Source: Limobrevibacterium gyesilva
GTDB lineage: Bacteria > Pseudomonadota > Alphaproteobacteria > Acetobacterales > Acetobacteraceae
Reading direction: 5' to 3'
NCBI RefSeq assembly: GCF_025989185.1
Contig: NZ_JAPDNT010000007.1
Location: 1-64,000 of the forward strand
Length of the DNA stretch: 64,000 bases
Within the stretch, counting starts at the first letter, position 1. Each line of letters opens with the position of its first letter. Below, in pieces: positions 1 through 64,000 of the stretch. The translations under genes were made by a program, and so were the position numbers. The notes below the pieces were generated by a model. It worked only from the letters and a program-made list of their open reading frames with translations. It had not been told where the DNA came from and did no database searches.

Positions 1-1543
1 GGGCGCGTTCAGGCCGGGCACGCTCGGGCCGCGCACGCTCAGGGGCTGCCTGCTCGGGGGCTGCCTGCTCGGTCGCCGCGTGTTCGAACAGCGGCACCTC
101 GGCGGGCGCTTCCTCGGCCGCGGCCGCGCTGCGCTTCGGCGCCGCGCGCCGCGGCTCGGCCTTCTTCGGCGCAGGCTTGCCGCGGGCGCGGCCACGTCCG
201 CGGCGGCCGTCGCTCTCGGCCCAATCGACGGGATCAAGCTCCTCGATCGTGATGCGCGGGATCTTGTGGCCGGTCAGCTTCTCGATCGCTTCCACCGCCA
301 GCCGGTCCTCGGGCGTGGCAATCGTGAAGGCGCGGCCCTCGCGCCCGGCACGGCCGGTGCGGCCGATGCGGTGCACATAGTCCTCGGCATGGTGCGGCAC
401 GTCGAAGTTGAACACATGGCTCAACCCGCCGATATCGATGCCCCGCGCCGCGACGTCGCTGCAGCACAGCAGCCGGAGTTCGCCGGCCTTGAACTTCTCC
501 AGCGTGGCGAAGCGCACCGACTGCGCCATGTCGCCGTGCAGCGCGCCGACGCTGAAATTGTGCTTGGCCAGCGACTTGTAGAGGATGTCCACGTCACGCT
601 TGCGGTTGCAGAAGATCAGCGCGTTCTGCACGTCCTCGCTGCGGATCAGGCGGCGCAGCGCCTCGCGCTTGTCGTGCTCGGCCACCAGCGCCAGGCGCTC
701 GGTGATGGTCGTCGCCACCGATGCGGGCTTGGAGACGGTGATCTCCTTCGGATTCTGCAGGAACGCATCGGCCAGCTTGCGGATCTCCGGCGCCATGGTG
801 GCGCTGAAGAACAGCGTCTGCCGGTTGGCCGGCAGCAGCGACACGATCTTCTCGACATCGGGGATGAACCCCATGTCCAGCATGCGGTCGGCCTCGTCGA
901 TCACCAGCACGCGAGTGTCGGTCAGCAGGATGCTGCCGCGCTCGAACATGTCCATCAGTCGGCCGGGGGTGGCGATCAGCACGTCCACGCCGCGCATCAG
1001 CACGTCCTTCTGATCGGACATGCTCTCGCCGCCGATGATCAGCGCGTGCGTCAGCTTCAGGTACTTGCCGTATTCGACGAAGTTCTCGGCGACTTGCAGC
1101 GCCAGTTCGCGCGTCGGCTCCAGGATCAGGCTGCGCGGCATGCGGGCGCGTGCACGGCTGCCGGACAGGATGTCCAGCATCGGCAGCGTGAAGCCGGCGG
1201 TCTTGCCGGTGCCGGTCTGCGCGCAGCCCAGCACGTCACGGCCGGCGAGCACCGCGGGAATGGCCATCTGCTGGATGGGCGTGGGCGAGCGGTAGCCCTT
1301 CTCGGCCACGGCACGCAGGATGGGCTCGGACAGGCCCAGCTCCTCGAAGCCAGGCGCGGCCGGCTCCGCCGGCGCCTCCGCTTCGGGCGCCTCGGCTTCG
1401 TTCGGGACGTCTTGGGGATGTTCTTCGGGGCGAGCATCCGGCGCGTCTTCGCGGATATGCGCCCCCGTGACAGGAACAGCATCGGGCGACGGCCCCGTGG
1501 CGTCGGGCTCCGCGTGTGCGGGCAGGTCCGCCGGGGCGGTCAT
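1..1543 (-). CDS. DEAD-box ATP-dependent RNA helicase, RhlE-like (3' end outside window)
   Basis: ATP-dependent unwinding or remodelling of structured RNA in the cytoplasm. About 514 codons are visible and the frame runs off the left edge. An acidic Ala/Pro/Glu-rich leader of about 65 residues precedes a Q-motif (PTPIQQMAIP), Walker A AQTGTGKT (Lys114), DEAD at 216-219, a SAT motif, and a second RecA domain with VAARGIDIGG and HRIGRTGRAGREG. A basic tail follows, ending in five-residue repeats at the window edge. The start ATG at 1543 gives an MTAPADLP N-terminus. The FEELGLSEPIL opening and the Gln motif resemble the RhlE group of small bacterial DEAD-box proteins that act in ribosome assembly or RNA decay; the exact subgroup is inferred. 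The gene diverges from the hydrolase at 1717. Confidence 0.93.
   Translation of the reverse strand, partial: MTAPADLPAHAEPDATGPSPDAVPVTGAHIREDAPDARPEEHPQDVPNEAEAPEAEAPAEPAAPGFEELGLSEPILRAVAEKGYRSPTPIQQMAIPAVLAGRDVLGCAQTGTGKTAGFTLPMLDILSGSRARARMPRSLILEPTRELALQVAENFVEYGKYLKLTHALIIGGESMSDQKDVLMRGVDVLIATPGRLMDMFERGSILLTDTRVLVIDEADRMLDMGFIPDVEKIVSLLPANRQTLFFSATMAPEIRKLADAFLQNPKEITVSKPASVATTITERLALVAEHDKREALRRLIRSEDVQNALIFCNRKRDVDILYKSLAKHNFSVGALHGDMAQSVRFATLEKFKAGELRLLCCSDVAARGIDIGGLSHVFNFDVPHHAEDYVHRIGRTGRAGREGRAFTIATPEDRLAVEAIEKLTGHKIPRITIEELDPVDWAESDGRRGRGRARGKPAPKKAEPRRAAPKRSAAAAEEAPAEVPLFEHAATEQAAPEQAAPERARPERARPERA
2..70 (-). repeat. 15-bp tandem repeats coding E(Q/R)A(A/R)P units
   Basis: Read on the minus strand, this end of the helicase gene codes two EQAAP units followed by ERARP, ERARP and ERA at the window edge. 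The 15-bp period makes a low-complexity basic tail. Such tails in DEAD-box helicases often bind RNA without specificity; that role is inferred here. The repeat may continue beyond the window. Confidence 0.8.
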
Positions 1544-1716
1544 GGGTTCGGTCAACGGAATGGTCTCGGTCAAATTGCCTGTGCTTCCATGGCAGCACCG
1601 ATGGCCGGTGCGCCGCAGCTAGCGCGCGGGTCGCGCACCTGTGCTGCGGCATATCTGGAAACGGCGGCCGAAAGTCAAGCTTGGCAGCGCCGCGAGGTGC
1701 CATTAACTCCGATTGT

Positions 1717-2418
1717 ATGCCCGAATCCGTTCTGTTCCTGCCTGGTTTGCTGTGCGACACCCGTCTGTGGCGCGACCAGATCGCTGCACTCTCCGACATT
1801 GCCCATGCAACCGTCGCGGACCTGACCCGCGACGACAGCGTCGACGACATGGCACGGCATGCGTTGCAAGGGATGCCAGATCGTTTCGCTTTATGCGGCC
1901 TTTCGATGGGCGGCTACGTGGCGCTCGCGCTGATGCGCCTGGCGCCCGATCGCGTCACCCGGTTGTGCCTGATGGACACCAGCGCCAGGCCCGACAGCGA
2001 GGAACAGGCGCGGCGCCGGCGCGGGCTGATCGCGATGACGCGCGCGCACCGCTTCCGCGGCGTGACGCCGCGCCTGCTGCCCATGCTGATCCATCCTGCC
2101 CGCCAGACGGACACGGCATTGACGCAGGAGGTGATGGACATGGCCGAGCGGGTCGGCCGTGACGCCTTCCTGCGCCAGCAGAATGCCATTCTGCATCGCC
2201 CGGACAGCCGCCCGCATCTTCCGGCCATCAACGTGCCCACGCGTGTCGCGGTCGGCAGCGACGATCAATTGACGCCGCCGGATCATGCACGGGAGATCGC
2301 CGCCGGCATTCCCGGCGCCATCCTGCACGTCGTCAGCAACAGCGGACATCTGCCGCCGATGGAGCGGCCGGATGAAGTTTCGGAAATTCTCCGCGATTGG
2401 CTGGCCGAAGCCTTATAA
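1717..2418 (+). CDS. Alpha/beta hydrolase
   Basis: A 233-residue soluble hydrolase of the small alpha/beta-fold group. It opens with a strand and oxyanion region (VLFLPGLLCDTRLW). The nucleophile elbow is GLSMGG with Ser63. The acid is probably within VGSDDQLTPP, and the base is the His of SGHLPP near the C-terminus, so the triad looks complete. The ATG at 1717 is chosen because the family signature begins straight after it; frames upstream of it code nothing recognisable. The substrate cannot be read from sequence. It may be an esterase or a hydrolase of a small metabolite. It diverges from the helicase and has no operon partner of known function. Confidence 0.88.
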   Translation: MPESVLFLPGLLCDTRLWRDQIAALSDIAHATVADLTRDDSVDDMARHALQGMPDRFALCGLSMGGYVALALMRLAPDRVTRLCLMDTSARPDSEEQARRRRGLIAMTRAHRFRGVTPRLLPMLIHPARQTDTALTQEVMDMAERVGRDAFLRQQNAILHRPDSRPHLPAINVPTRVAVGSDDQLTPPDHAREIAAGIPGAILHVVSNSGHLPPMERPDEVSEILRDWLAEAL

Positions 2419-2458
2419 TGCGTGAAGTCCGTCGCATTCTCCGATGAGAGTCTCAGCG

Positions 2459-2860
2459 ATGATCAGTTCCAGGACTACCTGCTTGCGCGTCCTCGCCGCC
2501 GTTGCGGTGGTCGGTGCTTTGGCCCTGCCCACTGCGGCACAGGCGTGGCGTGGCGGGTGCTGCGGCGGCGGGTGGGGTGGCGGCTGGCATGGCGGCTTTC
2601 GTGGCGGTGTATTCGTGGGGATCGCGCCACCCCCGATCTTCTTTGGCCCGCCGGTTTTCTTCGCCCCACCCCCCGTCGTCTTCGCCCAGCCCCCGGTCTT
2701 CCTCACCCCGCCGGCCTTTGCGGCCCCGCCGGCCTTCGCGCCCAGCGGTCGCTCCTGCGTCGCTGGCGCCTTTGTCTGCCCGCTCGACAATCCGGGTCCG
2801 CCCGGCGCCACCTGTTCGTGCCCGACCAATAATGGGCGTGCCTTCGGCCAGATTCGCTGA
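2459..2860 (+). CDS. Secreted Gly/Pro-rich small protein, function unknown
   Basis: About 133 residues, starting at ATG 2459 (MISSRTTCLRV); an in-frame ATG at 2444 adds five residues. A clear Sec signal peptide (hydrophobic AAVAVVGALALP, cleavage after AQA) is followed by WRGGCCGGGWGGGWHGG. Then come Pro/Phe/Ala repeats of the type PPVFFAPPPVVFAQPP, and a Cys-rich tail (RSCVAGAFVC, GATCSC). It is likely a periplasmic or cell-surface protein. Six cysteines suggest disulfides. I recognise no family. The GH15 gene follows after 14 bp, so the two may share a transcript. Confidence 0.65.
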   Translation: MISSRTTCLRVLAAVAVVGALALPTAAQAWRGGCCGGGWGGGWHGGFRGGVFVGIAPPPIFFGPPVFFAPPPVVFAQPPVFLTPPAFAAPPAFAPSGRSCVAGAFVCPLDNPGPPGATCSCPTNNGRAFGQIR

Positions 2861-2874
2861 CCGGCCCGAATATC

Positions 2875-4653
2875 TTGACCGACGACGACCACCCGCCACC
2901 GATCGGGGATTACGCGCTGATCGGAGACGGCACCACGGCGGCGCTGGTCGGCCGGGATGGTGCCATCGACTGGCTATGCTGGCCGCGCTTTGACAGCCCT
3001 GCCTGCTTCGCCGCCCTGCTGGGCACCCCCGGGCATGGCCGATGGCGCATCGCCCCCGCCGATGCGCACCCGCGCATCCATCGCCGCTACCGCGACGGCA
3101 CCCTGGTGCTGGAGACGCTGTTCGCCACTCCGGACGGGGAGGTGGCGCTGGTGGACTTCATGCCGCCTGGCCTGGGCTCGTCCAGCGTGATCCGCCTGGT
3201 GCAGGGCCGCCGGGGGCGAATTCCCATGCGCATGCACCTCCTGCCGCGCTTCGACTACGGCGCGGTCACGCCCTGGATCACCCCGCTGCCCGACGGCTCC
3301 GGCCTGCGCGCCATCGCCGGCCCCGACATGGCCGTGCTGCGCACGACGCTGCCCCTCGACCAGCGCGACGGCGCCACCACGGCCGCGTTCACCATATCCG
3401 CCGGCGAGACCGCCACGTTCGTGCTGACCTACGCCGCAAGCCACCTGCGGCCGCCCGTTGCCGTCGATCCCGCGGCGGCACTCACCGCCACCGAGGTGTT
3501 CTGGTCCGGCTGGTCCACCCGCTGCACCTATCATGGCTGCTATCGCGACGCGGTGCTGCGCTCCCTCGTCACGCTGAAGGCGCTCACCCATGCGCCCACC
3601 GGCGGCATCGTTGCCGCGCCCACGACCTCGCTGCCGGAGCAGCCCGGCGGCAGCCGCAACTGGGACTACCGTTATTGCTGGCTGCGCGATGCGTCGCTGA
3701 CGCTGCAGGCGCTCCTGCACGCCGGCTACACCGAGGAAGCGCGCGCCTGGATCGGCTGGCTGCAGCGCAGCGTCGCCGGACGGCCGGACCAGCTTCGCAT
3801 CCTCTACGGCCTGGCCGGGGAACGGCGCGTTCCCGAATGGGAAGCCGACTGGCTGCCCGGCTACCAGGGGGCACGTCCGGTGCGCATCGGCAACGGCGCT
3901 GCCGGCCAGTTGCAACTCGACGTGTTCGGCGAGGTGTCGGACACGCTGCATCTTGCCCGCACCAGCTTTCTGGGTGGTGACCCGCACGCCTGGGATCTGC
4001 AGCGCCAGCTGGTCGAGCATCTGGAAACCGTCTGGCACCTGCCGGACGAAGGCATCTGGGAGGTGCGCGGCGGCCGCCGGCATTTCACCTTCTCGAAAAT
4101 CATGGCCTGGGTCGCGCTCGACCGCGCCATCGCCAGTGCCGAGACCTTCGCGCTCCCTGCACCGCTGGACCGTTGGCGCGCTCTGCGCACGCGCATCCAC
4201 GACACTGTCTGCGCCGAGGGTTTCGACCGCACGCTGAACAGCTTCACCCAGAGTTTCGGCACCAGGGACCTCGACGCCAGCCTGCTGCTGATCCCGCAGC
4301 TCGGCTTCCTGCCGGCCGGCGATCCGCGTGTGGCCGGCACGATCGCTGCCATCGAGCGCACCCTGCTGACCGACGGGCTGGTGCGCCGCTACGACACCAA
4401 CACCGGCCAGGACGGCCTGCCCCCCGGCGAAGGCGCGTTCCTTGCCTGCAGTTTCTGGCTTGCCGAGGCCATGGCAAGGCAGGGCCGCATGGACGAAGCT
4501 CGCACCCTGTTCGAACGCCTGCTCGCACTCTGCAACGATGTCGGCCTGCTCGCCGAGGAATACGACCCCGCCACCAGAACCCAGCTCGGCAATTTTCCCC
4601 AGGCCCTCACCCATGCCGCCCTGATCCGGGCCGCGCTGGTGCTGGGCACGTAA
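2875..4653 (+). CDS. Glycoside hydrolase family 15 protein (glucoamylase/trehalase-like)
   Basis: A 592-residue cytoplasmic enzyme expected to release glucose from alpha-glucans or trehalose with inversion. The N-terminus has the family opening IGDYALIGDGTTAALVGRDG, then a beta-sandwich domain to about residue 220. The (alpha/alpha)6 barrel follows, with PGGSRNWDYRYCWLRD near residues 259-274 and a C-terminal LLAEEYDP...LGNFPQALTHA, which carries the usual catalytic glutamate region. The start is TTG at 2875, because the family's N-terminal signature begins within ten residues and the next Met is deep inside the domain. No signal peptide is present. Trehalase activity versus glucoamylase activity cannot be separated by eye. 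A 7-bp stem-loop lies just after the stop. Confidence 0.92.
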   Translation: MTDDDHPPPIGDYALIGDGTTAALVGRDGAIDWLCWPRFDSPACFAALLGTPGHGRWRIAPADAHPRIHRRYRDGTLVLETLFATPDGEVALVDFMPPGLGSSSVIRLVQGRRGRIPMRMHLLPRFDYGAVTPWITPLPDGSGLRAIAGPDMAVLRTTLPLDQRDGATTAAFTISAGETATFVLTYAASHLRPPVAVDPAAALTATEVFWSGWSTRCTYHGCYRDAVLRSLVTLKALTHAPTGGIVAAPTTSLPEQPGGSRNWDYRYCWLRDASLTLQALLHAGYTEEARAWIGWLQRSVAGRPDQLRILYGLAGERRVPEWEADWLPGYQGARPVRIGNGAAGQLQLDVFGEVSDTLHLARTSFLGGDPHAWDLQRQLVEHLETVWHLPDEGIWEVRGGRRHFTFSKIMAWVALDRAIASAETFALPAPLDRWRALRTRIHDTVCAEGFDRTLNSFTQSFGTRDLDASLLLIPQLGFLPAGDPRVAGTIAAIERTLLTDGLVRRYDTNTGQDGLPPGEGAFLACSFWLAEAMARQGRMDEARTLFERLLALCNDVGLLAEEYDPATRTQLGNFPQALTHAALIRAALVLGT

Positions 4654-4674
4654 GGCGGCGCGTCGGCCCGCCTT
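4652..4674. terminator. Hairpin between convergent GH15 and RND genes
   Basis: A perfect 7-bp inverted repeat (AAGGCGG at 4652-4658 with CCGCCTT at 4668-4674, 9-nt loop) fills the 23-bp gap between two convergent stop codons. Flanking As and Ts are few, so it is a plausible but weak bidirectional terminator. Confidence 0.5.
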
Positions 4675-4676
4675 CC

Positions 4677-7600
4677 TTATTCCGCCGCCGCCAGCGCCGC
4701 GCGGCGCGGGCGGCGTTGCAGGGCGAGGTAGACGATAGGGGTGGTGTAGAGGGTCAGGGCCTGGGAGACGATCAGGCCGCCGACGATGGCGATGCCCAGG
4801 GGGCGGCGCAGCTCGGCGCCGGTGCCGAAGGCCAGGGCCAGCGGCAAGGCGCCGAGCAGGGCCGCCAGCGTGGTCATGATGATCGGGCGGAAGCGTTCCA
4901 GGCAGGCGGCGTGGATGGCCTCCTGCGGCGAGCGGTTGTGCTGGCGTTCCTCTTCGAGGGCGAAGTCCACCAGCATGATCGCGTTCTTCTTCACGATGCC
5001 CATCAGCAGCAGGATGCCGATGATGGCCATGATCGACAGGTCGGTGCCGGTGACGAGCAGCGCCAGCAGCGCGCCCAGCCCGGCGGAGGGCAGGGTGGAG
5101 ATGATCGTCAGCGGCTGTGTCAGGCTCTCGTAGAGCACGCCGAGCACGATGTAGATCGCGAGCAGGGCGGCGGCGATCAGCAGCGGTTGCGAGCTGAGGC
5201 TGTCGGTCAGGAAGCGGGCGTTGCCGGCGAACTGGGTGCGGATGGTCTCCGGCATGTGCAGGTCATTGGCGGCCTGCTGCACGGCGGCGAGCGCATCACC
5301 CATGGCCACGCCGGGGGTGACGTTGAAGGTGATCGTGGCGGCGGGGTACTGGCCCTGGTGGCGAACCGCCAGCGGCGCGATGCCGCGCTCCACGGAGACG
5401 ACGCTGCCCAGCGGAATCTGCTGCCCGTTGCTGGCGCCGACGAAGATGCGGTTGAGCATGACCGGGTCGGTCTGCAGCGCCGGGTCGGCTTCCAGCACGA
5501 CGCGATACTGGTTGCGCTGGGCGTAGATGATCGAGATCTGGCGCTGCGCGAAGGCATTGTTCAGCGCGTTGTCGATGGCTGACACCGAGACGCCCAGGCG
5601 GGATGCTGCCACACGGTCGATCACCACATTGGCCTGCGGGCCGGCGCGATCCTGGTCGCTGCTGACATCGGCGACGAGCGGCACCGCGCGCAGCCGGTCC
5701 ACCAGGCGCTGCGTCCAGTCGCGCAGCTCCGTCAGATCCTGGTCGATCAGCACGAACTGGTTGGATCCGCCGGAACGCCCGCCGCCGCGCAGGTCCTGGG
5801 CCGAGAACAGGAAGACCTGCAGCCCGCCCACGCGGGCGAGCTGCGGGCGCAGGCGGGCGATGACCTGCTCCGACGACACGCCGCGTTCGGGCAGCGGCTT
5901 GAGGCTGACGGTGAGCTGGCCGCGGTTCAGCGACGACCAGCCGGAGGTGACGCCGATCACCGAGCCGACGCCGGCGACGGCGGGGTCCTTCAGGATGATC
6001 TCGACGGCGGCGCGCTGCCGCTCACCCATGGCGGTGAACGAGATCGACGGGTCGGCCAGCGTCCCGCCCTGGATCAATCCGATATCCTGCGTCGGAAAGA
6101 AGCCCTTGGGGACGATGGTGTAGAGCCAGACCGTCAGCCCCACCGTGGCGATGGTGGAGAGCAGCATCAACACGCGGTGCCGCAGCGCCCAGTCCAGGGT
6201 GCCGGCGTAGAGCCGCAAGGTGGCCTTGAAGGCGCGGTCCACGCCGGCGTCGATGCGCGTCCACAGCGTCCGCTTGCGGGGTGGCGCGTCGGCCCGCATG
6301 AGGCGCCCGCACAGCATCGGCGTCAGCGTCAGCGACACCAAGGCGGACACGGCGATGGCCAGCGTCAGCGTCACCGCGAATTCATGGAACAGCCGGCCGA
6401 GGATGCCGCCCATGAAGATGATGGGGATGAAGACGGCGACGAGCGAGATGCTGATCGACATCACCGTGAAGCCGATCTGCCGAGCGCCGTCGAACGCCGC
6501 CTGCAGCGGCCGCTTGCCCTGCTCCATGTGGCGGACGATGTTCTCGATCATCACGATGGCGTCGTCGACGACGAAGCCGACCGAGATGGTCAGTGCCATC
6601 AGCGAGAAATTGTCGAGCGAGAAGCCGTACAGCCACATCGCCGCCAGCGTGCCGGCGATGGACAGCGGCACGGTCACGCCGGCGGCGACGGTGGGCACGG
6701 CCCGGCGCATGAACAGCAGCACCACCAGCAGCACCAGCGCCACCGAGATCAGCAGCGTGTACTGCACGTCGTCGACGCTGGCGCGGATGGTGCTGGTCCG
6801 GTCCGACAGGATGGTGAGCTTCACGTCCGGCGGCATCCACGACCGCAGCAGCGGCAGCACCGCCTTCACGTTGTCCACCGTCGCGATCACGTTCGCGCCG
6901 GCGGATTTCGTCACCGTCAGCAGAATCGCCGGCTGGTTGCCGAACCAGGCGGCGAGGCGAACGTTGGCCACGCCGTCGACCACGCTGGCGACGTCGGACA
7001 GGCGCACCACGGCGCCGTTCGCGGTCTTCAGCACCAGCGGCGCGTATTGCGCGGCGCGCGACATCTGGCCGTTCAGCCCGATCGTCTCCGCGCGCTCGGG
7101 CCCCTGGAAGCCGCCGGTGGCGCCGTAGACGTTGGACTGGCGGATGGCGGTGTAGACGTCCTGGGTGGACAGCCCGGCCGCGGCCAGCGCGGCCGGGTCC
7201 AGCCGCACCCGCACGGCCGGCTTCTCGGCGCCGTTCACCGTCACCTGCGACACGCCTTCGACCTGCGACAGCCGCTGCGCCAGGATGCTGTCGGCGGCGT
7301 CGTAGACCTGCGCCATCGACAGCGTGTCGGAGGTCAGCGCGATCGTCATGATCGGCGCTTCGGCCGGGTTGAACTTGCGGAAATACGGCCGCGTCGGCAG
7401 GTCCGCCGGCAGGTCGGCCGTGGCCGCGTTGATGGCAGCCTGCACGTCGTGCGCGGCGCCGTCGATGCTGCGGTTGATGTCGAACTGCACGACGATGCTG
7501 GTCGAGCCGACGGAGCTGGTCGAGGTGATCTCGGTCACCCCGGCGATCTCGCCCAGCCGGCGCTCCAGCGGGGCTGCGATCGAGGCGGCCATCGTCTCGG

Positions 7601-7766
7601 GGTCGGCCCCCGGGCGCGCCGCGAACACCACGATGGTGGGGATGTCCACGCTGGGCAGCGGTGCCACCGGCAGGAAGCGATAGGCGACGGCGCCGGCCAG
7701 CAGCAGCCCGAGGGAGAGCAGCACGGTGGCGACGGGGCGGCGGATGAAGGCGGCCGAGAACCCCAT
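4677..7766 (-). CDS. RND efflux pump, inner-membrane subunit (MdtC-like)
   Basis: A 1029-residue resistance-nodulation-division proton antiporter. It has an N-terminal membrane helix after FIRRPVATVL, a first periplasmic loop of pore and docking domains, and a second half repeating the plan. The TM4 proton relay GFVVDDAIVMIEN is intact near residue 400, and the TM10 segment GIVKKNAIMLVDFALE carries the partner Lys. It is the last gene of the efflux operon, 6 bp after the other RND gene. Two adjacent, similar-length RND genes behind one adaptor match the MdtB/MdtC arrangement, where the two form a mixed trimer. Substrates are unknown; MdtABC-type pumps export novobiocin, bile salts and related compounds. 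Confidence 0.93.
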   Translation of the reverse strand: MGFSAAFIRRPVATVLLSLGLLLAGAVAYRFLPVAPLPSVDIPTIVVFAARPGADPETMAASIAAPLERRLGEIAGVTEITSTSSVGSTSIVVQFDINRSIDGAAHDVQAAINAATADLPADLPTRPYFRKFNPAEAPIMTIALTSDTLSMAQVYDAADSILAQRLSQVEGVSQVTVNGAEKPAVRVRLDPAALAAAGLSTQDVYTAIRQSNVYGATGGFQGPERAETIGLNGQMSRAAQYAPLVLKTANGAVVRLSDVASVVDGVANVRLAAWFGNQPAILLTVTKSAGANVIATVDNVKAVLPLLRSWMPPDVKLTILSDRTSTIRASVDDVQYTLLISVALVLLVVLLFMRRAVPTVAAGVTVPLSIAGTLAAMWLYGFSLDNFSLMALTISVGFVVDDAIVMIENIVRHMEQGKRPLQAAFDGARQIGFTVMSISISLVAVFIPIIFMGGILGRLFHEFAVTLTLAIAVSALVSLTLTPMLCGRLMRADAPPRKRTLWTRIDAGVDRAFKATLRLYAGTLDWALRHRVLMLLSTIATVGLTVWLYTIVPKGFFPTQDIGLIQGGTLADPSISFTAMGERQRAAVEIILKDPAVAGVGSVIGVTSGWSSLNRGQLTVSLKPLPERGVSSEQVIARLRPQLARVGGLQVFLFSAQDLRGGGRSGGSNQFVLIDQDLTELRDWTQRLVDRLRAVPLVADVSSDQDRAGPQANVVIDRVAASRLGVSVSAIDNALNNAFAQRQISIIYAQRNQYRVVLEADPALQTDPVMLNRIFVGASNGQQIPLGSVVSVERGIAPLAVRHQGQYPAATITFNVTPGVAMGDALAAVQQAANDLHMPETIRTQFAGNARFLTDSLSSQPLLIAAALLAIYIVLGVLYESLTQPLTIISTLPSAGLGALLALLVTGTDLSIMAIIGILLLMGIVKKNAIMLVDFALEEERQHNRSPQEAIHAACLERFRPIIMTTLAALLGALPLALAFGTGAELRRPLGIAIVGGLIVSQALTLYTTPIVYLALQRRPRRAALAAAE

Positions 7767-7772
7767 GGCGGG

Positions 7773-10700
7773 CTACTCCGCCGGGGCCGCGCCGGCGGCC
7801 GGGCCCGCGACGCGCAGCCGCAGCCGCTCCAGCGCCAGATAGATGGCGGGCGTGGTGTAAAGGGTCAGCAACTGGCTCAGCAGCAGGCCGCCGACGATCG
7901 TGACACCCAGCGGGAACCGCAGCTCCGAGCCGGTGCCGCGTTCGATCACCAGCGGCAGCGCGCCCAGCAGCGCGGCCATGGTGGTCATCATGATCGGCCG
8001 GAAACGCAGCAGGCAGGCTTCCTCGATCGCCGCTTCGGGCGAGATCATGCGGGTGCGCTCCGCCTCGATCGCGAAGTCGATCATCATGATCGCGTTCTTC
8101 TTCACGATGCCCATCAGCAGCACCACGCCCACCAGCGCCACCAGCGACAGGTCCGAGCCGACGAGCATCAGCGCCAGCAGCGCGCCGATGCCGGCCGAGG
8201 GCAGGGTGGACAGGATGGTCAGCGGATGGATCGTGCTTTCGTACAGCACGCCCAGCACGATGTAGATCACCACCACCGCCGCCAGGATCAGCCACGGCTC
8301 GCTGGCCAGCGACCGCTGGAACTCCGCGGCATCGCCGGAATAGCTGCCGGAGATCGTCGCCGGCAGGCTGATCTCGTGTTCCGCCGCGGCCACGGCCTCG
8401 ACGGCCTGGCTCAGCGATGCTCCCTGCGCCAGGTTGAAGCTGATGGTGACCGAGGGAAACTGCGCCTCATGCGTGATCGCCAGCGGCGCGGTCACGCGCT
8501 CGATCGTGGCGATGGCCGTCAGCGGCACCTGGGCGCCGCCGTTACCGGGCATATGCAGTTGCAGCAGCGAGGACGGGTCGGCCTGCCAGGACGGGTCGGC
8601 CTCCAGCACCACGCGATACTGGTTGGCCTGGGTGAAGATGGTGGAGATCTGGCGCTGGCCGAAGCTGTCGTACAGGATGTCCTGCACCTCCTGCATGGTC
8701 ACGCCCAACCGCATGGCGGCGTCGCGATCGACCCGGATGAAGGTGCGGAAGCCGTTGTTCTGCTGGTCGCTGGTCACGTCGCGCAGGATCGGCATGGCCT
8801 TCAGCCGGTCCAGCAGCCGCGGCGCCCAGGTGTTGAGCTCCTGCGCATCGGTGTCGATGAGCGTGTACTGGAACTGGGTGCGGCTGACGCGGGTGCCGAT
8901 CTGGATGTCCTGCACCGGCTGCATGAACACCGACAGGCCGGGGATGCCGGCCAGGCGCGCGGTCAGCCGCGTGGCGATGGCGTCGGCCGACTCGCTGCGC
9001 TCCCGGCGCGGCTTCAGCGTGATGGTGAGGCGGCCGGTGTTCGGGGTGGCGTTGATCGAGCCCGCGCCGACGAACGACACCACGCTCGTCACCGCCGGAT
9101 CCTGGCGGATCAGCTCGGCCGCCTGGTCCTGCAACGCGCTCATGCGCGGGATGGAGACGCTCTGCTCAGCTTCGGTCACGGCCACGATCACGCCGGTGTC
9201 CTGCAGCGGCAGGAAGCCCTTGGGCACGATCACGTACAGGAACACCGTGCCGGCCAGTGTGCCGGCCGCCACCAGCAGCACGAAACGCTGGTGGCGCAAC
9301 GACCAGAACAGGGTGCGCCGGTAGAAGCGCAGCATTGCCTGGAACCCGGCCTCGCCGGCGCGCGCGATCCAGCCTGGCCGCGCTTCGCTGGCCGGCTTCA
9401 GCAGCCGCCCGCACATCATCGGCGTCAGCGTCAGCGACACCACGGCCGAGACGATGACGGACACCGACAACACCACCGCGAACTCGCTGAACAGCCGCCC
9501 GACCACGCCGGTCATGAACAGCAGCGGGATGAACACCGCGATCAGCGACACCGTCAGCGACACGATGGTGAAGCCGATCTGGGCCGCGCCCTTGTAGGCG
9601 GCCTCCAGCGGCTTCATCCCGTCCTCGATGTAGCGCACGACGTTCTCGATCATCACGATCGCGTCGTCGACCACGAAGCCGGTCGCGACAGTCAGGGCCA
9701 TCAGCGACAGGTTGTCGAGCCCGTAGCCGCACAGCGCCATCACGCCGAACGTGCCGACCAGCGACAGCGGCAACGCCACGGCCGGGATCACGGTGGCGCG
9801 CCAGCTGCGCAGGAACACGTAGATCACCAGCACGACGAGGAAGATGGACAGGATCAGCGTCGCCTGCACGTCGTTCACACTGGCGCGGATGGTCTCGGTG
9901 CGGTCGTTCACGATCACCATGTTGATGGCGGCCGGCATGGCGCGGCGCAGGTTCGGCAGCTCGCGCTTGATGCGGTCCACCGTCTGCACGATGTTGGCGC
10001 CGGGCTGGCGCTGCACGTCGATGACGACGGCCGGCTGGCCCTGGTAGCGCGCGCCGGTGCGGTCGTTCTCCACGCCGCCCACCACGCTGCCGACATCGGA
10101 CATGCGCACCGGGGCGCCGTTGCGATAGGCGATCAGCAGGCTGCGGTAGGCATCGGGGCTCAGCAGCTGGTCGTTCGCCCCCAGCGCCACCGCCTGGCGC
10201 GGCCCGTCGAAGCCGCCCTTGGCGCCGTTCACGTTGGCGGCGGCCACGGCGCTGCGCACATCCTCCATCGACAGGCCGTAGGCGGCCAGCCGCGCGGGAT
10301 CGACGCGCACCCGCACCGCCGGGCGCATGTTGCCCTGCACCGTCACCTTGCCCACGCCGTCGATCTCGCTGAGCTTCGGCTGCAGCAGCGTGTCCGCGGC
10401 GTCGCTGACCCGGTCGAGCGTGATGTTGTCGGACATCAGCGCCAGCGTGATGATCGGCGCGTCCGCCGGGTTCACCTTCGAGTAGACCGGCGGATAGGGC
10501 AGGCTGGACGGCAGCGTCCCCGCAGCGGCGTTGATCGCCGCCTGCACGTCCTGCGAGGCGCTGTCGATGTTGCGGTTCAGCGAGAACTGCAGGGTGATCT
10601 GGCTGGTGCCCTCCGAACTGGTGGAGGTCATCGTCGTCAGGCCCTGGATCTGCCCGAACTGGCGTTCCAGCGAGGCGGTGATCAGGTTCGCGACCGTGTC

Positions 10701-10868
10701 CGGGTTGGCGCCCGGCAGTTGCGTCGTCACCTGGATGGTCGGGAAATCCACCTGCGGCAGGGCCGAGACCGGCAGCGCCCGATAGCCCAGCGCGCCGGCC
10801 AGCAGCACCGCGATCGCCAGCAGCGAGGTGGCGATGGGCCGCGCGATGAAGGGGGCGGAAATGTTCAC
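7773..10868 (-). CDS. RND efflux pump, inner-membrane subunit (MdtB-like)
   Basis: A 1031-residue RND transporter and paralogue of the next gene downstream. It begins MNISAPFIARPIATSLLAIAVLL, the usual first helix, and has VSALPQVDFPTIQVTTQLPG shortly after. The proton-relay helix reads GFVVDDAIVMIEN, and GIVKKNAIMMIDFAIE marks TM10, so both halves look functional. The gene lies 10 bp after the adaptor stop and 6 bp before the second RND gene, which indicates a single transcript and stoichiometric synthesis. Its position directly behind the adaptor matches mdtB. An Ala/Gly/Pro-rich C-terminus ends the protein. Confidence 0.93.
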   Translation of the reverse strand: MNISAPFIARPIATSLLAIAVLLAGALGYRALPVSALPQVDFPTIQVTTQLPGANPDTVANLITASLERQFGQIQGLTTMTSTSSEGTSQITLQFSLNRNIDSASQDVQAAINAAAGTLPSSLPYPPVYSKVNPADAPIITLALMSDNITLDRVSDAADTLLQPKLSEIDGVGKVTVQGNMRPAVRVRVDPARLAAYGLSMEDVRSAVAAANVNGAKGGFDGPRQAVALGANDQLLSPDAYRSLLIAYRNGAPVRMSDVGSVVGGVENDRTGARYQGQPAVVIDVQRQPGANIVQTVDRIKRELPNLRRAMPAAINMVIVNDRTETIRASVNDVQATLILSIFLVVLVIYVFLRSWRATVIPAVALPLSLVGTFGVMALCGYGLDNLSLMALTVATGFVVDDAIVMIENVVRYIEDGMKPLEAAYKGAAQIGFTIVSLTVSLIAVFIPLLFMTGVVGRLFSEFAVVLSVSVIVSAVVSLTLTPMMCGRLLKPASEARPGWIARAGEAGFQAMLRFYRRTLFWSLRHQRFVLLVAAGTLAGTVFLYVIVPKGFLPLQDTGVIVAVTEAEQSVSIPRMSALQDQAAELIRQDPAVTSVVSFVGAGSINATPNTGRLTITLKPRRERSESADAIATRLTARLAGIPGLSVFMQPVQDIQIGTRVSRTQFQYTLIDTDAQELNTWAPRLLDRLKAMPILRDVTSDQQNNGFRTFIRVDRDAAMRLGVTMQEVQDILYDSFGQRQISTIFTQANQYRVVLEADPSWQADPSSLLQLHMPGNGGAQVPLTAIATIERVTAPLAITHEAQFPSVTISFNLAQGASLSQAVEAVAAAEHEISLPATISGSYSGDAAEFQRSLASEPWLILAAVVVIYIVLGVLYESTIHPLTILSTLPSAGIGALLALMLVGSDLSLVALVGVVLLMGIVKKNAIMMIDFAIEAERTRMISPEAAIEEACLLRFRPIMMTTMAALLGALPLVIERGTGSELRFPLGVTIVGGLLLSQLLTLYTTPAIYLALERLRLRVAGPAAGAAPAE

Positions 10869-10878
10869 GCCCGGCCCC

Positions 10879-12153
10879 TCAGGTGTTGCCGCGGTTGCGT
10901 TGCCCGCGGGCCACCGGCGCAGGGCTGCTCGCGGGCACCGGTGCCTGTGCGCCCGGTGCCTGTACGCCCGGTGCCTGGGCGCCCGGCGCCGCTGCAGCCG
11001 ATGGCGGCGTGGCTGTCGGCGACGGCAGCACGTTCACCTTGGCGTTGTCGGTCAGCCGGGCCGCGCCGTCCACGACCACCTTGTCGCCGGGGGTGACGCC
11101 CTCGGTGATCACCGCGGCCACCTGATCCTCATGGCTCACCGTCACCGGGCGGCGCGTCACCGTGTCGTCGGCGTTGAGCAGGTAGACATACGGCCCGCGC
11201 GGCCCGCGCTGCACCGCCACCGGCGGCACCACCACCGCGCCGTGCCGCGTCTCCACGCGCAGCCGCACCGTCACAAAGGCGCCGGGCCACAGCACCAGCC
11301 GTTCGTTGGGGAAGCTCGCCTTCAGCTTGATGGTGCCGGTGGCGGGGTCCACCACGTTGTCCAGCACCGTCAGCGTGCCGCGGTCCAGCACCGGGCGCGC
11401 GGTGCTGGCGCCGCTGGCCTGCGGCAGGGCCAGCACCTCCGGCGTGCCCGCGGCCATCGCCGCGGCAACCGCCGGCAGGCTCTGCTGCGGCAGGGTGAAC
11501 ACCACGGAGATCGGCTTCAGCGTCGTGATCACCGTCAGCGGGACGGCGTCGCTCGCGTGGACGATGTTGCCGGCGTCGATCTGGCGGATGCCCACCCGCC
11601 CGTCCACCGGGGCGGTGATGGTGGTGTAGCTGACCTGCGTGCGGGCGTTGTCGATCTGCGCCTGGTCCTGCGCCACCTGCGCTTCCAGCTGCGCCACCAG
11701 CGCCCGCTGCGTGTCCGCCTGCTGCGCCGAGGTGTAGGCGGTGGCCGCCAGCTTCTGGTACCGCCCGAGGTCGATGCGGGCATTCGCGAGATTCGCCTCG
11801 TCCTGCCGCTTCTTGGCCGCGGCCTGGTCCAGTGCCGCCTGGAACGGGCGCGGATCGATGCGCGCCAGCACGTCGCCCACCTTCACGTCCTGGCCTTCGC
11901 GGAAGTTCACCTCCACCAGCGGCCCGTCCACCATGGGCTTGATGGTGACCATGGCGGAGGCCTGCACCGTGCCCAGCCCGTCCAGGTAGATCGGCACATC
12001 CTTCTGCTCGGCGGCGGCCACCAGCACGGGAATGGCGTCTGGCCCGCGCCGGCCGCGCGCCTGCTGCGCCGAGGGATCGCGCAGCGCGAACCACCAGTAT
12101 CCGCCGCCGGCGGCGATCAGCAGGCAGACCAGAAGCAACAGAATCCGACGCAT
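10879..12153 (-). CDS. RND efflux periplasmic adaptor (HlyD/MdtA family)
   Basis: A 424-residue membrane-fusion protein linking the two RND pumps to the outer-membrane factor. The chosen start at 12153 gives MRRILLLLVCLLIAAGGGYW, an N-terminal signal or anchor helix. The longer frame to 12204 would be coded by the upstream 32-bp repeats and is not protein-like. Lipoyl halves flank an alpha-helical hairpin rich in Ala/Gln (AALDQAAAKKRQDEANLANA), then a beta-barrel (VSYTTITAPVDGRVGIRQID). The C-terminus is a Pro/Ala/Gln tail of about 50 residues with repeated APGAQ-type units, longer than usual for the family. It is second in the operon. Confidence 0.92.
   Translation of the reverse strand: MRRILLLLVCLLIAAGGGYWWFALRDPSAQQARGRRGPDAIPVLVAAAEQKDVPIYLDGLGTVQASAMVTIKPMVDGPLVEVNFREGQDVKVGDVLARIDPRPFQAALDQAAAKKRQDEANLANARIDLGRYQKLAATAYTSAQQADTQRALVAQLEAQVAQDQAQIDNARTQVSYTTITAPVDGRVGIRQIDAGNIVHASDAVPLTVITTLKPISVVFTLPQQSLPAVAAAMAAGTPEVLALPQASGASTARPVLDRGTLTVLDNVVDPATGTIKLKASFPNERLVLWPGAFVTVRLRVETRHGAVVVPPVAVQRGPRGPYVYLLNADDTVTRRPVTVSHEDQVAAVITEGVTPGDKVVVDGAARLTDNAKVNVLPSPTATPPSAAAAPGAQAPGVQAPGAQAPVPASSPAPVARGQRNRGNT
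10941..10985 (-). repeat. Three 15-bp tandem repeats in the adaptor C-terminus
   Basis: Units at 10941, 10956 and 10971 differ at one or two bases and code APGAQ/APGVQ-type pentapeptides in the disordered tail of the adaptor. They look like recent slippage duplications. No function is implied. Confidence 0.75.
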
Positions 12154-12181
12154 AAGCAGGCCTATCCCCGAACAGCGGCGA

Positions 12182-12260
12182 TCATATGACGCCGTGGCGA
12201 TCACATGACCCAGTCATATGACGCCGTGGCGACCATATGACCCGGTCATATGACGCCGTG
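12182..12260. repeat. 32-bp tandem repeat, about 2.5 copies, spanning the end of the outer-membrane factor gene
   Basis: Copies begin at 12182, 12214 and 12246, each opening TCATATGACGCCGTG. The third, partial copy (12246-12260) is the 3' end of the outer-membrane factor gene: on the minus strand it codes YHGVI and the TGA stop. The two full copies fill most of the 92-bp gap before the adaptor gene. The first two copies are almost identical, so this is a recent tandem duplication or an array of sites. CATATG is palindromic within each unit. Confidence 0.85.
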
Positions 12261-13697
12261 ATAGATGGTGCTGGCCGGCGGAACTACATCGGATCTCGAC
12301 CAACCGCCGCCCAGCGCCTTGTAAAGGCTCAGCAATGCCTGAAAGCGGCTCAGCCGGACCTGGGCCAGCGTGTCCAGGTCGGTGAACAGGGTGGTCTGCG
12401 CCTGCAGGGCGGTGACGATGTCTATGGTGCCCGCCAGCAACTGGGCGCGGGCGATGTCCGCCGCCTGCTGCGCGGTGGCGACTGCAACGCGCTCCAGCGC
12501 CTCCTGCTCCGTGGCAAGCCGGTAGGCCGCTACCGCGTTGTCGACATCGGTGAAACCCTGCACCACGGCCTTGCGGTAGGCGGCCAGCAACTCGTCGTAG
12601 TGACCCTTTGCCAGCTCGAACTGGCCCTGCTTGAGCCCGTTGTCGAAGATCGTCTGGGTGGCGCTGGCCGCCGCCGAGGCGAAGAACGACCCGGGTCCGA
12701 ACAACGAGTTCAACCCCAGGCTCAACCAGCCGGCGGACCCGGTCAGCGTGACCTGTGGAAAGAAATCTGCCCGCGCCACCTTGATGTTGGCGTTCGCCGC
12801 GACCAGCGCCGCTTCCGCTGCCGCGATGTCCGGCCGGCGCGCCAGCAGGTCCGATGGCAGGCCCGCCGCCACCTCCGGCAGCGCCAGCGTGTTCAGCGTG
12901 CCCGGGCGCAGCGTGATTGCCTCGGGCGGGCGGCCGGTGAGGATGCCCAGGCCGTTCATCTGCTGCGCCAGCTGGCTCTGCAGGCCCGGGATCTGGGCGC
13001 GGAGGCCGGCCACCAGCGCGGCCTGCTGGGACACGTCCAGCAGGTTCGCCGTGCCGACCTGCTGGCGGGCGGTGATGGCGCCCAGGACCTGCTCCGCATC
13101 GGCGAGGTTGCGGCGGGCGATGTCGATGCGGTCCTGCAGTGCCAGCGCCTGGAACCAGGTGGAGGCGACGGAGGTGACGGCGGTCAGCACCACCGTCTGC
13201 TGGTCGTACCGGCTGAACAGGGCGGAGGCTTCGGCGGATTCCTGGGTGGCCCGCAGCCGGCCCCAGAAGTCGAGTTCATAGCTGATGCTGGGCGCGAGGC
13301 TGACGCTGCGCGCCTCCACATAGCCCGACCGCCCGCCGGCGCGCTGGAAGCTGCGGGCCCAGCTGTCTTTCCCGGTCGCATCCACCGCGGGCAGCAGCGG
13401 GCTGCCGGAGATGCGCACCTGCGCGTCCGCCTGCTGCACGCGGGCAACGGCCGCCTTGATGTCGAAATTGCCCCGCAGCGTCTCGGCGACCAGCCCGTTC
13501 AGGTCCGGCGAGGCGAAGCCGCGCCACCATTCCTCCGACGGCCACGCCAGCGGCGTCTGCGCCTGCGCGGGCATCTCCTTGTATGCCGCCGGCACCTCCA
13601 GAGCCGGGCTCTTGTAGTCCGGCCCGAGCGAGCAGCCCCCCAGCAGCAGCGCGAATGTCAGCGTCATTGCCAGGGGGCAGGTGCGGTGCTGCATCAT
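12246..13697 (-). CDS. Outer-membrane efflux lipoprotein, NodT/OprM family
   Basis: A 483-residue TolC-fold channel, the exit duct for the RND system. The start at 13697 (MMQHRTCPLAM) gives a short lipoprotein signal with the lipobox LLGGC followed by SLGPDYKSP, typical of the NodT family. Two repeated halves each contain long Ala/Gln-rich helices (for example DILARRPDIAAAEAALVAANA near residue 315). The longer frame to 13805 adds an Arg/Trp-rich stretch with no signal character and is rejected. It is the first gene of the four-gene efflux operon, an order (outer-membrane gene first) that differs from mdtABC of enterics, where no dedicated channel gene is present. Confidence 0.9.
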   Translation of the reverse strand: MMQHRTCPLAMTLTFALLLGGCSLGPDYKSPALEVPAAYKEMPAQAQTPLAWPSEEWWRGFASPDLNGLVAETLRGNFDIKAAVARVQQADAQVRISGSPLLPAVDATGKDSWARSFQRAGGRSGYVEARSVSLAPSISYELDFWGRLRATQESAEASALFSRYDQQTVVLTAVTSVASTWFQALALQDRIDIARRNLADAEQVLGAITARQQVGTANLLDVSQQAALVAGLRAQIPGLQSQLAQQMNGLGILTGRPPEAITLRPGTLNTLALPEVAAGLPSDLLARRPDIAAAEAALVAANANIKVARADFFPQVTLTGSAGWLSLGLNSLFGPGSFFASAAASATQTIFDNGLKQGQFELAKGHYDELLAAYRKAVVQGFTDVDNAVAAYRLATEQEALERVAVATAQQAADIARAQLLAGTIDIVTALQAQTTLFTDLDTLAQVRLSRFQALLSLYKALGGGWSRSDVVPPASTIYHGVI

Positions 13698-13814
13698 GTC
13701 GTTCAAACACGGCGCCGGCTCCCAGGCGGGACACCGGCGCCATCGCAATCCTTCCGTTACGGCGCTTATAGCCAGCCGGACGTTACCTGTTGATGACGGC
13801 TGCATTGCGGCACG

Positions 13815-14690
13815 TCATTCTCCGGATGCCGCCAGGATGCGCTGCGCCAGTTTCAGGTGCGGCCGGTCGATCATCTTTCCGTCCAGCGCGAACACGCCGG
13901 CATCGGGGTTGGCGGCAAAGGCGTCGCGCACCGTCCGGGCCCAGGCGACCCGGTGCGGATCGGGGGTGAAGGCCGTGTTCACCGGCGCGATCTGATCGGG
14001 GTGGATGCACAGCTTTCCTGCGAACCCGTCCGCCGCCGCGGCCGCGGCCTCGCGGGCGAGGCCCGCGGCATCGCGCGGATCGGGCCAGGGCGTATCCAGC
14101 GCCGGCAGCCCCGCGGCGCCGGCCGCGATCAGCACGGCCGCGCGCGCATGCGCGACCGGCGCCGGATAGGCGAAGTCCGGCCGGCGCGGGGCGATGCCCA
14201 GATCGGCCGACAGGTCTTCCGCGCCGAAGCAGAAGGCCAGCACCCGCCGCGCCGCCCCCGCCATGCCCGCGAGTCCCAGCACCGAGGCGGCGGTTTCGGT
14301 GACGATCGGCAGCACCCCGATCGACCCGACCGCCTGGCCGGAGGCGACTTCGAGCACTTCCAGATGGTGGTCCAGGGCCAGCAGGTCGTCGGCGCCGCTG
14401 CATTTCGGCAACATCACCGCCTGCGGCCGCCCGGGCACCACGGCGGCGAGGTCGGCCAGGTACCACGGCGTGCCGCGCGGGTTGACGCGCACGATCACGC
14501 CGGGCCGGGTCACTGCCGGCAGCAATGCGGCCGTCGCCGCGCGCGCGGCGTCCTTGGACGGTGGCGCCACCGAATCCTCGAGGTCGAGGATCACCGCGTC
14601 GGCGACCGAGGCCAGCGCCTTCTGCGCCTTGCGCTCGGAATCGCCGGGCGCGAACAGCGGGCTGCGCAGCCGCATCTCCGGCCGGCTCAT
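13815..14690 (-). CDS. HpcH/HpaI aldolase-family CoA-ester lyase (CitE-like)
   Basis: A 291-residue TIM-barrel lyase of the CitE/malyl-CoA lyase group, which cleaves or forms C-C bonds on beta-hydroxyacyl-CoA esters using Mg2+. It opens with RSPLFAPGDSERKAQKAL, then VILDLEDSVAP (metal and substrate region), VRVNPRGTPW, a central LPKCSGADDL, FCFGAEDLSADLG, and KLCIHPDQIAPVN near the end. The ATG at 14690 overlaps the stop of the upstream dehydratase by 4 bp (ATGA), so the pair is translationally coupled. Malyl-CoA, methylmalyl-CoA or citramalyl-CoA are candidate substrates; sequence by eye does not decide between them. Confidence 0.88.
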   Translation of the reverse strand: MSRPEMRLRSPLFAPGDSERKAQKALASVADAVILDLEDSVAPPSKDAARAATAALLPAVTRPGVIVRVNPRGTPWYLADLAAVVPGRPQAVMLPKCSGADDLLALDHHLEVLEVASGQAVGSIGVLPIVTETAASVLGLAGMAGAARRVLAFCFGAEDLSADLGIAPRRPDFAYPAPVAHARAAVLIAAGAAGLPALDTPWPDPRDAAGLAREAAAAAADGFAGKLCIHPDQIAPVNTAFTPDPHRVAWARTVRDAFAANPDAGVFALDGKMIDRPHLKLAQRILAASGE

Positions 14691-15151
14691 GCGGTGCCGC
14701 CTTCCGGCCGGCGTCGCATCAGCGCCTGCCGGTCGCAGGTCGCGACCAGCGTGCCCTTCTGGTTGAAGGCCTGGTGGCGGAACGTCACGATGCCCGCATC
14801 CGGCCGCGATTTGCTGGCCCGCGCGGCCACCACGGTGGTGCGCACGCTGATCGTGTCGCCGGCGAACACCGGGGCCGGGAAGGCCGTGTCGGTCATGCCC
14901 AGATTGGCCACCGTGGTGCCCATCGTCAGATTGTGGACGGACATGCCGATCATCAGCCCCAGGGTGAAGATCGAATTCACCAGCGGCTTGCCGAATTCGG
15001 TCGTTGCCGCGAACTCGGCGTCGAGGTGCAGCTTCTGCACGTTCATGGTCAGGCTGCAGAACAGCACATTGTCCGCCTCGGTGACCGTCCGGGTCCATTC
15101 GGCGTCGATCACCATGCCCTCGGCGAGGTCCTCGAACCACAGGCCGGCCAT
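14687..15151 (-). CDS. MaoC-family acyl dehydratase
   Basis: A 154-residue single hot-dog-fold enzyme of the MaoC/R-specific enoyl-CoA hydratase family, adding or removing water from a CoA thioester. It begins MAGLWFEDLAEGMVIDAEWT and has TVTEADNVLFCSLTMN, which holds the Asp/Asn part of the usual hydratase site. VFAGDTISVRTTV follows in the middle and a basic end closes the protein. The usual active-site His of R-hydratases after the Asp is not obvious, so activity on a specific substrate is uncertain. It overlaps the CoA-ester lyase, which suggests consecutive hydration and lyase steps. It has no good Shine-Dalgarno of its own but follows a 12-codon leader ORF. Confidence 0.85.
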   Translation of the reverse strand: MAGLWFEDLAEGMVIDAEWTRTVTEADNVLFCSLTMNVQKLHLDAEFAATTEFGKPLVNSIFTLGLMIGMSVHNLTMGTTVANLGMTDTAFPAPVFAGDTISVRTTVVAARASKSRPDAGIVTFRHQAFNQKGTLVATCDRQALMRRRPEGGTA

Positions 15152-15154
15152 TGG

Positions 15155-15193
15155 TCAGACCATTTCCGGCCGGTCGAAAGCGCTCTGTTGCAT
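15155..15193 (-). CDS. 12-residue leader ORF upstream of the MaoC gene
   Basis: On the minus strand an AAGGAG Shine-Dalgarno (15201-15206) sits 7 nt before an ATG that opens MQQSAFDRPEMV and then a TGA. The MaoC ATG begins 3 nt after this stop. The spacing is ideal for termination-reinitiation coupling. It may be a genuine leader peptide or the surviving start of a gene that was deleted. The peptide is not rich in one amino acid, so classical attenuation is not supported. Confidence 0.5.
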   Translation of the reverse strand: MQQSAFDRPEMV

Positions 15194-15292
15194 CGTCTTG
15201 CTCCTTGGTTCGACTTGAAACAATCTTGCGCGGACCCGCACGATATGCAAATCAGCATAGACGGTTAAGACAAACCAAGGGAGACGTCCGGG

Positions 15293-16045
15293 GTGTCCGA
15301 CACCATCCTGGCCACCAATGGGCTCACACGCGAGTTCCGGGGCTTCGTCGCCGTCAACGGTGTCGACCTGGCCGTGCGCGCGGGAACGATCCATGCGCTG
15401 ATCGGCCCCAACGGGGCCGGCAAGACCACCTGCTTCAACCTGCTCACCAAGTTCCTGCAGCCGACGCGCGGAACCATCCGGTTCAAGGGGCACGACATCA
15501 CCGGCCTGAAGGCGGCGCAGGTGGCGCGGCTGGGGCTGATCCGCAGCTTCCAGATCTCCGCGGTGTTCGCGCATCTGACGGCGCTGGAGAATGTGCGCGT
15601 GGCGTTGCAACGCGCCCGCGGCGGCAGCTTCGACTTCTGGCGTTCCGATGAGGTGTTGCACATCTATGACGACCGCGCCCGCGAGCTGCTGGCGGATGTC
15701 GGGCTCACCGAATACGTCGACACCCCCGCCGCGCAACTGTCATATGGCCGCAAGCGCGCGCTGGAAATCGCCACCACGCTGGCGCTCGATCCCGAGATGA
15801 TGCTGCTGGACGAACCCACCGCCGGCATGACGCATGAAGACGTGGACCGCATCGTCGGGCTGATCGGGCGGGTGCGTCAGGGACGGACGATCCTGATGGT
15901 CGAGCACAACCTCTCGGTGGTGGAAGGGTTGTGCGACACCATCACCGTGCTGGCCCGCGGCCAGGTGCTGGCCGAAGGCGACTACGCCGCCGTCTCGAAG
16001 AATCCTGACGTGATCGCCGCCTATCTGGGGACATCCGATGCCTGA
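15293..16045 (+). CDS. livG: ABC transporter ATP-binding protein, LivG type
   Basis: A 250-residue cytoplasmic ATPase of a branched-chain-amino-acid-type (HAAT) importer. Walker A is GPNGAGKT with Lys44, the signature is LSYGRKRALEIA, and Walker B is MMLLDEPTAGM, where the Ala-Gly-Met ending is typical of LivG. The start is GTG at 15293, just after a purine-rich GGGAGACG. The gene opens a six-gene plus-strand cluster (ATPase, ATPase, two binding proteins, two permeases). It diverges from the MaoC pair across about 140 bp. The Liv name states the family; the substrate could be an amino acid, amide or aromatic acid. Confidence 0.93.
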   Translation: MSDTILATNGLTREFRGFVAVNGVDLAVRAGTIHALIGPNGAGKTTCFNLLTKFLQPTRGTIRFKGHDITGLKAAQVARLGLIRSFQISAVFAHLTALENVRVALQRARGGSFDFWRSDEVLHIYDDRARELLADVGLTEYVDTPAAQLSYGRKRALEIATTLALDPEMMLLDEPTAGMTHEDVDRIVGLIGRVRQGRTILMVEHNLSVVEGLCDTITVLARGQVLAEGDYAAVSKNPDVIAAYLGTSDA

Positions 16046-16056
16046 CGTAAGCGCGC

Positions 16057-16749
<693 letters not shown>

Positions 16750-16838
16750 CCGCCTGGGCTACCGGCCGCGGCAACCGCGGCCGGACGACCGACGACACAA
16801 CAAGGCCGGCGCAGACCGGCCGCCAACCGGGAGACTGC

Positions 16839-18062
16839 ATGATGCGCCTTTCGCGCCGTTCGCTGCTGGGTACCGCCGCCGTTGCCGCCACAGTTCCGGC
16901 GATGCGCGCCGGCGCGCAGACGCCCACGCTGAAGCTGGGCGTGCTGACCGACCTGTCCGGCCCCTACCAGGATATCGGGGGTCCGTTGGCGATCGCCGCC
17001 GCCCAGCAGGCGATCGAGGATTTCGGCGCCGCGGGCAAGGGGATGAAGGTCGAGGTCGTCTCCGCCGACCACCAGAACAAGCCGGATATCGGCGCCAACG
17101 TAGCCCGCCAGTGGTTCGACCGCGACGGCGTGGATATCATCCTGGAAGTGGCGAACTCCGGTGTGGCCCTGGCCGTCGCCGGCGTCGCCAAGGAGAAGAA
17201 CAAGGTCTACATCAACTCCGGCGCCGCCACCTCCGACCTCACCGGCGCGCAGTGCAATGCCAATACCATCCATTTCGTCTATGATACCTACATGCTCGCC
17301 AGATCCACTGGCGGAGCGCTGGTGAAAGCGGGCGGCGACACCTGGTTCTTCATCACCGCCGACTACGCCTTCGGCCATGCGCTGACCCGCGACGTGACCA
17401 CCTTCGTCGAGCAGGCCGGCGGCAAGGTTCTGGGCGGCGTGCGCACGCCGTTCCCGGGCACCACCGATTTCTCCTCGTTCCTGCTGCAGGCGCAGAGCAG
17501 CGGCGCCAAGGTGATCGGCCTGGCCAATGCCGGGGCCGACACCATCAACACGATCAAGCAGGCGAAGGAGTTCGGCATCAAGCAGAAGCTCGGCGGCCTG
17601 CTGGTGTTCCTCAGCGACGTGCACGCCATGGGGCTGGACATCTGCCAGGGCCTGGTGCTGACCGAGAGCTTCTATTGGGACTTCAACGACAGGACGCGCG
17701 CCTTCGCCGAGCGGATCAAGCCGAAAGCGCCGAGCAAGCGCCCGACCATGGTGCACGCCGGCACCTATGCCAGCGCGCTGCATTACCTGAAGGTTGCGCA
17801 CGACATGGGTGTGGCCCAGGCGAAGGCCGACGGCGCGGCCACGGTTGCTCGCCTGAAGGCGATGCCCACTGATGACGACTGCTTCGGCAAAGGCGTCATC
17901 CGCGCCGATGGTCGCAAGATCCATCCGAGCTACCTGTTCGAGGTGAAGAAGCCGGGCGAGAGCAAGTATCCCTGGGACTACTACAAGCTGCTCGCGACCA
18001 CTCCGGCCGAGGAGGCTTTCCGTCCGCTGAACGCCGGCGGATGTCCGCTGGCCAAGGCGTAG
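16839..18062 (+). CDS. Periplasmic substrate-binding protein of the Liv-type ABC importer (first copy)
   Basis: A 407-residue type-I binding protein. The N-terminus MMRLSRRSLLGTAAVAATV carries a twin-arginine-like signal (SRRSLLG) with cleavage near AGAQ. The mature part starts TLKLGVLTDLSGPYQDIGG, the usual HAAT/LivJ opening that leads to the ligand cleft. A Shine-Dalgarno-like GGGAGA lies about 6 nt before the ATG. It is closely similar along its full length to the next gene, showing a tandem duplication with divergence, for example QNKPDIGANVARQW against QNKPDLGASIAREW. The ligand is not identifiable by eye. Confidence 0.92.
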   Translation: MMRLSRRSLLGTAAVAATVPAMRAGAQTPTLKLGVLTDLSGPYQDIGGPLAIAAAQQAIEDFGAAGKGMKVEVVSADHQNKPDIGANVARQWFDRDGVDIILEVANSGVALAVAGVAKEKNKVYINSGAATSDLTGAQCNANTIHFVYDTYMLARSTGGALVKAGGDTWFFITADYAFGHALTRDVTTFVEQAGGKVLGGVRTPFPGTTDFSSFLLQAQSSGAKVIGLANAGADTINTIKQAKEFGIKQKLGGLLVFLSDVHAMGLDICQGLVLTESFYWDFNDRTRAFAERIKPKAPSKRPTMVHAGTYASALHYLKVAHDMGVAQAKADGAATVARLKAMPTDDDCFGKGVIRADGRKIHPSYLFEVKKPGESKYPWDYYKLLATTPAEEAFRPLNAGGCPLAKA

Positions 18063-18097
18063 ATCTGAACACAACCAAGACATACGGAGAAAGCGAC

Positions 18098-19312
18098 ATG
18101 GAGATTTCCCGCCGTGCTTTGCTGGGTACTGCCGCAGCGGTCGCCACCGTCCCGGTGGCGCGCCGTGCGCGCGCCCAGGCCAACACGATCAAGATCGGCG
18201 TCCTGAACGACCAGTCCGGGCCGTATCGCGACACCGGCGGCCCCACCTCGGTGATCTGCGCGAAGCAGGCTGTCGAGGAGTTCCAGTCGAAGGGCTTCAA
18301 TGTCGAGGTGATTGCCGCCGACCATCAGAACAAGCCCGATCTCGGCGCCTCGATCGCCCGCGAGTGGTACGACCGCGAAGGCGTGGACCTCATCATCGAC
18401 GTGCCGACCTCCTCGGTCGCGCTGGCCATTGCCGGCGTGTCGAAGGAGAAGAACAAGGTCCACATCAACGTGGGCGCTGCCACCTCCGACCTCACCGGCA
18501 AGTCGTGCTCGCCGACGCTCGTCCACTACTGCTACGACACCTACATGCTGGCGAAGTCCACCGGCGGCGCCACCGTGAAGGCGGGCGGCGACAGCTGGTA
18601 CTTCATCACCGCCGACTACGCGTTCGGCCAGCAACTGCAGAAGGACACCACCGCCTTCGTCACCGCAGCCGGCGGCAAGGTGCTGGGCAGCTCGCCCTAT
18701 CCGTTCCCGGGCACTACCGACTTCTCCTCGTTCCTGCTGCAGGCGCAGTCTTCCGGCGCCAAGGTGCTGGGCCTGTGCAACGCCGGCGGCGACACCGTGA
18801 ACAGCATCAAGCAGGCCAAGGAATTCGGCATCAAGATGCGGCTGGCGGCGATGCTGATGTTCGTCACCGACGTCAATGCACTGGGGCTGGACGCGGCACA
18901 GGGCCTGGTGCTGACGGAAAGCTTCTACTGGGACCTGAACGACCGCACCCGCGCCTTCACCAACCGGGTGAAGGCGAAGACGCCGAACAACTGGCCGAAC
19001 ATGATCCACGCCGGCAACTATTCGGGCACCTTGCACTTCCTCAAGGCCGTGGCCGACATGGGCGTGGCCGAGGCAAAGAAGAGCGGCGCCGCCATCGTCG
19101 AGCGCATGAAGAAGATGCCGGTCGACGATGACTGCTTCCAGGGCAGCATCCGCGTGGATGGCCGGGGCATGTTCCCCAGTTACTTGTTCGAGGTGAAGAA
19201 GCCGTCCGAGAGCAAAGGGAAGTGGGACTACTTCAAGACCCTCGTCACCACCCCGGCCGACCAGGCCTGGCGCCCGCTGAACGAGGGCGGCTGCTACTTC
19301 GTCACCGCCTGA
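18098..19312 (+). CDS. Periplasmic substrate-binding protein of the Liv-type ABC importer (second copy)
   Basis: A 404-residue paralogue of the preceding binding protein. MEISRRALLGTAAAVATVPVA is again a twin-arginine-like signal, and the mature protein begins NTIKIGVLNDQSGPYRDTGG. The ATG at 18098 is 7 nt after a CGGAGA ribosome site; a longer in-frame start at 18041 lies inside the previous gene and is rejected. Shared blocks such as FPGTTDFSSFLLQAQSSGAK show recent common origin, while the cleft-side segments differ, so the two may bind related but different ligands for one permease. Confidence 0.92.
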   Translation: MEISRRALLGTAAAVATVPVARRARAQANTIKIGVLNDQSGPYRDTGGPTSVICAKQAVEEFQSKGFNVEVIAADHQNKPDLGASIAREWYDREGVDLIIDVPTSSVALAIAGVSKEKNKVHINVGAATSDLTGKSCSPTLVHYCYDTYMLAKSTGGATVKAGGDSWYFITADYAFGQQLQKDTTAFVTAAGGKVLGSSPYPFPGTTDFSSFLLQAQSSGAKVLGLCNAGGDTVNSIKQAKEFGIKMRLAAMLMFVTDVNALGLDAAQGLVLTESFYWDLNDRTRAFTNRVKAKTPNNWPNMIHAGNYSGTLHFLKAVADMGVAEAKKSGAAIVERMKKMPVDDDCFQGSIRVDGRGMFPSYLFEVKKPSESKGKWDYFKTLVTTPADQAWRPLNEGGCYFVTA

Positions 19313-19343
19313 TCCTCAGCTTCCACGCGCGCCGGCGGCCCCC

Positions 19344-20231
19344 ATGTTCATGATCCTCGGCTATCCCGCCCCGCTGATGTTCGGCCAGCTGCTGCTGGGC
19401 CTGATCAACGGGGCGTTCTACGCGCTGCTCTCGCTTGGCCTTGCCGTGATCTTCGGCATGCTGAACATCGTGAACTTCGCACACGGCGCGTTGTTCATGC
19501 TCGGCGCGTTCGTGGCATGGGGGCTGCTGGAATATCTCGGCATCGGCTACTGGGTGGCACTGTTCCTCGCCCCCCTGATCGTCGGCGTCTTCGGCGTGCT
19601 GACGGAGAAGCTCCTCATCCGCCACCTCTACAAGCTCGACCACCTCTACGGCCTGCTTCTCACCTTCGGGCTGGCGCTGATCATCGAGGGGCTGGCACGC
19701 AACCAGTACGGCAGTTCCGGCATGCCGTACCGCATTCCCGCCGCGCTGCAGGGCGCCACCGATCTCGGCTTCATGTTCCTGCCGAACTACCGCGGCTGGG
19801 TGGTGCTCGCGGCCGCGGTGATGTGCCTCATCACCTGGCTGGTGATCGAGAAGACCTCTGTCGGCGCCACCCTGCGCGCAGCCACCGAGAACGCGCCGCT
19901 GGTCCAGGCCTTCGGCGTGAACGTGCCGCGGCTGATCACGCTGACCTATGCCGGCGGCGTGGCGCTGGCCGCCTTCGCCGGGGTGCTGGCGGCGCCGATC
20001 TACTCGGTGAACCCGAACATGGGGGCGAACTTCATCATCGTGGTGTTCGCCGTGGTGGTGATCGGCGGCATGGGCTCGATCCTGGGCTCGATCGTCACCG
20101 GCTTCGGCCTGGGCATCATCGAAGGGCTCACCAAGGTGTTCTACCCGCAGGCCTCCGCCACGGTGATCTTCCTGGTGATGGTCATCGTGCTGCTGGCGCG
20201 ACCGGCCGGCCTGTTCGGAAAGGCGGCCTGA
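19344..20231 (+). CDS. livH: ABC transporter permease, LivH type
   Basis: A 295-residue inner-membrane permease with about eight hydrophobic segments. It opens FGQLLLGLINGAFYALLSLG and has IFGMLNIVNFAHGALFMLGA, the LivH hallmark. A central cytoplasmic loop ENAPLVQAFGVNVPRL is the likely coupling helix that meets the ATPases. It starts 31 bp after the second binding protein, and its stop is one base from the livM start. Confidence 0.93.
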   Translation: MFMILGYPAPLMFGQLLLGLINGAFYALLSLGLAVIFGMLNIVNFAHGALFMLGAFVAWGLLEYLGIGYWVALFLAPLIVGVFGVLTEKLLIRHLYKLDHLYGLLLTFGLALIIEGLARNQYGSSGMPYRIPAALQGATDLGFMFLPNYRGWVVLAAAVMCLITWLVIEKTSVGATLRAATENAPLVQAFGVNVPRLITLTYAGGVALAAFAGVLAAPIYSVNPNMGANFIIVVFAVVVIGGMGSILGSIVTGFGLGIIEGLTKVFYPQASATVIFLVMVIVLLARPAGLFGKAA

Positions 20232-20232
20232 G

Positions 20233-21165
20233 ATGATGGGATTCTCGCGCGGACAGGCCGTCGCCTTCCTGCTGATGACCGCGCTCGTCGTGGTCGCGCC
20301 GTTCGTCCTCTACCCCGTATTCCTGATGAAGGTGCTGTGCTTCGCGCTGTTCGCCTGCGCCTTCAACCTGCTGGTCGGCTATGTCGGGCTGCTGAGCTTC
20401 GGCCACGCCGCCTATTTCGGCATGGGCAGCTACGTCGCCGGCTATGCCGCCAAGGTCTGGGGCTTCACGCCGGAGCTCGCCATCCTCGCCGGCACCCTCA
20501 CCGGCACCGGGCTGGGGGTCGTGTTCGGCTGGCTGGCGATCCGCCGGCAGGGCATCTATTTCGCCATGATCACGCTGGCGCTGGCGCAGATGAATTACTT
20601 CTTCTGCGTACAGGCGCCGTTCACCGGCGGCGAGGACGGCATCCAGCAGATCCCGCGCGGCCGCCTGTTCGGCGTCATCTCGCTGCAGAACGACATGGCC
20701 ATCTATGCCGTCGTGGCCGTGGTGTTCCTGTTCGGCTTCCTGCTGATCCGCCGCATCGTGCATTCGCCGTTCGGCCAGGTGCTGAAGGCGATCCGCGAGA
20801 ACGAGCCGCGCGCCATCTCGCTCGGCTACCGCACCGACGACTACAAGCTGGTCGCCTTCATCCTCTCCACCGCCATCGCCGGCGCCGCCGGCGCCACGAA
20901 GGCCCTGGTGTTCGGCATCGCCACGCTGACGGACGTGCATTTCGCCATGTCCGGCGAGGTCGTGCTGATGACGCTGCTGGGCGGCCTCGGCACCATCTTC
21001 GGTCCGGTCATGGGCGCGTTCGTGGTGACGGCCATGGAGAACTACCTGGCCCAGTTCGGCGCCTGGGTCACGGTGACCCAGGGCGTGATCTTCGTCGCCT
21101 GCGTGCTGGCGTTCCGGCGCGGCATCATCGGCGAACTCGGCGCCAAGCTGCGGCTGGCGCTGTAG
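20233..21165 (+). CDS. livM: ABC transporter permease, LivM type
   Basis: A 310-residue inner-membrane permease, partner of LivH. FNLLVGYVGLLSFGHAAYFG is the LivM signature, and LKAIRENEPRAISLGYRTDDYK is the coupling loop. An alternative ATG three bases downstream is possible. It is the last gene of the importer cluster. The length is at the short end for LivM, without the extra N-terminal helices found in enteric LivM or a fused ATPase. Confidence 0.93.
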   Translation: MMGFSRGQAVAFLLMTALVVVAPFVLYPVFLMKVLCFALFACAFNLLVGYVGLLSFGHAAYFGMGSYVAGYAAKVWGFTPELAILAGTLTGTGLGVVFGWLAIRRQGIYFAMITLALAQMNYFFCVQAPFTGGEDGIQQIPRGRLFGVISLQNDMAIYAVVAVVFLFGFLLIRRIVHSPFGQVLKAIRENEPRAISLGYRTDDYKLVAFILSTAIAGAAGATKALVFGIATLTDVHFAMSGEVVLMTLLGGLGTIFGPVMGAFVVTAMENYLAQFGAWVTVTQGVIFVACVLAFRRGIIGELGAKLRLAL

Positions 21166-21167
21166 CC

Positions 21168-21196
21168 GGAGGGGGGCCGGGCGTCCCTGGCCCTCC
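21168..21196. terminator. Hairpin between convergent livM and esterase genes
   Basis: A GC-rich inverted repeat (GGAGGG...GGCCGGG with CCCTGGCCCTCC, a few unpaired bases) lies in the 36-bp gap between two convergent stops. The tail is pyrimidine-rich on both sides. It is a plausible bidirectional terminator but not a textbook one. Confidence 0.4.
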
Positions 21197-21201
21197 TTCC
21201 C

Positions 21202-22143
21202 CTACCGCATCACCCCTCGCAGCCACGCGGACGCATCGGCGACGGCGTCGCGCGCCTTCGCGACCGCCTGCGTCAGCCGCACGAAGCCGTGCAGCACGCC
21301 CGGATAGGTCTGCAGCGTCACGTCCACGCCGGCCGCGCGCATCTTCTCCGCCATCCGCTCGCCGTCCGAGCGCAGCACGTCCAGCTCGGCGAGCTGGATC
21401 AGGGTCGGCGGCAGCCCCGTCGGGTCCGCGCGCAGCGGTGCGGCCAGCGGGTTCATCCGGTCCACGGGATCGCGCACATACAGGTCCCAATAGGCTTGCA
21501 TGGACGCGGTGGTCAGCCCGTGGCCCTCGGCGAATTCCACATAGCTGGGCGACTCGAAATCCGCGTCGGTGACGGGATAGGGGGTCAGGATGCCCCGCAG
21601 CGCCGGCCCACCGGTGTCGCGCAGCCGCAGGGCGGTGGTCAGCGCCAGGTTGCCGCCGGCGGAATCTCCGCCCAGCACGATGCGGCTGGCATCCAGGCCC
21701 CACTCCATCCCCGCCAACGCGCTCACCACCTCGGCGCATTCCAGCACCGCCTGCGGGAAGCGGGCTTCCGGCGCCAGCGCGTAATCGACGCTCACGCTCG
21801 CCACATCCGCCGCGGCGGCGTATTCGCGCACCAGCCGGTCGTGCGTGTCGATCGACTGGAACACCCAGCCGCCGCCATGGAACCACACCAGCACCGGCAG
21901 CCTGGCATCGGTGCGCGGGCGGTGTACCCGGCACTGCACCCGGCGGCCGCGCGCCAGCACCCAGTGCTCGGTGGTTTCGGCCATCGCCGGACCGCCCTGG
22001 CCCCACATCATCGCGAGCCGCTCGTTGATCGCCCGGCTCGGCCCGAACGGCTCGGTCATCAGCACCGGCGGCAGCCTGGCCGCGGCGTCGTCCATGGCCT
22101 GGCGGGCCGCCCGCATTTCCGGGTCCCATCGGTCGTGGCGCAT
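21202..22143 (-). CDS. Alpha/beta hydrolase, HSL-family carboxylesterase
   Basis: A 313-residue esterase of the hormone-sensitive-lipase family. The oxyanion motif is FHGGGWVFQSIDTHD, the nucleophile elbow GGDSAGGN, the acid lies near LAELDVLRSDGE, and the His is in GVLHGFVRL. The start ATG at 22143 follows a run of six Gs; upstream in-frame ATGs at 22155 and 22167 would add four to eight residues. It should hydrolyse short-chain acyl esters in the cytoplasm. It diverges from the Pat-like gene and converges with livM. Confidence 0.9.
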   Translation of the reverse strand: MRHDRWDPEMRAARQAMDDAAARLPPVLMTEPFGPSRAINERLAMMWGQGGPAMAETTEHWVLARGRRVQCRVHRPRTDARLPVLVWFHGGGWVFQSIDTHDRLVREYAAAADVASVSVDYALAPEARFPQAVLECAEVVSALAGMEWGLDASRIVLGGDSAGGNLALTTALRLRDTGGPALRGILTPYPVTDADFESPSYVEFAEGHGLTTASMQAYWDLYVRDPVDRMNPLAAPLRADPTGLPPTLIQLAELDVLRSDGERMAEKMRAAGVDVTLQTYPGVLHGFVRLTQAVAKARDAVADASAWLRGVMR

Positions 22144-22233
22144 GCATCCCCCCATTTGAAGTGACATTCCGGCATACTGGCCTCCCATGACGCTTCGGGG
22201 AACACGCTTGCCCCGGAGCCGCGCGTTTCGTGT

Positions 22234-24921
22234 ATGCTGCATTGCACAATGACCATGATATCCCGCCCGGGCTCCGGCCGGTTCCGGCCCGAGGCCCTGT
22301 TTCGCCCCAGCTCCATCGCCGTGATCGGCGCGGATACGGCCGACGGCGTCCAGGTGATGGGCAACCTGCTGGCGGGTGGCTTCGGCGGCGCCATCCTGCC
22401 GGTCGGCCCGGGGTTGTCGGCGGTCTCCGGCGTGCTGGCCTATCCCGACATCGCCTCGTTGCCCGTGGTGCCGGATCTGGCGGTGGTCTGCTCCCCCGCC
22501 GAGCAGGTTCCCGCGGCCTTCGCGGAGCTTGGCCGGCGCGGGACCCATGCCGCGGTCGTCACCGGCATGGCCGGCGGCCTGCGCGCGCTCGCGAGCAGCA
22601 GCGGCGTGCGGTCCCTGGGCCCGGGCTCGTTCGGCATCTCCGTCCCGTCGCTGGGGCTGAACGCCACCCGTTCGCATCTGCTCGCCCGTCCCGGCCGGAT
22701 CGCGCTGGTCTCGCAATCGGCCGCCCTGTGCCGGGCGGTGCTGGACTGGGCCGAGCCGAACGGCGTCGGCTTCAGCCATATCGTCGGCATCGGCGGCAAC
22801 GACGATATCGGCTTCAGCCTGGTCCTGGACTGGCTCAGCCGCGATCCCGGCACCGGCGCCATCCTGCTCGACATCCGCCGCATCAAGGACCGCCGCATGT
22901 TCCTCTCCGCGGCCCGCGCGGCGGCACGGCTGCGCCCGATGGTGGCGATCCGCGCCGGCGGCCGGCTGCTGGACCCCAGCGGCGACGCCGACGCCACCTT
23001 CGTCGCCGCCCTGCGCCGCTGCGGCGTGCTGAGCGTGTCGACGCTGGAAGACCTACTGGCCGCGGCCGAAACCCTCACCCGCGCGCGCCCGGCCCGCGGC
23101 GAGGCGCTCGCCATCGTCACCAACGCCATCGGCCCCGCCCAGCTGGCCGCCGACACGGCGCTGCGCGACGGCCTGCACCTGGCGCAACTGACCCCGGAGA
23201 CCAAAGGGGTCATCGGCCTCGCCCTGCCGAACGCCTTCGGGCCGCGTTCCGATCGGGCCGGCACAGTGCCCCAGCCGACAGTGGGCGACATCGTCTATGT
23301 CGGCCCGGATAACCCGATCCGCCTGGCCGAGGCCGCGTCCCTGCTGGCCGGTGCCGAGGAGGTCGGCGGCGTGCTGATCGTCCACGCCCCCACGGGCGAG
23401 GCCGATGCTGCCGGCATGCAGGCCATCGCCGCGGCGTCCGGCGCCATCAAGGTCCCGTTGCTGGTGTGCGCCATGGGCGAGACCACCGGGGCCGCGCATC
23501 GCCGCCAGCTCGCCGAAGCCGGCGTGCCCGCGTTCTCGGCGCCTGAGCAGTCCGTGCGGGGCTTCCTGCATCTGGTGCAGAACCGCCGCAACCGCGCCGC
23601 CGCCCGCGAGCTGCCGCCCAGCACGGTGCTCACTTTGGCGCCCGACCGCGCGCAGGTGCAGCATTTGTTCCGCCGCGCCCGCGGCCGCGCCGCCGCCAAG
23701 GGCCACGCCGCGCTGGCCCAGGACGAGGCGATGGCGGTGCTGGCCGCCTACGGCGTGCCGACGGCGCCGGCGCGCGTCGCCATGAACGCAGCGGACGCGG
23801 CCGTCGCGGCGGCGTTGCTGGGCTTTCCGGTGGTGCTGAAGCGTCGCCGCACGGACCGTCTTGAACCCGGCGCGCGCAGCGGTCTCGCGCTGGACCTGCG
23901 CGACGCCGATCAGGTCCGTGCCGCCGCCCACATGCTGGAGCGGCGGTCCGGTCCGGACGGCGCGCCGCCTGGCTTCCTGGTGCAGCGCCAGGTCGGCCGG
24001 GCCCGCGAGCTGCTGGTGCGCGTGCGCGAGGACGCGGTCTTCGGCCCCACCATCGCCTTCGGCCAGGGCGGCACCGCCGCCGACATCCTGTACGACGTCG
24101 CCGTCGACCTGCCGCCGCTGAACCTCACGCTTGCCCGCGCCCTGATCTCGCGCACCCGCGTCGCCGCCACGCTGGGTCCGCTGCCCGACCAGCCCGCCGC
24201 GAATGCGGATATGGTCGCCGACACGCTGGTGCGGGTCAGTCAGCTCATGGTCGATTTCCCGGAGATCGCCGAGCTCGACGTCAATCCCCTGTTCGCCGAT
24301 GCCGATGGCGTGCTGGTGGCCGACGCCTGGATCCGCCTGCGCCCGCCGGGCGAGGCCGGGCGGCTGGCCATCTCGCCGTATCCCGCCGAGCTCGCCGGCG
24401 CCTTCGTCGCCAACGGCCAGACCCTTGTCATCCGCCCGATCCGCCCCGAGGACGCGACCGCGCATGTCGCCTTGTTCCAGCGCCTGTCGCCCGAGGACAT
24501 CCGCTACCGCTTCTTCTCCGCCATGCGCGAGCTGTCGGCGGAGCAGATCACCCGCCTGACCCAGGTGGACTACGAGCGGGAGATGGCGTTCGTCGCGGTG
24601 CGCGAAAGCGCCGGCGAGACGGTCGGCGTCGCCCGCCTGGTCTGCGAACCCGGCACCGGCGAAGGCGAATTCGCGGTTGTGGTGCAGCCGGACATGAAGG
24701 GGCGTGGTCTCGCCCGCCACCTGATGCAGCGGCTGATCGCGTGGGGCCGTTCCCAGGGGCTCACCGCCATCGTCGGCCACGTGCTGGCCGACAACCAGCC
24801 GATGCTGGGCTTCGTGCGCCGCCTCGGCTTCACCCTCCGCCGGCTGCCGGCGGAGGGTGACATATTCGAGGCCCGGCTGCCGCTGAGCAGGGAGGCGGCG
24901 ACCCCGGGCACCGCGGCGTAG
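22234..24921 (+). CDS. Acyl-CoA synthetase (NDP-forming)-like / GNAT acetyltransferase fusion, Pat family
   Basis: 895 residues from ATG 22234; starts at 22249 or 22255 are equally possible. Residues about 20-480 resemble the CoA-binding and ligase domains of NDP-forming acyl-CoA synthetases (LFRPSSIAVIGAD, then SQSAALCRAVLDWAEPNGVG). About 500-710 is an ATP-grasp-like domain, and about 725-885 a GNAT domain with VQPDMKGRGLARHLMQ for acetyl-CoA binding. The phosphohistidine loop (SHTG type) is replaced by a shorter LDPSGDADATF, and the ATP-grasp HKSD segment by EPGARSG. So the synthetase half looks dead while the GNAT half looks intact. This matches protein lysine acetyltransferases of the Pat/PatZ type that control acetyl-CoA synthetase. 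The role is inferred. Confidence 0.87.
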   Translation: MLHCTMTMISRPGSGRFRPEALFRPSSIAVIGADTADGVQVMGNLLAGGFGGAILPVGPGLSAVSGVLAYPDIASLPVVPDLAVVCSPAEQVPAAFAELGRRGTHAAVVTGMAGGLRALASSSGVRSLGPGSFGISVPSLGLNATRSHLLARPGRIALVSQSAALCRAVLDWAEPNGVGFSHIVGIGGNDDIGFSLVLDWLSRDPGTGAILLDIRRIKDRRMFLSAARAAARLRPMVAIRAGGRLLDPSGDADATFVAALRRCGVLSVSTLEDLLAAAETLTRARPARGEALAIVTNAIGPAQLAADTALRDGLHLAQLTPETKGVIGLALPNAFGPRSDRAGTVPQPTVGDIVYVGPDNPIRLAEAASLLAGAEEVGGVLIVHAPTGEADAAGMQAIAAASGAIKVPLLVCAMGETTGAAHRRQLAEAGVPAFSAPEQSVRGFLHLVQNRRNRAAARELPPSTVLTLAPDRAQVQHLFRRARGRAAAKGHAALAQDEAMAVLAAYGVPTAPARVAMNAADAAVAAALLGFPVVLKRRRTDRLEPGARSGLALDLRDADQVRAAAHMLERRSGPDGAPPGFLVQRQVGRARELLVRVREDAVFGPTIAFGQGGTAADILYDVAVDLPPLNLTLARALISRTRVAATLGPLPDQPAANADMVADTLVRVSQLMVDFPEIAELDVNPLFADADGVLVADAWIRLRPPGEAGRLAISPYPAELAGAFVANGQTLVIRPIRPEDATAHVALFQRLSPEDIRYRFFSAMRELSAEQITRLTQVDYEREMAFVAVRESAGETVGVARLVCEPGTGEGEFAVVVQPDMKGRGLARHLMQRLIAWGRSQGLTAIVGHVLADNQPMLGFVRRLGFTLRRLPAEGDIFEARLPLSREAATPGTAA

Positions 24922-24965
24922 CCGGGTCGCGGCCCGCCGGCGATCCCTGGCCGGCCTGTCGTTCC

Positions 24966-25532
24966 CTACGCCCCCGCCGCCAGGCGCCGGGTCCAGTCGC
25001 GCAGGCCGGTGATCAGCTGGCCGATGAGGCCGCGGGCCGTGTCGTCGGTCAGGTTGCCGTCCTTGTCGAATTTCTGGCTGGCGTTGGCGACGAAGATCTC
25101 CGGCCGGTTCAGCACGTGCATGTTCAGCCCCGTGGCGATCTGGCGGAAATGGTACTGGGCGCGGGCGGTCCCCAGCCCGCCGCCGGTGCCCAGCAGCGCC
25201 ACCGGCTTGCCGGCCCAGGCGCTCTGGCCGGAGGGGCGGGAGCCCCAGTCCAGCACGTTCTTCAGCACGCCCGGCAGCGAGTAGTTGTATTCCGGCACCG
25301 CGAAGAGCAGCGCGTCCGCCTTGCCGATGCGTGCCTTCAGGCGCGCGGCCGGGGCCGGGTAGGCGGCGGCCTCGACGTCGCCGTTGTAGAGCGGGATGTC
25401 GCTGTAGTCGCAGATCTCGATGGCGACGTCGTCGGGTGCCATGGCCTGGGCCGTGCGCAGCAGCGCGGTGTTGAACGAGCCCCGGCGCAGGCTGCCGGAG
25501 ATGGCGAGGATATCGAGCTTCGAGTCGGTCAT
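24966..25532 (-). CDS. NADPH-dependent FMN reductase family protein
   Basis: A 188-residue flavodoxin-fold enzyme. The phosphate-binding loop ISGSLRRGSFNTALLR lies at the N-terminus and the VPEYNYSLPGVLKNVLDW segment at about 75-95 contacts the flavin ring, both standard for the family. It probably reduces FMN, quinones or azo/chromate compounds using NAD(P)H. It lies divergently from the EamA transporter with a 69-bp gap. No operon partner is present. Confidence 0.9.
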   Translation of the reverse strand: MTDSKLDILAISGSLRRGSFNTALLRTAQAMAPDDVAIEICDYSDIPLYNGDVEAAAYPAPAARLKARIGKADALLFAVPEYNYSLPGVLKNVLDWGSRPSGQSAWAGKPVALLGTGGGLGTARAQYHFRQIATGLNMHVLNRPEIFVANASQKFDKDGNLTDDTARGLIGQLITGLRDWTRRLAAGA

Positions 25533-25601
25533 TCCAGGTGCATTCCCGTTCTTGCCGCCGGAAGGCTAGGACGGCACGCGGGAGCCGCCTAGTGTGGGAG
25601 C

Positions 25602-26525
25602 ATGGAGACGCCCGCAATCGCCGCCCCGGCGCACATCGTTGCCAGCGCCGCGCGGCGGCGCGCGATCCTGTGCGTGCTCGGCGCGTCCGCCTGCTTCGCG
25701 GTGGCGGCCGCCTTCGTGAAGGCGGTGGCGGGCGCGTTTCCGACCTTCGAGATCGTGGCCTTCCGCAGCGGGCTCGCGACACTGGCGACGCTGCCGCTGC
25801 TATGGCGGATCGGCGGCCTGCGCGCCCTGCGCACCCGCCGGCCCTGGAGCCATGTCTGGCGCATGATCTGGGGGTTCACCGGCATGGCGACCTCGTTCTA
25901 CGGCTACGCGACGCTGCCGCTGGCCACCAACACCGCGCTCGGCTTCGCCATGCCGCTGGTGCTGACGGTCCTGTCCGTGCCCTTGCTGGGCGAGCGGGTG
26001 GGCTGGCGCCGATACACCGCGGTGCTGGTCGGACTCGTGGGCGTGCTGGTCGTGGTGCGGCCCTGGGGCGGCGCGGCAGACGCGCTGCCGCTGGTGCCGG
26101 CGGCGGTGGTGCTGTTCGGCGTGGTGGCGTGGGCGCTGGCGATGATCAGCATCCGCAAGATGGGCGAAGCCGGCGAGAGCAACGTCGTGATCGTGCTGTG
26201 GTTTTCCATCGGCAGCACGGTGATGGCGGCGGTGCTGACGGTGCCGGTGTGGGTGACGCCCGATCCCCTGCAGCTGGCCGCGCTGTGCGCGGTCGGCGTC
26301 ATCTCCGCGCTGGCGCAGATGCTGATGACCGAGGGCTACCGCGCCGGCGAGACCACGCTGGTGGCCCCGTTCGAGTATGGCGCGATCATCTACACGACGA
26401 CGCTGGGCCTGGTGATCTGGGGCGAGGTGCCTGACGGCTGGAGCCTTCTGGGCATCGCCATCATCATCGGCTCCGGCCTGTATATCTGGCGGCGCGAGGC
26501 GGTGCTGGGCGTGCGCCGGAGTTGA
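25602..26525 (+). CDS. DMT-superfamily transporter (EamA domains)
   Basis: A 307-residue inner-membrane protein with about ten helices formed by two EamA repeats (first from ILCVLGASACFAVAAAFVKA, second from VVLFGVVAWALAMISIRK). The SVPLLGERVGWRRYTAVLVG block between helices is typical. Such proteins export metabolites or amino acids; no substrate is evident. GGGAG sits four nt before the ATG. Confidence 0.9.
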   Translation: METPAIAAPAHIVASAARRRAILCVLGASACFAVAAAFVKAVAGAFPTFEIVAFRSGLATLATLPLLWRIGGLRALRTRRPWSHVWRMIWGFTGMATSFYGYATLPLATNTALGFAMPLVLTVLSVPLLGERVGWRRYTAVLVGLVGVLVVVRPWGGAADALPLVPAAVVLFGVVAWALAMISIRKMGEAGESNVVIVLWFSIGSTVMAAVLTVPVWVTPDPLQLAALCAVGVISALAQMLMTEGYRAGETTLVAPFEYGAIIYTTTLGLVIWGEVPDGWSLLGIAIIIGSGLYIWRREAVLGVRRS

Positions 26526-26535
26526 GGCGGCGGCC

Positions 26536-26985
26536 TCAGCGGAACGCCGCCACCACCACCGTCAGCAGCCCCAGCACCAGGTTCACCTGGATCAACTGGC
26601 GGATGCGGTCCACCAGGGGCGCGGCGGCGGCCCGGTCGCCGGCGTCCAGCGCCGCGCGCAGCCCGCGCCAGGGCCCGAAGAAGATCGCCAGGAACAGGCC
26701 GGCCATGATCAGCCCGGTGAGGTGCATCACGTTCACCGCCCAGTTCACGCCGCCGAAACCGCCATACAGCAGGAACAGCATGGCGTAGCCGGTCAGCAGC
26801 ATCACCGGCATGGCGTGCCAGATGATGCGGAAGAAGCGCCTGAACACCTGCCCGTGCAAGGCCAGGCGCTGCGGCGGCTCCAGCACCGCCAGGCTGGGCC
26901 GCAGCACCAGCAGCGCGAACCCCATACCGCCCACCCACACCACCGCGCCCAGCAGATGCAGGGCCAGAAGCACGCTGCCGATCAT
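26536..26985 (-). CDS. Small integral membrane protein, CopD-like
   Basis: A 149-residue protein with four predicted membrane helices: LLALHLLGAVVWVGGMGFALLVL, then IIWHAMPVMLLTGYAMLFLLY, VMHLTGLIMAGLFLAIFFGP, and VNLVLGLLTVVVAAFR. Conserved His residues in helices 1-3 are like those of the CopD domain, which is linked to copper or haem-related functions. Its ATG overlaps the ParA-like stop by 4 bp (ATGA), so the two are cotranslated. Function is unknown. Confidence 0.75.
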   Translation of the reverse strand: MIGSVLLALHLLGAVVWVGGMGFALLVLRPSLAVLEPPQRLALHGQVFRRFFRIIWHAMPVMLLTGYAMLFLLYGGFGGVNWAVNVMHLTGLIMAGLFLAIFFGPWRGLRAALDAGDRAAAAPLVDRIRQLIQVNLVLGLLTVVVAAFR

Positions 26986-27608
26986 CCCAGCACTCCTTCG
27001 ATCTCGGCGAGCAGTGCCCGCAATTCCTGCGACGCGGTCGAGCGCGGCGCCGATTCCGTGACGCCCAGCCCTTGCGCGAACGCGCCGGCGAAGCCGACCC
27101 GGTTGCCCAGCGCGGTTGCGAAGGCCGGATAGCCGCGGCTGGCGATCTCCGCCGTCACCGCATCGCGCAGCCGGCCGGAAGCCGGGACGCGGTTCAGCAG
27201 GATGCGCGCCCGGCGCTTCTCCTCGCCGGCGACCTTCAGCGTGCCCTCGGCTGCCCACAGGTCCGGCGGGCTGGGCTGGATCGGCACCAGCACCAGATCG
27301 GCGGCGCGAATGGCCAGCTTGGCGTCGGTATCGACCTGCGGCGGGCTGTCGATGATCAGCACGTCGTGGCTGCGGCGCAGCTTGTCGAGCTCATTGCCGA
27401 GCCGCCAGCCGGACACGTCCGACAAGGTGATGGCGGTGGCGTTCTTGTGGGCCGCGCGCAGGGCGTGCCAGCGCGCGAGGCTGTGCTGCGGATCGATGTC
27501 CAGCACCGCCACCTTGCGGCTTTCGGCCAGGGCCGCGGCCAGATTGGCTGCCAGGGTCGTCTTCCCCGCGCCGCCCTTCTGCTGCGCCACCGTGATCACC
27601 ACCGACAT
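26982..27608 (-). CDS. ParA-family ATPase (orphan, no ParB nearby)
   Basis: A 208-residue MinD/ParA-like ATPase. The deviant Walker A is AQQKGGAGKTTLAANLAAAL near residue 10, Walker B is DVLIIDSPPQVDTDA, and LDIDPQHSLARW lies between. The length is short for chromosomal ParA (about 260) and matches small orphan ParA/VirC1-like forms. There is no ParB or parS-like site beside it. It pairs with a small membrane protein whose start overlaps its stop. It might position that protein or another cargo; this is inference. It is divergent from nnr with a 78-bp gap. Confidence 0.87.
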   Translation of the reverse strand: MSVVITVAQQKGGAGKTTLAANLAAALAESRKVAVLDIDPQHSLARWHALRAAHKNATAITLSDVSGWRLGNELDKLRRSHDVLIIDSPPQVDTDAKLAIRAADLVLVPIQPSPPDLWAAEGTLKVAGEEKRRARILLNRVPASGRLRDAVTAEIASRGYPAFATALGNRVGFAGAFAQGLGVTESAPRSTASQELRALLAEIEGVLG

Positions 27609-27686
27609 CGCGCGCGACTCCCTTGCACCGCAACAGTCTACTGTGGCGCATCGGAGATTCGGCGACCAATTACGGAGCCTGCGCAC

Positions 27687-29087
27687 GTGACCACCGAACT
27701 GCTGACCCCCGCCGAAACCGCCGTGGCGGACCGTGCCGCCGTCGCCCTGGGCCGCCCGGTCGAATGGCTGATGGAGAATGCAGGCCGCGCAGTGGCCCGG
27801 GCCGTGCACGCCCGGTTCGCGCCGTGCCGGACCCTGGTGCTGTGCGGCCCCGGCAACAATGGCGGCGACGGGTATGTGGCCGCGCGGCTGCTGGAGCGGA
27901 TGGGCTGGCCGGTCTCCGTCGCCGCCCTGGCGCCCGCCAAGGGCGACGCCGCCGCCGCGGCCGCGCGCTGGCGCGGCCCGATGGTCCCGTTCACCCCCGC
28001 CGAGGCCGCGCGGGCCGACCTCGTGATCGACGCGGTGTTCGGGGCCGGGCTGACCCGGGATGTCGGCGGTGAAGTGGCCGATGTGCTGCGCGCCGCCGGG
28101 CGCCTGGTGGCGGTGGACGTGCCGAGCGGCCTGGATGGCGCCACCGGCCAGGCCCGCGGCTTCGCGCCGCAGGCAGCCCTGACCGTTACATTCTTCCGCC
28201 TCAAGCCCGGCCACAAGCTGCTGCCGGGGCGCACGCTGTGCGGCGAGACGGTGCTCGCCGACATCGGCCTGCCGGAGCAGGTGCTGCAGGCGGTGCAGCC
28301 GCGGACGTTCCTGAACGGACCGGCGCTGTGGCGGCTGCCGGCGCCGGCGCCGGACAGCCACAAATACGCCCGCGGCCATGTCACCGTGCTCGGCGGCACC
28401 ACCATGACGGGCGCGGCGCGCCTGGCCGCCGCCGGCGCGCGGCGGGGCGGGGCGGGGATGGTCACCATCGCCGCGCTGGGCCGGGCCGATGTCTACCGGG
28501 CCGGCGATCCCGGCGTGATCGTCGATGCGGCGCCCGTCGAGGTCCAGTTGCGCGATCCCCGCCGCGGCGTCTGGGTGTGCGGCCCCGGCCTGGGCTTCGA
28601 CGCGGCCGCTTCGGTTCTGCCGTTGCTGCTCGCCGCCGGCCGGATGGTGGTGGCGGATGCGGACGCGCTGACCGCCTGCGCCGGCGACCCCGGCCGCCTG
28701 CGCGGCGCGGCCGTACTGACGCCGCATGCCGGCGAGTTCGCGCGCGTGTTCGGTCCGCTCGGCCCCGACCGCCTGGAAGCCGCCCGTGCCGCCGCAAGGC
28801 GCTCGGGCGCGGTGGTGCTGCTGAAAGGCTCGGACAGCGTCATCGCCGCCCCGGACGGGCGGGCCGCGATCAATGATTCCGCGCCACCCTGTCTTGCCAC
28901 CGCCGGCGCCGGCGACGTGCTGGCCGGCCTGGTCGCCGCCCTGCTCGGCCAAGGCATGCCGGCGTGGGAGGCCGCCTGCGCCGCCGCCTGGCTGCATGGC
29001 CGTGCGGCCTGCCTCGCCGGCCAGGGTCTCGTGGCCGAAGACCTGCCCTGCGCCATCCCGCGTGCGTTTGCCGCCGCGCGCGCATAG
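27687..29087 (+). CDS. nnr: Bifunctional NAD(P)H-hydrate epimerase / ADP-dependent dehydratase
   Basis: A 466-residue fused metabolite-repair enzyme. The N-terminal NnrE/YjeF domain (about 1-210) has LCGPGNNGGDGYVAARLL and VIDAVFGAGLTRDVGG and epimerises damaged NADHX and NADPHX. The C-terminal NnrD domain has VLGGTTMTGAARLAAAGA, VLTPHAGEFARVFG, LLKGSDSVIA and LATAGAGDVLAGLVAALLG, and dehydrates the S-epimer with ADP. The GTG start at 27687 follows ACGGAG by about 10 nt and fits the family N-terminus; the open frame further upstream is antisense to parA. Confidence 0.92.
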   Translation: MTTELLTPAETAVADRAAVALGRPVEWLMENAGRAVARAVHARFAPCRTLVLCGPGNNGGDGYVAARLLERMGWPVSVAALAPAKGDAAAAAARWRGPMVPFTPAEAARADLVIDAVFGAGLTRDVGGEVADVLRAAGRLVAVDVPSGLDGATGQARGFAPQAALTVTFFRLKPGHKLLPGRTLCGETVLADIGLPEQVLQAVQPRTFLNGPALWRLPAPAPDSHKYARGHVTVLGGTTMTGAARLAAAGARRGGAGMVTIAALGRADVYRAGDPGVIVDAAPVEVQLRDPRRGVWVCGPGLGFDAAASVLPLLLAAGRMVVADADALTACAGDPGRLRGAAVLTPHAGEFARVFGPLGPDRLEAARAAARRSGAVVLLKGSDSVIAAPDGRAAINDSAPPCLATAGAGDVLAGLVAALLGQGMPAWEAACAAAWLHGRAACLAGQGLVAEDLPCAIPRAFAAARA

Positions 29088-29128
29088 ACTTGCCACTCGC
29101 TTCGTCCACTCTCCCACGGAGATCCCGC

Positions 29129-30508
29129 GTGAACGAGATCGCCTCGCCTGGCCTGTTCGACCGCGCCATCCGGCGCATCACCACGGTCTGGCGCGATATG
29201 GCCGCCGGCGTCTCGCGCGACGAGGACGAGAGCATCGCCGCCCAGATGCAGGCCTGCCTGTCCGGCCGCGGCGGCGAGATCAGCGCCCGCAACCGCGCCG
29301 CCAAGCTCGCCCAGTCCTACCTGGTGTTGGACGAAGCCGGCCGCATCGAGTTCCTGCGCACGCTTGCCGGCTTCGATTCCGACCACGCCGCCGTCGCCGG
29401 CGCGTATGACGTGCTGCAGAAAGCGGGCGACGAGGCCGAGCGCGCCAGCGCGCAGATGCAGCTCCGCCGCGCGCTGGAGCCGCCGCGGCTGCGCCTGCTG
29501 ACCCAGCTCACCACCATCCCGGACGGCATGAAGTTCCTGGTGGACCTGCGCGCCTTCCTGCTGAGCCGGATGCGCGGCGATCCGCCGCTGACCGCCCTCG
29601 AATCCGACCTCAAGACGCTGCTGGCGAGCTGGTTCGACGTCGGCTTCCTGGAACTGCGCCGCATCGACTGGGACAGCCCCGCGGCGCTGCTGGAGAAGCT
29701 GGTCGGCTACGAGGCGGTGCACGAGATCCGCGGCTGGCGCGACCTGAAAGACCGGCTGGATTCGGACCGCCGCTGCTACGCGTTCTTCCACCCGCGCATG
29801 CCCTCCGAGCCGCTGATCTTCGTCGAGATCGCGCTGGTCCAGGGCCTGGCCACCAGCGTGCAGACGCTGCTCGACCAGAAGGCGCCGGTGCTGGACCCCG
29901 GCGCGGCCGACGCCGCCATCTTCTATTCCATCAGCAACTGCCAGCGCGGCCTCGCCGGTATCAGCTTCGGCAACTTCCTGATCAAGCGCGTGGTCGAGGT
30001 GCTCGGCCGGGAGTTCCGCAACCTGCGCACCTTCGCCACCCTCTCGCCCATCCCCGGCTTCCGCCGCTGGCTGGATGCGCGGGCGAAGGCCGAGGACGCC
30101 ACGCTTCTCACCGACGACGAAACGGCCGCGTTGCGCGAGGTCAGCGACGCCGAGACCGGGCTGCAGGCGCTGGCCACGATCCTGTCCCGCCGCGCCTGGC
30201 TGCGCGACGCCGGCCTGCGCAAGGTGGTGGAGCCGATCGCCGTGCGCCTGTGCGCCCGCTTCCTGCTGATCGAGGGCCGCGAGAAGCGCGCGGCCGATCC
30301 GGTGGCGCATTTCCACCTGTCCAACGGCGCGCGCGTGGAACGCATCAACACCATGGCCGATATCTCCGACAAGGGCCTGAAGGCCAGCGCCGGGCTGATG
30401 GTGAACTACCTGTATGATCCGGCGAAGATCGAGCAGTATCACGAGGACTACGCCGGCGAGGGCAAGCGCAGCGCCTCGACGGCGGTGCGTCGGCTGGCGC
30501 GCGGCTGA
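29129..30508 (+). CDS. Malonyl-CoA decarboxylase
   Basis: A 459-residue enzyme that converts malonyl-CoA to acetyl-CoA and CO2. An all-helical N-terminal part is followed by the catalytic domain with MPSEPLIFVEIALVQGL, SISNCQRGLAGISFGNFLIK, and the His-bearing HFHLSNGARVERINTMAD, all conserved in MCD. The GTG start at 29129 follows a CGGAGA ribosome site and gives a typical N-terminus; the frame upstream is an overlap with nnr. Unlike many operons, no malonyl-CoA synthetase (matB) or malonate carrier is beside it. It lies 22 bp upstream of the AceE-like gene. Confidence 0.93.
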   Translation: MNEIASPGLFDRAIRRITTVWRDMAAGVSRDEDESIAAQMQACLSGRGGEISARNRAAKLAQSYLVLDEAGRIEFLRTLAGFDSDHAAVAGAYDVLQKAGDEAERASAQMQLRRALEPPRLRLLTQLTTIPDGMKFLVDLRAFLLSRMRGDPPLTALESDLKTLLASWFDVGFLELRRIDWDSPAALLEKLVGYEAVHEIRGWRDLKDRLDSDRRCYAFFHPRMPSEPLIFVEIALVQGLATSVQTLLDQKAPVLDPGAADAAIFYSISNCQRGLAGISFGNFLIKRVVEVLGREFRNLRTFATLSPIPGFRRWLDARAKAEDATLLTDDETAALREVSDAETGLQALATILSRRAWLRDAGLRKVVEPIAVRLCARFLLIEGREKRAADPVAHFHLSNGARVERINTMADISDKGLKASAGLMVNYLYDPAKIEQYHEDYAGEGKRSASTAVRRLARG

Positions 30509-30530
30509 AGCAGATTCCGGGGGAACAACG

Positions 30531-32912
30531 ATGAACGTACCGTCCAGGCCGACCGCGCCGCCGATGACCGACGCCCGCCACCTGCAACTGCTGCATGCGC
30601 TGGAGAAGAAGCTGCTGTGGCTGTCGGCGTGGATGATCCACAACGCCAACCACGTCCGCCCCAACCGTGACGGGCTGAAGGTGGGCGGGCACCAGGCGTC
30701 CTGCGCCTCGGTGATCTCGATCATGTCGGCCCTGTATTTCGACGTGCTGCGCCCGCAGGACCGCGTGGCCGTGAAGCCGCATGCCGGCCCGGTGTTCCAC
30801 GCCATGAACTATCTGTTCGGCCGCCAGAGCGTGGACAAGATGGCCCGCCTGCGCCAGATGGGCGGCGTCCAGCCCTATCCCAGCCGGGTGAAGGACGGGC
30901 CGGAGGTGGATTTCTCCACCGGCTCGGTCGGCCTCGGCGTCGCCATGACCAGCTTCTCCGCCCTCATGGCCGACTATGTGCGCCTGCACGGGCTGGGCCG
31001 CGCGGACATCGCTCCCGGCCGCCACATCGCCATTGCCGGCGACGCCGAGCTGGACGAGGGCAACATCTACGAGGCCCTGCTGGAAGGCTGGAAGCACGAC
31101 GTCCGCAATGTCTGGTGGATCATCGACTACAACCGCCAGAGCCTGGATTCCGTGGTGCCGGACCGCCTGTTCGGCCGCATCGAGGGCCTGTTCCGCGACA
31201 TGGGCTGGAATGTCGTCACCATGAAATATGGCCGGCAGCTGCAGGCCGCCTTCATGCGCGACGGCGGCGAGGATCTGCGCCGCTGGATCGACGACTGCCC
31301 GAACAGCCTCTATTCGGCGCTGACCTTCCAGGGCGGGGCCGCCTGGCGCCAGGCGGTGCTGGCCGATCTCGGCCGCTGCCGCGGCGTGCGCGCCATCATC
31401 GACCCGCTGTCGGACGACGAGCTGGCGGCGCTGATGACCAATCTCGGCGGCCACGACATCGAATACATCATCGAGCAGCTGCGCGCCGCCGACGCGGCCG
31501 GCGACCAGCCGACCTGCTTCATCGCCTACACCATCAAGGGCATGGGCCTGCCCTTCGCCGGCCACAAGGACAACCATGCCGGCCTGATGTCCAAGGAGCA
31601 GATGGAAGGCTTCCGCGCCGCGATGAACATCCGGCCCGGCCATGAATGGGACCGGTTCGAGGGCCTCGACGCCGGCGCGGACGAGCTCGACGCCTTCCTG
31701 GCATCAGTGCCCTTCGCCACCCCGCTGACGCCGGACGGCCGCACGCTGACCGCGCCCATGGTCGCGATTCCGGAGCAATTGCCGCTGCCGCGGCTCGCGG
31801 GGCGAAAGATGTCCACGCAGGCCGGGTTCGGCGATATCCTCGCCGAGATCGGCCGCGGCCAGGGCGCGTTGAAGGAGCTGGCCGAGCGCATCGTCACCAC
31901 CAGCCCGGACGTGACGGTGTCCACCAATCTCGGTCCCTGGGTGAACCGGCGCGGCGTGTTCGACCGCCACACCCGCAACGACGTGTTCCGCGACGCCAAG
32001 CTCGCCAGCGCCCAACGCTGGGGTATGGCCCCGGAAGGCCAGCACATCGAACTCGGTATCGCCGAGCAGAACCTGTTCCTGCTGCTCGGCGCCGCCGGCC
32101 TTTCCCATTCGCTGCACGGCGCGCGGCTGCTGCCGGTCGGCACCGTCTACGACCCGTTCGTGAACCGCGGCCTCGATGCGCTGATCTACGCCTGCTACCA
32201 GAATGCGCGCTTCCTGCTGGTTTCCACGCCCTCGGGCCTGACGCTGGCGCCGGAGGGCGGGCAGCACCAATCGATCAACACGCCGCTGATCGGCATGAGC
32301 ACGGATCGGCTGGTCAGCTACGAGCCCACCCATGTGGACGAACTCGCCATCCTGCTGCGCCATGCCTTCCACCACATGCAGCAGCCCGACGGCTCGGCGG
32401 TGTGGCTGCGCCTGTCCACTCGCCAGATCGAGCAGAAGGCCCGCACGCTCGACCCCGCCGCCGTCATCGCCGGCGCCCATTGGGCGGTTCCACCGGCCCC
32501 TGGGGCCCGCGTCGCGCTGGCCTATCAGGGCCCGATCGCGCCGGAAGCCGAAGCAGCCTTCGCCGAACTGGCGCAGGAGGAGCCTGGCGCCGGCCTGCTC
32601 GCCGTCACCAGCCCGGACCGGCTGCACGCCGGCTGGCTCGCCGCCGGCCGCGCCCGCCGCACCGGCGAGCGCGCGGCGACGTCGCATGTCGAGCGCATCC
32701 TGGCCCCGCTGTCGCGCGACGCCGCGCTGGTGACGATCCTCGACGGCCACCCGGCCGCGCATGCCTGGCTCGGCGCCGTGCGCGGCCAGCGCGTGGTGCC
32801 GCTGGGACCGGACCGGTTCGGGCAGGGCGGCGACATTCCGGACCTGTATCGGGAATACGGCCTGGACACCGACGCCATCCTGGACGCCTGCGCGCAGGCG
32901 CTGCTGGGGTAG
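30531..32912 (+). CDS. Transketolase/AceE-like thiamine-diphosphate enzyme
   Basis: 793 residues in the three-domain transketolase layout. The ThDP/Mg motif is GDAELDEGN, followed by a VWWIIDYNRQSLDSVV stretch closer to pyruvate dehydrogenase E1 (AceE, NLQRLD) than to transketolase. A Pyr domain has HIELGIAEQNLFLLLGAAG and the PEGGQHQSINTPLIGM loop. It lacks the N-terminal extra residues and the E2-binding features of AceE, and there is no E2 or E3 gene here. It begins 22 bp after malonyl-CoA decarboxylase with a GGGGGAAC site. The substrate is open; an alpha-keto acid is the best guess. Confidence 0.85.
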   Translation: MNVPSRPTAPPMTDARHLQLLHALEKKLLWLSAWMIHNANHVRPNRDGLKVGGHQASCASVISIMSALYFDVLRPQDRVAVKPHAGPVFHAMNYLFGRQSVDKMARLRQMGGVQPYPSRVKDGPEVDFSTGSVGLGVAMTSFSALMADYVRLHGLGRADIAPGRHIAIAGDAELDEGNIYEALLEGWKHDVRNVWWIIDYNRQSLDSVVPDRLFGRIEGLFRDMGWNVVTMKYGRQLQAAFMRDGGEDLRRWIDDCPNSLYSALTFQGGAAWRQAVLADLGRCRGVRAIIDPLSDDELAALMTNLGGHDIEYIIEQLRAADAAGDQPTCFIAYTIKGMGLPFAGHKDNHAGLMSKEQMEGFRAAMNIRPGHEWDRFEGLDAGADELDAFLASVPFATPLTPDGRTLTAPMVAIPEQLPLPRLAGRKMSTQAGFGDILAEIGRGQGALKELAERIVTTSPDVTVSTNLGPWVNRRGVFDRHTRNDVFRDAKLASAQRWGMAPEGQHIELGIAEQNLFLLLGAAGLSHSLHGARLLPVGTVYDPFVNRGLDALIYACYQNARFLLVSTPSGLTLAPEGGQHQSINTPLIGMSTDRLVSYEPTHVDELAILLRHAFHHMQQPDGSAVWLRLSTRQIEQKARTLDPAAVIAGAHWAVPPAPGARVALAYQGPIAPEAEAAFAELAQEEPGAGLLAVTSPDRLHAGWLAAGRARRTGERAATSHVERILAPLSRDAALVTILDGHPAAHAWLGAVRGQRVVPLGPDRFGQGGDIPDLYREYGLDTDAILDACAQALLG

Positions 32913-32957
32913 CAACGGAGGACCGAGAAGCCCGGGGTCGGCCAACCGGGGCCTTAC

Positions 32958-34043
32958 TCAGACGGGCTGGTGATCGGGCGCGTCCGCGCCGCCGCGCGCC
33001 GCCACGATCACCGGCGCCGGGAACAGGCTGTACGCGTTCGCATTGGCGTCGTAACGCAGCCGCGTGGGTGTCTGCCCGGCCAGCGTCGCCACGATGTCCG
33101 CGCGCACGGTCGGTGACTGGCGGTAGTACTGGTGCGACCGGTCCGGCGAATCGAGCACGCCGCTGATCAGGTCGTTCACGCCGGTGCAATCCACGAACTC
33201 GTAGACGTTCGGCGAATAGAAGCGCGTATCCGCCTTGTCCGGCGGCCCGTCATATCCCAGCCGGAAATCGCGGTTGACCACATGGCTCAGCGCCATCGCA
33301 ACGTCGTTGTTGTTGTAGTAGACGGTGATCTCCCGCCCGAGGCGCCAGAGATTGGACAGCCGGCCGCCGTTCGGCGCGCTGAACGTGCTGGCGGACTCGT
33401 CGGCCGCGGCCAGCACGATCTCGTCGAACAGCGGCGGCCCGGGCTGCGGGTTGGCTGCGAACCACGCCTCCACCGCGCTGCCTAGCATGTAGTTGCCCAT
33501 GCTGTGGCACAGCAGATGCAGCCGCCGTGTGCCGATGCGCTGCTGCAGGGCCTGCAGCTCGCGCAGGAACAGGCCGAAATGAAACGCCGACTGCCGCGCC
33601 TGGGCCTGGTCGTGCCGATAGTCGGAATAGTCGCCGATGATGTCGGCCAGCACATAGGGCCGCGCCGGCCAGGTGAAGGCGATCACGTCGAACACGCTGC
33701 TGGCGCCCGGCACCGTCGCAGCACCCATCCAGCTCTTGTTGTACGCGGCGCGCTTGATCGCGTCGGTGAAGCTGTTGGCCGCACCGTGCACGAACACCAG
33801 GATGTCGTTCTGCGACCGCAGCACCGGCTCCAGGTCCTTGTCCGCGAAGCCGTCCTGGTTGAGCGGCGATATCGCGACGATGTCGCCGCTTGCGGGAGCA
33901 GCCAGGGTGATGTCGGTGACGGTGGCGGTGGCGCAAGACAGCGCACCCGCGCTGGCCGGCAGCGTCTCGTCGCCGAAATCCGGCAATCCCGCGGCGCTGT
34001 CCAGAAGGCGCTGACGGTTGGTGGCGAACAGGATGTTCGGCAT
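32958..34043 (-). CDS. Alpha/beta hydrolase-like protein (DUF900-type), function unknown
   Basis: A 361-residue protein that begins MPNILFATNRQRLLDSAAG. The alpha/beta-fold core has VFVHGAANSFTDAIKR, then VIAFTWPARPYV, with a nucleophile elbow CHSMGN (Cys in place of the usual first Gly). It ends in an unassigned region with YSPNVYEFVDCTGVNDL. The opening resembles the DUF900 hydrolase family. A strong GGGGGAG site precedes the ATG at 34043. No signal peptide is present. It stands alone on the minus strand. Confidence 0.75.
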   Translation of the reverse strand: MPNILFATNRQRLLDSAAGLPDFGDETLPASAGALSCATATVTDITLAAPASGDIVAISPLNQDGFADKDLEPVLRSQNDILVFVHGAANSFTDAIKRAAYNKSWMGAATVPGASSVFDVIAFTWPARPYVLADIIGDYSDYRHDQAQARQSAFHFGLFLRELQALQQRIGTRRLHLLCHSMGNYMLGSAVEAWFAANPQPGPPLFDEIVLAAADESASTFSAPNGGRLSNLWRLGREITVYYNNNDVAMALSHVVNRDFRLGYDGPPDKADTRFYSPNVYEFVDCTGVNDLISGVLDSPDRSHQYYRQSPTVRADIVATLAGQTPTRLRYDANANAYSLFPAPVIVAARGGADAPDHQPV

Positions 34044-34453
34044 CGCACATGCTCCCCCGGCTTGCGACCGGCATTGGCGTGACGGCTCCGGGGCGGTGCG
34101 GTGGTTCGGCCCTGCTCGGTCCACGCCGGCATTTCGCCCGGAAGCACCGCATCATCTCAGCGGGCACGGGCCGCACCATCGGCTCGAACGCCTCCGGCGG
34201 CATCACCGCGTGGTTGGGATCGAACGTGGATTGATCGTACAGGTCGTACCGGCAGACCGCACTTTGGAAATACGGATCATTCCGAAATTTTTCGTGAACG
34301 CGGCTGCCGCCCAAGCCCCTGTGAGTGCGTGGGTAACGCTTGCTTCAGGCGGACGATTCGCATCGACAATTTATGTCCGCGGGCATTAGCGTTTGTGCCA
34401 GCGTCTGCTTGCCGCGGATGTCGGGCTAGCCTGTGCGAATAGGGGGACGTCCC
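34044..34453. other. Intergenic region between divergent hydrolase and DUF3300 gene
   Basis: About 410 bp with no confident gene. The part at 34230-34400 is noticeably more AT-rich than the surroundings. The minus strand of 34060-34345 keeps an open frame with protein-like composition (for example CRYDLYDQSTFDPN and EPMVRPVPAEMMRC) but no ATG start. It may be a decayed gene, and is treated as a finding. No clear promoter is called. Confidence 0.6.
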
Positions 34454-35770
34454 ATGCTGCGTCGCCTGCTGCGGTGCCTGGCCTGCCTGCCGTTCGCGCT
34501 GTCGGGCGCGCCGCTGGAAGCTTCGGCCCAGGCACCACCGGCGCCGGTTCCCGCGCCGTCGCAGGAGGAGGCGACATCCTTCAGCGCCGAGCAGCTTGAT
34601 GCGCTGCTGGCACCGGTGGCGCTATATCCGGACACGCTGCTGACCCAGCTTTTGATGGCCTCGACCTTTCCATTGCAGATCGTAGACGCGGCGCGTTGGG
34701 TGCAGGATCCCACGCACAAGGGGCTGACTGGCGGGCAACTGGAGCAGGCTTTGCAGCCGCTCGCCTGGAACCCGAGTGTGAAGTCGCTCGTGCCGTTCCC
34801 GCAGGTCCTGCTGATGATGAACGACAAGCTCGACTGGATGCAGCAGCTTGGTTTTGCCTTTGCCACCCAGCAGGCCGACGTGCTGGCCTCTGTCCAGCGC
34901 CTGCGCCACCAGGCGCAGCGGGCCGGCAACCTCAAGAGCACGGAGCAGCAGGTGGTCAGCGCCAGCTCTGATTCGCAGGCCATCACCATCGCGCCGGCCG
35001 ACCCCCAGGTGGTCTATGTGCCGACGTACAACCCCGCCACGACCTACGGCGCCTGGCCCTATCCCGCCTATCCGCCGGTGTATGTGCCGCCGCCGCCCGG
35101 CTATGCATTCGGCACTGCGCTGGCCACGGGATTGGCCTTCGGCGCGGGCGTGGCGATCGTCGGCGGGCTTTGGAACCTTGGCAGCACGAACTGGGGCCGC
35201 GGCGACGTCAACGTGAATGTCAACCGGTACAACAACATCAATACGAACCGCGGGCAGATCTCGTCGGCAACGTGGCGGGCGCCGGCCCAGCGGCCGGGGG
35301 GGGGTGGGGCGGCCCGCCCGCCCGGCGGTCCGGTTGGCCGGCCGGCGGGGCGTGGTGGTCTGCCGGCCAACGCCGTCGGCCGCGCGAACGTTCAGGTACC
35401 TGGCGGGTTGGTGAATCGCCCGCTTCCGCCGGGTGGCGCGCAAGGCGGCCTGGGCGGCGCTGCGCGCCCTGGGCCGGGCGGGCAGGGGCCGCAACGCCAG
35501 GCGCAGGGCGCCCGCACGGGCCAAGCCAGCCGTGCGAACCAACCCGCCCGGCAACCCTCCGCCTCCCGGCAAGCGGCCCCCGCCTTCTCCGGCATGAGCG
35601 ATGGCCGTCAGGCCCAGCAGTTCTCGAATCGTGGCGCCCAAAGCCGCCAGGGGCAAATGCAGCGGTCGGCGCCCCGCCCGCAGGCCAGTGCCGCGCGTGG
35701 CGGCGGTGGCGGACGCGGCGGCGGTGCCCCACGCGGCGGCGGTGGCGGGCGTGGCGGTGGCCGCCGGTAG
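34454..35770 (+). CDS. DUF3300 domain secreted protein with Gly/Arg/Gln-rich tail
   Basis: A 438-residue exported protein. The signal peptide MLRRLLRCLACLPFALSGAPL is followed by the DUF3300 domain (about 40-230) with LLAPVALYPDTLLTQLLMAS, PLAWNPSVKSLVPFPQVLL and ITIAPADPQVVYVPTYNP. A hydrophobic segment near 220-240 (ATGLAFGAGVAIVGGLWNLG) could be a membrane helix. The C-terminal 150 residues are low-complexity Gly/Arg/Pro/Gln, ending RGGGGGRGGGRR. A run of nine Gs lies at 35296-35304. The ribosome site AGGGGG fits the 34454 start. The domain is of unknown function; it is next to a DUF2950 gene, a common pairing. Confidence 0.88.
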   Translation: MLRRLLRCLACLPFALSGAPLEASAQAPPAPVPAPSQEEATSFSAEQLDALLAPVALYPDTLLTQLLMASTFPLQIVDAARWVQDPTHKGLTGGQLEQALQPLAWNPSVKSLVPFPQVLLMMNDKLDWMQQLGFAFATQQADVLASVQRLRHQAQRAGNLKSTEQQVVSASSDSQAITIAPADPQVVYVPTYNPATTYGAWPYPAYPPVYVPPPPGYAFGTALATGLAFGAGVAIVGGLWNLGSTNWGRGDVNVNVNRYNNINTNRGQISSATWRAPAQRPGGGGAARPPGGPVGRPAGRGGLPANAVGRANVQVPGGLVNRPLPPGGAQGGLGGAARPGPGGQGPQRQAQGARTGQASRANQPARQPSASRQAAPAFSGMSDGRQAQQFSNRGAQSRQGQMQRSAPRPQASAARGGGGGRGGGAPRGGGGGRGGGRR

Positions 35771-35788
35771 CAGCAGGAGCGCACGCCA

Positions 35789-36757
35789 ATGAGATTCCAT
35801 CTCCGACAGCGGGCCAGTACCGTCCTGTTGCTGGTCGCCATCGCCTGCACCGGGGCGCCGCGGTCTCCCGTCGCAGCGCCGCCGCAGAAAGCGCCCGTTC
35901 CGCAGACCACCTTCCAGACGCCGGATGACGCCACACAGGCACTCGTCGACGCGCTCAAGGCCAACGATCCCGGGAAACTGCGCGCTGTGCTCGGACCCGG
36001 CAGCGAGCGGCTGGTCGGCTCGGGCGATCCAGTTGCCGATGCGGCGCAGCGGCAACGATTCCTCGCGGCCTATGCCGAGAAGCATGACCTCGAGACCGTC
36101 GGTGAGAACCGGAGGGTACTGCATGTGGGGCAGAATGACTGGCCCCTACCGATGCCCCTGGTCGCCGACGGAGGTCGCTGGCGGTTCGATTCGACCACAG
36201 GCGCCCAGGAGATTGTCAACCGCCGGATCGGTCGCAATGAACTGGCTGCCATTGGCGTGATGCTGGCCTATGTCCAAGCCCAGCGCGATTTCGCCGCCCG
36301 GGACCGACAGGCGGGTGGCCCGGGCGCGTATGCACAGCGCCTGTTCAGTTCGCCCGGCAAGCATGACGGCCTATACTGGCCTGCCGCGGCCGGAGAGCCC
36401 GACAGCCCGCTCGCCGAACTGATTCAGCGTGTCGCGAGCGAGGGATATCCGGGCGAGCCGTCGAAAGGCCCACCCAGGCCATACCAGGGATATCTCTTCC
36501 GCCTGCTGAAGGCGCAGGGTCCGAACGCGCCGGGCGGCGCTAAGGACTATGTCGTGGACGGGCGCATGACCAGCGGATTCGCGCTGGTCGCGTGGCCTGC
36601 AGTCTACGGCGCCTCGGGCATCACCACTTTCCTGGTCAACCAGGACGGGGTGGTGTTCCAGAAGGATCTCGGCCCCCGCACCGGGGCACTGGCCGGGGCG
36701 ATGACCCGGTTCGACCCCGACATCACCTGGGCGCGGGTGGACGTGGTGGAACACTAG
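35789..36757 (+). CDS. DUF2950 domain secreted protein
   Basis: A 322-residue exported protein starting 19 bp after DUF3300. MRFHLRQRASTVLLLVAIACTGAP is a signal peptide, possibly a lipoprotein (VAIAC). The domain contains FQTPDDATQALVDALKANDPG, then WRFDSTTGAQEIVNRRIGRNE, a LFRLLKAQGPNAPGGAKDYV segment, and a C-terminal STVLG-like GITTFLVNQDGVVFQKDLG. The family has no known reaction; together with DUF3300 it is usually a cell-envelope pair. Confidence 0.88.
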   Translation: MRFHLRQRASTVLLLVAIACTGAPRSPVAAPPQKAPVPQTTFQTPDDATQALVDALKANDPGKLRAVLGPGSERLVGSGDPVADAAQRQRFLAAYAEKHDLETVGENRRVLHVGQNDWPLPMPLVADGGRWRFDSTTGAQEIVNRRIGRNELAAIGVMLAYVQAQRDFAARDRQAGGPGAYAQRLFSSPGKHDGLYWPAAAGEPDSPLAELIQRVASEGYPGEPSKGPPRPYQGYLFRLLKAQGPNAPGGAKDYVVDGRMTSGFALVAWPAVYGASGITTFLVNQDGVVFQKDLGPRTGALAGAMTRFDPDITWARVDVVEH

Positions 36758-36840
36758 CCCTTTGTTTTCAGTGGCCTGCTGGCCCCTGCGTCCGCCGCAA
36801 GATGCGGCGAACTTCGGGGGCAGGACACTAGCGCCGCCCC

Positions 36841-36870
36841 TTGTTCGTTGTGTCCCGGGTCGTGTCTTAT
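36841..36870 (+). promoter_or_regulatory. Possible sigma70 promoter of tRNA-Leu
   Basis: TTGTTC (36841-36846) and TCTTAT (36865-36870) are separated by 18 bp and lie about 60 bp before the tRNA. The match to consensus is moderate; this is a guess by eye. Confidence 0.3.
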
Positions 36871-36933
36871 GGCATGGGCGTCTTGTGACCGATGGCCGGG
36901 TGCGCTAAGTCCCCGCGCTCACGGTCGCGGTTC

Positions 36934-37018
<85 letters not shown>

Positions 37019-37063
37019 CCCGGCCGTGCTATGCTGATGAATTTACTGAGGATCCTCCGACAG

Positions 37064-38392
37064 ATGCAGGTCACCGAGACGCTCTCCGACGGGCTCAAGC
37101 GCGCCTACACCGTGGTCGTGCCGGCCGCCGACATCGAGAGCCGGCGCAGCAAGCGGCTCGCCGAGATCGGCAAGACCGTCAACCTCCCGGGCTTCCGCCC
37201 CGGCAAGGTGCCGCTGCCGGTGGTGAAGCAGCGCTACGGCACCGCCGTCACCGCCGAGGTGCTGGAAGAGAGCGTCAACGACGCCACCCGCCAGGTGCTG
37301 AGCGATCGCGGCCTGCGCGCGGCCACCCAGCCGAAAGTGGATGTCGTCAGTCTGGAAGAGGCCAAGGACCTGGAGTTCAAGGTCGAGGTCGAGCTGCTGC
37401 CCGAGATCGCGATGCCGGATTTCGCCGCGATCGAGCTGACCCGTCTGAAAGCCGAACCCAGCGCCGAATCGGTGGACAAGGCGCTGTCCGAGATCGCCGC
37501 GCGCAACCGCGATCTGGTCGAGGTGGCGGAAACCCGCCCCGCCGCCAAGGGCGATGTCCTGACGGTCGACTTCGTCGGCAAGGTCGACGGGGTGCCGTTC
37601 CAGGGCGGCACCGGGACGGAAATGGATGTCGAGGTGGGCGGCGCCGGCTTCATCCCGGGCTTCACCGAGCAGCTGGAAGGCCTGGCCCCGGGCGAAAGCC
37701 GCACCATCGACGTGAGCTTCCCCGAGGAATACGGCGCCAAGGAGCTGGCCGGGAAGGCCGCGACGTTTGACATCACTGCCAAGAAGCTGAAGCAGCCGGT
37801 GGTGCCGGCGGTGGATGACGAGTTGGCCAAGAAGCTCGGCTTCGAGGGCATGGACCGGGTGCGCGACCTCATCACCCAGCAGATCCAGCGCGAATACGAC
37901 CAGCTGTCCCGCCTGCGCCTGAAGCGCCAGCTGCTGGACGCGCTCGCCGCCACCGCCGCCTTCCCGGCGCCCGAAGGCATGGTGCAGGCCGAGTTCAACC
38001 AGATCTGGCAGCGCATCGAGGCCGACAAGGCCGAGGGCAAGCTCGACGAGGAAGACAAGGCCAAGGACGAGGACACCCTGAAGGCCGAGTACCGCGCCAT
38101 CGCCGAACGCCGGGTCCGCCTGGGCCTGCTGCTGTCGGAGATCGGCCGGGTGAACGGCATCACCGTGGCCGCCGACGAGATGACCCGCGCCATGCGCGCC
38201 GAGGCCGGCCGCTATCCCGGCCAGGAAGCGCAGGTGATGGAGTTCTTCCGCAAGAACCCGCAGGCCGCCGAGACGCTGCGCGGCCCGATCTTCGAGGAGA
38301 AGGTGGTCGATTTCGTGCTGGAGCTGGCGAAGCTGACCGACAACGCGGTCACCCCCGAGGAGCTGGCCCGCGAGCCGGACGCGGCCGCCTGA
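37064..38392 (+). CDS. tig: Trigger factor, ribosome-associated prolyl isomerase chaperone
   Basis: A 442-residue chaperone binding nascent chains at the ribosomal exit tunnel. Its N-terminal ribosome-binding domain has the signature loop GFRPGKVP near residue 43. A central FKBP-like PPIase domain ([21 protein letters not shown]) starts near 160, and a helical C-terminal domain extends to 442. The ATG at 37064 follows GAGGA by about 12 nt; the upstream frame overlaps the tRNA. The order tig, clpP, clpX, lon is the standard proteobacterial quality-control block. Confidence 0.95.
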
Positions 38393-38549
38393 TACGCGCC
38401 TCCGGCGACGATCGACCCGGACAAACGACGGGGACCGCAGCCGCATGGCTGACAGCGGCCCCGCCGGCTCCTATTTACACGGAATTGACGTCACGCAATC
38501 CATTCTTCCGGCCCGCACAAGGCCGGGGAACCGCAGGGGTAGAGAGCAC

Positions 38550-39194
<645 letters not shown>

Positions 39195-39335
39195 ACGGCG
39201 AGCGGGCGTCTGGCGTCGGGCCGAGCGGCTGGACCGGGACCGGGCGGCCGCCGGCGCCTTGGGATCACGGCAGCATCCCGCGATTCAGCGGGAGCGACCC
39301 CTTGCGGGCATGTGGCTTGCATAAACATTTACCTT

Positions 39336-39354
39336 GGCAAAGCGGCGCTTTGCC
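39336..39354. terminator. Inverted repeat in the clpP-clpX gap
   Basis: GGCAAAGC and GCTTTGCC pair perfectly across a 3-nt loop. A short pyrimidine stretch follows, without a strong T tract. This may be a weak terminator for clpP or a regulatory hairpin ahead of clpX. The rest of the 250-bp gap contains no gene. Confidence 0.4.
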
Positions 39355-39444
39355 GGCCTTTCCCTTGCCGGTTCTTGTCCGCCTCCCTGAGCGGGGGCTA
39401 GACTTGCGGCGGTGTGTCCCCGGTAGTCCGGGACAGGAGTGCTC

Positions 39445-40701
39445 ATGAGCAAATCCGGCGACTCGAAGAACACCCTCTACTGCTCGTTCTGCGGCAAGTC
39501 GCAGCATGAAGTCCGGAAGCTGATTGCCGGACCGACCGTGTTCATCTGTGATGAATGCGTCGAATTGTGCATGGACATCATCCGCGAAGAGCACAAGACC
39601 CACCTGGTGAAGTCCCGCGACGGGGTGCCCACGCCCAAGGAGATCTGCAAGGTCCTCGATGACTACGTCATCGGCCAGGCCCATGCGAAGAAGGTCCTGA
39701 GCGTGGCGGTGCACAACCATTACAAGCGGTTGGCGCACGGGGCGAAGAACAACGACATCGAGATCGCGAAGTCCAATATCCTGCTCGTCGGCCCCACCGG
39801 CTCGGGCAAGACGTTGCTGGCGCAGACGCTGGCGCGCATCCTCGACGTGCCCTTCACCATGGCGGACGCCACCACCCTCACCGAGGCCGGCTATGTCGGC
39901 GAGGATGTGGAGAACATCATCCTGAAGCTGCTGCAGGCGGCCGACTACAATGTCGAGCGGGCGCAGCGCGGCATCGTCTATATCGACGAGGTCGACAAGA
40001 TCAGCCGCAAGTCCGACAACCCCTCGATCACCCGCGACGTGAGCGGCGAGGGGGTGCAGCAGGCCCTGCTGAAGATCATGGAAGGCACCGTCGCCTCGGT
40101 GCCGCCGCAGGGCGGGCGAAAGCATCCGCAGCAGGAATTCCTGCAGGTCGACACGACGAACATCCTGTTCATCTGCGGCGGCGCCTTCTCGGGGCTGGAG
40201 AAGATCATCGGCGCCCGCGGCAAGGGCTCGGGCATCGGCTACGGCGCCGAGGTCCGCAGCCCGGACGAGCGGCGCACCGGCGCAATCCTGCGCGAGGTGG
40301 AGCCGGAAGACCTGCTGCGCTTCGGCCTGATCCCCGAGTTCATCGGTCGCCTGCCGGTGGTCGCGACCCTTGAGGACCTGGACGAATCGGCCCTGGTCGA
40401 GATCCTGACCAAGCCGAAGAACGCCCTGGTCAAGCAGTACGGGCGCCTGTTCGAGATGGAAGGCGTCAAGCTGACCTTCACGGAAGATGCGCTGGGATCG
40501 GTGGCCACGCGCGCCATCGCCCGCAAGACCGGCGCGCGCGGTCTGCGGTCGATCATGGAAAGCATCCTGTTGTCCACCATGTTCGACCTGCCGGGCCTGG
40601 ACGGGGTCGAGGAAGTGGTGATCAACCGCGAAGTGGCCGAGGCCCGGTCCAATCCGCTGTTCCTCTACGGCAAGGAGCGGCGGGCCGAGACCAGCGCCTG
40701 A
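39445..40701 (+). CDS. clpX: ATP-dependent Clp protease unfoldase subunit
   Basis: A 418-residue AAA+ hexamer that unfolds substrates into ClpP. An N-terminal zinc finger has [11 protein letters not shown] and [10 protein letters not shown] (four Cys). Walker A is GPTGSGKT, Walker B YIDEVDKI, then [11 protein letters not shown] and the sensor-2 segment [10 protein letters not shown]. An IGF-type ClpP loop (GIGYGAE area) is present. The ATG at 39445 follows ACAGGAG; a GTG six bases upstream is the alternative. Confidence 0.97.
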
Positions 40702-40708
40702 CACGGAT

Positions 40709-40739
40709 CTGCTCCCTGCAGTTGTCGTGCGGGGAGCAG
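40709..40739. terminator. Hairpin after clpX
   Basis: CTGCTCCC (40709-40716) and GGGAGCAG (40732-40739) form an 8-bp stem with a 15-nt loop, eight bases after the clpX stop. There is no T tract, so termination strength is uncertain; it may be an mRNA-stabilising hairpin. Confidence 0.4.
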
Positions 40740-40780
40740 GCCGGCGCCGCCCCCGGTCGGCGCCACGTGGATGTCAAGAT

Positions 40781-40809
40781 CTTGTGGCACGGTCGGGGTG
40801 TGCCGATAT
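40781..40809 (+). promoter_or_regulatory. Possible heat-shock (sigma32-type) promoter of lon
   Basis: CTTGTGG (40781-40787) and CCGATAT (40803-40809), 15 bp apart, resemble the CTTGAAA / CCCCAT-type sigma32 elements, about 120 bp before lon. The match is partial, so confidence is low. Confidence 0.25.
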
Positions 40810-40930
40810 CCGGATCAATCATCCAGGTGCCATAGTTATCTGCAGTGGGTCACTATTCGTCCTGGGGGATGCGGTCCGTGCCTGAAATCGGGGCGGGTCG
40901 TATGCCGACTGTCCTGTAGGAGGTCATTCT

Positions 40931-43474
<2,544 letters not shown>

Positions 43475-43500
43475 CCGGCTGATCGTAGTACGACTGCCTT

Positions 43501-43537
43501 TGGCCCGCCGGACACCGTCCGGCGGGCCATGTTTTTC
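43501..43537 (+). terminator. Rho-independent terminator of lon
   Basis: A perfect 13-bp stem (43501-43513 with 43517-43529) and a 3-nt loop are followed by a TGTTTTT tract. It sits 27 bp after the lon stop and is a strong terminator by eye. Confidence 0.9.
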
Positions 43538-43588
43538 GAGAATCGTGGCAAAATGCTACGAAAACTGCGGATTTTCCGAGTCGCTTCG

Positions 43589-43616
43589 TTGACGCGCCCG
43601 AAAACCGCCCTCTAGT
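43589..43616 (+). promoter_or_regulatory. Probable promoter of the HU gene
   Basis: TTGACG (43589-43594) lies 16 bp before TCTAGT (43611-43616), about 80 bp ahead of the HU start. The -35 is good and the -10 moderate. It stands after the lon terminator, where a separate promoter is needed. Confidence 0.45.
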
Positions 43617-43697
43617 GTCGGGCGCATCGGGCAGCGGCGAATCGACATCGCCGCAACGGAAGACTTATGTTTTGGACAGGATCAGGGGGCTTCAATC

Positions 43698-43970
43698 GTG
43701 AACAAAATGGATCTCATCGCCGCCGTCGCGGACTCGACGGATCTTCCGAAGGCCAAGGCGGCCGAGGTGGTGGATGCCGTTTTCGGCGCCATCGAAGGGG
43801 CGTTGAAGAACAAGGATGAAGTTCGCCTGGTCGGCTTCGGCTCGTTTGCCACGGCAACGCGCAAGGCCGCCAAGGGCCGCAATCCCCGCACCGGCGAGGA
43901 GATCAAGATCCCGGCCTCCACCTCGGTGCGCTTCAAGGCCGGCAAGGCCCTGAAAGATGCGGTGAACTGA
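43698..43970 (+). CDS. hupB: HU-family DNA-binding protein
   Basis: A 90-residue histone-like protein that bends and compacts DNA as a dimer. MNKMDLIAAVADSTDLPKAK opens the dimerisation part, and RNPRTGEEIKIPASTSVRFKAG is the HU arm with the conserved Pro and basic residues. The GTG start at 43698 follows a CAGGGGGC ribosome site. The position directly after lon is conserved in many proteobacteria. The gene is bounded by terminators on both sides and forms its own unit. Confidence 0.96.
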   Translation: MNKMDLIAAVADSTDLPKAKAAEVVDAVFGAIEGALKNKDEVRLVGFGSFATATRKAAKGRNPRTGEEIKIPASTSVRFKAGKALKDAVN

Positions 43971-44008
43971 TCCGTCCCGCACGCAAGGACCGCCGATATC
44001 GGATATCA

Positions 44009-44037
44009 GGGGCCGCCCGTGCAGGGCGGCCCTTTGC
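44009..44037 (+). terminator. Rho-independent terminator of the HU gene
   Basis: GGGCCGCCC (44010-44018) pairs with GGGCGGCCC (44024-44032) across a 5-nt loop, and TTT follows. It is 40 bp after the HU stop. Confidence 0.8.
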
Positions 44038-44074
44038 GTTGGCACCGGATTTTTCGTAAATCCCCCGCGACGGC

Positions 44075-44146
44075 GGGCGGTTAGCTCAGCGGTAGAGCGT
44101 CTCGTTTACACCGAGAGGGTCGGCGGTTCGAACCCGTCACCGCCCA
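44075..44146 (+). tRNA. tRNA-Val (anticodon TAC)
   Basis: A 72-nt tRNA. The acceptor stem is GGGCGGT with ACCGCCC; the D-arm TAGCTCAGCGGTAGAGC is typical. The anticodon stem TCTCG/CGAGA holds loop TTTACAC, giving TAC. The T-arm has GGTTCGAAC. CCA is not encoded. Confidence 0.95.
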
Positions 44147-44259
44147 TTCGTCGCAGGGCCGGGAAGCGTGTGCCCCGGCCATCTTCTTCCCCGGCATCTT
44201 TCTTCACGCACCGGCTTGACGCCGGTATCGCACCGCTCTACACGCTGCGCCCTGCCGAT

Positions 44260-44336
<77 letters not shown>

Positions 44337-44478
44337 GCATCGGGTCAGTAAATCCCCTACCTTGAAATCGGCACTTTTCCCTCCATGCCCCCTATGGCAG
44401 AGGGTAAGCGTTGGGGCTAATGTCCGGCCGCGCTGCGGTGCGGTATGATCGTCCCCGGCGGTTGGAAAGGATGAGCGG

Positions 44479-44844
44479 ATGGCCCCTGTGCTCGCGAACT
44501 ATTTTCCCATTCTGGTCTTCGTCGCGATCGCCGCGGTGATCGCCGTGGCCATGGTGGGCGGATCGCTGATTGCCGCGCGCCAGAAGCCGTATGCGGAGAA
44601 GCTGTCGGCCTACGAATGCGGCTTCGACGCTTTCGACGACGCGCGCCGCCGGTTCGACGTCCGGTTCTACCTCGTGGCCATCCTGTTCATCATCTTCGAC
44701 CTGGAAGTGGCCTTCCTGTTCCCCTGGGCGGTGAGTCTGTCGGATATCGGCGTGTTCGGCTTCCTGTCGATGATGGGCTTCCTTGCAGTGCTGACGGTCG
44801 GGTTCATCTACGAGTGGTGCAAAGGCGCCCTGGATTGGGAGTAG
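44479..44844 (+). CDS. nuoA: NADH-quinone oxidoreductase subunit A
   Basis: A 121-residue membrane subunit of respiratory complex I with three helices. It carries [20 protein letters not shown], the signature loop that lines the quinone channel, and [13 protein letters not shown]. It is the first of 14 contiguous complex I genes; nuoB starts 5 bp after its stop. A GGAAAGGATGAG ribosome site precedes the ATG. Confidence 0.96.
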
Positions 44845-44849
44845 GCGGC

Positions 44850-45413
44850 ATGAGCGATGCCACGAGCGATATCCCCCTGGCCTGGAACAAGGACGCGCTG
44901 GCCCCCGGGGCGGCGCAGGATGCGGTGATCAAGGGCATCACCGGCGAGATCGACAACAAGGGCTTCGTGGTCGCCCAGCTCGACAAGCTGGTGAACTGGG
45001 CCCGCACCGGCAGCCTGTGGCCGATGACCTTCGGCCTGGCCTGCTGCGCCGTGGAGATGATCCACGCCTACATGCCCCGCTACGACCTCGACCGTCTGGG
45101 CATCATCCCGCGCGCGAGCCCGCGCCAGAGTGACGTGATGATCGTCGCCGGCACGCTGACCAACAAGATGGCCCCGGCCCTGCGCAAGGTCTACGACCAG
45201 ATGCCAGAGCCGCGCTGGGTAATCAGCATGGGCAGCTGCGCCAATGGCGGCGGCTACTACCATTATTCGTATTCGGTGGTACGCGGCTGCGACCGCGTGG
45301 TGCCGGTGGATGTGTATGTCCCCGGCTGTCCGCCGACGGCCGAGGCGCTGGTGTACGGAATCATGCAGCTGCAGAAGAAGATCCGCCGCACGGGGACCAT
45401 CCTCCGTGGCTGA
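44850..45413 (+). CDS. nuoB: NADH-quinone oxidoreductase subunit B
   Basis: A 187-residue peripheral-arm subunit that holds the terminal 4Fe-4S cluster N2 beside the quinone site. The ligands are visible in [20 protein letters not shown] and [11 protein letters not shown] (four Cys). The ATG at 44850 follows the nuoA stop by 5 bp with GTAGGCGG; the frame upstream is a shadow of nuoA. Confidence 0.97.
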
Positions 45414-46047
45414 GCAGGTGGGGACCGAAGCCAATGCGGCGCCGGCCGGCCCGCTGGATGCGCTGGCCGTGGCGATTCGCACCCTGCCCGGGGTGACGGA
45501 TGTCGCGATCGAGAAGGGCGAGCTGGTGGCGCAGGCAGGCCGCGACGGTCTGGTGGCGCTGATGACCACGCTGCGCGACGATCCGCGCTTCGCCTTCGAG
45601 CAGGTGATGGACATCTGCGGTGTGGACTGGCCGGAGCGCGCCGAGCGATTCGACGTGGTCTACAACCTGCTGTCGGTGTCGCTGAACCAGCGCGCCCGCG
45701 TGATCCTGCACACTGACGAAGCGGCGGCAGTGCCCTCCGTTTGCGGCGTCTGGCCGGTGGCGACCTGGTGGGAGCGCGAGGCCTGGGACCTGTACGGCAT
45801 CATCTTCTCCGGCCAGCCCGACCTGCGCCGCATCCTGACCGATTACGGCTTCGACGGGCATCCGCTGCGCAAGGACTTTCCGCTCACCGGCTATGTCGAG
45901 GTCCGCTACGACGAGGACCGCAAGCAGGTGGTCTACGAGCCGGTGAAGCTCACCCAGGATTTCCGCAGTTTCGACTTCCTGTCCCCGTGGGAGGCGATGA
46001 CCTCGCTGCCTGGCGACGAGAAGGCGCACAAGGGCGAGGCGTCATGA
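45406..46047 (+). CDS. nuoC: NADH-quinone oxidoreductase subunit C
   Basis: A 213-residue peripheral-arm subunit. The 30-kDa domain shows [20 protein letters not shown], then [19 protein letters not shown], both family hallmarks. It starts at GTG 45406, overlapping the nuoB stop by 8 bp; an earlier in-frame ATG would overlap nuoB by far too much. It is a separate gene and not fused to nuoD as in enterics. Confidence 0.95.
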
Positions 46048-47243
46048 GCGAGGCCGCAACCACGAAGAAGACGGTCGAGATCGACAGCCACTCGCTGAAT
46101 TTCGGCCCGCAGCACCCCGCCGCGCACGGCGTGCTGCGCCTGATCCTGGACATGGATGGCGAGGTGGTGGAGCGCGCCGATCCGCATATCGGCCTGCTGC
46201 ATCGCGGCACCGAGAAGCTGATCGAGTACAAGACGTACATCCAGGCGGTGCCGTATTTCGACCGGCTCGACTACGTCAGCCCGATGAGCCAGGAGCATGC
46301 CTTCGCGCTGGCCACCGAGAAGCTGCTGGGCATCGAGGTGCCGGAGCGCGGCAAGTGGATCCGCACGCTGTTCAGCGAGATCACCCGGGTGCTGAACCAC
46401 CTGCTGAACGTGACCACCTACGCGCTCGATGTCGGCGCCATCACGCCCAGCCTGTGGGGCTTCGAAGAGCGCGAGAAGCTGATGGAGTTCCATGAGGCCG
46501 CCTCCGGCGCGCGCCTGCATGCGAACTACTTCCGCCCCGGCGGCGTCGCGAAGGACCTGCCGGCGGGCCTCGAAGACAAGATCGCCGCCTGGGCCGAGAC
46601 GTTTCCGAAATTCATCGACGATCTGGACGTGCTGCTGACGGAAAACCGGATCTGGAAGCAGCGTCTGGTCGACATCGGCGTCATGACCGCGGAAGAGGCG
46701 CTGGCCTGGGGCTTCAGCGGCCCGTGCCTGCGTGCCTCCGGCGTGCCGTGGGACCTGCGCAAATCGCAGCCCTATGAGATGTACGACCGGGTCGACTTCA
46801 AAGTGGCGGTGGGCCGCAACGGCGATTGCTACGACCGCTATCTGATGCGCATCGCGGAGATGCGCGAGAGCGTCAGCATCATCAAGCAGTGCCTGGCGGC
46901 GATGAAGCCCGGCCCGGTGAAGGTGCAGGACCGCAAGTTCACGCCCCCCACGCGCGCGGAGATGAAGCGCTCGATGGAGGCGCTGATCCACCACTTCAAG
47001 CTGTACACCGAAGGCTTCCACGTGCCGGCCGGCGCCACCTACACGGCGGTCGAAGCGCCGAAGGGCGAGTTCGGCGTGTACCTGGTGGCAGACGGCAGCA
47101 ACCGTCCCTATCGCTGCAAGATCCGCGCGACCGGGTTCGCGCATCTGCAGGCGATCGAGACGATGGCGAAACGGCACATGCTGGCCGATGCGGTGGCGAT
47201 CATCGGGTCGCTCGACATCGTGTTCGGCGAGATCGACAGGTAG
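46044..47243 (+). CDS. nuoD: NADH-quinone oxidoreductase subunit D
   Basis: A 399-residue 49-kDa subunit lining the quinone pocket. [15 protein letters not shown] holds the conserved His, [15 protein letters not shown] follows, and [15 protein letters not shown] lies mid-way. The C-terminus DIVFGEIDR is typical. ATG 46044 overlaps the nuoC stop by 4 bp. Confidence 0.97.
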
Positions 47244-47870
47244 ATGATGGCCGACAGCACCCAGCCCGCCAGCTTCGCGTTCGACACCGAAAGCAACGCG
47301 AAGATCCCGACCATCCTGGCCAAGTATCCGCCCGGCAAGCAGGCCAGCGCGGTGCTGCCGCTGCTCGATCTGGCGCAGCGCCAGATGGGCCGCACCACCG
47401 GCAGCGCCTGGGTGCCCCGCGTGGCGATGGACGAGGTCGCGCGCGTGCTGGGCATGGCGCCGATCCGCGTCTATGAGGTCGCGACCTTCTACCTGATGTT
47501 CAACACCGAGCCGGTGGGCAAGTACCACCTGCAACTCTGCACCACCACGCCGTGCTGGCTGCGCGGGTCGGACGATGTGGTGCAGGCCTGCCGCAAGGTG
47601 ACGGGCATCAAGGGCTGGAAGGAAACCAGTGCCGACGGGCTGTTCACCATGTCCGAGGTGGAATGCGTGGGGGCCTGCGTGAACGCGCCGATCCTGCAGG
47701 TGAACGACGATTTCTATGAGGACATGGACGCCGCCAGCACCGAGAAGCTGCTGGAAGCGCTGAAGCGCGGCGAGGTGCCTCCGCCCGGTTCGGTGAAGGG
47801 ACGCCAGACCTCGGCGCCCGAAGGCGGGCCGATCACGCTGACCACCCTGACCTTCAATCCGGCGGAGTGA
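47244..47870 (+). CDS. nuoE: NADH-quinone oxidoreductase subunit E
   Basis: A 208-residue thioredoxin-fold subunit with the 2Fe-2S cluster N1a. Ligands are in [13 protein letters not shown] and [12 protein letters not shown]. Start at either of two consecutive ATGs directly after the nuoD stop. The C-terminal 40 residues are Pro/Thr-rich, as in other alphaproteobacteria. Confidence 0.96.
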
Positions 47871-47874
47871 CCCG

Positions 47875-49203
<1,329 letters not shown>

Positions 49204-49207
49204 TCCG

Positions 49208-51268
49208 ATGGTGAAAGTCACAGTCGACGGCATCGAGGTCGAGGTTCCCGCCGGCAGCAACGTGCTGCAGGCCTGCGAGGCCGCCGGCAAGGAGATTCCG
49301 CGCTTCTGCTATCACGAGCGCCTGTCGGTCGCCGGCAATTGCCGCATGTGCCTGGTTGAGATCGAGAAGGCGCCGCCGAAGCCCTTTGCCTCCTGCGCCT
49401 ATCCCGTGAACGACGGCATGGTCGTGCACACCGACAGCCCGATGGTGCGCAAGGCGCGCCGTGGCGTGATGGAATTCCTGCTGATCAACCACCCGCTCGA
49501 CTGCCCGATCTGCGACCAGGGCGGCGAGTGCGACCTGCAGGACCAGGCGGTGGCGTATGGCACCGACCGCTCGCGCTACGAAGAGAACAAGCGCGCGGTG
49601 AAGGACAAGAATCTCGGCCCGCTGGTGAAGACCGTGATGACGCGCTGCATCCACTGCACGCGCTGCATCCGCTTCTCCACCGAGGTCGCCGGCGTGCCTG
49701 AACTGGGCGCCACCGCGCGCGGCGAGAGCATGGAAGTCGGCACCTATGTCGAGAAGGCGCTGACCTCCGAGCTGTCCGGCAACCTCATCGACATCTGCCC
49801 GGTCGGCGCGCTGACCTCCAAGCCGTACGCCTTCGTGGCGCGGCCGTGGGAGCTGAAGAAGACCGACAGCGTCGACGTGCTGGATGCGGTGGGCGCCAAC
49901 ATCCGCGTCGATGCGCGCGGCCCGGAAGTGCTGCGCATCCTGCCGCGCCTGAACGAGGACGTGAACGAGGAGTGGCTGGCCGACAAGTCGCGCTTCTCCG
50001 TCGATGGCCTGAAGCGCCGGCGGCTGGACAGCTGCTGGGTGAAGCGCGACGGCAAGCTGCGCAAGGCAAGCTGGCAGGAAGCCTTCGAGGCGATCGCGGC
50101 GAAGCTCGCCGGCCTCTCCGGCGATCGGGTCGGTGCGGTCGCCGGCAACCTCGCCGATGCCGAAAGCATGGTCGCGCTGAAGGACCTGATGGCCGCGCTC
50201 GGCTCGGCCAATCTCGACTGCCGGCAGGACGGTGCCGCGCTCGATGCATCGTGCCGCGATTTCTACAACTTCAACACCTCCATCGCCGGCATCGAGGAGG
50301 CGGACGCGCTGCTGATCGTCGGCAGCAACCCGCGCCGGGAAGCGCCGCTGATCAATGCGCGGATTCGCAAGCGTGTCCTTGCCGGCCCGTTCCCGGTGGC
50401 CGGCATCGGCCCCGAAGCCGACCTGACCTACGGCGTGGACTGGCTGGGCAACGCACCGGCGGTGCTGGCGTCGCTGCTCGACGGCACGCATCCGTTCGCG
50501 GCGACGCTGAAGGCGGCGAACAAGCCGATGATCATCGTGGGGCAGGGCGCACTGGCGCGCCCCGACGGCGCGGCGGTGCTGGCCGCGTGCTGGAAGCTCG
50601 CCGCCCAGACCGGGATGCTTGGTGCCGAGTGGCACGGCTTCAACGTGCTGCACACCGCGGCATCGCGCGTCGGCGCGCTCGATCTCGGCTTCGTGCCGGG
50701 GAGCAAGGGCAAGGGCCTCGACGCCATGCTCGGCGGCGGCGTCGATCTGCTGTGGCTGCTGGGCGCGGACGAGTTCGACACCGCGCGCATCGGCGCCGGC
50801 ACCTTCGTCGTCTACCAGGGCCATCACGGCGACCGCGGCGCCGCCCGCGCCGACGTGATCCTGCCGGGTGCGGCGTACACCGAAAAGAACGGCACCTACG
50901 TGAACACCGAGGGCCGGGTGCAGCGCGGCCAGCTCGCCGTGTATCCGCCCGGCGAGGCGCGCGAGGACTGGAAGATCCTGCGCGCCTTCAGCGGCTTCAT
51001 CGACAAGCCGCTGCCCTACGACAACCTCACCGCCATCCGCGCCCGGCTGGAGCAGGCGAACCCGGTGTTCGCCCGCACCAACGTGCTGCCGCGCTTCGGC
51101 TGCAGCGACACCGCCGGCCCCGCCGGCGAGCCGACCGCGCTGAGCGGCGCGCCGTTCCGCCCGTTCATCGAGAACTACTACCAGACCGACCCGATCAGCC
51201 GCGCGAGCCCGACCATGGCCGAATGCACCGAGACCTACATGCCGACCCTGCGGCAGGCGGCGGAGTAG
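49208..51268 (+). CDS. nuoG: NADH-quinone oxidoreductase subunit G
   Basis: A 686-residue iron-sulfur subunit. The N-terminal 2Fe-2S region has [19 protein letters not shown], then [18 protein letters not shown] (4Fe-4S) and [14 protein letters not shown] with [10 protein letters not shown] molybdopterin-oxidoreductase-like domain follows from about 220, catalytically silent as in other complex I. The ATG at 49208 is four bp after the nuoF stop. Confidence 0.96.
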
Positions 51269-51272
51269 GGCG

Positions 51273-52289
51273 ATGACGGAATTCCTGCAAACCCCGCTGG
51301 GCATCCTGGTCCTCACGCTGGTCCAGGCGCTGCTGCTGCTGGTGCCGCTGCTGATCGGCGTTGCCTACCTCACCTATGCCGAGCGCAAGGTGCTGGGCGC
51401 GATGCAGCTGCGCCGCGGCCCCAACGTGGTCGGCCCGTTCGGCCTGTTCCAGCCCTTCGCCGACGCCATCAAGATGCTGATGAAAGAGACGGTCATCCCC
51501 ACCGGGGCCAATCGTCTGCTGTTCCTGATGGCGCCGATGCTCACCTTCACCCTGGCCATGATCGCCTGGGCGGTGATCCCGGTGAACGACGGCTGGGCGA
51601 TCGCCGACATCAACGTGGGCATCCTCTACCTGTTCGCCATCAGTTCGCTCGGCGTCTACGGCATCATCATCGCGGGTTGGGCCAGCAACTCGAAATACGC
51701 CTTCCTCGGCGCGCTGCGCAGTGCGGCGCAGATGGTGTCCTACGAGGTCTCCATGGGCTTCATCATGGTGACCGTGCTGATCTGCGTCGGCAGCCTGAAC
51801 CTGAACGACATCGTGAATGCGCAGAAGACCGTCTGGTTCTGCATCCCGCTGTTCCCGATGTTCATCATGTTCTTCATCTCGACGCTGGCCGAGACCAACC
51901 GCTCGCCGTTCGACCTGCCGGAAGGCGAGAGCGAGATCGTCGCCGGCTTTTTCGTCGAATACAGCGCCATGAGCTTCGCCCTGTTCTTCCTGGGCGAATA
52001 CGCGAACATGATCCTGATGAGCGCGATGACCACCATCCTGTTCCTGGGTGGCTGGCTGGCGCCGTTCGGCATCGAGCCGTTCACCTGGCTGCCCGGGCCG
52101 CTGTGGTTCATCATCAAGGTCGTGGCGGTGCTGTTCGTGTTCCTGTGGGTGCGCGCCACCTTCCCGCGCTACCGCTACGACCAGTTGATGCGGCTGGGCT
52201 GGAAAGTGTTCCTGCCCGGCTCGCTGCTGTACCTGGTGCTCGTCGCCGGCGTGCTGGTGGCGATGGGATGGCTGCCCCATGCAGCTTGA
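51273..52289 (+). CDS. nuoH: NADH-quinone oxidoreductase subunit H
   Basis: A 338-residue membrane subunit (ND1) at the joint of the two arms. [20 protein letters not shown] and [21 protein letters not shown] are the most conserved parts and line the quinone entrance. About eight helices. It starts 4 bp after nuoG. Confidence 0.97.
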
Positions 52290-52398
52290 TACCGGCAGCG
52301 TGACGGTCTATCCGCCCCACGCTCGTTGTCTTGTCGAGCGACACCCTGCGGCAGGCGAAGCCGGCCGGCCCGATGTCGCTCTCGGAGGAGCCTGACGC

Positions 52399-52887
52399 AT
52401 GGCATTCCTGGACCGCACCGCCCGCAGCCTCCTGCTCGGCGAGCTCGTGGCCGGCATGGCGCTCACCTTGAGGTATTTCTTCAAGCGGAAGGCGACCCTC
52501 AACTACCCCTACGAGAAGGGCCCCCTCAGCCCACGCTTCAAGGGCGAGCACGCGCTGCGCCGCTATCCGAACGGCGAGGAGCGCTGCATCGCCTGCAAGC
52601 TGTGCGAGGCCATCTGCCCGGCGCAGGCCATCACCATCGAGGCCGAGCCGCGCGAGGACGGGTCGCGCCGCACCACGCGCTACGACATCGACATGACCAA
52701 GTGCATCTATTGCGGACTGTGCGAGGAAGCCTGCCCGGTGGATGCGATCGTCGAGGGCCCGAACTTCGAGTTCGCGACCGAGACGCGCGAGGAGCTGCTG
52801 TACAACAAGGAAAAGCTGCTGGCGAACGGCGACCGCTGGGAGCCGGAGCTGGCCCGCCGTCTCGAACTCGATGCCCCCTATCGCTGA
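52399..52887 (+). CDS. nuoI: NADH-quinone oxidoreductase subunit I
   Basis: A 162-residue ferredoxin-like subunit with clusters N6a and N6b: [16 protein letters not shown] and [17 protein letters not shown] short amphipathic N-terminus anchors it to the membrane. It begins after a 109-bp gap from nuoH (see findings), with a GGAGGAG ribosome site. Confidence 0.97.
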
Positions 52888-52967
52888 GGAACAGGGCCGG
52901 TTCTGCCCGGTCCCCCGGAAACCGACATGAATGACATGATGCAAACGACAAACCGGGAGCGGGCAGG

Positions 52968-53657
52968 ATGATCGCGACGCTCGCCTTCTACGTGTTCGCC
53001 GTGATCCTGCTGGTGTCCGCCAGCATGGTGGTCAGCGCGCGCAATCCCGTGCACTCCGTGCTGTTCCTCATCCTCACCTTCTTCAACGCCGCCGCCCTGT
53101 TCCTGCTGGCGGGGGCGGAGTTCCTGGCGATGATCCTGGTCATCGTCTACGTGGGCGCGGTGGCGGTGCTGTTCCTGTTCGTGGTGATGATGCTGGACGT
53201 CAACTTCGCCCAGCTCCGCGAAGGCTTCCAGCGCTACCTGCCCGTGGGTGCGACGATCGGCGTGGTGCTGCTGGTCGAGCTGTTCATGGTGCTCGGCGGC
53301 TGGAAATTCGCGCCCGAGGCAGCAAGCCTGCGCTTCGCGCCGGTGACTCCGGGCGTGCACAACACCGCCCAGCTCGGGCGGCTGCTGTACACGGACTATT
53401 TCCTGCTGTTCCAGGCATCCGGCCTCGTTCTCCTGGTCGCCATGATCGGCGCCATCGTGCTCACCCTGCGCGACAAGGGCGACGGGCGCCGCCAGGACAT
53501 CTCGCGCCAGCTGGCCCGCACCGCCGCCGACACGCTGGTGATGGTGGATGTGGCCACCGGCGCCGGCATGAAGGACGTCGGCATCCTGCGGCCCAAGGTG
53601 GCGGAACCGGAGCCGGTCGCCGCCGCGCACGACCATGGGCATGGAGGGCACCACTGA
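52968..53657 (+). CDS. nuoJ: NADH-quinone oxidoreductase subunit J, with His-rich C-terminus
   Basis: A 229-residue membrane subunit (ND6) with five helices; [20 protein letters not shown] is the conserved pi-bulge helix region. The final residues [12 protein letters not shown] form a His-rich tail not part of the core subunit. It starts 80 bp after nuoI, with GGGAG upstream. Its stop shares one base with the nuoK start. Confidence 0.95.
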
Positions 53658-53968
53658 TGCTTGCGGTCGGTCTCGGCCACTACCTCACCGTCGCCGCCCT
53701 GCTGCTGGTGCTCGGCATCTTCGGCATCTTCCTGAACCGGAAGAACGTCATCGTCATCCTGATGTCGATCGAGCTCATCCTGCTCGCCGTCAACATCAAC
53801 CTCGTCGCCTTCTCGGCCGTGCACGGCGACCTCGCCGGCCAGGTGCTGGCGATGTTCGTCCTCACCGTCGCGGCCGCCGAGGCGGCCATCGGGCTGGCCA
53901 TCGTGGTGATCTATTTCCGCAACCGCGGCTCGATCCAGGTCGAGGACGTGAATCTGATGAAGGGCTGA
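53657..53968 (+). CDS. nuoK: NADH-quinone oxidoreductase subunit K
   Basis: A 103-residue membrane subunit (ND4L) with three helices. [25 protein letters not shown] holds the conserved membrane Glu, and [15 protein letters not shown] the second Glu of the proton path. It overlaps nuoJ by one base and precedes nuoL by 4 bp. Confidence 0.96.
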
Positions 53969-53972
53969 GCAG

Positions 53973-55898
53973 ATGCTGTTCGCCGTCGCTGTCTTCGCCC
54001 CGCTTCTGGGTTCCATCGTCGCCGGGCTGTTCGGCAAGGCCATCGGCGACCGCGCCGCCCAGGCCGTGACCATCCTGTGCATGATCCTCGCCTCGATCTG
54101 CGGCGTCAGCGCGTTCGTCTCGCTGGTCTATGGCGGGGCGCCGGCGGGCACGGTGTCGCTGGGCACCTGGCTCGACGCCGGCACGTTCCACGCGTCCTGG
54201 GCGCTGCGCTACGACGCGCTTTCCGCCGTCATGGTGGCCATGGTCACCTGCGTGGCGACGCTGATCCACATCTACAGCGTCGGCTACATGAGCCACGATT
54301 CCACCGTCTGGCGCTTCTTCAGCTACCTCTCGCTGTTCAGCTTCGCCATGCTGATGCTGGTGACGGCGGACAACCTGCTGCAGCTCTTCTTCGGCTGGGA
54401 AGGCGTCGGCCTCGCAAGCTACCTGCTGATCGGCTACTGGTACGACCGGCCGAGCGCCTGCGCCGCAGCGATCAAGGCGTTCGTCGTCAACCGCATCGGC
54501 GATCTCGGCTTCGCGGTCGGCATCGCGCTGGTGTTCGTCACCTTCGGCTCGATCGACTTCTCGACCATCTTCGCCGCCGTCGGCCAGCACCAGTCCGACA
54601 CCTACTCGGTGTTCGGCACTTGGCGCGCCTACGAGGTGATCGGGATCCTGCTGTTCATCGGCGCCATGGGCAAGTCGGCGCAGCTCGGCCTGCATGTCTG
54701 GCTGCCGGACGCGATGGAAGGCCCCACGCCGGTCTCGGCGCTGATCCACGCCGCTACCATGGTGACCGCCGGCGTGTTCCTGATGGCCCGCTTTTCGCCG
54801 GTGCTGGACTACGCACCCGGCGCGCTCGCTTTCGTCACCTTCATCGGCGGCTCCACCGCCCTGTTCGCGGCCACCGTCGGCTGCGTGCAGAATGACATCA
54901 AGCGGGTGATCGCCTATTCCACCTGCTCGCAGCTCGGCTACATGTTCGTCGCCGCCGGCGTCGGCGCCTACCAGGCCTCGATCTTCCATCTGCTGACGCA
55001 CGCCTTCTTCAAGGCGCTGCTGTTCCTGGGCGCGGGCTCGGTGATCCACGCCATGTCCGACGAGCAGGACATGCGCAAGATGGGCGGCATCTGGAAGAAG
55101 ATCCCGCTGACCTATGCGGTGATGTGGATCGGCAGCCTGGCGCTGGGCGGCGTGTTCCCGTTCGCCGGCTACTACTCCAAGGACGCCATCCTCGAAGCCG
55201 CCTGGGCGTCGGAGACGGCGATCGGCCAGTACGGCTTCTGGTGCGGCCTGCTCGCCGCCGGCCTGACCGCGTTCTATTCCTGGCGCCTGCTGATCCTCAC
55301 CTTCCACGGCAAGCCGCGCGCCGACCATCACACCATGGAGCACGTGCACGAAAGCCCGGCGGTGATGACCGTACCGCTGCTGCTGCTGGCGGCCGGCGCG
55401 GTGGTGACCGGCTTCGTCTTCCACGAGCAGCTGCTGGGCGAGCACTGGCAGGCATTCTGGGGCAACTCCATCCAGATCGCGCCGACCAACCATGTGCTGC
55501 ACGCCATGGAGGAGGTGCCGGGCTGGGTCGCCCTCTCCCCCAGCGTGATCGGCCTGTTCGGCATCGCCGTCGCCTACCTGCTCTACATGGCCATGCCGCA
55601 GGTCCCGGCGCAGCTCGCCGCGACGTTCGGCGGCGTGTACCGCTTCCTGCTCAACAAGTGGTATTTCGACGAGCTGTACGACGCCGTCATCGTCCGCCCT
55701 TACTTCGCCCTGTCGCGCGCGCTGTGGCAGGTGGGGGACGCGACCATCATCGACGGCATTCCCAACGGCCTGGCCACGCTCACGACCGACAGCACGGCCC
55801 AGGTGGTGAAGATCCAGAACGGCTCCATCGCCGTCTACGCGTTCTCGATGCTGATCGGGCTCGTGTTCCTCGTCAGCATCTTCCTGCTCTTCCGGTGA
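53973..55898 (+). CDS. nuoL: NADH-quinone oxidoreductase subunit L
   Basis: A 641-residue antiporter-like proton-pumping subunit (ND5). [40 protein letters not shown], and [21 protein letters not shown] carry the key Glu/Lys/His residues. The extra C-terminal lateral helix is expected at the end. It is 4 bp after nuoK. Confidence 0.97.
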
Positions 55899-55902
55899 CC
55901 CC

Positions 55903-57423
55903 ATGAACGCCGCTGGCTTCCCCCTGCTCTCGCTCGTCACCTTCCTGCCGCTGGTCGGCGGCGCGGTGATCATGTCGGTTCGCGGCGACGAGCAGACCGT
56001 CGCGTCCAACGCGCGCTGGACGGCGCTGTGGACCAGCCTGATCGTGCTGGCGCTGTCGCTGATCCTGTGGGTCCGCTTCGACCAGGCCGATCCCGGCTTC
56101 CAGTTCGTCGAGGACGTGTCCTGGCTGCCGCAATGGGGCATCTCCTACAAGATGGGCGTGGACGGCATCTCCGTGCTGTTCGTGCTGCTCTCCACCGTGC
56201 TGACGCCGATCTGCATCCTCGCCAGCTGGGAGTCGATCACCACCCGCGTGCGCGAGTTCATGCTGTCCTTCCTCATCCTCGAGACGATGATGGTCGGCAT
56301 GTTCGCGGCGCTGGATTTCGTCGTCTTCTACATGTTCTTCGAGGGCGTGCTGATCCCGATGTATCTCATCATCGGGGTGTGGGGCGGCCCGCGGCGGGTC
56401 TATGCCGCGGTCAAGTTCTTCCTGTTCACGCTGGCCGGCTCGGTGCTGATGCTGCTGGCGCTGCTGGCCATGTGGTACCAGACCGGCACCACCGATATCA
56501 CCGTGCTGCTGCACACCGCGTTCCCGGAGACGATGCAGACCTGGCTGTTCCTGGCCTTCTTCGCCTCGTTCGCGGTGAAGGTGCCGATGTGGCCGGTGCA
56601 CACCTGGCTGCCGGATGCGCATGTGGAGGCGCCCACGGCCGGCTCGGTCATCCTGGCGGGCGTGCTGCTGAAGATGGGGGCCTACGGCTTCCTGCGCTTC
56701 TCCGTGCCGATGCTGCCGCTGGCCTCGGCGCAGCTGGCGCCGTTCATGTACACGCTGTCGGTCGTGGCCGTCGTCTACACCTCGATGGTCGCGTTGGCGC
56801 AGACCGACATGAAGAAGCTGATCGCCTATTCGTCGGTCGCGCATATGGGCGTGGTGACGATCGGCATCTTCACCGTCAACGTGCAGGGCATCTCCGGCGC
56901 GCTGCTGCAGATGCTGTCGCACGGCGTTGTGTCGGCCGCGCTGTTCCTCTGCGTGGGTGTCATCTACGACCGCATCCACACGCGCGAGATCGCACGCTAC
57001 GGCGGCCTTGCCGACCGCATGCCCGCCTATGCGTTCACCTTCATGCTGTTCACCATGGCCAGCGTCGGGCTGCCGGGAACCTCGGGTTTCGTCGGCGAGT
57101 TCCTGGTCCTGGTCGGTGCGTTCAAGGTCAATTTCTGGCTCGCTCTGCTCGGCAGCCTCGGCATGATCCTCGGCGCCGCCTACATGCTGTATCTGTATCG
57201 GCGCATCATTTTCGGCCGGATCACCCGCGATGACCTCAAGGCGATCCTCGACCTGTCGCCGCGCGAGATTGCCGTGTTCGCGCCGCTGATCGTCCTGACG
57301 CTGTGGATGGGCATCTACCCGTCCAGCTTCACCGGCTTCTTCGATGCCGCCGTGGGTGCGATGGTGGATCACCACCAGGCCGCCCTCGCGGCGACCACCA
57401 AGCTTGCGGGGATGCTGCACTGA
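55903..57423 (+). CDS. nuoM: NADH-quinone oxidoreductase subunit M
   Basis: A 506-residue antiporter-like subunit (ND4). [38 protein letters not shown] and [15 protein letters not shown] are the standard motifs with the conserved Glu and Lys. It starts 4 bp after nuoL and its TGA shares one base with nuoN's ATG. Confidence 0.97.
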
Positions 57424-58859
57424 TGACCTGGACCGCCATGAACTGGACACTGGCTGTCCCCGAACTGGTGCTCGCCTGCTGCGGCATGGGCATCCTGGTA
57501 TTCGGGGTGCTGAGCAAGCGCGAAACCTTCCAGCTCTGCAGCATGCTCACCATCGGCGCCTTCCTGCTGACTGGGGTGCTGGTGCTGCCAGGCGCGTACG
57601 GCGTCGGCTACAGCGGCCTGTTCACCAGCGACGCCTTCAGCGCCTTCGTCAAGCTGCTGGTCCTGGTTGCCGCCGCCCTCTGCGTGGTGGTCTCGCTCGA
57701 CTACAACGAGCACGTCAACCTGCGCCGCTTCGAGTTCCCGGTCCTCATGCTGTTCTGCACCGTCGGCATGATGCTGATGGCGTCGGCATCGAACCTGATG
57801 ACGATGTATGTCGGCACCGAGCTGATGAGCCTGGCGATCTACGTTCTCGCCGCCTTCGCCCGTGACGAGCTGCGGTCCGCCGAGGCGGGCCTCAAGTATT
57901 TCGTCCTCGGTGCGCTGGCCTCCGGCCTGATGCTGTACGGCATCTCGCTGGTCTACGGCTTCTCCGGCAGCATGGCGTTCGACAAGCTCGCCGAAGCGCT
58001 GGCCGATCCCGCCAGCGCCTCGCCCGGGCTGGTGGTCGGCATCGTCTTCATCGTCGCCGGCCTCGCCTTCAAGGTGTCGGCCGTGCCGTTCCACATGTGG
58101 ACGCCCGACGTCTACGAGGGCGCGCCCACGTCGATCACGGCGTTCCTGGGCACGGCGCCGAAGGTCGCTCCCATGGCGCTACTGGTCCGCGCCATGGCCA
58201 CGCCGTTCGGGCAATTGCTGGTGCAGTGGCAGCAGCTCATCGTGCTGGTGTCGATCGCCTCGATGCTGCTCGGCTCGCTCGCCGCCATCGGCCAGCGCAA
58301 CATCAAGCGCCTGATGGCCTATTCCTCGATCGGCCACATGGGCTACGTGCTCATCGGCCTTGCCGCCGGCTCGGTCGACGGCATCCGCGGCGTGCTGATC
58401 TACCTCGTCACCTACGTGTTCATGAATGTCGGCACCTTCGCCTGCATCCTCGCCATGCGCCGCCGCGGCAAGATGCTGGAAGGCATCTCCGACCTGGCCG
58501 GCCTCGGCCGCACCGACCCGGCGATGGCGCTGGCCTTTGCCGTGTTCATGTTCGGCATGGCCGGCATCCCGCCCTTGTCGGGGTTCTGGGGCAAGTACTT
58601 CATCTTCAGCGCCGCCGTGCAACAGGGCATGTGGACGCTGGCGGTGATCGGCGTGCTCACCAGCGTGGTTGGCGCCTATTATTACATCAACATCGTCAAG
58701 GTGATGTATTTCGACGCGCCCGAGGAAGCCTTCGACCCGCGTCCGGCCTCGCTGTCCTTCGTGGCCGCGGTCGGCGGCCTGTTCACCACCTTCTTCTTCG
58801 TCTTTCCCGCACCGGTGGTGGCGGCGGCCGAGGCGGCGGCGAAGGTTCTGTTCAGGTGA
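57423..58859 (+). CDS. nuoN: NADH-quinone oxidoreductase subunit N
   Basis: A 478-residue antiporter-like subunit (ND2), last of the complex I genes. GTELMSLAIYVLAAFARDE and FHMWTPDVYEGAPTSITAFL are typical, with IKRLMAYSSIGHMGYVLIG near the middle. It starts [20 protein letters not shown] at 57423. The birA-type gene begins inside its stop region. Confidence 0.96.
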   Translation: MTWTAMNWTLAVPELVLACCGMGILVFGVLSKRETFQLCSMLTIGAFLLTGVLVLPGAYGVGYSGLFTSDAFSAFVKLLVLVAAALCVVVSLDYNEHVNLRRFEFPVLMLFCTVGMMLMASASNLMTMYVGTELMSLAIYVLAAFARDELRSAEAGLKYFVLGALASGLMLYGISLVYGFSGSMAFDKLAEALADPASASPGLVVGIVFIVAGLAFKVSAVPFHMWTPDVYEGAPTSITAFLGTAPKVAPMALLVRAMATPFGQLLVQWQQLIVLVSIASMLLGSLAAIGQRNIKRLMAYSSIGHMGYVLIGLAAGSVDGIRGVLIYLVTYVFMNVGTFACILAMRRRGKMLEGISDLAGLGRTDPAMALAFAVFMFGMAGIPPLSGFWGKYFIFSAAVQQGMWTLAVIGVLTSVVGAYYYINIVKVMYFDAPEEAFDPRPASLSFVAAVGGLFTTFFFVFPAPVVAAAEAAAKVLFR

Positions 58860-59608
58860 GCCTGGACGCCACCGGCGCGTGGCGGCTGCAAGTCCACGAC
58901 GTCCTGCCGTCCACCTCCGATCTCTGCCGGACCCTGGCGGAAGCCGGCGAGCCCGACGGGCTCGCCGTGCTGGCGCATCGCCAGGAACGCGGCCGCGGCA
59001 GCCACGGCCGCAACTGGGACTCGCCCGCGGGCAACATGTATCTCTCCGTCCTGCTGCGCCCGCCCGGGCGTGTGCGCGAGGGCGGGTTGTGGTCGCTGCT
59101 CGCCGGCCTCGCGCTGGCCGAAACGGTCGCGCCCTGGCTGCCCGATCCCGCCGCACTCACGCTGAAATGGCCGAACGACGTGTTGCTGGGTGGCCGCAAG
59201 CTCGCCGGTATCCTGCTCGACAGCTCCGCCGACCCGCAGGGCGCGCTGGCCTGGCTTGTCATCGGCATCGGCCTCAACCTCGCCGCCGCGCCGCAGGTGC
59301 CCGGCCGCGCCGTCGCGTGCATCGCCGACGTGGCCTCTGCGCCGCGCCCCGAGGACGCCGCCCGCGCCCTGCTGGCCCGGCTCGACCACTGGCGCCGCGT
59401 CCACCGGCAGGCAGGGTTCGCCCCGGTTCGCGCCGCTTGGCTCGCCCGCTCGCTGCCGGTCGGCGCCGCCATGGCCCTGCGTCTGGGCGAGCGCGACATC
59501 GGCGGATCTTTCGCCGGACTCGCCGAGGATGGCAGCCTGCTGTTGCAGACCGGCGGCCATGTGCACGCTTTTGCCGCCGGCGAAGTTCGCCTGCAGCTCG
59601 GGAGATAG
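58856..59608 (+). CDS. birA: Biotin--[acetyl-CoA-carboxylase] ligase (no DNA-binding domain)
   Basis: A 250-residue biotin protein ligase that biotinylates carboxylase carrier domains. The biotin/ATP loop is [39 protein letters not shown] follows, then a C-terminal SH3-like cap. It lacks the winged-helix repressor domain of E. coli BirA, so it should not act as a repressor. The GTG start at 58856 overlaps the nuoN stop by 4 bp, coupling it to the complex I operon. Confidence 0.93.
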
Positions 59609-59612
59609 GGCC

Positions 59613-60422
59613 ATGCTCCTCGTCGTCGATGCCGGCAACACCAACGTCGTCGTCGCCGTGCATGACGGCGCGCAGTGGCGCGGCATCTGGCGCGTCGCCA
59701 CCGACCCGCAGCGCACCAGCGACGAATACGCGGTGTGGCTGCTAACACTGCTCAACCTCTCCGGCGTCAAGCGCGAGGAGGTCAGCGCCGCCGTCATCGG
59801 CACCGTCGTGCCCGCGGCGCTCTACCACCTGCGCCGCCTTTGCCGCGACTGGTTCGACGTCGAGCCCCTGATTGCCCGCGCCACCCTGGACTGGGGCTTC
59901 GACATCAAGGTCGACAACCCCGAGGAGGTCGGCGCCGACCGTCTGCTGAACGCGCTGGCCGGGCACCGCACCTATGGTGGCCCGCTCGTCGTCATCGATT
60001 TCGGCACCGCCACCACCTTCGACGTGGTCGATCGCGACGGCGCATACCTGGGTGGCGTCATCGCGCCCGGCATCAACCTTTCCATCGAGGCGCTGCACCG
60101 CGCCGCCGCCCGCCTGCCGCGCATCGGCATCGGCCGGCCCCAGGCGGTGATCGGCCGCGGCACGGTTTCCGCAATGCAATCAGGCATCTACTGGGGCTAT
60201 GTCGCGATGATCGAGGGCCTGGTCGCGCGCATCCAGACGGAATATGGTGGCCGGCTGAAGGTCATCGCCACTGGCGGCCTCGCCCCGCTGCTGGCCGAAG
60301 GCACCACCGTCATCGGCCACATCAACCCTGACCTCACGCTGGATGGCCTGCGCATGTTGGCGGAGCGCAACCCGGTCCCCACATTGTCACGTGAACGGGC
60401 GCGGCTGCCTGAGGGCGAATAG
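59613..60422 (+). CDS. coaX: Type III pantothenate kinase
   Basis: A 269-residue ASKHA-fold kinase for the first step of CoA synthesis. [19 protein letters not shown] is the phosphate-1 motif with Asp6, [14 protein letters not shown] and [13 protein letters not shown] are the family blocks, and [14 protein letters not shown] lies near the end. It starts 4 bp after birA. The activity needs a monovalent cation and is not inhibited by CoA, as is known for the family. Confidence 0.96.
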
Positions 60423-60455
60423 CCCCAAGTGCCCCCCGCACCATAGGAAAGCACA

Positions 60456-60477
60456 CGCCGGACGGTCCCGTCCGGCG
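60456..60477 (+). other. Stem-loop between coaX and rnj
   Basis: CGCCGGACG and CGTCCGGCG form a perfect 9-bp stem with a GTCC loop, 23 bp before the rnj ATG. No T tract follows, so it is probably not a terminator. It could be an RNA-processing or regulatory site in the operon. Confidence 0.55.
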
Positions 60478-60500
60478 CGACTCGATTTGAAGGCATATTA

Positions 60501-62147
60501 ATGGACGCTGTTACTGGCGATCTGGCGTTCCTGCCCCTGGGCGGGACCGGCGAGATCGGTATGAATCTCAATCTCTACCGCTGCGGCGGCAAGTGGCTCG
60601 CCGTGGATTGTGGCATCGGCTTCGGCGGCGCCGAGCACCCCGAGGTCGACGTGATGATGCCGGACCCGGCCTTCCTGGCCGAGCGCCGGGATCGTCTGGT
60701 CGGCCTTGTCATCACCCATGCGCACGAGGACCATATCGGCGCCGTGGCCTGGCTGTGGCCGCAACTGCGCTGCCCGGTTTACGCCACCCCCTTCGCCGCC
60801 GCGGTGCTGCGCCGCAAGCTCACCGAGACCGGGCTGCTGAACCAGGTGCCGCTGCATGTCGTGCCCCCCGGCGGTGCCTTCGACCTGCTGCCCTTCCGCC
60901 TGCAGTTCATCCGCGTCGCCCATTCCATTCCGGAAGCGCAGGCGCTGGTCATCCGCACCCAGGCCGGCATCGTCCTGCACACCGGCGACTTCAAGCTCGA
61001 TCCCGACCCGCTGATCGGCCCCCGCACCGACGAAGCCGCCCTGGCTGCCCTCGGCGACGAAGGCGTGCTGGCCATGGTCTGCGACAGCACCAATGCGATG
61101 GTGGAAGGGCATTCCGGCTCCGAGGCCGAAGTCCGCCGCAACATGTCCGCCCTGGTGCGCAGCCTGCGCGGCCGCATCGCCGTCACCTGCTTCGCCAGCA
61201 ACGTGGCCCGCGTGGAATCGGTGGCGCTGGCCGCGCGCGACGCCAAACGCAACGTCGCCATCGTCGGCCGCAGCCTGCGCAATCTCGAAGCGGCCGCCCG
61301 CGACTGCGGCTACCTCAAGGGCATCCCGCCTTTCCTGTCCGAGGACGAGGCCAACGACGTCGACGATGACAACCTTCTGATCCTGGTCACCGGCAGCCAG
61401 GGCGAGCCGCGCAGCGCTTTGGCCCGCATCGCCGCTGACCAGCACCCGCGCATCGAACTGGGCGAGGGCGACACGGTGGTGTTCAGCAGCCGCGTCATCC
61501 CCGGCAACGAGCGGGCGATCGGCACGGTGCAGGACAACCTGGTCCGCCGCGGCGTGCAATTGATGACCGACGCGGACCACATGATCCACGTCTCCGGCCA
61601 CCCGGCTCGCGACGAGCTGCGCAAGCTCTACAAGCTGGTGCGCCCGCGCCTGTCGGTGCCGGTGCACGGCGAGTGGCGCCACCTCTCGGCCCACGCCGCC
61701 CTGGCGCAGGAAGCCGGCGTCACCCCCATCCTGATCGAGGACGGCGATATCCTGAGCCTCTCGCCCGGCCGCGCCGAAGTGACCGACAGCGCCCCCGTCG
61801 GCCGCCTGGTGCTGGACGGCGCCAGGCTGGTGCCGCTGCAGGGGGCGGTGATGGGCGCGCGCCGGCGCATGCTGTTCAACGGCGTCGCCATCGCCTCCTT
61901 CGCGGTGGACGAGGCCGGCCGCGTGCGCGGCACGCCGCGGCTCAGCGCGCCCGGCCTGTTCGACTCGGACGACCCCGAATGCGGCCGCATCGCCACCGAG
62001 CTGACCACCGCCATCGCCGACCTGCCGGCGCCGCTGCGGCGCGAGGATGCGGCGTTGACGGAGGCTGCCAAGGCGGCGTTGCGGCGGTCGCTGGGGCGAC
62101 GGCTGCAGAAACGACCGCTGGTGGATGTACATCTGCTGCGGGTTTGA
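60501..62147 (+). CDS. rnj: Ribonuclease J
   Basis: A 548-residue metallo-beta-lactamase/beta-CASP nuclease with 5'-exo and endonuclease activity on mRNA and rRNA. The zinc-binding motif THAHEDHIGA lies at residues 72-81, and VLHTGDFKLDPDPL and MIHVSGHPARDELRKLYKLV follow. The length is normal for RNase J. In alphaproteobacteria rnj is regularly found after birA/coaX, as here. It starts 78 bp after coaX; DUF1467 follows by 29 bp. Confidence 0.95.
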   Translation: MDAVTGDLAFLPLGGTGEIGMNLNLYRCGGKWLAVDCGIGFGGAEHPEVDVMMPDPAFLAERRDRLVGLVITHAHEDHIGAVAWLWPQLRCPVYATPFAAAVLRRKLTETGLLNQVPLHVVPPGGAFDLLPFRLQFIRVAHSIPEAQALVIRTQAGIVLHTGDFKLDPDPLIGPRTDEAALAALGDEGVLAMVCDSTNAMVEGHSGSEAEVRRNMSALVRSLRGRIAVTCFASNVARVESVALAARDAKRNVAIVGRSLRNLEAAARDCGYLKGIPPFLSEDEANDVDDDNLLILVTGSQGEPRSALARIAADQHPRIELGEGDTVVFSSRVIPGNERAIGTVQDNLVRRGVQLMTDADHMIHVSGHPARDELRKLYKLVRPRLSVPVHGEWRHLSAHAALAQEAGVTPILIEDGDILSLSPGRAEVTDSAPVGRLVLDGARLVPLQGAVMGARRRMLFNGVAIASFAVDEAGRVRGTPRLSAPGLFDSDDPECGRIATELTTAIADLPAPLRREDAALTEAAKAALRRSLGRRLQKRPLVDVHLLRV

Positions 62148-62176
62148 AGCCCCTCTGGCCTTGAACGGAGCCAAAG

Positions 62177-62437
62177 ATGAACCCCGTTACCGGCATAGCC
62201 CTCTACGTCATGATCTGGTGGACGATGCTGTTTGCGGTCCTGCCGTTCGGCACCCGCCCGGTTGCCGACGCTGACGACACCACGGGTTGGCGCGGCGTGC
62301 CGGAACGGCCGCACATGTGGCGCAAGATCCTGGCGACCACGATCCTGACGGCGGTGATTTGGGGGCTGATCTACCTGGTCATCACCAGCGACTGGATCAG
62401 TTTCCGCAACGGCTGGCTGTCTTTGCCCGACGACTAG
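62177..62437 (+). CDS. DUF1467 family membrane protein
   Basis: An 86-residue protein with two helices: TGIALYVMIWWTMLFAVLPF and ILATTILTAVIWGLIYLVI. PFGTRPVADADDTTGWRGVPERP between them is the family signature. It follows rnj by 29 bp and precedes proS by about 500 bp, a position conserved among alphaproteobacteria. The function is unknown. Confidence 0.88.
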   Translation: MNPVTGIALYVMIWWTMLFAVLPFGTRPVADADDTTGWRGVPERPHMWRKILATTILTAVIWGLIYLVITSDWISFRNGWLSLPDD

Positions 62438-62557
62438 GCAGGAATGCTCAATTCTTGAACTTAAAGCTCAAATACGATGCAAACCCTGCCTGGGAATCGC
62501 ATATTTCATCAGAAATGACGCGAATTTTGATGGACGATTGGGCGCTTGAACGCAATC

Positions 62558-62656
62558 ATCACGCCAGGAAGAGGAGTGGTTCCTCGACCTGCCGTGTGAC
62601 TGGCGTTTCCTCCCTAAACTTGGCCCGCTTCGCCGATGGCGTGCGGGCCTTTTTTC
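62558..62656 (+). ncRNA. mmgR: Candidate mmgR/suhB (alpha-r8) family small RNA
   Basis: A 5' stem-loop is closed by ACGCCAG (62561-62567) and CTGGCGT (62600-62606). The single-stranded TTTCCTCCCT (62606-62615) and a terminator hairpin (62622-62649) with a T tract follow. As I recall, TTTCCTCCCT between two hairpins is the conserved feature of the alphaproteobacterial mmgR/suhB RNA, an Hfq-bound regulator linked in Sinorhizobium to nitrogen and polyhydroxybutyrate control. The 5' end is estimated. No promoter is identified with confidence. Confidence 0.6.
62622..62656 (+). terminator. Rho-independent terminator of the sRNA candidate
   Basis: GGCCCGC (62622-62628) pairs with GCGGGCC (62643-62649), with an inner CGCC/GGCG stem, and a TTTTTT tract (62650-62655) follows. 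It is textbook in form. Confidence 0.9.
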
Positions 62657-62938
62657 TATCTACAAGCGTAATCCCTGCAAGTCACGCGCGTTCATGCGTC
62701 CCAGGGCAAATTTCAATGGCTTTATATCAAAAAACTCTTGTGCAACGCACAAAAATAAGCCGCCGCAAACGTTTCGGATGACCCTGCGCCCCGATCTTCA
62801 TCCGGCGTGTGAGGCAACCTGCGGTGGTGCCCGACGAAGGGCGCTGGCGGGTACGGCGCTCGCCCTGTAGGTTCCCGCCTTCGCTGTTCCAGCCCTATCT
62901 TGCCACGCCCCGACCCAAAGAACGGACCCGATCGAACG

Positions 62939-64000
62939 ATGCGCCTCTCCCGCAGCCTGGTGCCGACGCTGAAGGAAACCCCGGCCGAGGCGCAGATCGC
63001 CTCCCATCGCCTCATGTTGCGGGCCGGCCTGGTCCGCCAGACCGCCTCGGGCATCTATGCCTGGCTGCCCGCCGGCTGGCGCGTGCTGCAGAACATCGCC
63101 CAGATCGTGCGCGAGGAGCAGGACGCCTCCGGCGCCCAGGAAATGCTGATGCCGACCATCCAGTCGGCCGAGCTCTGGCGCGCCAGCGGCCGCTACGACG
63201 CCTACGGCCCGGAAATGCTGCGCCTCAAGGATCGCCACGAGCGCGAACTGCTGTACGGGCCCACCAACGAGGAGATGATCACTGAGATCGTCCGCAGCTC
63301 GGTGAAGTCCTACCGCGAATTGCCGCAGAACCTGTACCACATCCAGTGGAAGTTCCGCGACGAGGTGCGCCCCCGCTTCGGCGTCATGCGCGGCCGCGAG
63401 TTCCTGATGAAGGACGCCTACAGCTTCGACCTCGACTATGCCGGCGCCGTGGTCAGCTACCGCAAGATGATGCTGGCCTATATGCGCACCTTCCAGCGCC
63501 TGGGCCTGAAGGCCATCCCCATGGCCGCCGACAGCGGCCCGATCGGCGGCGACCTCAGCCACGAGTTCATCATCCTGGCCCCCACCGGCGAGAGCCAGGT
63601 GTTCTACGACGCGGCATTCGAGGGCATCGACTACACCGGCGGCCAGTTCTCCTTCGACTCCGAAGCCGACCTGCAGCGCTTCCACGAGATGATGACCGGA
63701 AGCTACGCCGCCACCGACGAGAAGCACGACACCGCCGCCTGGGCCAAGGTCGCCGAGAAGCGGGAAGGGCGCGGGATCGAGGTTGGCCACATCTTCTATT
63801 TCGGCACCAAGTACAGCGAGCCCATGGGCCTGACCGTCGCCGGCCCCGACGGCAAGCCGGTCGTCCCGCACATGGGCAGCTACGGCATCGGCGTCTCCCG
63901 CCTGGTCGGCGCGATCATCGAGGCCTCGCACGACGAGGCCGGCATCATCTGGCCCGACAGCGTCGCCCCCTGGCAGGCCGTCATCGTGAACCTCAAGCCC
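62939..64000 (+). CDS. proS: Prolyl-tRNA synthetase (3' end outside window)
   Basis: 354 codons are visible of an expected 430-440, running off the right edge. A class II aminoacyl-tRNA synthetase: [33 protein letters not shown], then the motif 2 region [20 protein letters not shown], and motif 3 [16 protein letters not shown]. The INS editing insertion of long bacterial ProRS is absent; the spacing fits the shorter alphaproteobacterial type. It follows the DUF1467 gene in the usual alphaproteobacterial order, but across a 500-bp gap with its own likely promoter. Confidence 0.95.

Follow-up and report, generated by a model that had tools for sequence, protein, structure and literature searches.

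The gap between a DUF1467 gene and an open reading frame which, from its sequence, we take to be proS raises the question of whether the element lying there is a genuine small RNA gene and, if so, how it relates to other members of its family. Both genes lie at the end of the window, as the whole 64,000-nt stretch of Limobrevibacterium gyesilva DNA under analysis is called here (Table 1). An original prediction, made from the letters alone, had placed an mmgR/suhB-type sRNA at 62558–62656 and had proposed a search with the RF00519 (suhB/mmgR) covariance model as a check. When cmscan is run on the whole 64-kb window, the element scores 43.5 bits over the full model (positions 1–77), 2.5 bits over the gathering score of 41, and three tRNAs are the only other at-threshold Rfam matches. 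Given this match and the orthologues of the same architecture described below, the element is very probably an alpha-r8 (mmgR/suhB) sRNA gene, ordinary in kind. The favoured reading, with a probability of about 0.86, is that of a real, independently transcribed and trans-acting alpha-r8 (MmgR/SisA/suhB) sRNA with its own promoter and a single-stranded seed, which would repress by masking ribosome-binding sites and would not be tied to PHB. Less ordinary are the proS-linked paralogue group to which it belongs and the way PhaR-type sites are divided between the sibling groups.

Table 1. Coordinates of the sRNA gene, its signals and its neighbours within the window
Feature	Coordinates	Strand	Basis or remark
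DUF1467 gene, upstream	62177..62437	+	PF07330, E 3.8e-23
−35 element TGGACG	62531..62536	+	Inferred from conservation; TTGTCC-like in part of the orthologues
−10 element AATCAT	62554..62559	+	Conserved; 17 bp from −35
Predicted sRNA transcript, about 91 nt	62565..62655	+	Start from promoter, end from T run
5' hairpin H1	62566..62590	+	Fold and covariation
RF00519 (suhB/mmgR) covariance-model match	62584..62664	+	43.5 bits, E 1.2e-5
Short hairpin H2	62591..62604	+	Near-invariant loop GUGUGA at 62594–62599
Unpaired anti-Shine-Dalgarno core UUUCCUCCCU	62606..62615	+	Sequence, fold, inside RF00519 match
Rho-independent terminator, GGCCCGC/GCGGGCC stem and six Ts	62622..62655	+	Fold, covariation
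PhaR/AniA-like core TGCAACGCA	62741..62749	.	Inside palindrome TTGTGCAACGCACAA (62736–62750), about 85 bp 3' of the T run
proS start, downstream, continues past window end	62939..64000	+	Class II tRNA synthetase core PF00587

Architecture and ends of the predicted transcript

As is typical of suhB/mmgR RNAs, three stem-loops are predicted, the last being a Rho-independent terminator, and a 10-mer anti-Shine-Dalgarno core lies mostly unpaired ahead of it (mean unpaired probability 0.76 in the predicted fold of the window copy). The original prediction had described two hairpins around the unpaired TTTCCTCCCT, a short one (62591–62604) and a GC-rich one (62622–62649) followed by six Ts (62650–62655), in AT-rich surroundings. 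All of these are found, with a GC content of 40.9% at 62438–62530 and 43.3% at 62657–62760 as compared to 68.5% for the window. The third, 5'-most hairpin had been missed, though the proposed start covers it. The ends of the proposed span are shifted here, as base 62656 is a C and the conserved −35/−10 pair argues for a start near 62565 and a length near 91 nt. A start at 62558 is rejected since the transcript would then include an upstream UCACG able to pair with GUGUGA in the loop, at the expense of the second hairpin; the conserved −10 element also argues against it.

Support for these hairpins comes from comparison among the 24 loci which align with the window throughout. H1 is predicted in all of them when the segment is folded alone. 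In a structure alignment of 23 sequences (A3, with L088 dropped and each row cut back to begin at the predicted stem), two-sided changes are seen in 7 of the 9 H1 pairs and 89.2% of cells are paired, figures biased towards this stem by that trimming. Helix 3, the terminator, has 90.7% of cells paired and two-sided changes in 4 of 11 pairs; H2 is conserved too highly for covariation to show. Over the whole structure, 91.2% of cells pair vs. 84.4% in shuffles and 47–57% with slid partners; none of 500 shuffles equals the observed pairing or covariation score, and two equal the number of further pair types. The segment 62584–62656 has a folding z-score of −2.98, with 1 of 200 dinucleotide shuffles folding as well or better. 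Formation of H2 depends on the exact start because a longer 5' end favours an extended H1: H2 is formed and the core is free in 23 of 24 folds beginning at the base of H1, and H2 is displaced in 9 of 24 once a few extra 5' bases are included. Elsewhere in the class, a broadly similar plan with different H1 and H2 sequences is seen in L079, L102, L103, L105, L107, L126, and L130, the last of which folds with part of the core paired.

The promoter is conserved at single positions. T62531 of the −35 element and positions 2 (A62555) and 6 (T62559) of the −10 element are identical in all 24 aligned loci, and the invariance of the latter two is the pattern expected of a sigma-70-type −10 element. 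The spacing is 18 bp in 8 of the 24 loci, and A/T tracts (62501–62506 and 62524–62527) lie ahead of the −35 element in the window. The −35/−10 pair is not listed by a mechanical consensus promoter scan, nor is 62622–62655 by a simple terminator scan; the stem contains an internal loop.

A conserved paralogue at the DUF1467–proS site

The distribution of RF00519 was surveyed in 60 genomes, comprising the source genome, 35 of the same family and 24 of other families, and 60 hit-centred stretches were fetched besides the loci given by the search itself. Matches at an E-value of 0.1 or better occur in 51 of the 60 genomes and exceed the cut-off in 37; the same search exceeds it in 1 of 14 control genomes. 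Where a locus adjoins DUF1467 or proS, the core almost always lies inside the gap beside these genes (26 of 28 loci, window included; L039 and L091 have no core between the neighbouring genes). The 24 loci that align throughout are the window, L038 (a Rhodospirillales MAG), and 22 others, and 19 of them have DUF1467 upstream and proS downstream with a gap below 700 bases. L040 (Salinarimonas; core without a T run) and L079 were excluded from alignments A1–A3 and from the counts. Identity to the window averages 0.36 upstream, 0.44 over the promoter, 0.50 over H1, 0.84 over 62591–62655, and 0.26 over 62657–62938; conservation ends where the predicted transcript ends. As the exact core TTTCCTCCC was used in the scripts to locate copies, its invariance among the collected copies is partly due to selection, and copies lacking it (e.g., L003, L098–L100) are counted neither with these 24 nor with the 58 other copies. 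The latter are defined by an exact core and a T run among L001–L100 and come from several families, with several copies per genome.

With R1, a covariance model built for the window type, a single match per genome at 65.8–103 bits is found in 24 of the 36 genomes of the family, the source genome counted; the maximum in the 24 other-family genomes is 44.2 bits. The training set includes 22 of the 24 matches; outside it are G001 (78.3 bits) and G031 (65.8 bits). The remaining 12 same-family genomes, some of them incomplete assemblies, yield no window-type match. In a draw of 385 genomes from the class, R1 scores no higher than 50 bits outside the source genome; at most 11 candidates per genome were scored, under strict filters, so that copies may be missed. 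Since alpha-r8-like copies of differing sequence lie beside DUF1467 or proS outside the 24-locus set (L040, L079, L107, L126, L130), the use of this site may predate the family. Among the literature matches listed, as judged by titles and abstract openings, none reports an alpha-r8 copy there; the family survey cited in PMC12559287 may note one. In Sinorhizobium meliloti, the SMc01933–proS gap holds a different sRNA (sra32/smrC9) on the strand opposite proS. The gap before proS seems to house small RNAs in more than one lineage.

Within the source genome, the RF00519 candidates are a copy on C7 (53.8 bits), the window copy (43.5 bits), and a sub-threshold one on C22 (32.2 bits), followed by five at 19 bits or less. 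The C7 copy (44165–44237) adjoins an N-formylglutamate amidohydrolase gene (FGase, PF05013; 44378–45067) on the opposite strand, the neighbourhood in which most alpha-R8 genes, and sisA of Caulobacter, are reported to lie (PMC12559287). The C7 copy is the canonical FGase-linked one, and the window RNA is an additional paralogue. FGase adjoins 28 of the 58 other copies and is absent from the fetched stretches of all 24 window-type loci. The window copy hence lies outside the usual single-copy locus, which is not obligatory: a location away from FGase is no bar to suhB/mmgR membership, because three of the four Caulobacter siblings also lie elsewhere. The C22 candidate (L003 1501–1578; G000 40315–40392) has a CCTCCC-containing linker and a terminator-like end. 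In the relative G031, locus L070 carries tandem alpha-r8 copies at 3061 and 3379, 318 bases apart.

The neighbouring genes suggest readings other than a free-standing sRNA. A cis-acting proS leader or attenuator, whose terminator would halt transcription into proS while the RNA senses a proline or translation signal, would fit the conserved gene order and the 283 bases between the terminator end and the proS start. It is highly improbable and was rejected, as the sRNA still follows DUF1467 in L080 and L094, where no proS is found in roughly 3 kb fetched downstream and the next gene, by eye, is rpmE-like or unrelated, respectively; moreover, an open reading frame of more than 1.1 kb separates the sRNA from proS in L081, and a core of this kind is known to act as a seed in trans. 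The DUF1467 stop lies on the same strand, about 130 nt ahead of the sRNA start, and the RNA could be a suhB-resembling 3' UTR or terminator of that mRNA, or an sRNA processed from it. With a conserved −35/−10 pair in between, the sRNA carried by L081 and L088 without a detected DUF1467 neighbour, and the whole 77-position model matched, there is little to commend this reading, which was likewise rejected.

Two further readings concern the identity of the RNA itself. Its RF00519 score below that of the sibling on C7 and the 12 same-family genomes lacking a window-type match could mean that it merely duplicates the FGase-linked copy, is in decay and has no separate function. However, 24 genera have retained the element, most of them at the same site, and it shows compensatory changes and a loop that hardly varies; such decay has a very slim chance. 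The chance that it belongs to another anti-Shine-Dalgarno group is negligible: the model of the betaproteobacterial toxic small RNAs (RF02278) does align at 62604–62656, but its 21.8 bits (E 0.052) fall well short of the gathering score, 50, and this assignment was rejected. The trans-acting alpha-r8 sRNA remains the preferred reading.

Relation to known alpha-r8 RNAs and the partition of PhaR-type sites

Like the window RNA, MmgR of S. meliloti (alpha-r8, SmelC689/sm8) belongs to suhB/RF00519 and has an anti-Shine-Dalgarno motif and three predicted stem-loops; it is 77 nt long and carries the motif in its first loop (PMC7143759), whereas the window core lies between H2 and the terminator. The S. 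meliloti gene (sm8 = suhB) is located between SMc04042 and SMc04043, not before proS (PMC2573895). In Caulobacter crescentus, the alpha-R8 RNAs SisA–SisD are several siblings in one genome with a common seed and unrelated promoters (PMC12559287), and the same is seen here. SisA is FGase-linked like the C7 copy, whereas the window copy falls in the proS-linked group. AbcR1 and AbcR2 (alpha-r15), named for ABC-transporter mRNAs, show partial suhB homology and CU-rich anti-Shine-Dalgarno motifs (PMC7143759); they differ from the window RNA in their length of 114–120 nt, two such motifs and another locus, and no AbcR-named model appears in the Rfam scans of the window stretch.

The promoter of S. 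meliloti mmgR is bound in gel shifts by PhaR (AniA), a PHB-binding repressor with the motif core YGCRNYGCR (PMC12542648). Between −130 and −10 relative to the core, 50 of the 58 other copies have one or more of these sites, whereas 0.18 per copy would be expected from the background rate of these loci; 20 of the 58, including L014 and L016, have paired sites near −95 and −46. The sites occur upstream of 27 of the 28 FGase-neighboured copies and 23 of the remaining 30, and the C7 copy (L001) has one. In contrast, only 6 of the 24 window-type copies have an upstream site, which is about chance (binomial 0.16), and the two groups differ with a Fisher value of 1.6e-7, both p-values being inflated by shared ancestry. 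The window copy itself has no YGCRNYGCR site in this interval and so lacks a trait of S. meliloti mmgR that does not define the family.

Downstream of the core (+55 to +260), the proportions are reversed, with a site in 20 of the 24 window-type copies vs. 23 of the 58 others. In all 20, one site lies at +119 to +152 from the core start, a range chosen after inspection of the data. L080 and L094 keep the site although proS was not found there; it may be an operator of the promoter of the next gene. In several relatives it overlaps, by eye, a promoter-like TTGCGY-N17 stretch. On the minus strand of the window, the PhaR-like palindrome forms a terminator-like hairpin with a T run (62734–62756); on this strand of L038, the palindrome is not followed by a T run. 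Elsewhere in the source genome, two YGCRNYGCR sites flank a promoter-like stretch ahead of the phasin gene L168, and the phasin gene L169 has none; such pairing of sites is reported for the phasins of S. meliloti (PMC12542648). The two sites at one phasin gene hint that the source genome encodes PhaR.

Another difference between the groups is the sequence GTGTGA ahead of the core, present in 23 of the 24 window-type loci and in none of the 58 other copies. A 12-mer covering it is found in 35 of 60 family genomes, in many at the sRNA gene itself. A tentative and rather doubtful extension would make the proS-linked copies a functional subclass of alpha-r8 in their own right, expressed independently of PhaR where most other collected copies look PhaR-controlled, and with the GUGUGA loop acting as a second seed, as a docking site for a sponge RNA or as a protein site.

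Candidate targets and a possible division of labour

According to the favoured reading, a housekeeping-type promoter would give rise to a transcript of about 91 nt in which two hairpins expose the single-stranded core, and the U-tail of the terminator would provide an Hfq-type 3' end; an hfq gene is present in the source genome. The core could then pair with the purine-rich ribosome-binding sites (AGGGAGGAA) of some mRNAs and repress them, with genes of nutrient uptake and of carbon and nitrogen metabolism among the candidate targets. In Caulobacter, SisA has a 10-mer which corresponds to the window core and represses mRNAs by pairing with the sequence before the start codon, as supported by compensatory mutations; Hfq helps SisA meet its sponge CrfA, which counters SisA (PMC12559287).

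Exact complements of the core ahead of an ATG were sought in the source genome. GGGAGGAAA occurs in 8 places, 7 of them ahead of a gene-sized open reading frame, and AGGGAGGA in 12 places, 8 of them ahead of one of at least 165 amino acids. Backward-read control patterns occur in no place for the 9-mer and in three for the 8-mer, and a control pattern for another Shine-Dalgarno sequence in four, three of these with gene-sized open reading frames; the predictions rest on Shine-Dalgarno complementarity, which is partly met by any strong ribosome site. Among the 15 seed-matched open reading frames, five are ABC-importer-like (L140, L142, L143, L158 and, by weak matches only, L160), and others encode an asparaginase, an amidase-like protein and an acetoacetyl-CoA reductase (TIGR01829, above cut-off). 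Such candidate targets would be common to the window copy and its sibling copy.

The role in carbon or nitrogen storage put forward in the original prediction is only tentative for this copy. The leader of the acetoacetyl-CoA reductase is among the seed-matched ones, but the promoter has none of the PhaR-type sites by which a copy would be linked to PHB metabolism. Both phasin leaders match the core only weakly, and phasin mRNAs were therefore rejected as direct targets; the S. meliloti phasin link is thus not reproduced by seed complementarity here. As its promoter lacks the PhaR-type operators of most other copies, the window copy probably supplies the same kind of seed as its siblings under different conditions, independently of the PHB level.

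Work in Caulobacter has not settled whether carbon metabolism involves every alpha-R8 sibling or just some of them, nor whether they are redundant (PMC12559287). With PhaR-type operators at most of the other copies, none above chance at the proS-linked promoters and the same seed in both groups, this question becomes testable: going by the operator split, one sibling should respond to PHB status and the other should be indifferent to it.
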